Positions 1-44,289 of a stretch of DNA of 44,289 nucleotides are shown here, piece by piece (positions within the stretch are counted from its first letter, which is position 1; each line of letters opens with the position of its first letter). Where the stretch lies: the IMG/VR virus record IMGVR_UViG_3300048833_000078, positions 1 through 44,289 of that record. One strand, written 5' to 3'. The notes under the pieces were generated by a model. The model saw only the letters and a program-made list of their open reading frames with translations, did not search any database and was not told the origin of the DNA. The position numbers were made by a program, and so were the translations under genes. This DNA is from a virus.

Positions 1-37
1 CGGTGCAGGTCATCTCGTGGGAGGCCGCGGCGCGGCC

Positions 38-520
38 ATGACGGGAATGCAGTCGTGGTGTCTGGCCCTTGCGCTGTCGTGTCATGCGGCCGTTGCCGGG
101 GCTGACGCCGCCTGCGACGCGTCGCGCATTGATCTGCGCGGACCCTCGGGCCGGGCGCAGTTCTCCGTTGAGGTGGTCGACACACCCGCCGAGCGCGCCC
201 GCGGTCTGATGTTTCGTGAGGACATGGCCCGATCGGCAGGCATGCTCTTTGTCTATGAGGCGCCGCAAGCGGCCGTCTTCTGGATGGAGAACACGCTGAT
301 CCCGCTCGACATGATCTTTGCCGATGCATCGGGCAGGGTGACGCATGTCCACTCTGATGCCCGCCCGCTTGATCGCACGCCGATCAATGGCGGTGAGGGG
401 GTGCAATTCGTGCTGGAGGTGAACGGCGGCCTTGCCACCCGCCTTGGAATCGGGCCGGGGGCCGAGATGCGGCACCCCGCAATTCCCTCGGACTCTGCCG
501 TCTGGCCTTGCACGCCCTAG
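38..520 (+). CDS. DUF192 family exported protein (host gene)
   Basis: About 160 aa. An N-terminal hydrophobic stretch (LALALSC followed by Ala-rich sequence) looks like a signal peptide, so the protein is probably periplasmic. The body has the DUF192 pattern: an RARGLMFRE motif, GMLFVY, then W-M-x-N-T-x-I-P-L-D-M-I-F and a C-terminal V-L-E-V-N-G-G. The biochemical role of DUF192 is unknown. An in-frame GTG lies at 17, but the ATG at 38 places the signal peptide at the extreme N-terminus and is preferred. It lies directly upstream of the tRNA-Pro gene and is host DNA, outside the prophage. Confidence 0.88.
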   Translation: MTGMQSWCLALALSCHAAVAGADAACDASRIDLRGPSGRAQFSVEVVDTPAERARGLMFREDMARSAGMLFVYEAPQAAVFWMENTLIPLDMIFADASGRVTHVHSDARPLDRTPINGGEGVQFVLEVNGGLATRLGIGPGAEMRHPAIPSDSAVWPCTP

Positions 521-598
521 AGCCCGGGAAAGGTTCATCGGCCTTTCTGCCGTTTGGGGCTTTTCAACGCGCCAACCTGCGGTTAGAGAGGCGCCAGT

Positions 599-675
599 CG
601 GGGCGTAGCGCAGCCTGGTAGCGCGACGGTTTTGGGTACCGTAGGTCGCGAGTTCGAATCCCGCCGCCCCGACCA
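599..675 (+). tRNA. tRNA-Pro(TGG)
   Basis: The 77-nt gene folds as a cloverleaf. The acceptor stem is CGGGGCG/CGCCCCG (599-605 with 665-671), the D stem GCGC/GCGC (608-611 with 621-624), and the anticodon stem ACGGT/ACCGT (626-630 with 638-642). The loop TTTGGGT carries anticodon TGG at 633-635. The T loop is TTCGAAT and CCA is encoded (673-675). The T stem has one A-C mismatch. This is the phage attachment site: its last 48 nt are now supplied by the phage copy, so the gene stays functional. Confidence 0.95.
628..675 (+). repeat. attL core: 48-bp direct repeat within the tRNA
   Basis: Bases 628-675 are identical to 44163-44210. Identity begins inside the anticodon stem, runs through the CCA end and stops abruptly on both sides (C627 versus T44162, A676 versus T44211). 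Such a repeat, with an integrase gene starting 17 bp inside, is the standard mark of integration into a tRNA 3' end by a tyrosine recombinase. Confidence 0.95.
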
Positions 676-691
676 ACACTTAGCTGAAAAT

Positions 692-1798
692 TCACTGCCC
701 AGTTTGCAGTTTGGTTTGCAACTTTGTTCGCGCTTCGGCCTCGCGAAGCTTCTTTCCAAGCTCGTCTGTCATGCTCGGTGACAGCGCGACGTACCTCTCG
801 ATGACCTCGGACGCATGCTTTATCGACCAGCCCATGTGGGTGGCAATCTCTCGCAGTTCAGCGCCTGCCTCGAATAGCCGCGTGGCAGCCGTTCCTCTGG
901 CATCGTAGAGGCGCAGCTCGGCCCGCATCTTGAGCTTGTCGCGCCAGGTGCTGACCGCATCTCCCAGATAGTTCTCGTCCTGATACTGCCGCCCGGCCTT
1001 ATTTGTGATGATGGCTGACTGCTTGGCTGGCGTCGTGTCGATCAGTTGCGCCATGCGCGGAGTAACCGGTATCGAAGCGACTCGGCGCTTCGCCTTGCCC
1101 TTGCTGGTCCAGATCACGATGCGGCGCCCGGTGGGCGTGGGGTGGATATGCTCGCGGCTCAGGCCGACAAGATCGCCTGGCCTGAGGCCCGTCTCAGTGG
1201 CGGCGATCAGGATTCGGGCGATGTGATCAGGCGCCCCGGCTTCGAATTGGGTGATTTCCTCAGGCGTCCAGAAAACTTCAGCCCGAGACGATTTGTAGAT
1301 GGATTTGATCTGCGTGAGGCGGTGGTGCATCAGCATCCCGCGATCCTGTGCCCATCCGACAATTCGTTGCAGGTGTCGCACCCGGTCATCACCTACCTTG
1401 CCGCCGATCGTGTCGCGCCAGTCCAACACCTGCTTGCGGATGCGTGGGTCATCGAAAGCTTTGGCGGGTGCATCACCAAACTTCTGGTCGATCCCGTTCT
1501 TTGGGTGATTGATCGACAGGCGCATGTCTGACTGCGTCCGTGGTGCAAGGCGGCTGAAATCCTGGCTGGACAGCCACGACAGGATCACCTCTCGGAACTT
1601 ACCCTTCGCGGACTGCCCTTTCGGGGCGGCCTCGGCCAGCGCGGCTATGTATTCGGCCGACCCGATCTTGATAGGGCTGTCGCTGCGCCAAAAGCATGGT
1701 GCCCCCTTACCGCGCCACGCATAGTGCAGCTCGACGACAGTGCCATCGGCCAGCGTCTTTCGGACCTTGTTGATGCCGGTCAGCTTAACTCTTGCCAA
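692..1798 (-). CDS. int: Phage integrase, tyrosine recombinase
   Basis: 368 aa. It should integrate and excise the prophage at the tRNA-Pro core. The N-terminal half is a likely core-binding domain. The catalytic half has Arg206 in ETGLRPGDL, Lys233 in the beta-hairpin, Arg301 in Y-D-A-R-G-T-A-A-T, Trp324 in HMGW and the nucleophile Tyr336 in IERYVAL. The His of the usual H-x-x-R box is Tyr298, a substitution seen in other tRNA integrases. The start is a TTG preceded by GGAG about 10 nt upstream and overlaps the upstream gene by 14 nt, which suggests translational coupling. It is the last gene of the leftward operon and abuts attL. Confidence 0.93.
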
Positions 1799-1964
1799 AC
1801 CACTTCTCCACTTCGTCCTCGACCGGCGGTGGCGCGGCCTTGCTTGGCAGAATACGAATTGCGCCCTCGCGCGTCACTTCGACAATCGCGTCGGGGTCGA
1901 TGCTCCGGGCTGCCCGCATGGCGCGGGCGATTTGGGCCTCAGTAAAGGTCGCGCGCCTGCCCAT
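1785..1964 (-). CDS. Small conserved phage-type protein (59 aa), unknown function
   Basis: 59 aa, read by hand. It begins MGRRATFTEAQIARAMRAAR, then has an acidic stretch and a strand pattern ending T-R-E-G-A-I-R-I-L-P. Short proteins with this F-T-E-A-x-I-x-R-A start and D/E-G-x-I-R end are common next to integrases in alphaproteobacterial mobile elements. An excisionase or directionality role is possible from position but is not shown by the sequence. The 3' end overlaps the integrase start by 14 nt. Confidence 0.75.
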   Translation of the reverse strand: MGRRATFTEAQIARAMRAARSIDPDAIVEVTREGAIRILPSKAAPPPVEDEVEKWFGKS

Positions 1965-1994
1965 GTCACCCCCTGCGCCTGATGGCTGCGGCTG

Positions 1995-2264
1995 TCATTC
2001 TGTGCCTCGCGATGCCCACATATTTTCATATGCCGCTCGGTCACGGCGCTTCTGCGCTTCGGCCTCCACCGCCTCCGTTATCATCGCCTGAACGATGGGC
2101 GATTGCGCGAGGGCCTCGCGGGTTTCTTCGATGTAGATATGGCGTGTGTCTGGCATCCGATCATGCCGGTGCATCCAGCCCCCCCTTGGACCGCGGTCGA
2201 TGTAAATCCGCAGAGGTGCGTCGGGCAGTATGCGTACCCTTCTTAGCGGCGGTGCGTCGGTCAT
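1995..2264 (-). CDS. Hypothetical phage protein (89 aa)
   Basis: 89 aa, no recognised domain. The N-terminal half is basic and strand-like (RRVRILPDAPLRIYIDRGPRGGW). The C-terminal half is a predicted charged helix rich in Glu, Ala and Arg (ITEAVEAEAQKRRDRAAYE). The start overlaps the preceding gene's stop (ATGA), so it is part of the leftward coupled operon. Confidence 0.7.
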   Translation of the reverse strand: MTDAPPLRRVRILPDAPLRIYIDRGPRGGWMHRHDRMPDTRHIYIEETREALAQSPIVQAMITEAVEAEAQKRRDRAAYENMWASRGTE

Positions 2265-2497
2265 ATCGCCTCCAGTCCGAGCGCAGAGCGCAGTGCATTC
2301 AGGTGATTGAGCTTGACATACCTCAGGACGTCTTCGCTGTTCCTCGTTGGAGGATCAGCGGCGACCGCCCTTGCTGCCATCTCGACCAGCTGCAGGCGCT
2401 TAAGCTCGGCCTCTGCCTTGGGTGGCGTTGCGCAGGCTGCGTCCCAAGCCTCCACTTTTGACACGGCCAATTCGCTTCCACAGTTCGGACAGGTCAT
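2261..2497 (-). CDS. Hypothetical protein with N-terminal CxxC knuckle (78 aa)
   Basis: 78 aa. It opens M-T-C-P-N-C-G-S-E, half of a zinc ribbon, but only one more cysteine (C in DAACATPP) is present, so a complete four-Cys site is not visible. The rest is predicted helical. It overlaps both neighbours by 4 nt. Function unknown. Confidence 0.7.
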   Translation of the reverse strand: MTCPNCGSELAVSKVEAWDAACATPPKAEAELKRLQLVEMAARAVAADPPTRNSEDVLRYVKLNHLNALRSALGLEAI

Positions 2498-2736
2498 AGT
2501 AGGTCCTCCCGTGAGGCCAACTCTTGGGTCTCTCGCACCACCGCCCGAAACTCGAACCTGAAATCTCCCAGCATGGTCAGCTCGCCAAGGTCACGCATCG
2601 TGACCTCCCGCTCTCCGCGTATCATCTGCCAAGATCTATCGTCCGGCTCGACGCGGGCTGTAATGTGGATCGTGGCGATCAGTCCCCGCACCTGAAGCTC
2701 AAACAGTTCGACAGTGGTTTCCTTGCTCAGGCTCAT
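2494..2736 (-). CDS. Hypothetical phage protein (80 aa)
   Basis: 80 aa, beginning MSLSKETTVELFELQ. The start at 2736 is chosen because it overlaps the upstream stop as ATGA, like most genes here; the open frame continues upstream but that extension is out-of-frame sequence of the neighbour. It is rich in Glu and Arg, with alternating hydrophobic residues suggesting a small beta-rich fold. No family recognised. Confidence 0.65.
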   Translation of the reverse strand: MSLSKETTVELFELQVRGLIATIHITARVEPDDRSWQMIRGEREVTMRDLGELTMLGDFRFEFRAVVRETQELASREDLL

Positions 2737-3119
2737 CACAGCACCTTCGCCAGCATCAGCTTCGCCGCGATCACCAGCCGTGGATAGGTGATCTTGGTCT
2801 CGTAGTGCCAAGTATCCGACCAGTAGGGGTGCACGTTGTCGATGTAATGCCCGTTGTAGAAGAGGACCGCATGCCCGCCGCCGTTGAACCGGGTATAGAT
2901 GATCTGGGCATCGCCACGCCACAGGGCCTGCTTGGCGGCCTTCTTGCTGCCCAAGGTCGCGGCAAGGGTGGTCAGTGCGAAATCCTCGCAGTCGCCGATG
3001 ATCTTGTCTGTCTTTGGGTCAATGATCACCCATTTGTCGATCTTGCTGTCGCGGCGGTACTTGAAGCGGGCGCGCATGAGTTCTGCAGCGTCTCGCATGG
3101 CTGGGGTGATGTCTGTCAT
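2736..3119 (-). CDS. Transglutaminase-like cysteine protease fold protein (BTLCP/DUF920-like)
   Basis: 127 aa. It has the triad pattern of bacterial transglutaminase-like cysteine proteinases: Cys in I-G-D-C-E-D-F-A-L, His in G-G-G-H-A-V-L-F and Asp in Y-I-D-N-V-H-P-Y. It is a minimal form without signal peptide, so it should act in the cytoplasm, be carried in the particle or be released at lysis. The substrate is unknown. The start at 3119 overlaps the upstream methyltransferase stop by ATGA. A catalytic role is inferred from the intact triad only. Confidence 0.72.
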   Translation of the reverse strand: MTDITPAMRDAAELMRARFKYRRDSKIDKWVIIDPKTDKIIGDCEDFALTTLAATLGSKKAAKQALWRGDAQIIYTRFNGGGHAVLFYNGHYIDNVHPYWSDTWHYETKITYPRLVIAAKLMLAKVL

Positions 3120-5344
3120 GCTGCACCTCTGATCTGTTCGACGGCTAGATGGCCGCAGTTGGCCCGCACCAGCGCCTCGGCCAGTGGTGGGCAAACGCTG
3201 TTGCCGCAGCAGCTCACCTGGACGTGGCCGGGGAAGGGGTTCCATTTCGGGTGGTCGGTATCGGTGCCCGTCCAGACGCCTTCGATCACATAGTCAGGCG
3301 GGAAGCCCTGGGCGTTGAACAGCTCGCGCGGGGTCAGCATCCGCATGCCTATATCGACCACCACGAAATCCTGCCCGTCGATCGAGAGCGTGACATACTC
3401 GCCGCCATCCCAAGCACCATGGGCGCGCAGGAACTCGGCCACCTCGCGGGCCCGGTCGTGATGCTCGGGGCCGAACGGCGGGGCGGCCAGATCGGCCTGA
3501 ATGTGCCCCATGCGGTCTTTGACCGTGATCGTGTGGCAGGGCTCATCAGACCGTGCGCCGTCGCCAGTGCCGTAGTATTTGGCGAAGAATGCGGCGATAG
3601 GCGTCTGATGGCTGCCGCTGCCGGTCACAGTGCTGATCGGCTCGCGTGCATCGCGCCCGTTGTGTGCCTCCATGCGCGGCCCGCCGTTCTGCTGGGCGAG
3701 GAAGGCGGCAACAGGGTACTGCCGCACGCCGCTTGCGACCACTGTATTAAGGGGCGCCTCGATGTCCAGCGCGCGCGGCTGCTGGCCTTGGCGTTCGCCA
3801 TTGCCGATGTGAACCATGGTCGCGGCGATCAGGCTGTTCTGATCCTTGCGGCTGGCGCAGATGGTGTGATGCGGATCAGACGCGGGTCGGTTGCCGCCGC
3901 CCTGCTGGGCATAGGTCAGGACAGGGGCGATGAGTGTCAGCCCTGCGCCGCCAGCGGTGACGGTGTGGGTCGGTTCGTCAGCGCCCTGCCAAGGCTTCTG
4001 GCTGTTACGCATCGTTGCCAGGAACGGGGAAAGAACCGCATGCTGGATGCCACCCACGGTCACAGTGCCAAGCGGATCCGTGAGCGGGTATTCCCGCCGC
4101 CCACCGCTGTAGCCGTGGGCAATGCTGGCGAGGTAGGGTGTCAGCAGCCCGAGGGGCATCGCGCCGCCCGGCTTCTTGATCCAGCTGTTCGCCGTGACGG
4201 TAGGCATCGGGTCGCACAGGTCAGCACCGGTAGCGCCGCCGTTGAAGCGTGTGATGCTGGCCGCAACCATGCAGGCATCGGCCTTTGCCGTGACCGTGGC
4301 GAAAGGTTCATCCCCGCCACGCGGGCGGCTCTGACCGGCCCGGCCACCGCATCCAACGATGCTTGGCACCACCACCGCCTTTTCGCCGCGGTGCGCTGCC
4401 GTGATGGTGCGGAAGGGCTCTGCTGCGTCCTCCATCCGCCCGCCGTGGGTCAGGTTCACGATGAACGGCCGATCCGCCTCGAGCACATAGCGCTTCATGC
4501 CGCGCGCCACCCGGGCCAGCGTATTGTCTGCCAGCGGGCGCTGTGCGCGCAGGCCGTGCTTGGCCATGATCTGTGGCGCGGTGTCGAAGATCGAGGGGCA
4601 GGGCAATGACCAGTCGATGCACTCTGCGGCGGTTCGCCAAGGCAGCAGTTTGCCCGCGCGAACCTCTGGCGAATCCGGGGCGCCGTGGGTGGGCTTCGGC
4701 CAGACGATGCGCTGCCTGTCAAAGCGCACCACGACGAACAGGCGCTTGCGGATCGTCGGCGCGCCATAGTCGCAGGCGCGCAGCTCGCGCATCTCGATCT
4801 TTCCGCCCAGTTTGCGCAGGGCCTTGCACCATGCCTGGAACGTCTCACCCGAGCGCGCCGGATCCGGCATCAGGCCTCTGTCGGTTTCGATCAGCGGGCC
4901 CCACGTCTTGAACTCTTCGACGTTCTCCAGAAGCACCACGTCAACGCGGCCGCCAGACTTCTGAATGCGCTCGATCCAGCCGGGGATGATCCAAGCCAGA
5001 TCGCGGATGTTGCGCTTTACCGGCGCGCCACCCTTGGCCTTGCTAAAATGCTTGCAGTCCGGGCTGAACCACATCAGTCCGATGTGTCGCCCGTGCATGT
5101 GGTGCAGCGGGTCGACCCGATAGACATTCTCGGAAAGGTGCAGCGTATCGGGGTGGTTCGCGGCATGCAGGGCCAGCGCGGATTCGCTGTGGTTGATGGC
5201 GATATCGGGGCCACGGCCAAGCGCAAGTTCGATCCCGGTCGATGCGCCACCGCCTCCGGCAAAGCTGTCAACGATCAGCGGGCGCGGATCGATCGTCGCG
5301 ACTTGCGCGGCGGGCATCGGGAAAAGGGTCAGGCTGTCAAACAT
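3116..5344 (-). CDS. DNA (cytosine-5)-methyltransferase, long form with repeat-built target domain
   Basis: 742 aa, nearly twice the usual length. SAM-binding motif I is FAGGGG (28-33). The catalytic Cys97 lies in S-P-D-C (motif IV, usually P-C). Motif VI is L-E-N-V (139-142), motif VIII is RKRLFVV (199-205), and motifs IX/X lie near F-N-A-Q-G-F-P-P (677-684) and G-N-S-V-C-P-P (714-720). Between residues 309 and 610 are nine degenerate 32-45-aa units, each opening with [DE]-P-x-x-T-[VI]-T. The enzyme probably protects phage DNA from host restriction or changes the methylation pattern. No cognate endonuclease is encoded nearby, so it looks like an orphan methylase. Confidence 0.92.
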   Translation of the reverse strand: MFDSLTLFPMPAAQVATIDPRPLIVDSFAGGGGASTGIELALGRGPDIAINHSESALALHAANHPDTLHLSENVYRVDPLHHMHGRHIGLMWFSPDCKHFSKAKGGAPVKRNIRDLAWIIPGWIERIQKSGGRVDVVLLENVEEFKTWGPLIETDRGLMPDPARSGETFQAWCKALRKLGGKIEMRELRACDYGAPTIRKRLFVVVRFDRQRIVWPKPTHGAPDSPEVRAGKLLPWRTAAECIDWSLPCPSIFDTAPQIMAKHGLRAQRPLADNTLARVARGMKRYVLEADRPFIVNLTHGGRMEDAAEPFRTITAAHRGEKAVVVPSIVGCGGRAGQSRPRGGDEPFATVTAKADACMVAASITRFNGGATGADLCDPMPTVTANSWIKKPGGAMPLGLLTPYLASIAHGYSGGRREYPLTDPLGTVTVGGIQHAVLSPFLATMRNSQKPWQGADEPTHTVTAGGAGLTLIAPVLTYAQQGGGNRPASDPHHTICASRKDQNSLIAATMVHIGNGERQGQQPRALDIEAPLNTVVASGVRQYPVAAFLAQQNGGPRMEAHNGRDAREPISTVTGSGSHQTPIAAFFAKYYGTGDGARSDEPCHTITVKDRMGHIQADLAAPPFGPEHHDRAREVAEFLRAHGAWDGGEYVTLSIDGQDFVVVDIGMRMLTPRELFNAQGFPPDYVIEGVWTGTDTDHPKWNPFPGHVQVSCCGNSVCPPLAEALVRANCGHLAVEQIRGAA

Positions 5345-5540
5345 TCGTGGGATGCTCCCTGAAGCAAAAGCGCCCGGCCGACGAAAGCGTGGCTGTGCCC
5401 TTGGTTCGGTGGATCAGCCCTTTCCGGTCCAGTTCGTCCGCTGCCTTGATGCGACCTTTCGTTTTGGCCGATCCGGCGGTGTGGATTTCGGTCAGCAGGG
5501 CGCGCGCGGCGGGGGTGAGAATGTGGTCGCGCTCACCCAT
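5337..5540 (-). CDS. Small wHTH-like protein (67 aa)
   Basis: 67 aa, beginning MGERDHILTPAARALLTE. The order of helices followed by A-A-D-E-L-D-R-K-G-L-I-x-R and T-x-x-G-T-A-T-L-S-S-A-G-R resembles a winged-helix unit (recognition helix plus wing). The start at 5540 is chosen for its 8-nt overlap with the preceding gene. It may regulate phage genes or be a structural remnant; no direct evidence of DNA binding. Confidence 0.62.
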   Translation of the reverse strand: MGERDHILTPAARALLTEIHTAGSAKTKGRIKAADELDRKGLIHRTKGTATLSSAGRFCFREHPTNV

Positions 5541-5832
5541 GCTTGGCCTCCAACACCTGCGCCACGGCTTCAACCGCATGCACCACGGTCAGGCGCAGGT
5601 CTGCGGGATAGGCGGGAAGTGTCCCGCGGTTGGCGTGATAGGTCTTGGCGCGGCGGTCATAGCGCAGGCGACCGGGATGCAGCGCGTCATACATGCGGAT
5701 GTCGCGCACGGCTTGGCCTACGCCGAGGCCGAAAGCCGCGATGATGTCTGCCCGGTTCAGCCTGCCTGCACCCACAAGGCGGGCGTCGATCCAGATCATG
5801 CGGGTCTGCTGGGCGTACGTCAGGTCAGACAT
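5533..5832 (-). CDS. wHTH-type phage protein (99 aa), possible DNA-binding
   Basis: 99 aa. Residues 12-60 (R-x-x-W-I-D, R-L-N-R-A-D-I-I-A-A-F-G-L-G-V-G-Q-A, then D-I-R-M-Y-D, L-R-Y-D and Y-H-A) match the N-terminal winged-helix layout seen in WYL-type regulators, where an A-F-G-[IV]-S helix is followed by D-[IL]-R-x-Y. The WYL domain itself is absent, so it is a stand-alone DNA-binding-like module. It overlaps both neighbours. Confidence 0.68.
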   Translation of the reverse strand: MSDLTYAQQTRMIWIDARLVGAGRLNRADIIAAFGLGVGQAVRDIRMYDALHPGRLRYDRRAKTYHANRGTLPAYPADLRLTVVHAVEAVAQVLEAKHG

Positions 5833-6163
5833 TGCGCACCGCCGACTGATCAGTATCCTGTAGATCCCCGGTCGCGGCGGGAATTACCGGCGCCGCGCTT
5901 GCAGGTTGCTCGTTCGACGTCCGCGCCTGCCGGGGATTTCCATGCCGCCCCCCATAGGTCTGCGCTTCGGTCACGTTCCCATCATTCGGGCACAGCGCCT
6001 GATGCTCATCGCCAAGCTTGCGGAAGCACTCTTCGCAGGTGTCCCAAAACGCTGGTGGATCATCCGGCAGCCGCCCGACGATCCGACGCACCTGCGCTGG
6101 TGTGCCCTGGATGGCGTGATAGGGGCTGACGTGGTGGGTGATGATGCGGTCAGGGGAGGTCAT
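5825..6163 (-). CDS. Hypothetical protein with CxxC (112 aa)
   Basis: 112 aa. The N-terminal 70 residues are compact, with D-T-C-E-E-C-F-R-K and a further C-P-N-D-G, a possible zinc site of three Cys plus a His. The C-terminal 40 residues are polar, Ala/Pro-rich and probably disordered. It overlaps the downstream gene by 8 nt and the upstream MazG-like gene by ATGA. No function assigned. Confidence 0.6.
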   Translation of the reverse strand: MTSPDRIITHHVSPYHAIQGTPAQVRRIVGRLPDDPPAFWDTCEECFRKLGDEHQALCPNDGNVTEAQTYGGRHGNPRQARTSNEQPASAAPVIPAATGDLQDTDQSAVRNV

Positions 6164-6462
6164 GACGCATCTCCGCCGATCGCAGGCAGCCCATGCACCT
6201 GATCGCCCTCAATCCAGAGGCGCAGCATCATCGCCAGAACTTGGCGCATCTCGCTCACCACGGCCTCGCGTGTCTCGCGGCCCTCGGCGTGGTGGATTGC
6301 CGCTTTCACGACCTCACCAGCTTCCTCGGCGAATTTGCTGATGACATAGTTCGGCTGCGGAAACTTGATCATGGCCTTTTCGGCCTCTGCCATCGCCTCG
6401 ACGACAAGGACGGCGAAGTCGGCCGGCAGTTGCGTGGCCTTGCGGGGTTCTGCTGCCATCAT
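6160..6462 (-). CDS. MazG-like nucleotide pyrophosphohydrolase-fold protein
   Basis: 100 aa. Residues about 36-75 (K-F-A-E-E-A-G-E-V-V-K-A followed by E-A-V-V-S-E-M-R-Q-V-L-A-M-M-L-R-L) match the all-alpha NTP pyrophosphatase core with its E-E-x-x-E metal motif. The second acidic motif is S-E-M-R-Q rather than E-x-x-D, so activity may be reduced. Family members hydrolyse NTPs or dNTPs to NMP and PPi, or limit (p)ppGpp levels; a phage could use it to keep the cell metabolically active. The start at 6462 is preferred because it overlaps the upstream stop as ATGA. Confidence 0.72.
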   Translation of the reverse strand: MMAAEPRKATQLPADFAVLVVEAMAEAEKAMIKFPQPNYVISKFAEEAGEVVKAAIHHAEGRETREAVVSEMRQVLAMMLRLWIEGDQVHGLPAIGGDAS

Positions 6463-6626
6463 CTCGTGCACTCCCATTGCGCTGTGCTGGGCCATTGGCG
6501 GGGCTCGATCTCCGGCTGCGCGAAGACCACGACGAAAATCAGCAGGGCCGCACACAGCAGCGCGGCGGGCAGGGCGTAGCTGCCGGGGTCTCCGATCGGG
6601 AGTTGGGGCTTGCCTGGGTCGGACAT
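6459..6626 (-). CDS. Small single-TM membrane protein (55 aa)
   Basis: 55 aa, beginning MSDPGKPQLPIGDPGSYALP. One strongly hydrophobic segment (residues about 17-36, A-L-L-C-A-A-L-L-I-F-V-V-V-F) follows. GGAG lies 8 nt before the ATG at 6626. The short Pro-rich N-terminus and charged C-terminus suggest an inner-membrane phage protein, with superinfection-related or regulatory roles possible but unproven. Confidence 0.65.
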   Translation of the reverse strand: MSDPGKPQLPIGDPGSYALPAALLCAALLIFVVVFAQPEIEPRQWPSTAQWECTR

Positions 6627-6685
6627 GGCGATGGTCTCCAGTGGCGCTCTGGATGACGGCCCCGTGGGGGCCGCGCACCGGAACG

Positions 6686-6886
6686 TCACGCCGCGCAGGA
6701 CTTTTCCTCGGTGGGATATGGTGCGCCTTCTCCAGTCACGCTGATCGCAAGCTCCCCGCCCGAAAGGGACATCTTGCGGGTGTCTGCGAAGGCAAAGGTC
6801 ACCATGCGAAGTGCCTCTTGCTTTGCACGCACCAGCTGCTCTTCGCTTTCGCCTGCCTCGCGTGTGACGTTGATCTTGATCTTCAT
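6686..6886 (-). CDS. Hypothetical protein (66 aa)
   Basis: 66 aa, beginning MKIKINVTREAGESEEQL. The pattern is a short strand, then a charged helix (E-E-Q-L-V-R-A-K-Q-E-A-L-R), then two strands. Starts at 6898 and 6886 are both in frame; 6886 has GGAG 8 nt upstream and is preferred. No recognised family. Confidence 0.62.
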   Translation of the reverse strand: MKIKINVTREAGESEEQLVRAKQEALRMVTFAFADTRKMSLSGGELAISVTGEGAPYPTEEKSCAA

Positions 6887-6926
6887 GGGGTTCTCCATTG
6901 TCTGCCCGGTGCCGCCGGGCACGGGT

Positions 6927-7082
6927 TCACGCCGCCTTGCTCTTGTCGCTGGTCAGCTGGGTGACGGCGTTGATGGCATCGCCCACGGTGCGGATGCTCT
7001 CGGCGATCTCGTCCGTGATCTCGATGCCGAACTCTTCCTCGAGCGTCATCACGACCTCGATCGTGTCGGGGATGTCGGACAT
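6927..7082 (-). CDS. Acyl carrier protein-like fragment lacking the phosphopantetheine serine
   Basis: 51 aa. After M-S-D-I-P the sequence D-T-I-E-V-V-M-T-L-E-E-E-F-G-I-E-I runs into a T-V-G-D-A-I helix, matching helix II to helix IV of bacterial AcpP. The family's D-S-L motif, whose serine carries 4'-phosphopantetheine, aligns with D-I-P, and helix I is absent. The product is about 26 residues short of a normal ACP. The gene looks like an acpP with an in-frame internal deletion. AGGAA lies 8 nt before the ATG at 7082 and no ACP-like sequence lies upstream. It cannot carry an acyl chain in the usual way, so a binding or decoy role, or a decaying gene, are the options. Confidence 0.75.
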   Translation of the reverse strand: MSDIPDTIEVVMTLEEEFGIEITDEIAESIRTVGDAINAVTQLTSDKSKAA

Positions 7083-7150
7083 GGGGTTGTTCCTGCGGTG
7101 GAAGGTTGCGACCGGGCGCGCCCGCCCGATCAATGCGCATGGGAATGGGA

Positions 7151-7705
7151 TCAGCCGTTGCCGTTGCCGTTGCCGTAGCCGTTGCCGTAGCCGTTGCCGT
7201 AGCCGTCGCCGTAGCCGTTGCCGTAGCCGTTGCCGTAGCCGTTGCCGTAGCCGTTGCCGTAGCCGTTGCCGTAGCCGTCGCCGTTGCCGTAGCCGTTGCC
7301 GTAGCCGTTGCCGTAGCCGTCGCCGTTGCCGTTGCCGTAGCCGTTGCCGTTGCCGTCGCCGTTGCCGTCGCCGTTGCCGTAGCCGTCGCCGTCGCCGTAG
7401 CCGTTGCCGTAGCCGTCGCCGTAGCCGTTGCCGTCGCCGTCGCCGTAGCCGTAGCCGTTGCCGTTGCCGTCGCCGTAGCCGTCGCCGTAGCCGTCGCCGT
7501 TGCCCTGGCTGTGCTGTTCCGCTTGATCCACGTATCGCCGCTCTTCTTCGGTCAGCAGCGCTCTGATCTTGCTGGCAGGCATTGCCGCGCTCACGCGCCC
7601 GGCTACCCGCTCTAGGGTGGCATAAGCCCCCGAGACGCAGGCGCCGCTGCGGATGATGTCATCGATCGTGAGCAGCGGATCATCTGGGATTACGCCGCCT
7701 GCCAT
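7151..7705 (-). CDS. Gly-Asn/Asp/Tyr repeat protein (184 aa)
   Basis: 184 aa. The first 67 residues form an ordinary helical domain (I-D-D-I-I-R-S-G-A-C and a later L-T-E-E-E-R-R-Y-V-D). The remaining residues are 58 perfect G-X dipeptides, where X is Asn, Asp or Tyr, plus a final Gly. The tail is acidic to neutral, extended and probably disordered or Ca2+-binding; no canonical RTX nonapeptide is seen. The gene overlaps the upstream gene by 16 nt, and its stop lies immediately after the repeat. The N-terminal domain is not recognised. Confidence 0.75.
   Translation of the reverse strand: MAGGVIPDDPLLTIDDIIRSGACVSGAYATLERVAGRVSAAMPASKIRALLTEEERRYVDQAEQHSQGNGDGYGDGYGDGNGNGYGYGDGDGNGYGDGYGNGYGDGDGYGNGDGNGDGNGNGYGNGNGDGYGNGYGNGYGNGDGYGNGYGNGYGNGYGNGYGNGYGDGYGNGYGNGYGNGNGNG
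7155..7502. repeat. Hexanucleotide microsatellite, 58 tandem CCGTNG units
   Basis: 348 bp made of exactly 58 uninterrupted hexamers: CCGTTG, CCGTAG and CCGTCG in mixed order (read on the plus strand). On the minus strand they encode Gly-Asn, Gly-Tyr and Gly-Asp within the gene at 7151-7705. Only the fifth base of the unit varies. Because the unit is two codons long, expansion or contraction changes tail length without changing frame. Confidence 0.97.
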
Positions 7706-7977
7706 TTGGACCAGGCCTCCGCCGTGATGTCGAAGACGGCGGTGATGTCATGCAGCACCGGGATATCTGCGGGGGCGCTGATCTTGCTCTTGTCGGTCGG
7801 GCCGGTGGCGCAGAGCTGCATCAGGCCCTTGGTGGTGCCCCAGTAGATCGCCATACGGGCCTGCTTGAGGGCCATGGTCGGCGCGGCGATATCCTGATCC
7901 TGCGGCACAAGGCCCGCGAACACGCCGCGGTGCTTGGTCGTGACAAGGATTGCCCGCATTTCGGCGGCATCGGTCAT
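7690..7977 (-). CDS. Phage protein resembling DUF6948 (95 aa)
   Basis: 95 aa. The layout A-I-L-V-T-T-K-H-R-G-V-F-A-G-L-V, then M-A-L-K-Q-A-R-M-A-I-Y-W, then a C-terminal I-x-D-I-T-A-V-F-D-I-T resembles the DUF6948 family of small phage proteins of unknown function. The start at 7977 has AGGAA 7-8 nt upstream and is preferred over the in-frame start at 7998. It is part of the leftward operon. Confidence 0.68.
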   Translation of the reverse strand: MTDAAEMRAILVTTKHRGVFAGLVPQDQDIAAPTMALKQARMAIYWGTTKGLMQLCATGPTDKSKISAPADIPVLHDITAVFDITAEAWSKWQAA

Positions 7978-8119
7978 CGTGATTTCCTTTCGGTTCAAAC
8001 TTGTTCTCTGGCTTCTGAAGATGCGCCCCGACCCGTTTCAGTGGTGGCTTCATGGGCCGGGGCAGTTCCAACAGGGAGTGCGGGGAAGGCGCCGCCCCGC
8101 GCGGCATGGGGCGGGCGGC

Positions 8120-8494
8120 TCAGGTCATGCCGAGCGCCTGCTTGTACATTTCGAGGATGGCTTCCTCTTCCGCGATTTCGTCGGGCTTGCGCTTGCGCAG
8201 TGCGATCAATTTGCGGATGGCCTTGGTGTCGTAGCCACGGCCCTTGGCCTCGGCCATCACCTCTTTCTGCTGATCCGCGATGTCTGCCTTTTCGGCGGCC
8301 AGCTGCTCGAACCGCTCGATGAAGTTCCGTAGCTCATCGGCCGTCACGGCATAGGCGTGGTCGCTGACCTTCCGATCCTCGGCGGTTTCCTTCATCGGCA
8401 GTCGGCCGATCTTGCTCGCGGCGCTTTTCAGTTCGCCCATTGTCGTGTCAAACGACATTCCACCGCCGCTGATGGTGACCCGTGTCGCGTCCAT
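8120..8494 (-). CDS. gapR: GapR-like (DUF2312) nucleoid-associated protein
   Basis: 124 aa. Residues about 48-124 match DUF2312/GapR: A-D-E-L-R-N-F-I-E-R, a coiled-coil with E-V-M-A-E-A-K-G-R-G-Y-D-T-K-A-I-R-K-L-I-x-L-R-K, then E-E-E-A-I-L-E-M-Y-K-Q-A-L-G-M at the C-terminus. GapR binds overtwisted, AT-rich DNA ahead of polymerases and stimulates topoisomerases in alphaproteobacteria. An N-terminal extension of about 45 aa is unusual compared with the roughly 90-aa chromosomal proteins. The start at 8494 overlaps the upstream TM gene as ATGA. A phage copy may manage supercoiling during replication or interfere with host GapR. Confidence 0.88.
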   Translation of the reverse strand: MDATRVTISGGGMSFDTTMGELKSAASKIGRLPMKETAEDRKVSDHAYAVTADELRNFIERFEQLAAEKADIADQQKEVMAEAKGRGYDTKAIRKLIALRKRKPDEIAEEEAILEMYKQALGMT

Positions 8495-8706
8495 CACCAC
8501 CCCCGCAGCGCTTCGGCCTGGGCGTGGATGGTCTGCAGATCGCCCGAGGCGAGGCGCAGGTAGCCATCGGCCAGAAGCAGCACGGCAAAGGCGAACGGGA
8601 TGAACGGCAACATCTCGCGACCGATCTGGAGCGCGGTGCGGCAAGTGCGGTTCAGCTTCTCCCTGCGGATGGTGCGCGCATTGATCTGCGCTTGTGGCGA
8701 AAACAT
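8494..8706 (-). CDS. Small single-TM membrane protein (70 aa)
   Basis: 70 aa. A basic N-terminus (R-T-I-R-R-E-K-L-N-R) is followed by one TM segment (residues about 32-51, F-I-P-F-A-F-A-V-L-L-L-A-D). AGGA lies about 9 nt before the ATG at 8706. It overlaps the GapR-like gene by 4 nt. Function unknown. Confidence 0.66.
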   Translation of the reverse strand: MFSPQAQINARTIRREKLNRTCRTALQIGREMLPFIPFAFAVLLLADGYLRLASGDLQTIHAQAEALRGW

Positions 8707-8771
8707 TGGGCAAATCCTTTTGGGCTGAGGGTCTCGGGATGCCGCCCCGCGAGGGCGGTCACCGGAAAGCC

Positions 8772-9098
8772 TCAGGCAGCCTTGGGGTGACCGCCGAGAC
8801 GGGCGGGCAGGTCCAGCGCGACATGGGCAATGGGGGCATAGGGGCCGGGCGTGGCGATGCGGATCTGCAGCGCATCGTCATAGATGCAGGCATGCAGAGC
8901 GCGGCCATCGGGGCAGTCACCGCGCAGAACCCAAGTCGAGTCCACGGCAACCTCGCGCAGGGAGGGGCGGCCCTTGTCGAAGTCCTGCACGGCGGGATGC
9001 GTGGCGCGGGCCCAGTCCCATGCGGCGCGAAGGCGGTCCAGCGCCATGCGCGAGCGAACGGCGGGCGGATCGATGCGGGGAAGGCGGCTGTCCATCAT
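8772..9098 (-). CDS. Hypothetical phage protein (108 aa)
   Basis: 108 aa, no recognised domain. A helical Arg/Ala-rich N-terminal half (residues 15-40) is followed by a beta-rich half with V-D-S-T-W-V-L-R-G-D and C-x-D-G-R. The start at 9098 (ATGATG) overlaps the upstream gene's stop. It belongs to the leftward operon. Confidence 0.65.
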   Translation of the reverse strand: MMDSRLPRIDPPAVRSRMALDRLRAAWDWARATHPAVQDFDKGRPSLREVAVDSTWVLRGDCPDGRALHACIYDDALQIRIATPGPYAPIAHVALDLPARLGGHPKAA

Positions 9099-9346
9099 GC
9101 TGCATCCCCATCGGTGGGCCAGCTGCGCGAGGGCGCGGCGACCGGGCGGCGGGATGCGCGGATCACGTCAGCGTTGTGGCGCCAAGCTTCGATCTGCTGG
9201 GCTTTCGTAAGGTGCTGATAGTCCACAAAGTTGCGTAGCTCGCGCATCGCCTGCGCGGCGCTGGAAAGGACTGTGGCGCGGTTCAGTGTGGGTGGATCGG
9301 GCAGGTTGGCCACGGGCGGGCCGGATATGATGATGATAACTGACAT
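9095..9346 (-). CDS. First gene of the leftward operon, hypothetical (83 aa)
   Basis: 83 aa, beginning MSVIIIISGPPVANL, with a later helical segment (A-A-Q-A-M-R-E-L-R-N-F-V) and a basic end. GGAG lies 7 nt upstream of the ATG at 9346, which is preferred over the in-frame ATG at 9358. It sits directly behind the operator-controlled leftward promoter and would be the first product made on derepression. Function unknown. Confidence 0.65.
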   Translation of the reverse strand: MSVIIIISGPPVANLPDPPTLNRATVLSSAAQAMRELRNFVDYQHLTKAQQIEAWRHNADVIRASRRPVAAPSRSWPTDGDAA

Positions 9347-9376
9347 GATGGTCTCCATCGGGTTGCGATGGAAATC

Positions 9377-9404
9377 ATTTGATCCGATAATTTCGGATTG
9401 TCAA
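9377..9404 (-). promoter_or_regulatory. Leftward promoter with an operator filling the spacer
   Basis: On the minus strand a perfect -35 TTGACA lies at 9404-9399. Next comes the 17-bp palindrome ATCCGATAATTTCGGAT (9382-9398, self-complementary in its arms), then a -10-like TCAAAT (9382-9377, 4 of 6 consensus bases). A second operator, TCCGATATTTTCGGA (9413-9427), sits 30 bp upstream centre to centre, about three helical turns. A repressor on the first site would block RNA polymerase. The promoter should drive the operon from 9346 down to the integrase. Confidence 0.75.
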
Positions 9405-9412
9405 TTGCGTTA

Positions 9413-9427
9413 TCCGATATTTTCGGA
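9413..9427. promoter_or_regulatory. Operator copy 2 (TCCGA-N5-TCGGA)
   Basis: 15-bp palindrome TCCGATATTTTCGGA with 5-bp arms identical to the copy at 9383-9397. It lies just upstream of the TTGACA of the leftward promoter. The 30-bp centre-to-centre spacing puts both copies on one DNA face, which would allow cooperative repressor binding. Confidence 0.78.
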
Positions 9428-9582
9428 CTAAGTTTGTCCACACTCAGGACGCAATGAGGCGCAGCACTCGCATCGGGCGCGAGGTGCCGAACTGACATGG
9501 AGGTTCTTGGGGATGTTGATTCGACTGATGATTATGCTGTTGAGGCTGGGTATCAACCCGCAACGGGTGTTCTTTCCGTGTC

Positions 9583-9888
9583 TCAGTCGAGGTCGCGGAG
9601 AGCATCTAACAATGCGAGCTGAACGTCGCCGGGGAGAGGAAGAAACTCGCCAAAAAGAATGAAGTTTGGGCCTATTCTATGATTTCTGTAAAGGTATTCA
9701 AGTACTTCAATTGACGGTGCGCCTTTCACCTCTTGGCTGTTATAGGTGGTCACCTTCACGTTTGCCAGGGCGGCAAACTCCTTCTGCTGGCCTGTGACTG
9801 TGCTTCTCGCGGCGCGAAGTCGCCGTGAGATTGCCTCAGGGGAAGAGTCCTTGAAGCGGAAGATCTTCTCTTTGTCGTTGATGTCCAT
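9583..9888 (-). CDS. XRE-type phage repressor (short form)
   Basis: 101 aa. Residues about 18-75 (I-S-R-R-L-R-A-A-R, Q-K-E-F-A-A-L-A-N-V-K-V-T-T-Y-N-S-Q-E, then A-P-S-I-E-V-L-E-Y-L-Y) have the five-helix XRE HTH layout. There is no C-terminal S24/LexA-like autoprotease domain, so RecA-driven self-cleavage is not expected and induction must work another way. The gene is divergent from the Cro-like gene across an 84-90-bp region holding two operators. Position and fold make it the likely prophage repressor. GAGGT lies 11 nt before the ATG. Confidence 0.78.
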   Translation of the reverse strand: MDINDKEKIFRFKDSSPEAISRRLRAARSTVTGQQKEFAALANVKVTTYNSQEVKGAPSIEVLEYLYRNHRIGPNFILFGEFLPLPGDVQLALLDALRDLD

Positions 9889-9909
9889 GCTGCAGTCTTA
9901 CCTCGGCTA

Positions 9910-9924
9910 TCCGAAAAAATCGAA
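9910..9924. promoter_or_regulatory. Operator copy 3, imperfect (TCCGA-N5-TCGAA)
   Basis: TCCGAAAAAATCGAA has one mismatch in the right arm relative to the consensus TCCGA-N5-TCGGA. It sits 22 bp upstream of the repressor start, so it would overlap the repressor's own promoter or leader. It is a plausible low-affinity autoregulatory site, like OR3 of lambda. Confidence 0.68.
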
Positions 9925-9943
9925 TCCTGACCTTTGCTCGGGC

Positions 9944-9972
9944 TTGCAAATCCGAAAAGTTCGGATTAACGG
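9944..9972 (+). promoter_or_regulatory. Rightward promoter with operator copy 4 in the spacer
   Basis: A -35-like TTGCAA (9944-9949) is followed by the 17-bp ATCCGAAAAGTTCGGAT (9950-9966) and a weak -10 position (9967-9972). This is the same operator-in-spacer design as the leftward promoter. With flanking bases the palindrome is 19 bp (9949-9967). If the spacing is right, transcription would start at about 9979, the A of the Cro-like gene's ATG. The -35 matches 4 of 6 bases and the -10 is poor, so the promoter call is weaker than the operator call. Confidence 0.62.
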
Positions 9973-9978
9973 TTGGGT

Positions 9979-10224
9979 ATGTATGAGAACCCACGCGCCT
10001 TTGTTGATGCACTTGGAGGGTACCGAAAGGTAGCCGCTCGCCTCGAAATTGGCTCGAACACCCTCCATGGGTATATCACCGCCGGGAGTATACCGGCGAA
10101 GTGGTATAGTGCGTTCATTGCGCTCGCTGCAGAGTTGGGGGTCGAGCCACCGTCGCGGTCCCTCTTTTCCTTTGAGCAATTGCCGGTGAAGTCGGGCCTC
10201 ATTCAGCCGGGGGAGGCCGCATGA
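9979..10224 (+). CDS. Cro-like HTH regulator
   Basis: 81 aa. The N-terminal 55 residues (F-V-D-A-L-G-G-Y-R-K-V-A-A-R-L-E-I-G-S-N-T-L-H-G-Y-I, then I-P-A-K-W-Y-S-A-F-I-A-L-A) fit a YdaS/Cro-type HTH in which G-G-x-x-x-V-A precedes the recognition helix. A TTG at 9973 is also in frame, but the ATG at 9979 is preferred. No Shine-Dalgarno sequence is visible and the operator ends 13 bp before the ATG, so the message may be leaderless. It is transcribed away from the repressor gene. Confidence 0.75.
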   Translation: MYENPRAFVDALGGYRKVAARLEIGSNTLHGYITAGSIPAKWYSAFIALAAELGVEPPSRSLFSFEQLPVKSGLIQPGEAA

Positions 10225-10256
10225 TCGTGATCGTGCCTGACCGTGGGGTGATGGCG

Positions 10257-10928
10257 CTACTCGAACGCGGCAGTCATCTTTTGAACCTCCGGAGTGATGC
10301 CGTCGCCGCTGTGAATAATCTGGTGCAGCGCGCGGTTGAAAGCTTCTACGCGCTTAGGGCTGTGCCAGTTCTCGTTCGCGGTGTTGATGAATGCGCGCAA
10401 AAATGCGGCCGTAGGTTGCAAGTTCTGAATGCCTTTGCTGACAATGGGCCACGCACCTCTTCGGTCGCCCCATGGGATGAATCTCCCCGGGATATCGAAG
10501 CGGGCATCCTTTCTCGCAAATTCGGCGATCGTGTGTTCCGCAATGCCAATGGGGCAGTTTGCGCTGGTCGCGATGATCTTCAGGATCGACAGTTCGCACA
10601 TCAGCGCGGCGAGAATGGCCGCCGCGAGGTGGACGTTGTCGTATCGGTGCGGTGGGCAAGCAAATCGAACGTTGTCCATGATATCGTCAACCTCGGAAGA
10701 GTCGATAGGCTCGCCGCTGTCTTCGGCTCTGTAGCCGGTGATTTTGTCGCGCCGAAACGTCCGATACATGGACTTATCGAGGTCTACGGCGCCGATGAAA
10801 TCTCCGTCTGTGACGATGATGGGGGCAATCTTCCGCCACTTAAAACCGTCAGTATTGGACGGTGGGTATTCGATAATGATCAGGCGCGCCGGGCCAATAA
10901 TTGTGGCTTCGTTCGTGTTTTGACGCAT
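10257..10928 (-). CDS. WYL-like domain protein in the immunity region
   Basis: 223 aa. Residues about 12-65 (R-L-I-I-I-E-Y, W-R-K-I-A-P-I-I-V, F-I-G-A-V-D-L-D-K, R-T-F-R-R-D-K-I) follow the WYL ligand-binding pattern of a strand, R-x-[IV]-x-P, strand, then R-x-F-x-x-D-R-I. The C-terminal 150 residues are helical with three cysteines and are not recognised; no clear HTH is seen. GGAGGAGCCG precedes the ATG at 10928, strongly supporting this start over the open frame upstream to 11015. It lies opposite to its plus-strand neighbours. The reverse frame is also open over most of this span but lacks protein-like features. Confidence 0.65.
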   Translation of the reverse strand: MRQNTNEATIIGPARLIIIEYPPSNTDGFKWRKIAPIIVTDGDFIGAVDLDKSMYRTFRRDKITGYRAEDSGEPIDSSEVDDIMDNVRFACPPHRYDNVHLAAAILAALMCELSILKIIATSANCPIGIAEHTIAEFARKDARFDIPGRFIPWGDRRGAWPIVSKGIQNLQPTAAFLRAFINTANENWHSPKRVEAFNRALHQIIHSGDGITPEVQKMTAAFE

Positions 10929-11008
10929 CGGCTCCTCCAAGGTTTCCCGAGGAAAGCTAGTCGCTGCGCAGCCTGCAAAGCAATCTTTCCACAAAAGGAC
11001 GTCGCCTG

Positions 11009-11362
11009 ATGTCACCTCGCATCCTCCATTCCGTCTCTGGTGGTCAATCTGCGGTGTCGGGCGCCCAAAAGTCCCGTTCGAATGTCTTTGCGTTCCGGCC
11101 TCGGCGGTCGGATCCGCAAATCGATGTGACCCGTGAAGAGGCGCAGGCCTGGTGGGCTGATGTGCTGCGCCGTCGCCTTCCAGATGTGACGGATATCGTG
11201 CGGGTGTTTCAGGTTACGGATCAGACCGCACGGAACTGGCTTGTCGGCTTCTCGCGGCCTCATTCCAACATCATGCTCAAGGCTGCAATCCTGTGGCCCG
11301 ACGAGTTTCAGGCTGTTGCCGAACAGGCGCGCGACCAGTCCACGCTTCGGAGGGCAGCATGA
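11009..11362 (+). CDS. HTH-like phage protein (117 aa)
   Basis: 117 aa. The basic, polar first 35 residues look disordered. Residues about 40-100 include D-V-T-D-I-V-R-V-F-Q-V-T-D-Q-T-A-R-N-W-L, a good HTH match with an F-x-V-T-D-Q-T-A-x-N-W recognition segment. AGGA lies 9 nt before the ATG. It is the first gene of the rightward coupled series and overlaps the next by ATGA. Possible role: early regulator. Confidence 0.7.
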   Translation: MSPRILHSVSGGQSAVSGAQKSRSNVFAFRPRRSDPQIDVTREEAQAWWADVLRRRLPDVTDIVRVFQVTDQTARNWLVGFSRPHSNIMLKAAILWPDEFQAVAEQARDQSTLRRAA

Positions 11363-11742
11363 CGGGGTTCCGTTTGCCGCCCGCTGGTGCTGCCGGTGTT
11401 TCCCGGCAGCTTCGCGAAATCCAGAGCAATCAGCGTCCTGGAATCGGCGACGTCGCCGTGGTGCTGTGGGCTATTGCGGAAGTCATCGGTTGTCGAACCG
11501 ACAAGGCAACCGCCCTTTGGCATGCCGGAACCTATCTGACCGTCGATATCCTGGATGATGACTACGATGGTGTGCCGGACTTCGATGCGCTGTCAGCGCG
11601 GCTGCTGTTGGATTTGGCAGCATCAACTGGCCGGGTTGTCGCGCTCGGCGCGCCTGTCGTCAGTGAGGGAGCGGGCATTATCGGGATCGAACTGCGTGCG
11701 AACCGTGCGGGTGGTCTGATCTTGTCGATGGCGGTGCTGTGA
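11359..11742 (+). CDS. Hypothetical phage protein (127 aa)
   Basis: 127 aa, beginning MTGFRLPPAGAAGV. A helical segment (V-A-V-V-L-W-A-I-A-E-V-I-G-C) and an acidic D-I-L-D-D-D-Y-D-G-V-P-D loop are visible. The start at 11359 is set by the ATGA overlap with the gene before it. No family recognised. Confidence 0.62.
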   Translation: MTGFRLPPAGAAGVSRQLREIQSNQRPGIGDVAVVLWAIAEVIGCRTDKATALWHAGTYLTVDILDDDYDGVPDFDALSARLLLDLAASTGRVVALGAPVVSEGAGIIGIELRANRAGGLILSMAVL

Positions 11743-12301
11743 TGGTGGGTGTCGGCCACTCGCACCCCGGTCTCGGGGTGTTTCAAGGTAGCCATGAAGT
11801 CGTTCCTTCCTTCATGGTTCTGCGCGGTGTGCGGGGTTCAGGCCGCAGCGCCGCAGGTGGTGCCTCTGATGTAGCCCAGAGGCTTCGCCATGGGGGCGGT
11901 TCGCGCGAACGGATCGCCCCTCCAGATGGCCTTGGTTTCCGCAATGCTGGAGGTCATCGGAGTGTGATGTGCTGCGCAAGCAGTGCGTCACACCTCTCCA
12001 GCTCTCGGAGGCCGACCCGATTCTGTCAATCCAGCCTTACAGGCCGTGGGCAGCGCCCGCTGGCCGCCCGCATCCACCTTCCTGCTTCGGGTGATGCGGA
12101 AGACTTGGGCGGCACTGCCATGCTGCCCGCTTTCTATTCGAACCCGATCCCCTTAGCTGGCTTCATCCTCCTCCCGGGGTCAGCACCGCACCGCCGCGCG
12201 GCGGCGGGGATCGGTGGCGCGCCGGGTAGCGATCCCCGCGGGTCGGGCAACCGGCTCGCGGGTGATCCTGCGCAAAAAGATTTGTTGTGTGGGGTGGCAG
12301 C
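11743..12301. other. 559-bp stretch without a convincing gene; GC palindromes near its end
   Basis: Open frames here are poor in composition and none has a good start. The 3' part has CCGCCGCGCGGCGG (perfect 14-bp palindrome, 12191-12204). A 10-bp perfect inverted repeat follows, GCGGGGATCG (12204-12213) with CGATCCCCGC (12230-12239), whose 16-nt spacer contains GGCGCGCC. An AT-rich patch (AAAAAGATTTGTTGTG) lies just before the next gene. An imperfect hairpin spans 11964-11991. A regulatory or origin role is possible. Confidence 0.5.
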
Positions 12302-12826
12302 ATGAGCCTTTACGACATCATCCGCGCCGGTCGCGTGGCGCGCTGGCATGCAAACCCAGACATGGCGCACATCCGCGAGACGAATGCCGAGCATCAATGG
12401 ATGGTCGCGGTGATCCTGCTGCGGATTTGGCCCAAGGGCGAAGAGGCTCTGATCACCGAAGTGCTCTACGCCGCCCTGCACCATGATGTGGGCGAGGTGA
12501 TCGGCGATCTGCCTGCGCCGTTCAAGGACCGGCGCCCCGAGGCTGCCGCGCTGCATGCCGAAGAAGAGGCCAAGGTGCGCGAGGAAATGGGCGCGGGCTT
12601 CTGGCTGACGGCGGAAGAGCGGGACTGGCTGTCGCTGGCCGATCGGCTCGCAGCGTGGGTCCATGTCGCGCATCACCGGCCCGAGCTGCTGGACGGCGAT
12701 GGCTGGCCCGAGGCCGGTGCCTGGATCAGCACTGCGGCAAGCAAGCTCGGCTGTGCCGGCACGGTGGTCGATCTGATGCGCCGGACGCTGCGGCTCGACC
12801 CCATTGCGCATGGGGTAGCTGCATGA
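12302..12826 (+). CDS. HD-domain phosphohydrolase, YfbR-like 5'-deoxynucleotidase fold
   Basis: 174 aa. The metal ligands of the HD fold are visible: His31 (A-E-H-Q-W), His61-Asp62 (H-H-D-V-G-E-V-I-G-D) and Asp114 (L-A-D-R-L). R-W in R-V-A-R-W-H matches the YfbR substrate loop. YfbR hydrolyses deoxynucleoside 5'-monophosphates. In a phage it may adjust dNMP pools during replication. The start at 12302 is preceded by GGGGTGGCA. It heads a series of four-nucleotide overlaps that runs to 15780. Confidence 0.8.
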   Translation: MSLYDIIRAGRVARWHANPDMAHIRETNAEHQWMVAVILLRIWPKGEEALITEVLYAALHHDVGEVIGDLPAPFKDRRPEAAALHAEEEAKVREEMGAGFWLTAEERDWLSLADRLAAWVHVAHHRPELLDGDGWPEAGAWISTAASKLGCAGTVVDLMRRTLRLDPIAHGVAA

Positions 12827-13068
12827 ACGGGCATCAGACGCGCTGCCGGGCGCGTGTCCGGCAAAGCATCCGCGCCATCATCGCAACGGTCGCGGCCCAG
12901 CATGGCCTGACCGAGGCTGACATCTACGTCCGGGATCGCTCCGGCCCCGTCAGCGCTGCGCGGCGCGAGGCGTGGACCTCGGCCCATGCGGCTGGCTTCT
13001 CCATGGCGGACATCGCGCGGGTTGGCGGCTGGAACCATAGCTCGATCTGCCATGGGGTGCGCCAATGA
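12823..13068 (+). CDS. DnaA domain IV-like DNA-binding protein (81 aa)
   Basis: 81 aa. Residues 45-80 (A-A-R-R-E-A-W-T-S-A-H-A-A-G-F-S-M-A-D-I-A-R, then G-G-W-N-H-S-S-I-C-H-G-V-R) resemble DnaA domain IV, where an R-x-x-A-M helix, an I-G-x-x-F-G-x-R-D-H-[ST]-[ST] element and a final H-x-x-R contact the DnaA box. The AAA+ domain is absent. A stand-alone domain IV next to replication genes could mark or block an origin. Start fixed by ATGA overlap. Confidence 0.7.
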   Translation: MNGHQTRCRARVRQSIRAIIATVAAQHGLTEADIYVRDRSGPVSAARREAWTSAHAAGFSMADIARVGGWNHSSICHGVRQ

Positions 13069-13682
13069 CCCAGAACCGCAGTTCCGCCGTGATGCAGCAG
13101 CGGTCAGAACCCCATGACAGCCTTGACGATTTCCCAACGCCGCCGTGGGCTACCCGGGCGCTGTGCGAGCGGCTGTATTCGTCGCCGCCAATTTGGCCAC
13201 TGATCTGCCGCGAACCCGCTGCCAATCGCGGCCATATGGTGCGTCCGCTGCGCGAGTTCTTCGCCCAGATCGTTGCGGCTGACGTGCACGACTACGGTGC
13301 CGGTTTCCCAGTTGAGGACTACCTGTTTGGTCCGGATACCCCGCCAGTGGATTGGACGATCACGAATCCGCCCTTTCGGATCGCTGAGCAATTCATCACA
13401 CGGGCTCTGGATACCTCTGCGTGGGGCGTGGCGATGCTGGTTCGCTCGGCGTTCCTCGAGGGCATTGGGCGTCATACCCGATTGTTTTCGCTGACACCGC
13501 CCACCTCGGTTCTGCAGTTTGCGGAGCGGGTCGTGATGCATAAGGGGCGGCTCGCCCCGGAAGGCAGCACTGCAACGGCCTATTGCTGGCTGGTGTGGGA
13601 CAAGCGCTGCGGGACCGGCACCCGGTTCGACTGGATCGAACCCTGCCGCAAACGGCTTGAGCGTGCGGGGGATTATCAATGA
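13065..13682 (+). CDS. SAM-dependent methyltransferase, N6-adenine type
   Basis: 205 aa. It has the typical phage opening D-F-P-T-P-P-W-A-T-R-A-L, an E-P-A-A-N-R-G-H-M motif I equivalent, D-W-T-I-T-N-P-P-F as catalytic motif IV (N-P-P-F) and a hydrophobic W-G-V-A-M-L-V-R segment. N-P-P-F marks DNA amino-methyltransferases. No endonuclease is nearby, so protection from host restriction is the likely use. It overlaps both neighbours by 4 nt. Confidence 0.85.
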   Translation: MTQNRSSAVMQQRSEPHDSLDDFPTPPWATRALCERLYSSPPIWPLICREPAANRGHMVRPLREFFAQIVAADVHDYGAGFPVEDYLFGPDTPPVDWTITNPPFRIAEQFITRALDTSAWGVAMLVRSAFLEGIGRHTRLFSLTPPTSVLQFAERVVMHKGRLAPEGSTATAYCWLVWDKRCGTGTRFDWIEPCRKRLERAGDYQ

Positions 13683-15124
13683 CCCGCGAACAGCAGATCG
13701 CGGCAGAGGTCGCCGCCCGCTACGGATGCCCGGTTCCGGCCGAGGCCGTGCAGGTGCTGCCGGTGGGAAAAAGCGCGTGGCAGGCGCCGGTGTGGGATCC
13801 GAAGTCAAACGAGCTTCGCTACCCGGATGCTGAGGCCCGTCAGCGGGCTGCGCATGCGGCGCACTACATTCTTGGGCGCAATATCGCGTCTGCCCGCGCT
13901 GCAGAGGCGCGCAATGCACGCCGCGCCGATGTCGCGCGGCTGCATGCCGAGGGCATCTGGTCGTCGGAGATTGCGCGGCGGCTCGACGTGTGCCCAACCA
14001 CTGTTTCTGATGATCTCGCCGCGCTCGGCCTGAAACCGGTCAAGCCTCCGGCTGGCATCCGTCGCCGAAAAACCCCCTATGTCGTGGCGCCCGAGATCAT
14101 CGCCCGAAATGCGCGCATTGCGGAGCTGGCGGCCCTTGGTTGGTCTTCCGAGCAAATCGGGCAGGCGGTCGGATTTACCAGACAGACAGTGAATGCGGTT
14201 GCTGCCAAGCTCGGGATCGAGATCAAGCGCCGGGAAAGGCCGTCGCTGAGCAAGGCCAAGGCGGTTGTCGCGCGCGAGGAACGCGCGGCAGCGGAGGTCG
14301 CCCGCCGTGCCGAGGTGCGCAAGCTGATCGAGGCCGGGCAGCTGACGCGCGATATCGCGGATCGCCTTGGTGTGACGCCCAGAACGGTAGCGCGCGATGC
14401 CACTGCCTTGGGGCTGGATTTGGTCGATGGGCGGTCCCTGCGCAAGCCGCGATCCCAAACCATGGTCGAGATGCACGAGGAAAGAGAGACCCGGCGCGAC
14501 CTGGTTGTGCGCCTGCATGCGCGCGGGCTGAAGACCGCCGAAATCGCCGCGTCGATCGGGATGACGGCGCGGACGGTTCGGCACGATCTGCATGCGCGCG
14601 GCGTCAAGTTCGCCGATCCGCAGGGGGCTGTGGTTCTGGCCCGTGCACGCCGCGAGGCGCAGGTGGCCGCGACGATCGCCGCCCGTGATGCGAAGTTGCG
14701 GCAATTCATCGCTGAGGGAATGGGCAGGGCTGAGATGCGCGCGGCGCTTGGGGTGAAGGAAAACACCCTGCGCAAGGATCTGGCCCGGCTCGGTGGCCTT
14801 CGGGTGCCGGATGACGCTGCCATCAAGCGGCGGCGGGCAGAGGTTGCGAAGATGCGTTCCGCGGGCAAGACGCTCGCCGAGATCAGGGCGGCATTGGGCA
14901 TCAGCTCTTCCACGCTGACCTTGGATATTCGCGCGGTCGGTTTGGTCGGTGGCAAGAATGCCAAGGCAGAGCGCCAAATGCGCGTGGTGCAGATGCGATC
15001 GGAAGGCGCGACCCTCCAGCAGATGGTCGAGGCGCTTGGCGTCAGTGCGTCGACGATCTCGGCCGACATCACGGAACTGGGATTGGCCAGATCGAACAAT
15101 AATCAAAGAGGGGTGGCGGCGTGA
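13679..15124 (+). CDS. Protein with seven tandem helix-turn-helix units (481 aa)
   Basis: 481 aa. After about 75 N-terminal residues there are seven units of the form R-x-x-[VL]-x-x-[LM]-x-x-x-G-x-[ST]-x-x-[EDQ]-[IM]-x-x-x-[LI]-G-[VIM]-[ST]-x-x-T-[VLI]-x-x-D-[LIA]-x-x-[LV]-G-[LV], at about 79-119, 141-180, 209-246, 271-309, 336-373, 385-422 and 431-470. They are joined by basic linkers. Each resembles a resolvase or sigma-region-4 type HTH. No catalytic domain is seen. Multiple HTHs suggest a long DNA target or bridging of several sites. It is tightly coupled with the methyltransferase before it and the DUF1376 gene after it. Confidence 0.85.
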   Translation: MTREQQIAAEVAARYGCPVPAEAVQVLPVGKSAWQAPVWDPKSNELRYPDAEARQRAAHAAHYILGRNIASARAAEARNARRADVARLHAEGIWSSEIARRLDVCPTTVSDDLAALGLKPVKPPAGIRRRKTPYVVAPEIIARNARIAELAALGWSSEQIGQAVGFTRQTVNAVAAKLGIEIKRRERPSLSKAKAVVAREERAAAEVARRAEVRKLIEAGQLTRDIADRLGVTPRTVARDATALGLDLVDGRSLRKPRSQTMVEMHEERETRRDLVVRLHARGLKTAEIAASIGMTARTVRHDLHARGVKFADPQGAVVLARARREAQVAATIAARDAKLRQFIAEGMGRAEMRAALGVKENTLRKDLARLGGLRVPDDAAIKRRRAEVAKMRSAGKTLAEIRAALGISSSTLTLDIRAVGLVGGKNAKAERQMRVVQMRSEGATLQQMVEALGVSASTISADITELGLARSNNNQRGVAA

Positions 15125-15780
15125 TGCAGGCGATTGAGGATGACTTCTGGACCTATCCCCTTCGTGAGGGCGACACGCTCGCGTCGAACGAATGGGTTGA
15201 GCTGCACATCCACCGCCTGCTGACCTCGCGCTTCATCGCCTATGCCCTGCGCGAGGACCGGCGGGCCGATATCGGGACGGCGCTGATCCTGTGGTCAGAG
15301 TGCTATAGGCAGGACCCGGCAGGCACCTTGCCGGATGATGATGTGGAGCTCGCGCAGTTGGCCAAGTTCGGCACGGATGTCGAGGCGTGGCAGCGGGTGC
15401 GCGCGGGCGTGCTGCACGGTTGGCGCGCTTGCCATGTCGAGACAGAGGCAGGCTACCGAACGGATCGCCTCGGCCATCCCTTTATCGCGGAAATCGCCGA
15501 ACGGTCAGTCAAGCGCAAGAAGGGCAGGGCGCAGGGGCGCGAGGCTGCGCGCCTGGCCGTCACGCGCAGCCGGGTGCGGCAGAAGATGAAGGGCATGGCG
15601 GGTCTCGCCCGGGTCGCGGCTTCGGCGCAGGCGGTCGAGGCGATCGTCGGTTGGCTCGATGACAACCAGCTGTTCGTCACCGAGGACAATATTCGCGCCG
15701 GCGCCGAGGCTGCGGTTGGGGTGCTGCGGGTGGTGCCCTATCGGCGCGGTGAGGGTGGTTCCGCAGGTGAAAGCCCCTGA
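15124..15780 (+). CDS. DUF1376/YdaU-like phage replication-module protein
   Basis: 218 aa. The N-terminal 110 residues (W-T-Y-P-L-R-E-G-D, S-N-E-W-V-E-L-H-I-H-R-L-L, A-L-I-L-W-S-E-C-Y-R-Q-D-P-A-G-T-L-P-D-D-D-V-E-L-A-Q-L-A) fit DUF1376, often found where phage replication initiators lie. A basic linker (R-K-K-G-R-A-Q-G-R-E-A-A) and a helical C-terminus follow. The GTG at 15121 and the ATG at 15124 (TGATG overlap) are both possible; ATG is preferred. It ends the coupled operon and is followed by a terminator. Confidence 0.72.
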   Translation: MQAIEDDFWTYPLREGDTLASNEWVELHIHRLLTSRFIAYALREDRRADIGTALILWSECYRQDPAGTLPDDDVELAQLAKFGTDVEAWQRVRAGVLHGWRACHVETEAGYRTDRLGHPFIAEIAERSVKRKKGRAQGREAARLAVTRSRVRQKMKGMAGLARVAASAQAVEAIVGWLDDNQLFVTEDNIRAGAEAAVGVLRVVPYRRGEGGSAGESP

Positions 15781-15786
15781 AATCAA

Positions 15787-15801
15787 CTGAAATGATTTCA
15801 G
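15787..15801. promoter_or_regulatory. Palindrome CTGAAAT-G-ATTTCAG
   Basis: Perfect 7-bp arms around a single G. Related elements (CTTCAG, TTTCAG, CTGAAAT) recur between 15818 and 15858, so the sequence may be a set of binding sites. It lies 7 bp after the stop of the DUF1376 gene. Confidence 0.5.
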
Positions 15802-15820
15802 AAATGATGTGACAGACTTC

Positions 15821-15842
15821 AGGGCGATTTCGCCCTTCTTTC
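15821..15842 (+). terminator. Rho-independent terminator-like hairpin after the replication operon
   Basis: AGGGCG (15821-15826), loop ATTT, CGCCCT (15831-15836), then TCTTTC. It is a six-bp GC-rich stem with a short pyrimidine tail, about 40 bp after the last gene of the operon. Confidence 0.65.
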
Positions 15843-15865
15843 AGGCCTCTAGCTGAAATTGCCCT

Positions 15866-15904
15866 ACAGGACAGGACAACGACAGTAACAGGACAACAAC
15901 AGGA
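15866..15904. repeat. Tandem 17-bp direct repeats, possible iterons
   Basis: ACAGGACAACGACAGTA (15871-15887) is followed immediately by ACAGGACAACAACAGGA (15888-15904), 14 of 17 bases identical, with an extra ACAGG at 15866-15870. Short tandem repeats behind a replication gene could be initiator-binding iterons, but only two units are present. Confidence 0.5.
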
Positions 15905-15966
15905 AATTCCTTCACGCCGGGGCGGTGATGTGGCGCGGGGCAAGGTGCTGAGAAAAGGGGTGCGAC

Positions 15967-16560
15967 ATGGCAAGCGAAGCGCAAGACGTGAACGGCCCGG
16001 TAGAGGGCAGGGCAGCGGTCAGGCTGCATCTGATCGATCGACTGGAGGCGGCCGGCATGACCCGGCCCCGGCGCATGGGTGTCGAGGCGTTCGAGGCCGG
16101 GAAAAAACATTTGGTCGAGCGCCTGGCCTATATGTCGGTCGAGAACCTTCAGGTGCTGGCTGATGCGCTGATCGACACGGCGGCATCGAATGAATGGCCT
16201 TCCGAGATCGTCATGATGCAGCTGGCGCGCGGCATCCAGACGCCGCCGCCTGCGCAGTCGCGGGCGCTGACCAGCTGGCTTGCCTCGGTCGAGGGGCCAA
16301 AGGCTGTGGCCGGTGGGTATCTGGTCGATCTCTTCCGATTCATCCGGCAGCGCCTGCGCCCGCCGACCCCTTACGAGATGCGCGAGATCGGTGAGCGGGC
16401 GCGTGAGCATGATCGGCGGCGGCAGATCATTCAGGAAAAGATCCGGGCCGAGATGGCGACGGATGATGACCGCAACTGGCTGATGGGCTGGCTGCGCGAT
16501 GAAGAGCTGGCGTTGGCGCTGGTGGATGAAGGCAACAAGAAACGGGCGGGTGCAGCATGA
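15967..16560 (+). CDS. Hypothetical phage protein (197 aa)
   Basis: 197 aa, predicted mostly helical with several charged stretches (H-L-V-E-R-L-A-Y-M-S-V-E-N-L-Q-V-L-A-D-A-L-I-D-T and R-E-H-D-R-R-R-Q-I-I-Q-E-K-I). AAAGGGG lies just upstream of the ATG. It overlaps the next gene by ATGA. No family recognised; position suggests a late-early or regulatory function. Confidence 0.66.
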   Translation: MASEAQDVNGPVEGRAAVRLHLIDRLEAAGMTRPRRMGVEAFEAGKKHLVERLAYMSVENLQVLADALIDTAASNEWPSEIVMMQLARGIQTPPPAQSRALTSWLASVEGPKAVAGGYLVDLFRFIRQRLRPPTPYEMREIGERAREHDRRRQIIQEKIRAEMATDDDRNWLMGWLRDEELALALVDEGNKKRAGAA

Positions 16561-16805
16561 TGGATGCGGGCGGCAATGTGACGGGATTGAAGGCTGGCGC
16601 TGATCACAAGGCGGGTGAGGTCGTGGCGGCGCTGGAAAAGGCGATGGAGGAGGCGCGCGCCAATCCGCAGGGCATGGTGATCATCATCATGGCGGGCAGC
16701 AATGGCGTGGTGGAGTTCGGCTTTCATGACGATCTGCTGCAGCTCATCGGTCTGCTCGAGTTGGCCAAGCATGGCGCCCTCAGTGTTGCGGAGGGCGGGC
16801 TGTGA
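16557..16805 (+). CDS. Hypothetical phage protein (82 aa)
   Basis: 82 aa. A helix (V-V-A-A-L-E-K-A-M-E-E-A) is followed by a strand (G-M-V-I-I-I-M-A-G) and another helix (D-D-L-L-Q-L-I-G-L-L-E-L-A-K-H), consistent with a small alpha/beta fold. It overlaps both neighbours. Function unknown. Confidence 0.64.
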   Translation: MMDAGGNVTGLKAGADHKAGEVVAALEKAMEEARANPQGMVIIIMAGSNGVVEFGFHDDLLQLIGLLELAKHGALSVAEGGL

Positions 16806-17671
16806 TGACGCGAATGCAGATGATCGAACTGGCGATGGCCAAGCCCTTTATCCGCCCAGACGGCATTGACGGCGCCATCCTGTCCGAGGTGCGCAGCCTG
16901 CGCGCGGCGCTGGTCTGGGCTTGTGGCGAGTGCGGGTGTGACATGGACGATCTGCGCGGCCTGTCGGCGTTTGAACTCGAGAGGATCCAGCTGCGCCATC
17001 GTATGGCCATGGCGGCGCCGCCGGAACGCTGCGGCCCTGCGATGATAGCCCAGCCCGCGCGCGGGCCAATGGTGGCGAGTGCACCCATGGGAATGATCCC
17101 AGAGGGAAAAGACGAATGGAAGGCAGAGCACACCGGATTTTGTGGTCGTGATATCGCACGCGAGGCCGATGCGTTCGATGCCATGGAATTGCAGGCGAGG
17201 CGTGCCGCAGGCGGGCGCAAGGATGGGGGTGAGCGTCTGTTTACCCCCCTGCAGGTGGCCACCGGTCGACGCTATGCGATGCTGGTCGAGCGCCATGCAT
17301 CGTCTGGCATGCGCTGCACCTCGGTTGAAACGCAAGGCGGTGGAAGCGGGCAGGGCGGGTCATTCATCGATACGGTCATCCATGAGGGTGATCTGATCTG
17401 CGCCATGCAGCGTGCCATTGGCGATGGGGTTTCGCTGGCGATCCGCCGCATCCGGCCCTCGCAGCGTGGAGCCCGCACTGGTATCCGCGATCGTGCCTTG
17501 GTGGATGCCGTCTGCCTGAGCGGTAAGACGGTCAGCTGTGTGCTCGAGGCACATGGGTGGGCTGACAAGGGTGACAACCGCCTCGCCGCCCGACGTGCGC
17601 TGTGTGGTGCGCTGGATCGCATGGCCATGGCCTTTGTCCCATCGCGCTTCACAAGGGGGCTTGACGCTTAA
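16805..17671 (+). CDS. Possible late regulator, resembling the DUF6456-type layout
   Basis: 288 aa. The C-terminal part (F-T-P-L-Q-V-A-T-G-R-R-Y, G-G-S-F-I-D-T-V, R-D-R-A-L-V-D-A-V-C-L-S-G-K-T, L-E-A-H-G-W-A-D, and A-L-C-G-A-L-D-R-M) has the order of helices and the V-C-x-x-x-K/G-x-x-x-V-L-x-x-x-G-W pattern of alphaproteobacterial DUF6456-like proteins. An early C-G-E-C-G-C motif (residues about 40-45) could bind metal. It ends the early plus-strand genes and precedes packaging genes, where phages often encode a late activator or antiterminator. That role is inference. GTG at 16802 is an alternative start; GGAGG lies 7-10 nt upstream of either. Confidence 0.6.
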   Translation: MTRMQMIELAMAKPFIRPDGIDGAILSEVRSLRAALVWACGECGCDMDDLRGLSAFELERIQLRHRMAMAAPPERCGPAMIAQPARGPMVASAPMGMIPEGKDEWKAEHTGFCGRDIAREADAFDAMELQARRAAGGRKDGGERLFTPLQVATGRRYAMLVERHASSGMRCTSVETQGGGSGQGGSFIDTVIHEGDLICAMQRAIGDGVSLAIRRIRPSQRGARTGIRDRALVDAVCLSGKTVSCVLEAHGWADKGDNRLAARRALCGALDRMAMAFVPSRFTRGLDA

Positions 17672-17710
17672 GTCCGCCGCAGGCATCTTGCTTGGCATCA
17701 TCGAGACGTG

Positions 17711-17745
17711 CGCCCGGAGGGAACCACCCTACCGGGCGTTCGCAT
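17711..17745 (+). terminator. Stem-loop between early and late genes, terminator-like
   Basis: CGCCCGG (17711-17717) pairs with CCGGGCG (17732-17738), with an inner AGGG/CCCT pair, followed by TTCGCATTTC. The stem is strong but the T tract is weak, so termination may be partial or subject to antitermination. Confidence 0.5.
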
Positions 17746-17761
17746 TTCTGGGGGTTGGGTC

Positions 17762-18478
17762 ATGGATACGTCTATGTCCATCGATACCAGTGCGTTCACC
17801 TTGGCTTTGAAACAGATGACCGAACGCGATCTGCGCATCGCCGCGACCTGGGCATTGAACGACATGGCCGAGGATATCCGCCTCGATGTGCAGAAGCGGA
17901 TGAACGTGGTGTTCGATCGTCCGACACGCTGGACGTTGAACTCGTTCGAGGTGGTCAAGGCAAACCCGACAGGGTTGCAGGCTGTCGTGCAACAGCGGGC
18001 TGGCTCTGCCTCTCGCCACTATCTGAGGGTCGAGGAAGAGGGCGGGCCGCGTCCGCAAACCGGGTTCGAGACGTTGCTGTCTCGCAGTCTGGCCTATGAG
18101 GGTGTGATCCAGTCCATCGTGCCCGCCGACAACGCCCGGATCGATGCATACGGCAACTGGTCGTCAGGTGAGAAAAGCCGGGTGCTGTCGGATCTTCAGG
18201 CGCAGCGGGATGGCACGGCGAACAGCACGGCGGCATCGCGCAAGCGGCACCGCGCGAGGGCGCGCTACTTCCTGCCCAAGGGTGGGCTGACTGCCAATGC
18301 GATCTACAAGCGCGAGGCCAGCGGGCAGATCGGGGTGGTCGCCGTGATCAGCGCCAAGGTGCCGGTCTATCAACAGCGCCTCGGCTTCTTCGACAATGCT
18401 GGTCGGGTCTTCGAGGCCAAGATGCCGGGTCATCTGTCCCGGACGCTGGCCAAGATGATGGCCAAGCGCTTCGGATAG
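17762..18478 (+). CDS. Phage structural-module protein of unknown role
   Basis: 238 aa. It begins MDTSMSIDTSAF and has the conserved V-F-D-R-P-T-R-W-T-L-N-S-F motif (residues about 50-62), a later Y-L-R-V-E-E-E-G-G and D-A-Y-G-N-W-S. A family with this F-D-R-P-T-x-[WF]-T pattern is seen in siphophage and Mu-like structural regions, but its job is not defined. Its place just before the terminase is unusual. GGGGG lies upstream of the ATG at 17762; the ATG at 17774 is an alternative. Confidence 0.65.
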   Translation: MDTSMSIDTSAFTLALKQMTERDLRIAATWALNDMAEDIRLDVQKRMNVVFDRPTRWTLNSFEVVKANPTGLQAVVQQRAGSASRHYLRVEEEGGPRPQTGFETLLSRSLAYEGVIQSIVPADNARIDAYGNWSSGEKSRVLSDLQAQRDGTANSTAASRKRHRARARYFLPKGGLTANAIYKREASGQIGVVAVISAKVPVYQQRLGFFDNAGRVFEAKMPGHLSRTLAKMMAKRFG

Positions 18479-18501
18479 GCCTTCGGGTCCTTCCGGGGCA
18501 T

Positions 18502-18602
18502 CTGCCGCACGCGGGTAATTCGCACCCCGCAGGTTCAGGCCTGCTTAACTCTCTGGAAAGCCTTAACCGACCGGCTAAACATGAAAAAGTCGGCTTAACT
18601 CT
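18502..18602. other. Candidate cos region upstream of the terminase genes
   Basis: A rotationally symmetric GC-rich segment lies at 18502-18532: CTGC (18502-18505), GCGGG (18511-18515), CCCGC (18526-18530), with GCAG closing. Three CTTAAC elements follow at 18544, 18562 and 18594; the first and third are extended to GCTTAACTCT (18543-18552 and 18593-18602, 50 bp apart). A related GGCTAAAC lies at 18573. A symmetric nick site plus spaced repeats next to a Nu1/GpA terminase resembles lambda cosN/cosB, but no cleavage site is proved. Confidence 0.45.
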
Positions 18603-18630
18603 TGCAGAAATGCACAGAAAGGGATGCCTG

Positions 18631-19257
18631 ATGCTGAATGCGACGCAACTGGCTGGCAGCCTGGGCGTCTCCAAAGCTCGGGTGTCGCAATACGTCTCCG
18701 AGGGCAAGCTCGACGGATGTTACGAGGGTGAAGGGCGCTCTCGGCGCTTCGATCTGTCGAAAGTGCAGGCGGCGCTGCAGGGTCGGCTCGATCCGGGTCA
18801 GATGATGGGCAACGGCGCCGCGACCAAGCGGGCCTTGTCCGATCTGGCTGACCCGAGCGACGTCCCTTCCGATTTGCGGCCGCGCGCTACGCCAAAAACT
18901 GATGGCGCGCTGTCGCCGCGTGATCCCGACCGCTACGAGCTGGCGCGCATCCAGAACGCGGAAGAGGATGCGCGGCGCAAGCGTCGCGACAATGAGCGGG
19001 ACGAAGGGCGTTGGGTTCTCGCCGAAGAGGTCGAGCGGTCGACGGCAAAGCTGCTGTCCCGTGAGATCGGGCAGTTTGAGACCGTGATCCGCGACGGCGC
19101 CCGCGCCATTGCCGATCGAATGGGCGTCGATTTCCGGGAGGCCCGTCAGATCCTGATGCAGGTCTGGCGCGCCCATCGTGGGGACAGGGCCGAGGTGCTC
19201 GCGGGCGAATCCGCTGAGGCACCGATGACCGCAGCCGAGCAAGAGGCGAACGGCTGA
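18631..19257 (+). CDS. terS: Terminase small subunit, Nu1-like
   Basis: 208 aa. The N-terminal winged HTH (residues 1-55: L-N-A-T-Q-L-A-G-S-L-G-V-S-K-A-R-V-S-Q-Y-V-S-E-G-K-L, then G-R-S-R-R-F-D-L-S-K-V) matches lambda Nu1, which binds cos. The middle coiled-coil (Y-E-L-A-R-I-Q-N-A-E-E-D-A-R-R-K-R-R) is the usual assembly region and the C-terminus contacts the large subunit. AAAGGG lies upstream of the ATG at 18631, preferred over 18610. It overlaps the large subunit start. Confidence 0.85.
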   Translation: MLNATQLAGSLGVSKARVSQYVSEGKLDGCYEGEGRSRRFDLSKVQAALQGRLDPGQMMGNGAATKRALSDLADPSDVPSDLRPRATPKTDGALSPRDPDRYELARIQNAEEDARRKRRDNERDEGRWVLAEEVERSTAKLLSREIGQFETVIRDGARAIADRMGVDFREARQILMQVWRAHRGDRAEVLAGESAEAPMTAAEQEANG

Positions 19258-21320
19258 TGGGGTTCCTTGGATCTGCGGAAGCGGCGGTGCTTCGCGGCAT
19301 CGCCCTGGCGATCCTTCCGCCACCGCCGCCGGACATCACGCGCTGGTGTGAGGAGAATATCGAGTTTGACGAGCGGTCGCCGTTTCCCGGGCCGTTCCGT
19401 ATCGACCGGTTCCCGTTCCTGCGGCGCATCCATGACGTTCTGTCACCGGAGCATCCCTGCCGAGAGGTGACGGTGCGCGGCTCGGCGCAGTGGGGCAAGA
19501 CGGTCTCGGTTCTGAACCCGACCGTCGCCGCCTGGCATGAATATGGTCCGCTCGACAGTCTGGTCGTGCATCCCACGACCTCTTCGGCGACCGAGTGGGT
19601 GCGGACAAAGTGGATGCCGATGCGGCGACAGGCTCCGAGCCTTCGGGTGATTTTCGGCGACGGGCGCGGCGAGCAGACCGACACGCTGCACAATCAGGAG
19701 ACCATCCGGCGCGATGGAAGCCTGAAAGTGGTCTCCGCCGGTTCGCCTGACGACCTGGCTGGCACCACGCGGCGCCTCGTCCTGATGGACGATGTGTCGA
19801 AGTTCGAAATGACGCCGAAGGGCGATCCTGAGCAGCTTGCCGTCAGCCGGGCGGCAGGGTTCGAGGATGCAAAGATCGTGCGCATCTCGACACCGCAGGT
19901 CGTCGGGACGTGCCGTGTGTCGCGGGCGTTCACCCGATCGACGCAGGAATTTTACCATGTGCCATGCCCGCATTGCGGCAACATGGCGCCCCTGACTTGG
20001 GAGAATTTCCGGAAGAACCTGCAGCCTGAGAAACTGGCTGCGGCGCATTTCACCTGTGAGGCATGTGGCTGTGTGATCGACCACAGCCACAAGGTTGCGA
20101 TGGTCGCTGCAGGTCGGTGGGTGGCACACAACCCGGCCGGTGATCATCCGGGTTTCCACCTGTGGCGCGCCTATGTTCCGCAGCGGGATTGGGCCAGCAT
20201 CGCGGTGGAATATGCGCAGGTCATGGGTTGGACCGGATTGGCGCTGACCGAGGCTGGGGAAGCGGCGATGCGCGACCCGGTGGATGCGCAGACCGAGCAG
20301 ACCTTCTGGAACGACGTTCTGGGGTTGCCCTATGAGCAGGCCAGCAAGGGCCCCGATTGGGAGAAGCTGCGCGACCGGGTCGAGAATGCGGATAGCGAGA
20401 CCGGGCGGCCGATCCAGCGTGGGATGGTTCCGGCGACGGGTGTGATCCTCGCAGCCGGTGTCGACTGTCAGGGCGACCGGATCGAGGTGCAGATCGTTGC
20501 CTTCGGGCGGAACTATCGGCGGTGGGTGGTCGATAATCAGGTGATCCCGCATCACATCAGCACGGATGAGGCCCGCGGCGCGCTGAACCAGCTTCTGAAG
20601 AGCAGCTGGCGCACCGAGGCTGGTCGCAGGATCGCGCTGGACGTGTTGGCGATCGACGGTGGTGCTTACACCGAGGACGTCTGGGACTGGGCGCTGACGC
20701 ATCCGTTCACGCGGGTCATGGTGACCAAGGGCGCGACCAGCGCCATGGCGCCACCCTTGAAGCGGATGGAGTTCGACAAGCGCACGGACCGGATGGCCCG
20801 GCGCAAACGCAAGCAGGGTTTCGTGGTCGGCGTCAGCCAGCTGAAGGCCGATTTCTACACCTGGCTCGATAAGGCAGATCCGGCGGAACGCGGCTTTTGC
20901 CGGTTCGCGGCGGGTCTCGGCGATGAATACTACCGTCAGATCACCTCGGAAGTGCGCATCCTGAAGCGAGCCACTTCAGGCGTGATGGTCAGCCGGTGGG
21001 TGATCGCGGAAGCCGGGCGGCGCAACGAGGCGCTCGACACGATGATCATGGCCGAGGCAGGGGCCCGCTACAAACAGTGGACCTACATGAGCGATGCGGC
21101 TTGGGACCAGCTTGATGCAGAACGGGGCGGGCCCGCCGAGGAACCGCAGGGTGATCTGTTCAGTATCGCCATTCCGGTGGTCGCACCGCAACCGGTGGCC
21201 GAGGCCCCGGTGCCGCCCACTGTGCCGCCGGTCTCGGGGCAGATCGCGCCGCGGCCGGTTGCCGCGCCAAAAGAGGATGATGGCCCCGCATGGGTGCCCG
21301 AACGGAAGGACTGGATATGA
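19257..21320 (+). CDS. terL: Terminase large subunit, GpA-like
   Basis: 687 aa. The ATPase has Walker A G-S-A-Q-W-G-K-T (75-82) and Walker B L-V-L-M-D-D (174-179). A zinc-binding pair C-P-H-C / C-E-A-C lies between ATPase and nuclease. The nuclease half has A-A-G-V-D-C-Q-G-D-R as an acidic cluster and a later E-A-L-D-T-M-I-M-A-E. It packages DNA into the prohead and cuts cos ends. The last 50 residues are Pro/Ala-rich. It overlaps gpW by ATGA. Confidence 0.95.
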   Translation: MGFLGSAEAAVLRGIALAILPPPPPDITRWCEENIEFDERSPFPGPFRIDRFPFLRRIHDVLSPEHPCREVTVRGSAQWGKTVSVLNPTVAAWHEYGPLDSLVVHPTTSSATEWVRTKWMPMRRQAPSLRVIFGDGRGEQTDTLHNQETIRRDGSLKVVSAGSPDDLAGTTRRLVLMDDVSKFEMTPKGDPEQLAVSRAAGFEDAKIVRISTPQVVGTCRVSRAFTRSTQEFYHVPCPHCGNMAPLTWENFRKNLQPEKLAAAHFTCEACGCVIDHSHKVAMVAAGRWVAHNPAGDHPGFHLWRAYVPQRDWASIAVEYAQVMGWTGLALTEAGEAAMRDPVDAQTEQTFWNDVLGLPYEQASKGPDWEKLRDRVENADSETGRPIQRGMVPATGVILAAGVDCQGDRIEVQIVAFGRNYRRWVVDNQVIPHHISTDEARGALNQLLKSSWRTEAGRRIALDVLAIDGGAYTEDVWDWALTHPFTRVMVTKGATSAMAPPLKRMEFDKRTDRMARRKRKQGFVVGVSQLKADFYTWLDKADPAERGFCRFAAGLGDEYYRQITSEVRILKRATSGVMVSRWVIAEAGRRNEALDTMIMAEAGARYKQWTYMSDAAWDQLDAERGGPAEEPQGDLFSIAIPVVAPQPVAEAPVPPTVPPVSGQIAPRPVAAPKEDDGPAWVPERKDWI

Positions 21321-21520
21321 GCTACACGCAAGCCCAGGTCGATGCGCTGCGCGCAGCCATCGCCACCGGCGCCCTCGAAGTCCAGAACGGTCAGGAGCGG
21401 GTCAAGTATCGCAGCCTTGAGGAAATGCAGCGGGTGCTCGCGATGGCCGAGGCCTCGATGGCCGGGGCGGCAGGCGTCCGCCCGACCCATTTTCACCCGA
21501 CCTTCGATCGCGGCCTCTGA
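21317..21520 (+). CDS. gpW-like head-tail joining protein
   Basis: 67 aa, the same length as lambda gpW. The sequence Q-V-D-A-L-R-A-A-I-A-T-G-A-L-E-V, then V-K-Y-R-S-L-E-E-M-Q-R-V-L-A-M-A-E follows the helix-hairpin-helix plan in which a Y-R-S-L-x-E/D-[ML] motif starts the second helix. gpW seals DNA in the head and is needed for tail attachment. It sits between terminase and portal exactly as in lambda. Confidence 0.85.
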   Translation: MSYTQAQVDALRAAIATGALEVQNGQERVKYRSLEEMQRVLAMAEASMAGAAGVRPTHFHPTFDRGL

Positions 21521-21532
21521 GGGGATTGAGAT

Positions 21533-23014
21533 ATGAACCTGCTTGACCGCGCAATCGGGGCTGTGGCGCCGATGGCCGCGCTACGCCGTGCGCGGGCGCG
21601 GGCGGCACTGAATGCGGTAATGCACTTTGAGGCAGCAACAGCCGGGCGGCGTGGTTCGTCTTGGCGTCCTGCTGCAAGTGATGCCGACACCGCTGCAGAT
21701 CCAGCGCGCCACCGGCTGGCCTTCATTGCGCGTGACATGGTCCGCAACACGGCCTTCGCAAGCCGTGTACAGGGCGTTGTGGCCAACAATGTGGTGGGCG
21801 ATGGCATCATCCCGAAAGTAAGGGGAAAGTCGAAGGCTGCTCGCGAGAGCCTGCTGGCGGCGATCGAGGCGCATTGCGACACCACGGCGATTGATGCGGA
21901 TGGCCGGCAGAACCTCTATGGCCTGCAGCGCCTCGCGATGAACACCGTGGTCGAGGCCGGTGAGGTTCTGATCCGGTGGCGCCCGCGCGACCTTTCGGAC
22001 AAGCTGCCGCTGCCGTTCCAGATCCAGATCCTCGAGCCCGACTATCTGGACGACAGCCGCGATGGCCAATTGGACAACGGCAACATTGTCGAAGGCGGGA
22101 TCGAGTTCGACAGGATCGGGCGCAGGGTAGCCTATTACCTGTTCTCGCAGCATCCCGGCGCGATGGGGTCGCTGCGTCGTCGTTGGGAAAGCCACCGCAT
22201 CCCGGCGGATTCGGTCTTGCACATCTACCGTCAGGACCGCCCAGGACAAATGCGCGGTGTCAGCTGGTTTGCGCCGGTTGCGCTCCGGTTGCAGGACTTT
22301 GCAGATGGGCAAGATGCCCACCTGATGCGTCAGAAGATTGCCGCCTGCTTCACGGCATTCCGTGTGGCGCCGGATGCCGAGCATCCCGGCACCGATCCGC
22401 AGGACCCTGCCGGGCTCTCCAGCCTGTCGCCGGGTCGGGTGCAGAGCCTGCAGCCGGGTGAGGATATCCGCTTTGGCACACCGCCCGGCGTGACAGGCGT
22501 CGAAGAATTTTACCGCTGGGTCATGCGCGCTGTCAGTGCGGACATGGGCCTGACCTATGAGGCTGTGACCAACGACTTTTCGGGCGTCAACTTTTCCTCG
22601 GCGCGCATGGCGCGGATGGAGATGGATCGGAACGTCAGCAGCTGGCAATGGCTGATGATGGTTCCTCAGATGATGCAGCCGATCGGGCGCTGGATCATCG
22701 AAGACTGGGCCATCGTGAACGGCAAGAATCCGGCCAGCGTGTCGCTGGACTGGGTGCCGCCGCCGCGGGTGATTGTCGATCCGACCCGGGAAATCCCGGC
22801 CATGGCAGATCAGGTCCGGGCAGGGTTCACCAGCCGCGGCGAGATCGTCCGGCGGCTCGGATACGATCCGGAGCGGGTCAACGAGGAAATTGTCGAAGAG
22901 CGCGCAGCCGACCGCGTGGCAGGGCTGATCTTCGACAGCGATGCGGGCGCGGTGAAAGGGCTGCGGCCCTATCCACCCGAAGATGCGCCCCCTCAAAAAG
23001 GAGATGAGGCATGA
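21533..23014 (+). CDS. Portal protein, lambda gpB family
   Basis: 493 aa. Family features include an early W-R-P-A-A-S-D-A-D-T-A, R-H-R-L-A-F-I-A-R-D-M-V-R-N, L-Q-I-L-E-P-D-Y-L, H-I-Y-R-Q-D-R-P-G-Q-M-R-G-V-S-W, D-M-G-L-T-Y-E-A-V-T-N-D-F-S-G-V-N-F-S-S-A-R and W-V-P-P-P-R. It forms the dodecameric ring at the vertex through which DNA enters and to which the tail binds. GAGGGGATTGAGAT precedes the ATG. It overlaps the protease-capsid gene by 4 nt. Confidence 0.95.
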   Translation: MNLLDRAIGAVAPMAALRRARARAALNAVMHFEAATAGRRGSSWRPAASDADTAADPARHRLAFIARDMVRNTAFASRVQGVVANNVVGDGIIPKVRGKSKAARESLLAAIEAHCDTTAIDADGRQNLYGLQRLAMNTVVEAGEVLIRWRPRDLSDKLPLPFQIQILEPDYLDDSRDGQLDNGNIVEGGIEFDRIGRRVAYYLFSQHPGAMGSLRRRWESHRIPADSVLHIYRQDRPGQMRGVSWFAPVALRLQDFADGQDAHLMRQKIAACFTAFRVAPDAEHPGTDPQDPAGLSSLSPGRVQSLQPGEDIRFGTPPGVTGVEEFYRWVMRAVSADMGLTYEAVTNDFSGVNFSSARMARMEMDRNVSSWQWLMMVPQMMQPIGRWIIEDWAIVNGKNPASVSLDWVPPPRVIVDPTREIPAMADQVRAGFTSRGEIVRRLGYDPERVNEEIVEERAADRVAGLIFDSDAGAVKGLRPYPPEDAPPQKGDEA

Positions 23015-25074
23015 ACGAGATCAGGCTCTATGGCAGCGTCGGGGGCAGCTGGTGGGATGAAGAGTTCTTCACCGCCGCCCAGGTGCGCGAGCAGCTGGAC
23101 AGCGTGTCAGGCCCCCTGACAGTCCGGATCAATTCTGGTGGCGGGATCGCGTCAGAGGGGCAGGCGATCTACACCATGCTGGTCGACTACCCAGACGAGG
23201 TGCATGTGGTCATCGACGCAGTCGCCATGTCTGCGGCCAGCCTGATTGCCATGGCCGGCGACACGATCACCATGCGCCTCGGCAGCTACATGCTGGTGCA
23301 TGACCCGGCTCAGCCGTGGGCCGAAGGGCGCGGCACCTCTGCGGACCATCAGCGCGCTGCCAAGCAGCTTGAGGTTGTCGCCGGTGCCTATGCTGCCGTC
23401 TACGCCAAGCGTGCCGGGATCAGTGTCGAGGAAGCGCGCCAGATCATGCGCGACGAAACCGTCATGGATGGCCCGACCGCGCTGATGCTGGGCTTTGCCA
23501 CGGCTGTTGATGACGCCGTCGAGGCCGAGCCGGTCGCGCGGTTCGATTACAGGATTTACGCCCACGCGCCGCAGTCGCTGCGCGAGGCGTCACAGGTTCT
23601 GGGCGCACAGCCCGGAAAGGCGGCCATTGTGGCCATGATGTCGGGGATGCCCCGCAAACCGAAACAGGAGACCACGATGGCGGAAGAAGCCACCGAAACG
23701 CCGGCGGTGGAGGCCGCCGAAGAGGAACTGACCCAAACCGAATCCGGCGAGGGGCAGCAGGAAGAGCAGCCCGCGCCCGAGACGGTGACCGCCTCTGCGA
23801 CGGACCGCCAGCGCGCGCAGCGCATCCGCGACACCGTGGCCATGGCCGGTTTTGAGCCGTCGATGGCCCTCGACATGATCACCCGTGGCCTCTCCGCCGA
23901 ACAGGCGCTGGCCGAAATCCTGACCAAACGCAAAGAGGGAGACGCGACCATGAGCGGCGCGAACCATTCGGGTCACCGCCCGGCCACGATCACCGCAGAT
24001 GCGCGTGACAAGTTCCGCGAGGGTGCCGAGCGCGCCCTGATGATGAAGGCGGGGCTGAAAGGCGGCGAACGGAACGAGTTTTCCAGCCTGTCGCTGGCTG
24101 AGATGGCGCGCGAATGCGTGGTCATGTCGGGCCATAATGGCCGGTTCAACAGTCGCATGGAAATGGTGGGCTATGCCTTCACCATGGCTGGTGCCCATTC
24201 GACCAGCGACTTCGGCAAGATCCTGCAGAACATTCAGGGCAAGGCTGCGCTGGCTGGCTGGGATGAGGCGCCCGAGACCTACCCGCTGTTCACCCGTGCT
24301 GGTGCGCTGACCGACTTCAAGGCGACCACCCGCGTGGGACTTGGTCTGATGTCTTCGCTGCCGAAGGTCGAAGAAGGTGCGAACTACAGCTTCGGCACTG
24401 TGGGCGACCGTGGCGAGCCGATTGCGCTGGCCACCTATGGCCGGATGATCCGCATCACCCGGCAGGCCATCATCAACGACGATCTGTCGATCCTCGGCAG
24501 CATCCCGCAGAAGATGGGCCGCGCCGCCCGTCGCACGATCGGCGATATGGTCTTCGCGATCATTACCGGGAACCCCGCGATGTCGGATGGTGTGGCGCTG
24601 TTCCATGCCACGCATGCCAACCTGGCAGGCTCTGTGGGGGCGCCCAGCGTCACCACCATGGCGGCGGGACGCGCTGCGATGCGCGTCCAGCGCGAGGCGG
24701 CGGGCGGTCCTGTGTTGAACATCACGCCGAAGTACATGCTGGTGCCTGCGGCTCTGGAAACGGTTTCGGCGCAGCTGCTCACCTCGAGCTTCGAGCCCAC
24801 CGCGAACAAGGGGCATGCCACCAACCCTGTTGCGGGTATGGCTGAGCTGATCGTGGACGGTCGACTCGATGTCGCATCGGCGACCGCCTGGTATCTGGCG
24901 GCTGATCCGAATGCCTTCGACACCATCGAGGTTGCTTATCTGGATGGCGTGCAGGCGCCCTTCATCGAGCAGCAGCAGATGTGGACGGCAGACGGGGTGG
25001 AGATGAAGGTCCGCATCGATGCGGGCGTTGCTCCGCTCGACTTCCGCACCCTCTACAAGAACGCCGGCGCCTGA
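23011..25074 (+). CDS. Prohead protease-scaffold-major capsid fusion
   Basis: 687 aa in three parts. Residues 1-200 are a ClpP-like protease with G-G-G at 43-45, Ser74 (A-M-S-A-A-S), His97 (L-V-H-D) and Asp148 as likely triad. Residues about 205-313 are Glu/Ala/Pro-rich and charged, as in scaffolds. Residues 314-687 are the major capsid protein, with Q-N-I-Q-G-K-A-A-L-A-G-W and T-R-V-G-L-G-L-M. Two internal ATGs have strong Shine-Dalgarno sequences: 23677 (AGGAG, 7 nt) and 23950 (GGGAG, 8-9 nt). They would give scaffold-capsid (465 aa) and capsid-only (374 aa) products, as lambda Nu3 is made inside C. Fused protease/capsid genes are known; separate production of capsid is inferred. Confidence 0.93.
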   Translation: MNEIRLYGSVGGSWWDEEFFTAAQVREQLDSVSGPLTVRINSGGGIASEGQAIYTMLVDYPDEVHVVIDAVAMSAASLIAMAGDTITMRLGSYMLVHDPAQPWAEGRGTSADHQRAAKQLEVVAGAYAAVYAKRAGISVEEARQIMRDETVMDGPTALMLGFATAVDDAVEAEPVARFDYRIYAHAPQSLREASQVLGAQPGKAAIVAMMSGMPRKPKQETTMAEEATETPAVEAAEEELTQTESGEGQQEEQPAPETVTASATDRQRAQRIRDTVAMAGFEPSMALDMITRGLSAEQALAEILTKRKEGDATMSGANHSGHRPATITADARDKFREGAERALMMKAGLKGGERNEFSSLSLAEMARECVVMSGHNGRFNSRMEMVGYAFTMAGAHSTSDFGKILQNIQGKAALAGWDEAPETYPLFTRAGALTDFKATTRVGLGLMSSLPKVEEGANYSFGTVGDRGEPIALATYGRMIRITRQAIINDDLSILGSIPQKMGRAARRTIGDMVFAIITGNPAMSDGVALFHATHANLAGSVGAPSVTTMAAGRAAMRVQREAAGGPVLNITPKYMLVPAALETVSAQLLTSSFEPTANKGHATNPVAGMAELIVDGRLDVASATAWYLAADPNAFDTIEVAYLDGVQAPFIEQQQMWTADGVEMKVRIDAGVAPLDFRTLYKNAGA

Positions 25075-25092
25075 TCCGGATTGACCTGATGT

Positions 25093-25125
25093 GACGAAGG
25101 GGCGGCCATCGTGCCGCCCTTCGTC
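25093..25125 (+). other. Strong hairpin after the capsid gene
   Basis: GACGAAGGGGCGGC (25093-25106) pairs with GCCGCCCTTCGTC (25113-25125), with one bulged G. No T tract follows. It may stabilise or process the capsid message, or cause partial termination. Confidence 0.6.
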
Positions 25126-25156
25126 GTTCTGCAACCATGAAACCTGAGGGTTGAAC

Positions 25157-25486
25157 ATGAAAAACTACGTCGACAACGGCGATACCGTGACGGTCGCCGC
25201 CCCCTATGCCGTCACTTCGGGCCTCGGCGCGCTGGTCAGCACCCTGTTCGGTGTCGCGCAAGCCGATGCCGGAAACGGCGCCACGGTCGTACTGGTCACG
25301 CGCGGCACCTTCGACCTCGTGAAGGCTGCATCGCAGGCCTGGACGGTCGGCGCCGCGATCTACTGGGACAATGCCGCGCGCGCATGCACCACCACGGTCG
25401 GTTCCAACACGCTGATCGGCAAGGCCGTCGCAGCGGTTGGCAGTGGCGCTGGCGAGACTATCGGTCGCGTCCGGCTGAACGGCTGA
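25157..25486 (+). CDS. DUF2190 capsid cement/decoration protein
   Basis: 109 aa. The sequence pattern V-T-V-A-A-P-Y-A-V-T-S-G-L-G-A-L-V, then T-R-G-T-F-D-L-V-K-A, Y-W-D-N-A-A and I-G-K-A-V-A-A-V fits DUF2190 proteins, which sit behind capsid genes and stabilise the shell, like lambda gpD in role. GAGGG lies 9 nt before the ATG at 25157. It is preceded by a hairpin and followed by the head-tail gene. Confidence 0.85.
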   Translation: MKNYVDNGDTVTVAAPYAVTSGLGALVSTLFGVAQADAGNGATVVLVTRGTFDLVKAASQAWTVGAAIYWDNAARACTTTVGSNTLIGKAVAAVGSGAGETIGRVRLNG

Positions 25487-25490
25487 TACC

Positions 25491-25820
25491 GTGACCGGCC
25501 TGTTTTCGGGCATGTCCGGCATCATCGTCGGCACCTTTGGTCAGCCGGATATCCTCTATGTGCCGAAGGTCGGCGGGGCACGGCGCATTCCGGGCGTGTT
25601 TCGCGAAGCGCCGACCGAAGCGATCGATCAGGACGGCCACCCCGTCCTGATCGTTGCCCCGACATGGCGCGTGCAGCGGCATCTGGTGCCGGAAATCGCC
25701 AAGGGGGACCGGATCGAGCCGGGCAACGGCAAGATCTACGCCGTTCTGAACCACGACCCTTCAGGATCGCCCGCCGAGGATGCCTTCCTGATCTGCGAGC
25801 TTGAGAGGATCTTCGATTGA
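25491..25820 (+). CDS. Head-tail attachment protein, gpFII-like
   Basis: 109 aa. The beta-rich C-terminal 70 residues (R-R-I-P-G-V-F-R-E-A-P, P-V-L-I-V-A-P-T-W-R-V, G-D-R-I, G-K-I-Y-A-V-L, F-L-I-C-E-L) fit the lambda gpFII type, which forms the connector's tail-facing surface. The GTG at 25491 is used; the ATG at 25512 is an alternative. It overlaps the next gene by TTGA. Confidence 0.68.
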   Translation: MTGLFSGMSGIIVGTFGQPDILYVPKVGGARRIPGVFREAPTEAIDQDGHPVLIVAPTWRVQRHLVPEIAKGDRIEPGNGKIYAVLNHDPSGSPAEDAFLICELERIFD

Positions 25821-26239
25821 GCCAGAGAACCGCATTCCGTGCCCTTGCGCGTCAGGCGCTGTCGGCTGACCCGCGCATGGGTGAGTTGACGCAGCTTTCG
25901 GCCTGGGCAGCCGGTATTCCAGCCGAGATCCTGCCGGTGATCGGCGTCGTCACCCCGCAAGAGCGGGCGGCGATGGACAGCATGGGCGTGATGGAGCGCT
26001 CGACGCTGCTGCAGGTCGTCGTGAAACGCCTCGGTGGGGATGATCTGGAAGACATCCTCGATGAGGACGCCGACGCGATCGAGAAATGCATCGTGGCTGC
26101 GTTCTTCGCGTCCGATTTCCGCTGCCTGCCGGAAAACATGACCGTCACGCTGAATGGCGAAGGCGAGCAGCGCGTCGGCACGGTCGTGGTGGATTTCCGC
26201 GTGACCTGGTTCCGCGATCTCGACGGCACGCTCGCCTGA
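25817..26239 (+). CDS. Minor tail/tail completion protein
   Basis: 140 aa. It begins with a TTG overlapping the upstream TGA. A helical N-terminal half and an E-D-I-L-D-E-D-A-D-A-I-E acidic helix lead to a beta-rich end (V-V-V-D-F-R-V-T-W). Its position matches lambda Z/U, which finish the head-proximal end of the tail, but sequence similarity is weak. Confidence 0.6.
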   Translation: MSQRTAFRALARQALSADPRMGELTQLSAWAAGIPAEILPVIGVVTPQERAAMDSMGVMERSTLLQVVVKRLGGDDLEDILDEDADAIEKCIVAAFFASDFRCLPENMTVTLNGEGEQRVGTVVVDFRVTWFRDLDGTLA

Positions 26240-26305
26240 AACCCGCGCCCGGCTGCCGATCGCGGCCGGACGCCTTCCCCGAAACCCTGCCAATGAGGAC
26301 ATCCC

Positions 26306-26650
26306 ATGGCGACCATCGTGAAGACCCAGATGCGTGGCCCCGGCCAGCGCACCGTGACCGAGACCACGCTCGGCGCCTCGAACGACTTTGTCTATGCGCC
26401 GGGCAACGGCGAGATCCTGATCCTGCGCAACCCGACTGCTGGCGCGGTCGCGTCGGTCATCGATGGCGCCGGGGCGACGTCGAAGGCCGTTCCGGGTGTC
26501 GGCAACGTCGATCTTTCGGCGGGCTACAGCGTCGGCTCCATTCCGGCGGGTGGCGTCCGCGCCATCCCGCTCGACACCATCGGGGCCTATCTCGAGGGCG
26601 CCATCAGCATCACCGGCACCGGCCTTGTGGCCGCGCTGCTTACCTTCTGA
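26306..26650 (+). CDS. Hypothetical structural-module protein (114 aa)
   Basis: 114 aa, Gly/Ala/Val-rich and beta-like throughout (N-G-E-I-L-I-L-R-N-P, A-S-V-I-D-G-A-G-A, V-G-S-I-P-A-G-G-V). GAGGACATCCC precedes the ATG. The composition resembles a decoration or tail-surface domain. No family recognised. Confidence 0.65.
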   Translation: MATIVKTQMRGPGQRTVTETTLGASNDFVYAPGNGEILILRNPTAGAVASVIDGAGATSKAVPGVGNVDLSAGYSVGSIPAGGVRAIPLDTIGAYLEGAISITGTGLVAALLTF

Positions 26651-26658
26651 GGCCTGCT

Positions 26659-26955
26659 ATGGCACGTCTCATCAATTCCACGCGCCGCGACATCGTGCTT
26701 CCGACCCGACATGTTGTTCCCGCGCAGGGACAGGGTCAGGGTCAGCTTGAGACCACCAACGAGGTCATCAACTGCGCGGATAACTGGCCCAAGGTGAATG
26801 GCCTGATCCTCGCGGGCGATCTGGTCGCGGAGTTTGACCCACCGCCCGAGGTTGCAGATGCTCCGGCGCCGGTCATCGCTGCGCCCGCACCCCAAGACGC
26901 GGAAGCCGGTTCAGATCCGGCTGCTGCAAGCAAGGCCGCGCGCCAGAAACCCTGA
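26659..26955 (+). CDS. Hypothetical structural-module protein (98 aa)
   Basis: 98 aa, beginning MARLINSTRRDIVLP. A short Q-G-Q-G-Q-G-Q repeat follows, then a compact middle, then an Ala/Pro-rich C-terminal tail (residues 60-98) probably disordered. It may be a short connector or tail-associated protein. Confidence 0.6.
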   Translation: MARLINSTRRDIVLPTRHVVPAQGQGQGQLETTNEVINCADNWPKVNGLILAGDLVAEFDPPPEVADAPAPVIAAPAPQDAEAGSDPAAASKAARQKP

Positions 26956-26958
26956 TTG

Positions 26959-26997
26959 CCGCTGTCCGCGGGCTGGCCTGATCGGGCCGAACAGCGG
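26959..26997 (+). other. Nested hairpin before the tail tube gene
   Basis: CCGCTGT (26959-26965) pairs with ACAGCGG (26991-26997), with an inner GGCC-TGATCG-GGCC pair. No T tract follows. A related hairpin follows the tail tube gene at 27521-27538. Confidence 0.5.
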
Positions 26998-27074
26998 ACA
27001 TCCCCCACCTGAAAACCGGATCAGCATAAGTCGCCGCGGGCGACCCTGATCGCATGCCAAGAAAGGGCAATCCC

Positions 27075-27512
27075 ATGACGAACGCCATTTCCTACATCGG
27101 GGCCACCATCGGCTGTGTGGTCGGTGTCCCCGCGACTGTCGACTCGACCGGCTTCGGCGCGTTGACCTACACGACCATCGGCAAGATCGCCTCCTTTGGC
27201 GAGGTGGGCGACACGGCGGCTGACATCACGGTCGATCTGCTGGATGGCCGCGTCGAGCACGTCAACGGCTCGAAGGATGGCGGCGCGATCCCCTTTACGA
27301 TCCGCGCTGATGCTGACGACCTCGGTCAGCCGATCCTCAAGGCGCAGGCGAACACCAATAACGAGGTGTCGTTCCGTGTCGTCGATCCAGATGGCCGGAT
27401 TGCCTACTTCTACGGCAAGGTCGCAAACGTCCGCGACACCGCGCGCGAGCCGGGCAGCTACAAGGGCTTCACCGGTGAAATCCGGGTGAACTCGGCGACC
27501 GTGAGGGTCTGA
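27075..27512 (+). CDS. Major tail tube protein
   Basis: 145 aa. The beta-sandwich-like pattern (G-A-T-I-G-C-V-V-G-V-P-A-T-V-D, Y-T-T-I-G-K-I-A-S-F-G-E-V-G-D-T-A-A-D-I, G-G-A-I-P-F-T-I-R-A, N-E-V-S-F-R-V-V-D-P-D-G-R, F-Y-G-K-V) fits siphophage tail tube proteins, and the place before the G/GT chaperone genes fits gpV. GAAAGG lies 9 nt before the ATG at 27075, preferred over the in-frame 27054. Confidence 0.85.
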   Translation: MTNAISYIGATIGCVVGVPATVDSTGFGALTYTTIGKIASFGEVGDTAADITVDLLDGRVEHVNGSKDGGAIPFTIRADADDLGQPILKAQANTNNEVSFRVVDPDGRIAYFYGKVANVRDTAREPGSYKGFTGEIRVNSATVRV

Positions 27513-27520
27513 CGCCTTCG

Positions 27521-27538
27521 CGCCCCGCGTCCGGGGCG
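27521..27538 (+). other. Hairpin after the tail tube gene
   Basis: CGCCCCG (27521-27527), loop CGTC (27528-27531), CGGGGCG (27532-27538). No T tract follows, so it is more likely a stability or processing element than a terminator. Confidence 0.5.
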
Positions 27539-27609
27539 TGATCGGGCCGTCGAGGCCGTGGTTCAGCCCCGGCGGCCCACCATGAACCAGAACCCCAAGG
27601 AACAGAGAT

Positions 27610-28053
27610 ATGGATTTCAACAGCTTCGACAGCCGCGCTGCGGCAGAGGTCGCTGGTCGCCTGCATCTGGCGCACCCCGCCACAGGGGAACTGCTCTATG
27701 CAGACGACAAGCGCGAAAAGCCCTGCATCGTGCTCGTGTTGGGCACCGAGGGCCGAACGGCGCAGGAGGCCTTGCGCGCTCGGCGTAAAACCAAGTTGGT
27801 CGCTGCAAAGAAAGATGATGGCCGCGAGACGCTGGACGAGCTCCATGCCGAGATGGTCGATCGTGCAAAGCCTCTGATCGCTGGCTTCGAGAACGTTTCC
27901 CGGGGCGAGGCACCTGCCTCGAGCGCAGATGCCGAGTGGTTCTTGAACTTGCAGATGGTGACAGGCCGCGAGGGTGAGCGGTCGTTTGTCGAGCAGGTTT
28001 TGGCTTTTGCCACCAGTCGTGAGAACTACCTGGGAAACACCTCAAAGCGCTGA
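27610..28053 (+). CDS. Tail assembly chaperone, zero-frame product (G-like)
   Basis: 147 aa, mostly helical and charged, between the tail tube gene and the tape measure gene as gpG is in lambda. Near its end is G-GGA-AAC at 28032-28038, five codons before the stop, a canonical X-XXY-YYZ slippery heptamer. A minority of ribosomes should shift to the -1 frame there and make a longer G-T product of about 267 aa. The chaperone coats the tape measure and helps tube subunits polymerise. Confidence 0.82.
   Translation: MDFNSFDSRAAAEVAGRLHLAHPATGELLYADDKREKPCIVLVLGTEGRTAQEALRARRKTKLVAAKKDDGRETLDELHAEMVDRAKPLIAGFENVSRGEAPASSADAEWFLNLQMVTGREGERSFVEQVLAFATSRENYLGNTSKR
28032..28038 (+). promoter_or_regulatory. 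-1 ribosomal frameshift slippery site GGGAAAC
   Basis: In the zero frame the codons GGA (28033-28035) and AAC (28036-28038) can re-pair with GGG and AAA after a -1 slip. The zero frame ends at 28051-28053. The -1 frame is open from here to 28412 without a convincing start of its own. Lambda uses GGGAAAG in the same place. GC-rich sequence downstream (GGCGCGGCAG) could slow ribosomes. Confidence 0.82.
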
Positions 28054-28412
28054 TCCTGACGGCGCGGCAGTGGGGTCACTTGCATGCCGTGCCAAAGGGA
28101 TGTGGCGGCGAAAGCTGGTTGAAACGGGCGCAGCGGTTGAGAGAACCGCTGGGTCTGCCCCAGATCGGGGTGGGCGAGTATCTGATTGATGCGATGTTTC
28201 GGCTCGGGCCGGTGCGCAACAACGGAATGTCTGTCAGCGCCCCGGATTGGTCGGAAATCGAAGCCTTCTCCCGCGTCACAGGTCGGATCTCGGAACCTTG
28301 GGAGGCGGAGGTCCTCTACGACATGTGTCACGGCTACTATGGGGCGCTCATCGCGGGGGAGGATCCGCTCGCGATGTCTCCAGTCGAGATCGAGGCAGAA
28401 GGCCAACAATAG
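28038..28412 (+). CDS. Tail assembly chaperone, T-like extension made by -1 frameshift
   Basis: 124 residues in the -1 frame, expressed as the C-terminal part of the G-T fusion. Its sequence includes an H-L-K-A-L-I-L-T-A-R-Q-W-G-H-L-H-A region and the DUF1799-like G-C-G-G-E-S-W. The only independent starts are weak (a TTG at 28080). In other phages the T part binds the tube protein and recruits it to the tape measure. The stop at 28412 precedes the tape measure start by 92 nt. Confidence 0.78.
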   Translation, partial: HLKALILTARQWGHLHAVPKGCGGESWLKRAQRLREPLGLPQIGVGEYLIDAMFRLGPVRNNGMSVSAPDWSEIEAFSRVTGRISEPWEAEVLYDMCHGYYGALIAGEDPLAMSPVEIEAEGQQ

Positions 28413-28504
28413 GCTGACACGGCGGCAGTGCCGCCGGTCAGTCGCTTCTCCAAAAGACCGTGATCGATTGCGGGGCCGCTTGGGTCGCCGCGAAGAGGTA
28501 TGAA

Positions 28505-31500
28505 ATGACCGCTGCGCAGATGAAGGCCACGCTCGGGCTCGATGTCTCTCAGTTCGAGACACGCGCCAAGGGTGCGGCCAATACGGCGAAGCAGATGGGC
28601 GCCGAGATTTCGCGTGCGCTCGATGGCTCAAAGGCTTCGGCGCAAGCGCAGGTCAGTGCCTTCGAGCAGCTGCGCGCATCGATCGATCCGGCCTATGCTG
28701 CCACGCAACGCTATGCGCAGTTGCAGAGGCAGATTTCCGGCTACGTCGATGCCGGTGTCGCGAGCCAGCGCACTGCAAACATGATGCTCGAGCAGGCCGC
28801 GGCGAAGTACCTTGGGGTCGCAACTGCGGCGCAGAGAGCAGAGGTAGCGCAGCGCGAAGCGGCTCAATCGATCGCGCTTGCCACTGGGAACTACCAGTCA
28901 CTGCGGGCGTCGATCGATCCGGTCTATGCAGCCAGCAAGCGGTATGAGCAGGCGCAAGAGGCCGTGAATGCAGCGCTGGCCGCAGGTGTCATCAAACAGG
29001 AAGAGGCCAACAGGGTGCTGCAGCTCGCGGGTCAGCGCTATTTGGCGTTTGAACCGGCGACCAATGCTGCGACGACTGGCTTGGCCAAGTTCACCCCCGC
29101 GATCACCAATGCTGGCTTCCAGGTGCAAGACTTCGCGGTGCAGGTGGCAAGTGGTCAGTCGGCCATGGTCGCCTTTGCGCAGCAGTTCCCGCAGCTGATG
29201 GGCGTCCTTGGCTTCAGCGGCAAGTTGGCGCTGGCCGGCGCTGCCATTGGCACGATCGCGGCTGTGGCTTTTGCCGTGGTTCCGAAGATGTTCGACATGC
29301 GCGATGCCGCCGAAGTCACGGGCGAAGCGATCGACCGGCTGTCAGAGGCTGTCGCGAACTACAAGCGATACACCGATCTGGCCAATGGATCGTCTGCTGA
29401 GATGACGGACCGCTTCGGCATCATGGCGGGCCAGATCGGCCGGACCTCGGAGTTCCTTGCCAAGATCGGTCGCGTCGAGGCCGTGCAGGCCATGGATGCC
29501 GCAGTAAAGTCGCTGTCGGAATCGTTTGGTGGCCTTAGCACGAAGCTGGTCTATGGCACTGGCGGGTTCTTCTCTCAAGGCGGGGTGATGCAGGAATGGC
29601 AGCGCACGCTGATCAACCTGCAAGAGGAACTTGGCCTCACTGACGAGCAGGCCCAGGCGGTGATGCTGTCGCTTGCAAAGTTTGGCGAAGCGGACGGCGT
29701 ACAGGCGCAGATTGCCGCCGCCACGGATCTCAGCGCGACCTTTGAGCGGGTCTTCGGCAGCATCGAAAAGGTTCCGGCACCCCTTCTGGCGGTGGCCAAG
29801 CAGGCCGGATTGATCGCGTTGGAGGCAGGTGACATTGCGGATGAGGGCGCTCGCGCTGCGGCGGAACTGCAGAAGCAAAAACAGTCCTCCGCAGATATGG
29901 TCGCCCAGTACATGGCGCAGGCCGACATGGCCAATGCGATTGCCAGCCATGGCGCCGAGAGCGCACAGGTCGAGGACCTGAAGCGTCAGGCGGCGATGCA
30001 GACTGCCGAGGAGTACATCAGGCAGAACAACCTCTCTGGCGACCTGGCTCAGAATGTTCGGAACAGTGCGCTTGCCGCATTTGATGCCCAGATTAACGCC
30101 GCGAACGCTGCCAATGCCCTGCGGGATGCCGAAGCTGCGGCGCGTGGGCTCGCGGCCGCGATGGCCGCAGCTGCCGGATTCTCCGCAAATCTCGACAATG
30201 GCGTCGTTGTCTTGCAGGCGAAGCTTGACGCCCTGCGAAGTGGTGCGAATGCGGCCAATGCTGCAACGGTAGCAGGGCTGAAGCTCGAGGCCGCAGCGAT
30301 CCGGGACCGCGCCCTGGCTGCGGGTGAGGACAGGCTGATCGCTGTTGCGCGGTACGGTACCGACATGGCCCAGATCGAAACGCAGGAAAAGCTGCTCGGC
30401 CAGATCGAGGCGCAGACCGAGGCGAACCGCGCCAGCGGCGGGGCCAGCAAGGCGGCCGCGTCCGAAGCCAGCAAACTGACTGAGGAGTTGGATAAAGAGG
30501 CGCAGAAGTGGCGCGAGACCCTCGATCCGATGGCCAAGTACACGCGTCAGATGGAGGAGCTGAAAAAGCTGACCGGCCGTCTGTCGCAGGAAGAAATGTC
30601 AGCTGCCATCAAGAAGTTGAATGGCGAACTTGCGGATAGCCTGCCCATGGTCGGCGACCTTGCGAACGCCTGGGCAGATTTCGTCGTGTCGGGCGGCAAG
30701 GACATCGAGGGCCTCGGTGATCTGTTCAAGGGCGTCCTGAAGCAGATGATCGCCGATGCAGCCAAGAACCAGATCATGCTTTGGATCAAGCCAGAGGTGG
30801 CGGCGGCTGGAGTTCCAGGGGCATCCGGTGTCGCTGGTAGTGGGTCTGGTGGTGCAGGCGGGATACTTGGCAGCCTCGGCAACGTCTTCGGCAAGGACTC
30901 TTGGCTGATGACGGGGCTCAACAGCGGCGAGGGTATTCTCGGCACGATCGGCGGATGGCTTGGCGCGGGCAGCGGCACTGCGGGCGCGGCCAGCGGGATC
31001 ATGGGCGCGCTTGGTAGCCTCGGGTCGATGATGGGCACCGTGGGCGCGATCATCGGCGGCATCGGCATGGTGGTGTCGCTTGGCAAGAAGCTGTTCGGTC
31101 GCGAGCTGAAGGATACCGGGATCAGCGGCGTTTTTAGCGGCTCGGGTTTCTCGGGATCGTCCTACAAGTATTACAAGGGCGGCCTGCTGCGCTCGGACAA
31201 GACCTCTTACGAGGCGCTTGACCCGGTGGTGCAATCGACCATCGGCGCGGCCTATGGCGATCTGCGCAAGAGCGTGAAGGGCATGGCGGGCGTGCTCGAT
31301 CTCGGGACCGATGCGATCAAGAACTTCTCCTACGAGTTCAAGATCAGCACCAAGGACATGACCGAAGAGCAGGCCTTGCAGGCGCTGCAGGACGAGATGG
31401 CAAAGGCTGGTTCCGGCATGGCTGAGCTGATCCTCGGGACCAAGCGCTACACCGAGGCAGGCGAGACGGCGCTGGACACGCTGACCCGGCTGTCTTCCAG

Positions 31501-33250
31501 CCTGACCGCGGTGCGCCAGGTTGCGCTTCTGCTGGGCCACACCTTCGACATGGTGGGGCTGCGCGGTGGCGATGTGGCGTCGAACCTTGCCAAGGCCTTT
31601 GGCGGCGCCGAGTCCATGGGCACGGCGGTGCAGGCCTATTGGCAGACCTTCTACACCGATGGCGAGCGTATCCGCACGCTGACCCGCCAGACCGCGCAAG
31701 AGCTGCGCAAGATGGGCGTGTCGATGCCCCGGACCCGCGAGCAATACCGCGCCCTGATCGAAAGCCTCGACCTCTCGGACAAGAGTTCGCACAAGCTCTA
31801 TGCCACGCTGATCGGCCTGTCGGGCGCCATGGACCAGATCCTGCCGACCGTGTCGAACTTGACGCGCGAGATGGAACGGCTGCAGGGCAGGGTGGTCACC
31901 ATCATGGACAAGATCGCGACCGGCCTTGCCGAGGCGATCCGGGCCAATCAGGCGGCGGCCGGTGAATGGCGCAAGGCTGGTGACGGCATCCGCGACTATC
32001 TGGACAAGCTGCGCGGCACCGCCTCGGCGCTGATCTCGCCCATGCAGGCGCGGTCCTACAACCAGATGAAATGGATGACGACGCTTGCCTCGGCGCGGGC
32101 GGGTGATCTGACGGCCGCCGGTAACCTGACCGGTGCGGCTGGCAATTATCTGGACAGCGTCAATGCGACGGCCGGCACGCGCCTCGAGGCAGCCCGGGCG
32201 CAGGCCCGTGTGGCGGCCTCTCTCGGCCTTTTCGCGAACAAGACCGAGACGCAGGCCGACAAGCTGGATCGCATCGCGACCATTCAGGGGCGGCAGCTTG
32301 CGCTGATCGAGCGGCTGCAGGCGCTGATGGATGCGGGCAAGACGATCAGCGCCGAGCAACTGGACCTGCTGCGCACCCAGCTGGGCGATCTGGATCGCAA
32401 GATCCTGCGCGTCAACGTGGCCGGGTTCGAGGGTGCCACCTCGCTGTTGCCCAAAGGCCAGATGCAAAGCCTTCGCACGGCGCTGGACGATCTGCGCGAT
32501 GCCATCCTTGCGGAAACCGCGCGCCAGAAGCATGAGGCATCGGTCACCAAGCTGAACGCGCTGGTCGGCAACCTGACGAAGAACAAGAAGGGCAACGTCT
32601 TTGTCGATGACAAGGATCTGTCTCGGATGGCGCGCATCGCCGGGATCGATGCCGATGGCCTGACCGCCAATCAGCTGCGCAAGCGGCTGGTGAACTTCGA
32701 CGGCGGCGACCTGCTGAAAGGCACGGTCTACGATCCGACCGGCTCGAAGGAACAGGCCTATCTCGATCGGCTGCGCGGACCTCGCAATACCACAGGCCCG
32801 GAGCCTCAGTGGGCCGAAGGGCTGCTCGGCTTCTGGCAGAAGATCTACAACAACCCGAACATCACCGTCGAAGACATCATGCGGGCATCCAAGGGCGGCA
32901 CGCCGCTCTCGGAAATTCCCGGCGCGCTTGAGGTCGAGAAGGTCAAGAAGAAGGTCAAGAAGTTCGCCGATGGCGGCTATCACGCCGGGGGCCTGCGCTT
33001 GGTCGGCGAAGAGGGGCCCGAGCTGGAAGCGACCGGCCCGTCGCGGATCTACAGCGCCAGCCAGACCCGCAACATTTTCGACATGACCGGGCTCATGCGC
33101 GAGTTCCGGGCCATGCGCGAGGAACTGACGCAGATGCGCGAAGAGAACCGGCAGCTCGGTCTCGCGCTCGCCGACAACACCCGCAAGACGCAGCGGATCA
33201 TGCAGCAATGGGACCAGAACGGTATCCCGTTGCAGGAGGGAACCCCGTGA
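28505..33250 (+). CDS. Tape measure protein
   Basis: 1581 aa, the largest gene. It sets tail length and forms the inner tail core. Two related N-terminal blocks (residues about 53-105 and 129-181) each have L-R-A-S-I-D-P-[AV]-Y-A-A, a helix and a final Y-L. Hydrophobic, Gly/Ala-rich segments lie around residues 235-265 and 815-870 and may insert into the host membrane on DNA entry. The C-terminus has the typical F-A-D-G-G-Y-H-A-G-G-L-R-L-V-G-E-E-G-P-E module. GAGG lies 7 nt before the ATG at 28505. It overlaps the next gene by GTGA. Confidence 0.95.
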   Translation: MTAAQMKATLGLDVSQFETRAKGAANTAKQMGAEISRALDGSKASAQAQVSAFEQLRASIDPAYAATQRYAQLQRQISGYVDAGVASQRTANMMLEQAAAKYLGVATAAQRAEVAQREAAQSIALATGNYQSLRASIDPVYAASKRYEQAQEAVNAALAAGVIKQEEANRVLQLAGQRYLAFEPATNAATTGLAKFTPAITNAGFQVQDFAVQVASGQSAMVAFAQQFPQLMGVLGFSGKLALAGAAIGTIAAVAFAVVPKMFDMRDAAEVTGEAIDRLSEAVANYKRYTDLANGSSAEMTDRFGIMAGQIGRTSEFLAKIGRVEAVQAMDAAVKSLSESFGGLSTKLVYGTGGFFSQGGVMQEWQRTLINLQEELGLTDEQAQAVMLSLAKFGEADGVQAQIAAATDLSATFERVFGSIEKVPAPLLAVAKQAGLIALEAGDIADEGARAAAELQKQKQSSADMVAQYMAQADMANAIASHGAESAQVEDLKRQAAMQTAEEYIRQNNLSGDLAQNVRNSALAAFDAQINAANAANALRDAEAAARGLAAAMAAAAGFSANLDNGVVVLQAKLDALRSGANAANAATVAGLKLEAAAIRDRALAAGEDRLIAVARYGTDMAQIETQEKLLGQIEAQTEANRASGGASKAAASEASKLTEELDKEAQKWRETLDPMAKYTRQMEELKKLTGRLSQEEMSAAIKKLNGELADSLPMVGDLANAWADFVVSGGKDIEGLGDLFKGVLKQMIADAAKNQIMLWIKPEVAAAGVPGASGVAGSGSGGAGGILGSLGNVFGKDSWLMTGLNSGEGILGTIGGWLGAGSGTAGAASGIMGALGSLGSMMGTVGAIIGGIGMVVSLGKKLFGRELKDTGISGVFSGSGFSGSSYKYYKGGLLRSDKTSYEALDPVVQSTIGAAYGDLRKSVKGMAGVLDLGTDAIKNFSYEFKISTKDMTEEQALQALQDEMAKAGSGMAELILGTKRYTEAGETALDTLTRLSSSLTAVRQVALLLGHTFDMVGLRGGDVASNLAKAFGGAESMGTAVQAYWQTFYTDGERIRTLTRQTAQELRKMGVSMPRTREQYRALIESLDLSDKSSHKLYATLIGLSGAMDQILPTVSNLTREMERLQGRVVTIMDKIATGLAEAIRANQAAAGEWRKAGDGIRDYLDKLRGTASALISPMQARSYNQMKWMTTLASARAGDLTAAGNLTGAAGNYLDSVNATAGTRLEAARAQARVAASLGLFANKTETQADKLDRIATIQGRQLALIERLQALMDAGKTISAEQLDLLRTQLGDLDRKILRVNVAGFEGATSLLPKGQMQSLRTALDDLRDAILAETARQKHEASVTKLNALVGNLTKNKKGNVFVDDKDLSRMARIAGIDADGLTANQLRKRLVNFDGGDLLKGTVYDPTGSKEQAYLDRLRGPRNTTGPEPQWAEGLLGFWQKIYNNPNITVEDIMRASKGGTPLSEIPGALEVEKVKKKVKKFADGGYHAGGLRLVGEEGPELEATGPSRIYSASQTRNIFDMTGLMREFRAMREELTQMREENRQLGLALADNTRKTQRIMQQWDQNGIPLQEGTP

Positions 33251-34140
33251 ACATCATGGAACCTGTGACGGTGGCCGAGGCTAACATGGTCTCGTCCAAC
33301 GTCCCGGAAACCGACCATGCCGCGTGGTCGTCGGCCACGACCTATGCCTTGGCTGACCGGGTGATCCGCAATCACCGGGTCTATGAGAGCGTGCAGGCCG
33401 GAAACACCAACCACGATCCGCTGACCGATGCGACCAGCACTTGGTGGCTCAATGTCAGTGCCACCAATCGCTGGAAGGCTTTCGATGGCGGGCTCTCCGA
33501 CCCTGCTACGCAGGCAGGGGACATCGTCTATACCCTGAGCTTCTCGAAGACCGCCGACTGCGTGGCGATCTTCGGGTTGGATGCGGCCGAGGTCCAGTTG
33601 AAGGTGACCGACCCCGTCGAGGGCGTGATACATGATCAGACCTATCCGCTGATTTCCAGCGAAGAGGTGCATGACGGCTGGACCTACTGCTTTGCGCCCT
33701 TCACCTTCTCCACCGACCTGATGGTGCGATCACTGCCGATCTACAGCGGCTGCGATCTGGAGGTGACGGTCTCGTCTACCGGCACGACCAAGGTCGGCGA
33801 GATCCTGATCGGGGATGACCATTACATCGGCAAGACGCTGGTCGATACGGCCATCGGGCTGCAGGACTATTCGGTCAAGGAACGTGATGCCTGGGGCGCG
33901 ATGCAGATCGTGGAACGCGGCTTCACCCGGACGGTGGATTACCGCTTTGCCTTCGACACGACCGATGCGCGCCGGATCCAGCGGATCATGTCGCGCATCC
34001 GGGCACGGGTGGCCGTGTTCAGCGGCGGCGATGGTGCCGACCAATACGGGGTGACCATCCCCGGTTTCTACAAGGATTTCAGCGTCCCACTGACTACCAA
34101 CGTCAGCTTCGGGTCGCTCGAAGTCGAAAGCCTCATCTGA
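33247..34140 (+). CDS. Distal tail protein with carbohydrate-binding-like domain
   Basis: 297 aa. A region near residues 25-60 (W-S-S-A-T-T-Y-A-L-A-D-R-V, H-R-V-Y-E-S-V-Q-A-G-N-T-N-H-D-P, W-W-L-N-V) resembles short carbohydrate-binding modules found in tail proteins, with a W-x-x-x-x-x-Y start and a W-W. The rest is beta-rich. The GTG start has AGGAGGG upstream and overlaps the tape measure stop. It may form part of the baseplate or bind the cell surface. Confidence 0.72.
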   Translation: MNIMEPVTVAEANMVSSNVPETDHAAWSSATTYALADRVIRNHRVYESVQAGNTNHDPLTDATSTWWLNVSATNRWKAFDGGLSDPATQAGDIVYTLSFSKTADCVAIFGLDAAEVQLKVTDPVEGVIHDQTYPLISSEEVHDGWTYCFAPFTFSTDLMVRSLPIYSGCDLEVTVSSTGTTKVGEILIGDDHYIGKTLVDTAIGLQDYSVKERDAWGAMQIVERGFTRTVDYRFAFDTTDARRIQRIMSRIRARVAVFSGGDGADQYGVTIPGFYKDFSVPLTTNVSFGSLEVESLI

Positions 34141-34150
34141 AAGGTGACCT

Positions 34151-34867
34151 ATGCCCATCACGCCGCCGCCTGACACGCCCAGCAGGACAAACCCGGCCAC
34201 GTTCAGCCCGAGGATGGACGCCACATTGGCGTGGTTCCCCGTCTTCGTTGACGAGTTCAATACCGATCTGCCTTTGCTCGGGCGCATGTTCGTCACCTAT
34301 GGCGGCACGGCAAACGCCGTCACGCTGACCGGTGCGCTGCCTGCCGACGCAAGCAGCATCCCGACAGGTGCGCAGGTGCGGTTTCGCGCCACGGCGGCCA
34401 ATACCGGCGCGACCACAATCAACCTCGATGGCCGGGGAGCGGTCGCCTGCCGGACGATCACCGGCGTCGCACTGCCAGCCGGGTACATCCGCACCGATGT
34501 CGACACCCTCGCCACCTTTGACGGCACCTATTGGGTGCTGGATCGCCAGATCGAGCGCGGCAGCAATGCCAATGGTGAGTATGTTCGCTTTGCGGATGGA
34601 ACCCAGATTTGCACCCACGCGATCACGGGGTCCGCGACGACCACGGCGTCGGGCTCGATCTATACCAGCGGCGACGACACTTGGACTTTCCCGGCCGCTT
34701 TCGCCTCCACCACCGGGCTGGCCTTTGCCGGTACCTCAAACTTCGTTGGTCGGTGGCTCAATATCTATGCCGCAACCACCACGACCGCGACGATCCGGCA
34801 GTTCAACGCCTCATCGAACGCGAGCACACCGACGCTTCGCTTGCTCGCCATCGGCCGCTGGTACTGA
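34151..34867 (+). CDS. Tail fibre-like protein (238 aa)
   Basis: 238 aa, with a beta-rich repetitive composition (T-L-T-G-A-L-P-A-D, G-A-T-T-I-N-L-D-G-R-G, Y-W-V-L-D-R-Q-I-E-R) and a C-terminal T-F-P-x-A-F region. AAAGGTGACCT precedes the ATG. The pattern L-D-G-x-x-x-V-x-x-x-x-I-T/S is common in fibre proteins that bind or display receptor-binding domains. Confidence 0.72.
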   Translation: MPITPPPDTPSRTNPATFSPRMDATLAWFPVFVDEFNTDLPLLGRMFVTYGGTANAVTLTGALPADASSIPTGAQVRFRATAANTGATTINLDGRGAVACRTITGVALPAGYIRTDVDTLATFDGTYWVLDRQIERGSNANGEYVRFADGTQICTHAITGSATTTASGSIYTSGDDTWTFPAAFASTTGLAFAGTSNFVGRWLNIYAATTTTATIRQFNASSNASTPTLRLLAIGRWY

Positions 34868-34879
34868 GGAGATCCCCAC

Positions 34880-35476
34880 ATGCGCATCCAATTCTCTCCC
34901 ATCTTCGCCGATGGAACGCTTTCGCTTGCCCGTGAGGGCGATACGCTTGTCATCGATGGCGAGGCCTTTGACTTCTCCCAGCTGGCCGAGGGCCATGTTC
35001 TGCCCCGCGCCGCGGTGTCCTGCGCCATGGTCGCGTCGGACGTCACACGGCAGAATGGCGAGATCGTCCTGACGCTGATCCTGCCCCATGGCGCCGATGC
35101 GGACGAGGCCGTCCGCTTCCCGGCGCCGGTCGATCTGCTCGAGGATGGCCCGGTGATGGCGCCTGGCCTGACCCCGCCGAACGAGGCCACGACGATCGGG
35201 GATATCGACTGGCCGCAGGCCTACAACCCCGGCGCGCCGGTTGTCCCGGCCGAGGTCAGCCGGTTTCAGGCGCGCGCGGCGCTGCATATCGCGGGGCTGC
35301 TTCCCTCGGTCGAGGCGGCTCTTGCTGCGGCTGATCCTCTGGCGCAGATCGCCTGGGCCGATGCGCAGGTGTTCCGCCGCGACAGCCCGACCATCGCTGC
35401 CCTTGCTGCGGCCATCGGCATGACCGAGGCGCAGATCGATGCCCTGTTCATTCAGGCGGCGCAGATACAGGCTTGA
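34880..35476 (+). CDS. Tail-associated protein, possible fibre assembly factor
   Basis: 198 aa. A beta-rich N-terminal region (residues 1-90) is followed by a Pro-rich linker and helical C-terminal part (residues 130-198, F-Q-A-R-A-A-L-H-I-A-G-L-L and A-Q-I-A-W-A-D-A). GAGGAGATCCCC precedes the ATG. A rho-independent terminator lies 26 bp after the stop, so it ends the tail operon. Confidence 0.65.
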   Translation: MRIQFSPIFADGTLSLAREGDTLVIDGEAFDFSQLAEGHVLPRAAVSCAMVASDVTRQNGEIVLTLILPHGADADEAVRFPAPVDLLEDGPVMAPGLTPPNEATTIGDIDWPQAYNPGAPVVPAEVSRFQARAALHIAGLLPSVEAALAAADPLAQIAWADAQVFRRDSPTIAALAAAIGMTEAQIDALFIQAAQIQA

Positions 35477-35501
35477 CGCGCCACGACCGTAACGACCATT
35501 C

Positions 35502-35522
35502 ACCCGCCGCTGGCGGGTTTTT
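35502..35522 (+). terminator. Rho-independent terminator of the tail operon
   Basis: ACCCGCC (35502-35508), loop GCT, GGCGGGT (35512-35518), then a run of T (35518-35522). A tight, GC-rich stem plus T tract 26 bp after the last tail gene. Confidence 0.85.
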
Positions 35523-35550
35523 CTATGCGAACGAGACGAGCGGGGCAGCG

Positions 35551-35901
35551 GTGAGTGACTTCCAGACGATATTCAGTGAGCGCGGGCTGATCCTCGCGGT
35601 ATTCGGGGCATTGGGCGGCGCGGTTCGATCCGCCGCCCTCAAGACGACCTGGCGCGAGGGAATGCGGGTCGTATTCATCGGCAGCGTGACGGCGTTCTGT
35701 GTCGGGGCCTTCGGGCCGCAGCTGCTCAAGCCGTGGCTCGGCGAGTTGCCCGAGAACGGCCCGAGTAGCGGCACCCTCGGGATGCTCTGCGCCTCTGCCT
35801 TCTTTGTCGGCCTGTTGGCCGTGACCATCATCGAGAGGCTCGCCTCGGGCAAGCCGATCCTTGCCAGGGAGGATGAACCGGATGAAGCAGCGGGGAAATG
35901 A
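35551..35901 (+). CDS. Three-TM holin-like membrane protein
   Basis: 116 aa with three hydrophobic segments: residues about 12-28 (L-I-L-A-V-F-G-A-L-G-G-A), 40-58 (V-V-F-I-G-S-V-T-A-F-C-V-G-A-F) and 78-98 (L-C-A-S-A-F-F-V-G-L-L-A-V-T). The charged C-terminus is typical of class I holins, which time lysis by forming membrane holes. The GTG at 35551 is chosen because the frame's earlier TTG start lies upstream of the terminator. Confidence 0.72.
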   Translation: MSDFQTIFSERGLILAVFGALGGAVRSAALKTTWREGMRVVFIGSVTAFCVGAFGPQLLKPWLGELPENGPSSGTLGMLCASAFFVGLLAVTIIERLASGKPILAREDEPDEAAGK

Positions 35902-36043
35902 GACGCAGGGCGCCGCCAAGCCCATCCTGCGACGACCAAAGGCCAGCCCCTGCGAAGACTTCTGGCACACGCTCGCGGTCGGGGTGCCGATCGCGGGACT
36001 GCTTTTCCTGATCCTGCCGGGGCTGTTCGCGCTGATCCTCTGA
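35882..36043 (+). CDS. Small single-TM protein of the lysis module (53 aa)
   Basis: 53 aa with a basic, polar N-terminal half and one TM segment at the C-terminus (residues 33-53, V-G-V-P-I-A-G-L-L-F-L-I-L-P-G-L-F). GGGAGG lies 9 nt before the ATG at 35882. It overlaps the holin-like gene. A holin partner, antiholin or spanin-like role is possible but unproven. Confidence 0.65.
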   Translation: MKQRGNETQGAAKPILRRPKASPCEDFWHTLAVGVPIAGLLFLILPGLFALIL

Positions 36044-36060
36044 AAGATCAGCGCGTTCTG
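36028..36060 (+). terminator. Perfect 10-bp stem hairpin overlapping a stop codon
   Basis: CGCGCTGATC (36028-36037), loop CTCTGAAA, GATCAGCGCG (36046-36055), then TTCTGTTC. The stop codon of the gene before lies in the loop. It marks the left edge of a compositionally different block. Confidence 0.62.
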
Positions 36061-36093
36061 TTCAACAAACCTTAAACTGAAAGGCTATGATGG

Positions 36094-36231
36094 CTACTTC
36101 TTCGGTGGGCTCGGAGGCTTTGCCGGTGGCGTGGGTGGTTTGGGTGGCGGCGGCTTCCCGCTATCCGAAATTGATTGGCCGCTTCTATTGCCGCCATATC
36201 CCTTGGTGACAGGGTCGGGTGGTTTAACCAT
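36094..36231 (-). CDS. Possible Pro/Lys-tailed short protein (45 aa)
   Basis: 45 aa, beginning MVKPPDPVTKGYGGNRSGQS and ending in a Lys/Pro repeat tail. The sequence looks protein-like, but no Shine-Dalgarno sequence is seen and the plus strand here is glycine-rich and open as well. Kept at low confidence. Confidence 0.3.
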   Translation of the reverse strand: MVKPPDPVTKGYGGNRSGQSISDSGKPPPPKPPTPPAKPPSPPKK

Positions 36232-36262
36232 GATTTCATCAATTCTAAGTGGAAGGTTCGAT

Positions 36263-36721
36263 ATGCATAACAGCGAACTTTTGATTCGAGAAATGCTCAA
36301 CCGTGCGGATATGCGCCTTCAGGCGCAGCAGACCATAGCCCTCGCTGCGGACGCGAGGGCTATGCAGTTCGTTGCGGCTTGCGTGGCCGGCGCTGCGCTG
36401 ATCGTGACACTAGGTGGCGACCACCTAGACTGGCATCATCACGCCGTGGCTGGAATGCTAACCATCGCCGCCATTTGTGCGCTGTGGGCGGCGCGGCCAT
36501 TGAAGTGGCAGGCGCCGGGGATGCAGCCGTCAGCGTTCTATGATGACATATCCGGCAATGTGCCAATTGCAGGCGTCCAGATGGAGTTGAGCCGACACCT
36601 TGAGGCGAGCATTGCCACAAATGAAGAGATCCTTGGCGAAAACGCCAATTCGCTCCGTTTGGCTGCGGTGTTCGCAGTCTTGGCTCCGGTGGTTGGCGCT
36701 ATAGTTGCGATGGCGATTTGA
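36263..36721 (+). CDS. Membrane protein with 2 TM + soluble + 1 TM topology, cargo gene
   Basis: 152 aa. An N-terminal helix (E-L-L-I-R-E-M-L-N-R-A-D-M-R-L-Q) and A-D-A-R-A-M-Q-F precede TM1 (about 36-52) and TM2 (about 58-77). A soluble segment of about 50 residues leads to a C-terminal TM3 (about 132-151, L-A-A-V-F-A-V-L-A-P-V-V-G). This topology resembles SLATT/Pycsar-TM type effector membrane proteins, though no diagnostic motif is seen. GGAAGG lies 8 nt before the ATG at 36263. It sits beside a toxin-antitoxin pair and may act in superinfection exclusion or abortive infection. Confidence 0.66.
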   Translation: MHNSELLIREMLNRADMRLQAQQTIALAADARAMQFVAACVAGAALIVTLGGDHLDWHHHAVAGMLTIAAICALWAARPLKWQAPGMQPSAFYDDISGNVPIAGVQMELSRHLEASIATNEEILGENANSLRLAAVFAVLAPVVGAIVAMAI

Positions 36722-36733
36722 TAGTCGCATCGC

Positions 36734-37081
36734 TCAAGTGGCGATGTCGTCAATATCGACACCCAAGGCGCTGGCCAGCGCTTTCATGGTGCTGAGGCGC
36801 GGGTCGATCTTGCCGCCCTCAATGTCGCTGAGGGTGGCGGGACGGATGCCCGCTTTCTCAGCCAGCTCGGCCTGGCTCAGGCCCGCAGACTTGCGCCAGG
36901 CGGTCAGAGGGTGAATTTCACCGGCGATCATTGCGGTCGCCAGGTCGGCAGCCATGTGAGGGCCGTCACTGCCAGCGGCGCGGGCAAGGGCGGCATCGCC
37001 CGCATCCTCGATCAGGTTGCGGTATTCTTCGGCGGTCAAAACGACCATGGGAGCGCCGGAGGGGGTGGTTGCGTGGTTCAT
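36734..37081 (-). CDS. XRE-family antitoxin (HigA-like)
   Basis: 115 aa. The C-terminal HTH (residues about 64-115: T-A-W-R-K-S-A-G-L-S-Q-A-E-L-A-E-K-A-G-I-R-P-A-T-L-S-D-I-E-G-G-K-I-D-P) is a clear XRE fold. The N-terminal part has M-V-V-L-T-A-E-E-Y-R-N-L-I-E-D-A as a toxin-binding-like segment. It follows the toxin gene with a 7-bp gap (toxin first), the HigBA order. It should neutralise the toxin and repress the shared promoter. Confidence 0.85.
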   Translation of the reverse strand: MNHATTPSGAPMVVLTAEEYRNLIEDAGDAALARAAGSDGPHMAADLATAMIAGEIHPLTAWRKSAGLSQAELAEKAGIRPATLSDIEGGKIDPRLSTMKALASALGVDIDDIAT

Positions 37082-37088
37082 GCTGTCC

Positions 37089-37325
37089 TCAGTCGTAGAC
37101 TTCTCTGCGGTGGGCGATCCGGACGACCAGAATGTCGCCCTCGATCTCGAAGATGGCGCGCCAATCACCGTGGCGAAGGCGATAGTAGGGCTCGCCGACC
37201 AGTTTCTTGACGTCGCCCGTGCCAGTAGCGGCGAATGCATTCAGCTTTGCGACCAGCGCCGCAACGTCCTTCTTCGGCATCTTCCGAAGGGCTTTCGTCG
37301 CGGCGTTGGTGAAGTTGACTTGCAT
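37089..37325 (-). CDS. RelE/ParE-family toxin (HigB-like)
   Basis: 78 aa, full family length. It has K-A-L-R-K-M-P-K-K-D-V in the N-terminal helices and the core Y-Y-R-L-R-H-G-D-W-R-A-I-F-E-I, then I-L-V-V-R-I-A-H-R-R-E-V-Y-D. The Arg and terminal H-R-x-x-V-Y pattern matches mRNA-cleaving RelE-like toxins that act at the ribosome. Paired with the XRE antitoxin, it should stabilise the prophage or respond to infection. Confidence 0.87.
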   Translation of the reverse strand: MQVNFTNAATKALRKMPKKDVAALVAKLNAFAATGTGDVKKLVGEPYYRLRHGDWRAIFEIEGDILVVRIAHRREVYD

Positions 37326-37341
37326 CTGACTATCCGTTCTT

Positions 37342-37403
37342 GCGTATGCATGTGATACGCTATGGCGGATTATAAGTCAACACAGTAATACGCAAAAGCG
37401 TAT
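37342..37403. promoter_or_regulatory. Operators of the toxin-antitoxin promoter
   Basis: Two inverted repeats share the arms GCGTAT/ATACGC: GCGTAT-N7-ATACGC (37342-37360) and ATACGC-AAAA-GCGTAT (37388-37403). They lie within 80 bp upstream of the toxin start, where the antitoxin would bind for autorepression. Confidence 0.72.
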
Positions 37404-37413
37404 GAATAAAGCG

Positions 37414-37438
37414 GCCCCGCCATCGTGCGGGGCTTTTT
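37414..37438 (+). terminator. Rho-independent terminator upstream of the endolysin
   Basis: GCCCCGC (37414-37420), loop CATCGT, GCGGGGC (37427-37433), then TTTTT. It ends just 15 bp before the endolysin ATG, so it marks the right edge of the cargo block. Lysis gene expression must pass it. Confidence 0.85.
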
Positions 37439-37452
37439 CATTGGAGACTGAC

Positions 37453-38094
37453 ATGTCCAAAGACGCGATGTCGGCGCTGCAAGATGCGCTGACCGATCTC
37501 GGCTATCCCTGCGGCAAGGTCGACGGGATCTGGGGCGCCAAGACCCGCGCCGCCGTCACGGCCCTGCTGAGTGCCGATGGCAAGCCCGGTCAGCCCGATG
37601 TGACGGGCGCCGAACTGCCGTGGGTGGCACAGGGGCGGCTTGTGATGGGCTGGCATGAGGTCAGCGACAAGGCCCGGCTGTCCGAGTTCCTGCGCAGCGA
37701 TGGCAAGGCGCTTGGCGATCCCGCGGTGCTGCCGTGGTGCGGCGACTTTGTCGAGACCTGCATCAAGCGTGCGCTGCCGGATGAACCGTTCACCGGGGAT
37801 CTGGGCAAGAACCCCTATTGGGCGCGCAACTGGCTGATGTTCGGGCGCGTGACCCAGCCGACCTATGGCGCGGTTCTGGTCTTCGGGCGCGACGGTGGCG
37901 GGCATGTCGGCTTCGCGGTGGGCGAGGAAGGCTCCTACTTCCACGTCCTCGGCGGCAACCAGTCCAACACCGTCAGCATCGCCAAGATCGCGAAGAGCCG
38001 CCTGCTCGGCGCGCGCTGGCCCACCTCCTTCGAGGCGCGGCCGATCTCCCTGCCGCAGATGAAGGGCGGCGTCATCACCACAAACGAAGCCTGA
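37453..38094 (+). CDS. Endolysin: peptidoglycan-binding domain plus NlpC/CHAP-like peptidase
   Basis: 213 aa. Residues 5-48 (D-A-L-T-D-L-G-Y-P-C-G-K-V-D-G-I-W-G-A-K-T-R-A-A-V) are a PG_binding_1 type domain. The C-terminal peptidase has Cys in P-W-C-G-D-F-V-E-T-C, His in G-G-G-H-V-G-F-A-V and a later L-G-G-N-Q-S-N-T-V, as in the TIGR02594 family of phage cell-wall peptidases. It cuts peptide cross-links of the peptidoglycan. No signal peptide, so it depends on a holin. GGAG lies 8 nt before the ATG at 37453. Confidence 0.88.
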   Translation: MSKDAMSALQDALTDLGYPCGKVDGIWGAKTRAAVTALLSADGKPGQPDVTGAELPWVAQGRLVMGWHEVSDKARLSEFLRSDGKALGDPAVLPWCGDFVETCIKRALPDEPFTGDLGKNPYWARNWLMFGRVTQPTYGAVLVFGRDGGGHVGFAVGEEGSYFHVLGGNQSNTVSIAKIAKSRLLGARWPTSFEARPISLPQMKGGVITTNEA

Positions 38095-38105
38095 AAGGAA
38101 ACCCC

Positions 38106-38441
38106 ATGAACGTCCTGCAATACCTCGACTCGGCGCTGGTCCTGCTAGCGCCGATGCTGACCGACCTGATCGCCACCGGCCTTTCGGCGCTGCTGGCGAT
38201 CGTGCTCTTTGCCGTGCGCCGCTATGTCGGCCTGCGTGCCGAGGCCATCATGCGTGATGCGCTCAATCAGGCCATCACCACGGGTGCCGCTCAGGCCCCT
38301 GCGAACGCGCCCATGGCCGAGGCGGTAAAGGCCGCTGTCGATTACGCCAAGCGATCGAGCCCGGCCGCGATCAAGAAGCTCGGCGCGACCGAGGATGTGC
38401 TGCTCGACAAGGCGCGAGCGGCCATCAAGGCGTTGAAGTGA
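38106..38441 (+). CDS. Second holin-like protein, LLH-type layout
   Basis: 111 aa. An N-terminal hydrophobic region (residues about 8-40, L-V-L-L-A-P-M-L-T-D-L-I-A-T-G-L-S-A-L-L) carries one or two TM segments, followed by an amphipathic helix pair ending V-D-Y-A-K-R-S. The order TM plus C-terminal amphipathic helix is like LLH-type holins. AAAGGAA precedes the ATG. It may cooperate with the three-TM holin-like protein. Confidence 0.66.
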   Translation: MNVLQYLDSALVLLAPMLTDLIATGLSALLAIVLFAVRRYVGLRAEAIMRDALNQAITTGAAQAPANAPMAEAVKAAVDYAKRSSPAAIKKLGATEDVLLDKARAAIKALK

Positions 38442-38527
38442 CGCCCCGCCAAGACTGGCCCTCGGGCTGGTGGATCGCCCCCGCCTTGCTGGTGGGGGCG
38501 GTGATCTGGATCTGCATTCTGATGTGA
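38438..38527 (+). CDS. 29-aa single-TM micropeptide
   Basis: 29 aa, read by hand: a polar start with W-P-S-G-W-W, then one TM segment (A-P-A-L-L-V-G-A-V-I-W-I-C). The GTG start overlaps the holin-like gene's stop (GTGA). Such tiny membrane peptides are common in lysis modules. Role unknown. Confidence 0.6.
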   Translation: MTPRQDWPSGWWIAPALLVGAVIWICILM

Positions 38528-38534
38528 GGGCGGC

Positions 38535-38858
38535 ATGGCCGACGATGAGATCGAACTCAACAAAGGGTCGGACAAGAGATTCTCGATCGAATGGGAGGAA
38601 GTGGACGAGGCCGGCCACATCGGCCCGATGAACCTGACCGGCGCGGCCGTGTCGATCTTCGACGCGCACACGGCACTGGATGGCAACCTGATAGCGACAT
38701 TGGACCCGGACCCGACGACCGGGCTGATCCATTTCCGGCTGAACTGGAGCGCCTCCATGCCCAAGGGGCGGGTCATGTCATTCCGGGCCAAGGTCACGTT
38801 CCCCGACGACGACAACTTTGACGAAACATCCCCGCCGATCTGGGTGCTGGTGAAATGA
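38535..38858 (+). CDS. Fibre-region protein, beta-rich (107 aa)
   Basis: 107 aa. The pattern L-N-L-T-G-A-A-V-S-I-F-D, D-P-T-T-G-L-I-H-F-R-L, and F-R-A-K-V-T-F-P-D-D resembles small beta-sandwich domains at the N-terminus of baseplate-attached fibres (BppU-like). It is separated from the main tail module by the lysis block. It overlaps the next gene by ATGA. Confidence 0.62.
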   Translation: MADDEIELNKGSDKRFSIEWEEVDEAGHIGPMNLTGAAVSIFDAHTALDGNLIATLDPDPTTGLIHFRLNWSASMPKGRVMSFRAKVTFPDDDNFDETSPPIWVLVK

Positions 38859-39082
38859 GTGATCGCGTCCTGAAGGTTCTCACTCGCCCGGCACAAGTCC
38901 TGAAGGTGAAAAGCCGTAAAGTCACGGTGAAGGTTCTGCAGCGTGGTGCGCGCGGCCCGGCCGGACGTGACAGCAACAGCACCGGCGGCGTCAACGCCGA
39001 AACCGTCCAATCCATGATCGACGCGGAGGTCGGACCCACGGCGCCCGACCCGACCCTGATCTTTGACCAATACCTGATCTGA
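38855..39082 (+). CDS. Short fibre adaptor-like protein (75 aa)
   Basis: 75 aa. A basic start (V-L-K-V-K-S-R-K-V-T-V-K-V-L-Q-R) is followed by G-A-R-G-P-A-G-R-D, a short collagen-like G-x-x motif, and an acidic end. Such proteins often link fibre subunits. Low information beyond this. Confidence 0.58.
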   Translation: MSDRVLKVLTRPAQVLKVKSRKVTVKVLQRGARGPAGRDSNSTGGVNAETVQSMIDAEVGPTAPDPTLIFDQYLI

Positions 39083-39091
39083 GGAAATCCC

Positions 39092-39622
39092 ATGTCCCTT
39101 ATTCAACGGATTACCGACCTTGCGCAGCGCGTGGCGGTCGAATGCAAGGCGCTGCGCACGCTGGTCAACGGAAATGCAGCTGATCTCTCTGCATTGACCA
39201 CCACGGCCAAGGGCAACCTGGTGCTGGCGGTCAACGAGCTGAAGTCGGCGATCGATGCGCTGGTGGCGGGCGGAGGGGCGGCGATCAATGACGCGACCAC
39301 CACAACCACCACCACCTGGTCCTCGTCCAAGATTGCAACCGAGATCGGCGACGAGATTGCAACCGCGCTGGCTGCGCTGACCTCTGGCGCCCCCGGTGCG
39401 CTCGATACGCTGGACGAACTGGCCGCCGCCCTTGGCGATGATGCCAACTTCGCCTCGACAATCACCACGGCGCTTGGAAACCGGGTGCGTGTGGATGCCG
39501 CCCAATCGCTGACCACGCCGCAGCAGGTGCAGGCCCGGTCGAACATCGGTGCGCAGTCGGCGGCCGAGATTGGTGATCCAGAAACCAACTATGTGACCAC
39601 GTTCAACGCCGGGCTGATCTGA
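39092..39622 (+). CDS. Tail fibre protein, Ala/Thr-rich (176 aa)
   Basis: 176 aa, helical and Ala/Thr-rich. L-D-E-L-A-A-A-L-G-D-D-A-N-F-A-S-T-I is the motif often found in the shafts of prophage fibres, followed by N-R-V-R-V-D-A-A-Q-S-L-T and R-S-N-I-G-A. GAGGAAATCCC precedes the ATG. It probably forms a trimeric shaft. Confidence 0.75.
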   Translation: MSLIQRITDLAQRVAVECKALRTLVNGNAADLSALTTTAKGNLVLAVNELKSAIDALVAGGGAAINDATTTTTTTWSSSKIATEIGDEIATALAALTSGAPGALDTLDELAAALGDDANFASTITTALGNRVRVDAAQSLTTPQQVQARSNIGAQSAAEIGDPETNYVTTFNAGLI

Positions 39623-39623
39623 C

Positions 39624-40733
39624 ATGGCGCTCGCTGACCGCGTGACAGCGCTTGCCGCCGCAGTTCGCGACAAGATCAACTCGATGATGCCGCGCCTGCT
39701 GCCTTCGGGTGGCTCGACGGGTCAGGTCTTGGCCAAGGTCGATGGCACGGCCTACAATGTGTCATGGCAGACGCTTGCAGCGAGCGGTGCAACGATCGTG
39801 GTCTTCACGGATCAGGCCCTGTTCGATGCCTACACGCCTGCGGCTGGTGAGATCGCGGTGCTCGATGGCGATGGCCTGCTGTATCTGGCCCTGCCGACCG
39901 ACAATGCAGCACCTGCCACACCTGCGGCGGATAACGTGACCATCTTCGGGGCCAAGGTCACGATCGCCCGCGACCTGCCGGCATGGAAGGATCCGGATGG
40001 GCGCGTCCACCAGATACAGGGCTGGCTCGGCAGTCGGCGGGTCGGGAAGATCGTGCCGATCGCGGCCAGCACCACGGTCGGCACCCTCGGCCTCGGCATT
40101 ACGGCCACCGGCACCGCGACGGCTGCAGCCATCGCCGCCACGAACATCCACACGGCGACAAACCGTGTGAACTACCTGGTGACGACTGCCGCCACCTCTG
40201 CCGTCGCTGGCTGGCGGCAGGGCACGGCAAACCATTTCATCGGGGCTGCAGGCGCGCTGTTCGGAGGCTTCCACTACATCACCAAGTTCGGGCGCCCCAC
40301 GGGTGTTGCTGCTGTTGCCACCTTGCGGGGCTTCACCGGCTTTGCCGCGGCGACCGGCGCCCCGACCGATGCTGAACCTTCTGCCATCGTGAATATGATC
40401 GGGGTTGGCTGTGACGCGGCCGATGCGAACTACCAGATCATGCACAATGACGGCAGCGGCGTGGCGACCAAGATCGACACCGGGTTCCCGAAGAATACCG
40501 CCGACGCCACCGAGATTTATGAGCTGCAGCTCTATGCGCCGCGTGGCCGGGGAGGGCGGGTCGACTATGTGTTCAAGCGTCTTTCGGATGGGGCCAGCGT
40601 GTCGGGATCGATCACCACGAACCTGCCTGCCGACACAACGATGCTGGCCCCGCGTGGCTGGTACTCTGTTGGCGGCACGTCCAGCGTGATCGGCTATTCG
40701 CTGGGCGACACCACCGTCGAAGGGGAATGGTGA
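39624..40733 (+). CDS. Tail fibre/receptor-binding protein (369 aa)
   Basis: 369 aa. The N-terminal 70 residues include L-P-S-G-G-S-T-G-Q-V-L-A-K, a fibre-shaft element. The rest is beta-rich with aromatic residues (H-Y-I-T-K-F-G-R, G-F-T-G-F-A-A, Y-E-L-Q-L-Y-A-P), a lectin-like composition. It probably recognises a cell-surface carbohydrate or protein. The start lies 2 nt after the previous stop. Confidence 0.72.
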   Translation: MALADRVTALAAAVRDKINSMMPRLLPSGGSTGQVLAKVDGTAYNVSWQTLAASGATIVVFTDQALFDAYTPAAGEIAVLDGDGLLYLALPTDNAAPATPAADNVTIFGAKVTIARDLPAWKDPDGRVHQIQGWLGSRRVGKIVPIAASTTVGTLGLGITATGTATAAAIAATNIHTATNRVNYLVTTAATSAVAGWRQGTANHFIGAAGALFGGFHYITKFGRPTGVAAVATLRGFTGFAAATGAPTDAEPSAIVNMIGVGCDAADANYQIMHNDGSGVATKIDTGFPKNTADATEIYELQLYAPRGRGGRVDYVFKRLSDGASVSGSITTNLPADTTMLAPRGWYSVGGTSSVIGYSLGDTTVEGEW

Positions 40734-40734
40734 T

Positions 40735-41463
40735 ATGCCGAAGCTGAACCTGCGATCGGCCCTGCGCATCAAGCTGCCCGCTGGCGAGGTCAGGCAGCTG
40801 AAGGGGGATGGCTTTGCGTGGCCAGAGGCGGGGGCTTCGGCGCCACCAGCTGGGCCTGCTGCGTGGTTCACGCCGGCCGATCCGATTCAGGTCACGCCGT
40901 CAAGCCCGCAGCAGTTCTATAAAGGCACCTTCGCCTGGTCCTATCGCTTTGCGGCTGGCGAACTGGACGCGCCGCCGACCCTGCGGATGTTCTACACGGG
41001 GCAGGGCTGCACGGTCTTCGTGAACGGGCACAACGATGTCAGCGGGCGCAGCGTGGCGGCTAGCGGCTTTTCTTGGGGCTGGTCGCCCGCGACCTTCACC
41101 TTCGTCGGCCCGGATGTTCACCTGCTCTTCCCGGGCGGCACGAATAACTTCGTTTTCGTCTTTGACACAGCCGGCGGGCTGTCAGGTGGCGCGACGGCGC
41201 AGGTCTGGCACAATGGCGTTCTGGTCATGCAATCGACCTCGGCCATGCCGGACTTCGCGATGTGGAACCTTTTCTTCATGGGCGACGAAAACGGGGTCAA
41301 CCAGATCCCGGGCGAGACGCAGGGCTACTGGTGGTCGGACAGCGCGGCCATGGACCCTGCGACGATGTTCGCCGAGTTGTTCGACGGAGCCAACGGGATG
41401 CTTGATCTGGCCTCGCCAGTCATCGCCGGAGTGACGCCGGATAGCTACCAGTTCGGGCCTTGA
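40735..41463 (+). CDS. Tail fibre-associated beta-rich protein (242 aa)
   Basis: 242 aa. The middle has S-Y-R-F, F-Y-T-G-Q-G-C-T-V-F-V-N-G-H-N-D-V and F-V-F-V-F-D-T, a jelly-roll-like beta pattern with several Trp. It may be a second receptor-binding or fibre-tip subunit. GGTGAT precedes the ATG. It is the last gene of the fibre operon. Confidence 0.66.
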   Translation: MPKLNLRSALRIKLPAGEVRQLKGDGFAWPEAGASAPPAGPAAWFTPADPIQVTPSSPQQFYKGTFAWSYRFAAGELDAPPTLRMFYTGQGCTVFVNGHNDVSGRSVAASGFSWGWSPATFTFVGPDVHLLFPGGTNNFVFVFDTAGGLSGGATAQVWHNGVLVMQSTSAMPDFAMWNLFFMGDENGVNQIPGETQGYWWSDSAAMDPATMFAELFDGANGMLDLASPVIAGVTPDSYQFGP

Positions 41464-42032
41464 GGGCGTTCTTGGCAATGGCGGCAGCAGGGTTCCGGTG
41501 TGGGTCGGCTCCGCTACCGCCACTCGCCAAGCTGTAGCATGGATACAGCGACAGGATGATGCTCTCGCGCCGGGTCGATGTCCAGTTTGCTGTTCGATGT
41601 CGATGGGTGCGACGTTTCGTACATGCGTTGCCGACACCGCCGCGGATGACTCCGTGAAGATCACCTGATACGCTTACCGTGCTTCCTCCATGAAGCTAGC
41701 ACGTACCCCTCTGTGCGTATGCCCGTCAGCCTCCCCGCTGGCGGGCGTCTTTTCGTCGCGTTGGGCGTTCACGCAAAGTGAGATGCCCCCATTTTCATCA
41801 GACAGCGCACGCGATGCAGATATGGCCGTCGTTCAGGGTCTGGAGTGGCGGCGGCTGGATACAGGGGTGAATTGGATCTGCCGCCGCCACCGGCCGAACG
41901 GGAGCAACTGCTCGGCCTCGGATCAGGATGTGACTGTCCAGAGGTGGTATCTGTCTCGAATGCGTCAATTTGTGACGCTCAGCGTTCACGGGCGCCGTTG
42001 ACTCGATCGCAGCCTCGCAACATATCCGCCGC
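41464..42032. other. Gene-poor stretch after the fibre operon
   Basis: 569 bp. No convincing gene. A terminator-like stem lies at 41721-41750. Short frames (for example 41822-42001, W-R-R-L-D-T-G-V-N-W) could be gene remnants, but composition and start signals are weak. Confidence 0.5.
41721..41753 (+). terminator. Terminator-like hairpin after the fibre operon
   Basis: GCCCGTCAGC (41721-41730) pairs with GCTGGCGGGC (41737-41746), with one G-T pair and loop CTCCCC, then GTCTTTTC. It lies 258 bp beyond the last fibre gene. Confidence 0.62.
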
Positions 42033-42248
42033 ATGTGGACGCATCGCCCGACGATCATTGGTGGCCGGTCTGAACCGGGTGACAGGGAGATCCTGCGCGA
42101 GGGTGTGCCGGTCGGTCGCGTCTATCACGCCAAGAATATGGACGAGCCCTACAACTGGGTCTGGGTCGCGGGCTATGATCGCGGCCGCGCGACATCCATG
42201 GGAGAGGCACTCGAGGCGGTGCGGCAGTCGGTGCTGCGGCGGGAATGA
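42033..42248 (+). CDS. Small conserved-looking protein (71 aa)
   Basis: 71 aa, starting M-W-T-H-R-P-T-I-I-G-G-R. Then G-R-V-Y-H, a W-V-W strand, and A-L-E-A-V-R-Q-S-V. The beta-hairpin plus helix layout, with R-E-G-V-P-V-G-R-V-Y, looks like a compact cytosolic domain. Function unknown. The start at 42033 is the first ATG in frame. Confidence 0.65.
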   Translation: MWTHRPTIIGGRSEPGDREILREGVPVGRVYHAKNMDEPYNWVWVAGYDRGRATSMGEALEAVRQSVLRRE

Positions 42249-42271
42249 GAAAGCCCCGCCGAAGCGGGGCT
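42246..42271 (-). terminator. Terminator of the RhuM gene
   Basis: AGCCCCGC (42252-42259), loop CGAA, GCGGGGCT (42264-42271). Read on the minus strand the stem is followed by TTTCTC, so it terminates the RhuM transcript. It may also act weakly on the plus strand. Confidence 0.7.
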
Positions 42272-42282
42272 CGCTGGATAGC

Positions 42283-43275
42283 TCACGTGGACAGGCATTC
42301 GTCCTGTTCGTAATCTTCCTCATCGTATTTGAGCCCGCGCTGTTCGGCGTCCAGACGCCTCCTGTATCGAGCAAGCTCGGCTTTTGCGTGTTGTTCGGCC
42401 TCGTCCCGAATATAGTCCCTGTAGCCTTCAAATACCGGGTAGAAGTTCAGCGTAAGAAGGCGATCCAGTTGTTCGTGTAGGCCCTTCATCGTGAGTTTTC
42501 TGCCGGCAAGCGCTGACGACTCCGCAAACAGGAGAAATTGCTCGGAGAGCAAGTGGATGCGGTAGAGTTCGTCTTGCCTCAGGTAGTTCTTGCCGATGAC
42601 TACCTCAGCGGCCGTGGGCTCTGTTCCAGTGAGAGCTTGAAGGCCCATCTTGCTCTCGAGGTGGTCGGCCCGATCCAAGATGATCTTTGAGCTGGTCATC
42701 CCTGTAATCGCATGGTGGAATTTGTCCTGCAGCAAGGCGTAGAAGCGCCTCACGTCCTTCGAGTTTGGTTCATAGTCCGCCGCCGAAACTTTGAAGCATT
42801 CACGGACTTTTGCGTAGACTTGCATTTCCGCAGCGCGAAGAGCTCGTATCTCTGCAGCGAGCTTGTTCAGCTTCTCTGGGCTCTCGCGAAGAGCCTTTTC
42901 GTTGATGACGTAGCCTTGCTCAATGTATGCGCGCACAACAGCGGCAGACCATTTCCGCAACGCGCTCGCAGCCTTGGAGTTAACGCGAAATCCTACCGCG
43001 AAAATGGCATCCAGGCTGTAGAGCTTGACCGGTTTGGTTGAACGAGCAATATCAGTTTTTCTGATATTGCTCTCTTCGTCGAGCTCGTGGTCGGCGAAAA
43101 TATTGGCCAAATGCATCGAAACGTTGGACTGGGTCACGCCGAAGATCTTTGCAATCTGCGCCTGTGTTCCCCAGATGGACTGATCTTGGTCCAGAAAGCG
43201 GAGATCAGCGTCTCCACCGTCTGAGCAGCGATACGCCATTGGTGTGAAGTGTGGTTCGTCGTTTGCGGTAGCCAA
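42283..43275 (-). CDS. RhuM family protein
   Basis: 330 aa. It has the family's core: F-L-D-Q-D-Q-S-I-W-G-T-Q-A-Q-I-A-K-I-F-G-V-T-Q-S-N-V-S-M-H-L at the start, S-N-I-R-K-T-D-I, L-D-A-I-F-A-V-G-F-R-V-N-S, F-R-x-W-[AS] as R-K-W-S-A, then the long helical C-terminal region ending in an acidic tail. RhuM proteins are found on pathogenicity islands, prophages and mobile elements; their biochemical activity is unknown. The TTG at 43275, with AAAGG 9 nt upstream, is the likely start. It is a cargo gene near attR. A terminator follows it. Confidence 0.85.
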   Translation of the reverse strand: MATANDEPHFTPMAYRCSDGGDADLRFLDQDQSIWGTQAQIAKIFGVTQSNVSMHLANIFADHELDEESNIRKTDIARSTKPVKLYSLDAIFAVGFRVNSKAASALRKWSAAVVRAYIEQGYVINEKALRESPEKLNKLAAEIRALRAAEMQVYAKVRECFKVSAADYEPNSKDVRRFYALLQDKFHHAITGMTSSKIILDRADHLESKMGLQALTGTEPTAAEVVIGKNYLRQDELYRIHLLSEQFLLFAESSALAGRKLTMKGLHEQLDRLLTLNFYPVFEGYRDYIRDEAEQHAKAELARYRRRLDAEQRGLKYDEEDYEQDECLST

Positions 43276-43300
43276 TTCTGCGCCCTTTCTTAGAGCATGA

Positions 43301-43378
43301 GCGCAGCAAATCCAGGTTGACTTGCGAAGTTACGAGTTGTAACCGTCAACTACTGAATGACACCTGACTTTGCTGCGC
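43301..43378. promoter_or_regulatory. Large nested inverted repeat upstream of the RhuM gene
   Basis: Outer arms: GCGCAGCAAATCCAGGT (43301-43317) with ACCTGACTTTGCTGCGC (43362-43378), 15 of 17 bases paired. Within them are GTTGAC (43316-43321) with GTCAAC (43345-43350), and GTTACGAGTTGTAAC (43329-43343). The centres nearly coincide. It starts 26 bp before the RhuM start codon, so it may be an operator cluster or an RNA/DNA hairpin controlling it. Confidence 0.65.
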
Positions 43379-43454
43379 AGGTTAAGTTTCGCCTTGCATC
43401 CCGCCACAAGATGCTCGGCATTTCGATATTACGGGTTTTCCCGTGTCGAGGTCT

Positions 43455-43488
43455 AGCCCCGCGTTCACTCTGTGTTCGCGGGGTTATT
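43455..43488 (+). terminator. Terminator-like hairpin in the right-end region
   Basis: CCCCGCG (43457-43463) with CGCGGGG (43477-43483), 13-nt loop, followed by TTATTC. No convincing gene lies immediately upstream on the plus strand, so it may belong to an untranslated RNA or be a remnant. Nothing else is recognised between 43379 and 43817 apart from short frames without good starts. Confidence 0.45.
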
Positions 43489-43817
43489 CATTCGGCGCTC
43501 CATCGGTGCACCTTCGGACTCAAGATAGGGACGTCTCCTTTCAAGGCTGATTGCTCGGACTGGCATGGAATCTGCCCATGAAGTCGTCGCGCATCAATGA
43601 GAAAATTTGCCGATCAACCATATATTGTGTGTTGACGCGCCGGTGTGCCACTAGTCATGGCGCACTTGGCTGATACGATCATGGATATCTTTAGGGGATG
43701 AGGCTGAGGTCAAGGCGAATCGCTTGCCGCTGTCTTTCTCGTCCGCGTCCATACCAAAGAACTTGGTTCAACATGGACTACTGGCCTGCGCCCCGCCGCT
43801 TTGCTAAAGCCCCACCC

Positions 43818-44030
43818 ATGCAAATCACCATCGACAAAGCCGCCGGCACATACACCCTGACAGGCAAGGTGTGGTCCAACACCTATCCGCTCGAGGACAT
43901 GCCCAAGTGGCTGGAGTTCTACCGCCGCCAGCGCGAGAACTTCCCGAAGGCGGACGGGGCGTATGACGACATCATCGGTGTGCTGGAGCAGGGGACGGCC
44001 AGTCTTAAGGCCGCCGACTTGCCAGCATAG
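43818..44030 (+). CDS. Hypothetical protein near attR (70 aa)
   Basis: 70 aa, beginning MQITIDKAAGTYTLTGKVW, a beta-hairpin-like start. A helical end follows (W-L-E-F-Y-R-R-Q-R-E-N-F and Y-D-D-I-I-G-V-L-E-Q-G). The ATG at 43773 is an in-frame alternative. Last gene before attR. Function unknown. Confidence 0.58.
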   Translation: MQITIDKAAGTYTLTGKVWSNTYPLEDMPKWLEFYRRQRENFPKADGAYDDIIGVLEQGTASLKAADLPA

Positions 44031-44162
44031 CTCGCCCTGACTTTGGGGGGCGCAACCCAAGGCCTGATGCAGTTTGCATTTTCGCCGTAACGTCTTGATT
44101 TCATTGTGGCTGAAAATGGGGTCAGTTTGCGGAAACCTGTCGCAGTCTCATATGTTCGATAT

Positions 44163-44210
44163 GGTTTTGGGTACCGTAGGTCGCGAGTTCGAATCCCGCC
44201 GCCCCGACCA
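44163..44210 (+). repeat. attR core: 48-bp copy of the tRNA-Pro 3' end
   Basis: Identical to 628-675. It contains the 3' half of the tRNA, with CCA, but no 5' half, so it is an inert fragment. Host DNA resumes at 44211. Confidence 0.95.
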
Positions 44211-44289
44211 TCAGACCCTCTATCAACTCATTGACTTTTGCGGCTCTCCGGCCCTGCGGGATGGCGCGGCAGACCTTCTGGCATGCGGA

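Follow-up and report, generated by a model that had tools for sequence, protein, structure and literature searches.

Seven serial helix-turn-helix units in an early-operon protein of a putative prophage

What might a phage do with a single protein that strings together seven helix-turn-helix (HTH) units, and is such a protein new? Both questions are raised by one open reading frame, taken from the ORF list and translation of a 44,289-nucleotide viral DNA (the whole stretch analysed here, hereafter the window), whose limits and length are as an earlier sequence-only reading had given them. The window opens with a host-type gene, a tRNA and a minus-strand integrase (Table 1), the order to be expected of a temperate prophage of Rhodobacter-type bacteria that sits at a tRNA. 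Its early operon runs rightward with a 262-aa gene and then a 117-aa gene before the HD-family gene; these are followed by a small gene with weak similarity to the C-terminal HTH of DnaA, a methyltransferase-like gene, the array gene itself and a DUF1376-like gene, beyond which lie further genes and then those for terminase, portal and capsid. A DnaA-like domain is also carried by the GafY-type activators of alphaproteobacterial GTAs. The array gene overlaps its neighbours on either side by a few bases, which makes it part of the early operon and translationally coupled within it.

Table 1. Positions of the features discussed, in the window unless a locus is named
Feature	Position	Strand	Remarks
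Host-type gene, DUF192	17-520		
tRNA	599-672		
Integrase	692-1798	minus	
Conserved element, rich in GC and forming stem-loops; candidate cis element of the operon	12066-12305	+	In all four array-bearing phages
Conserved element, copy in L008	12210-12450	minus	
Conserved element, copy in L011	13020-13285	minus	
Conserved element, copy in L012	18566-18830		
HD-family nucleotidase-like gene	12287/12303-12826		Early operon
Small gene, similarity to DnaA C-terminal HTH	12655-13068		PF08299, E=1e-6, just under cut-off
DNA methyltransferase-like gene	13065-13682	+	PHROG 799, E=1e-50; stop overlaps array start (ATGA)
Seven-unit HTH-array protein	13679-15124	+	481 aa, pI 11.0, 84 K+R vs 53 D+E
N-terminal module, residues 1-77, not HTH	13679-13909	+	Low pLDDT
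HTH unit 1, residues 78-121	13910-14041	+	71% identity with same-position G397 unit
HTH unit 2, residues 140-183	14096-14227	+	Most divergent unit within the array
HTH unit 3, residues 206-249	14294-14425	+	44% between relatives, diverged
HTH unit 4, residues 269-312	14483-14614	+	37% between relatives, diverged
HTH unit 5, residues 333-376	14675-14806	+	44% between relatives, diverged
HTH unit 6, residues 382-425	14822-14953	+	71%, conserved
HTH unit 7, residues 429-472	14963-15094	+	59%, fairly conserved
Gene with weak similarity to DUF1376 / phage replication protein	15121-15780	+	Overlaps array stop

The seven units align without gaps as segments of 44 residues with the consensus ...R.A.V......G.....I...LG....T...D...LG...., and the boundaries first proposed for seven units of about 40 residues lie within a few residues of this alignment. 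Of the recognition motif proposed along with them, G-[VIM]-[ST]-x-x-T-[VLI]-x-x-D, units 3, 4, 6 and 7 carry exact copies, while units 1, 2 and 5 deviate from it. With each unit left out in turn, a profile built from the remaining six recovered the missing unit precisely in its place with 14.5-47 bits; for each unit the protein was also shuffled as a whole 300 times, and the highest shuffle score was 4-13.5 bits, depending on the unit. This rules out a chance or compositional (Ala/Arg-rich) repeat; the same profile test detected no eighth unit in the protein. At the level of known families, the units fall in generic HTH families of Pfam: the protein matches HTH_23 (PF13384) with 93 bits (E=6.5e-27) over six stretches, above the gathering cut-off of 24.6 bits.

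The AlphaFold2 model of the full protein, built on a three-sequence alignment, displays seven H-H-H units with a pLDDT of about 80-90 and a pTM of 0.28, and modelling of fragment 330-473 (units 5-7) returned three domains again, with a pLDDT of 82 and a pTM of 0.49. A low pTM combined with a high unit pLDDT points to separate domains on flexible linkers without a fixed arrangement, so that the models support beads on a string rather than a rigid superhelix. Both models rule out a single globular domain, and the seven independent trihelical units of the sequence-only reading are accordingly what structure prediction returns. A Foldseek search of the full array model against the PDB gave nothing at E<=0.001, as expected for a flexible array. 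Taken singly with VIA-align, the units match the DNA-binding domains of DeoR, GcrA, FapR, Fis and TrpR with Z of about 6-8, values commonplace for small helical domains; unit 4 aligns with the DeoR domain (8r7y) at Z 6.9 and rmsd 1.2 over 44 residues, and unit 2 with the GcrA domain (5yiu) at Z 6.9 and rmsd 4.3 over 47 residues. The DeoR domain is one that has been solved with operator DNA. Fold, charge and likeness to operator-binding domains together make it very likely that the array protein binds double-stranded DNA.

Searching by exact pattern and by profile recovered a fragment (L004) and three relatives of full length. The latter are two IMG/VR contigs, L002/G396 (96% identity) and L003/G397 (57%), together with a prophage of Gemmobacter aquaticus (56%); all seven units are kept in the four full-length copies, the window included. 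Among 395 genomes sampled from the Gemmobacter family the array protein occurs in one, namely in that prophage, and among 385 sampled from the class again in one, which is the same genome; these searches scored at most four candidates per genome, and distant relatives may escape them. Plasmids yielded no match to the array protein. These results rule out a common chromosomal gene, and the single genome among 395, together with the absence from plasmids, argues that the family is small, with too few cases for independent co-variation tests. Across 289 genomes of the class, a search with PHROG 2554 gave a match neither for the query nor for the controls. Gene 37 of RcCronus, considered as a positional counterpart, is by eye no HTH protein.

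Although no single described or curated family contains the array protein, serial HTH arrays are already known. The initial impression that no family has seven such units therefore holds with respect to curated families, while similar arrays have precedents in Cbp1, T5 D5 and PM1 ORF18. Cbp1 of the Sulfolobales (NCBIfam NF040595; PDB 2lvs) is, like the array, a tandem of trihelical HTH units, each about 40 residues long. It has three HTH domains, which arose by duplication and are bound along the CRISPR repeat in 5' to 3' order; once a domain is deleted, mutations in the segment of the site that it covers no longer make a difference (PMC10883916). By analogy, Cbp1 offers the best experimental precedent for the serial reading of a long composite site (PMC10883916), and it was the only serial HTH array for which our search found a mechanistic dissection. 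It differs from the array in having three units instead of seven, in being an archaeal host protein with a CRISPR-repeat target, and in lacking the N-terminal module. The NF040595 profile matches the family array (P0002) at E=4e-12 over about three consecutive units and the window protein (P0001) weakly, at E=1.5e-5; the corresponding scores of 46.1 and 24.9 bits are far below the family cut-off of 140.

Among phages the best precedent is bacteriophage T5 D5 (PHROG 323, 'transcriptional regulator, D5-like'), which by eye appears to have four serial units of HTH type. Its annotation is that of a DNA-binding protein needed both for replication and for late transcription, and the D5 gene is immediately followed by the putative helicase gene D6, comparable to the two array relatives with a P4-type primase-helicase downstream. 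PHROG 323 matches P0001 at 1.8e-15 and P0002 at 7e-18 in stretches of about two consecutive units, whereas D5 itself matches it over residues 1-253 at 1.2e-71. With 255 aa and a pI of 6.3, D5 resembles the array at the level of the fold, unit by unit, without full-length orthology. Since D5 and Cbp1 share the fold and are not orthologues, any transfer of function from them to the array is by analogy.

The N-terminal module is found again in Ruegeria phage 45A6, whose protein ANH49055.1 (PHROG 2554) has the same module followed by three units and is 29% identical to the window protein over residues 24-248. The window protein thus shows the arrangement of the PHROG 2554 type, N-module plus three units, and carries four more units; ANH49055.1 has three units rather than seven, then a GP88 domain, and an FtsK-like gene comes next. 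The GP88 domain is present only in P0003 and not in the window protein. Searching predicted viral proteins by structure with the array gave 17 matches at E<=0.001. One of them is ORF18 of Bacillus phage PM1 (YP_007678045.1; L029 9461-10555); although its annotation reads 'RNA polymerase sigma factor', it is a series of HTH units spaced by about 51 residues, six of them clear and a seventh probable. Like the array, it is a long serial HTH protein of an early region, near DnaD-like, RusA and SSB genes; it differs in its unit sequence, with a recognition segment that ends in W-K, and in being Lys-rich. No significant whole-protein sequence relation was found between it and P0001, and PM1 ORF18 looks like an independent expansion. 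Separately, ORF23 of haloarchaeal virus HJTV-4 (L033 3920-4894), annotated as hypothetical, combines four HTH units with an HNH-like C-terminus. Serial HTH arrays thus appear to have arisen repeatedly in viruses, in T5 D5, PM1 ORF18, HJTV-4 ORF23 and the window family. The one paper found to pair tandem helix-turn-helix with phage concerns AVAST type 5 immunity and is, by title, unrelated to such arrays.

The HNH-like end of HJTV-4 ORF23 raises the idea that the array is the DNA-recognition part of a homing endonuclease, its nuclease domain lost or never present; the fusion of the N-module and three units to a GP88 domain in Ruegeria phage 45A6 fits this idea, as do the PHROG HNH-endonuclease families that share the units. 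The window protein, however, matches no nuclease family, its gene overlaps both operon neighbours, the ends of the array are under purifying selection, and seven units persist in every full-length copy, all of which makes a homing endonuclease highly improbable.

With Cbp1 and T5 D5 as precedents, the reading we favour is that the array protein acts as a multivalent DNA-binding factor of the early operon, which would read a long phage site for replication and/or the late switch; as a whole, we give it about an even chance. Considered by itself, the reading of a composite DNA site is rather probable, and a role in replication and/or the late switch is proposed tentatively. Mechanistically, seven individually weak HTH domains on flexible linkers would line up along the double-stranded phage DNA, covering roughly 40-60 bp if every unit binds (a figure scaled from Cbp1), and avidity would make the overall binding tight. 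The bound array would then mark or organise the region where phage replication starts and/or help to switch on late genes, a role for which the annotation of T5 D5 serves as the model.

The place of the gene bears on which of these roles is to be preferred. Its membership of a replication operon, as the sequence-only reading had it, has good support: in two relatives it is closely followed by a P4-family primase-helicase, and the array gene stays just before the replication genes although these differ between relatives. The window has the DUF1376 type there, while G397 and Gemmobacter have a primase-helicase of P4 type that includes D5_N. A regulator without any origin role, binding one or a few phage promoters or operators in an early-to-late switch, would agree with HTH units of the GerE, sigma-region-4 and DeoR type, with a gene upstream of the terminase genes, with a conserved structured element within the same operon, and with the annotation of D5 for late transcription as well as replication. 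The coupling of the array gene is nevertheless to replication genes, not late ones, and it keeps its place when those genes change, so we regard a purely regulatory role as rather unlikely.

The comparison of the window with L003 revealed an uneven distribution of changes along the array. In the N-terminus together with units 1-2, dN amounts to 0.18; it reaches 0.66 across units 3-5 and their linkers and is back at 0.23 in units 6-7. All three segments have a similar, near-saturated dS; at the ends, a dN/dS of about 0.15-0.2 indicates purifying selection. The N-terminal module, 88% identical to its G397 relative over residues 1-60, has the highest conservation in the protein. Units 1, 2, 6 and 7 share 31, 32, 31 and 25 identities with the unit at the same position, and at most 17 with units elsewhere. 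For units 3, 4 and 5 the figures are 19, 15 and 18 at the same position versus 20, 16 and 17 at other positions; these units have diverged between the two types as far as unrelated positions. As the ends are closest to their own positions and the centre is not, the ends must have been kept constant as the centre either diversified strongly or was exchanged, and, with dS near saturation, recombinational exchange of central units may have contributed.

This pattern also bears on a role as a largely non-specific coat or compaction protein, nucleoid-like, that would for example shield phage DNA or aid packaging. Such a protein could well be very basic, with many DNA-binding units on flexible linkers, and the proteins found in the virion of a T5-like phage include a homologue of D5 (PMC8624392). 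Neither recognition-helix faces that vary by unit nor the individual conservation of units 1, 2, 6 and 7 between relatives would be needed for non-specific coating, however; we consider this role improbable.

The split of the four phages by array centre is the same as their split by replication genes, two against two, which suggests that the central divergence may be linked to the replication module; being a single contrast, it is suggestive and no proof. For the favoured multivalent reader, the N-terminal module and units 1-2 and 6-7 would make the contacts common to all array-bearing phages, and units 3-5 would provide module-specific reading. A bolder version is a re-programmable modular reader, its end units anchored on a common element and its central three re-specified or exchanged together with the replication module, a counterpart in nature, made of HTH units, to TALE-type serial reading; this we regard as a long shot. 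Conserved ends around a divergent centre are in our view the most interesting part of the locus, because they make unit-by-unit DNA reading testable, and a seven-unit array could yield natural parts for the design of long-site DNA readers.

Where, then, might the array bind? Two sets of repeats had been put forward as sites. The region 15787-15904 cannot be aligned in G396, the phage with the 96%-identical array protein, which makes it improbable as an essential site and sets this suggestion aside. The repeats at 12191-12239, palindromes inside the conserved element common to the four phages, are a candidate site at most, and a folded RNA would explain the conservation of the element equally well or better. 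The element itself, of ~230 bp, lies upstream of the array gene in the same operon in all four phages and is about 79% identical between the two phage types. It had no match elsewhere in the phage collection and no family in Rfam, and among the 395 genomes, besides Gemmobacter itself, it gave just short GC-rich, chance-like matches. In the RNAalifold prediction it forms stable stems, and three pairs are compensatory; one stem-loop ends in a GCAA loop. Coding was rejected for 12066-12305, where the three codon positions take up substitutions evenly (8/9/6) and the frame is broken by a 14-nt indel although the DNA is still conserved. The element may serve as a structured RNA, be it a terminator or an antiterminator, or as a DNA site, or in both ways; its co-occurrence with the array may reflect shared descent.

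Other features of the window were recorded alongside. Some 670 bp at 11363-12034, between the 117-aa gene and the conserved element, are missing in the otherwise close G396. A perfect 14-bp inverted repeat, CGCTTGCCATGTCG / CGACATGGCAAGCG, lies at 15426-15439 and 15963-15976, its second copy covering the start codon of the gene at 15967. At the right prophage end, a RhuM-family (PF13310) gene on the minus strand (42283-43275) has weak antirepressor similarity. A palindrome-like sequence of 17 bp, ATCCGAAaa.TTCGGAT, occurs three times between divergent small genes (9382-9398, 9909-9925 and 9950-9966), and these copies are likely repressor operators of the lysogeny switch.
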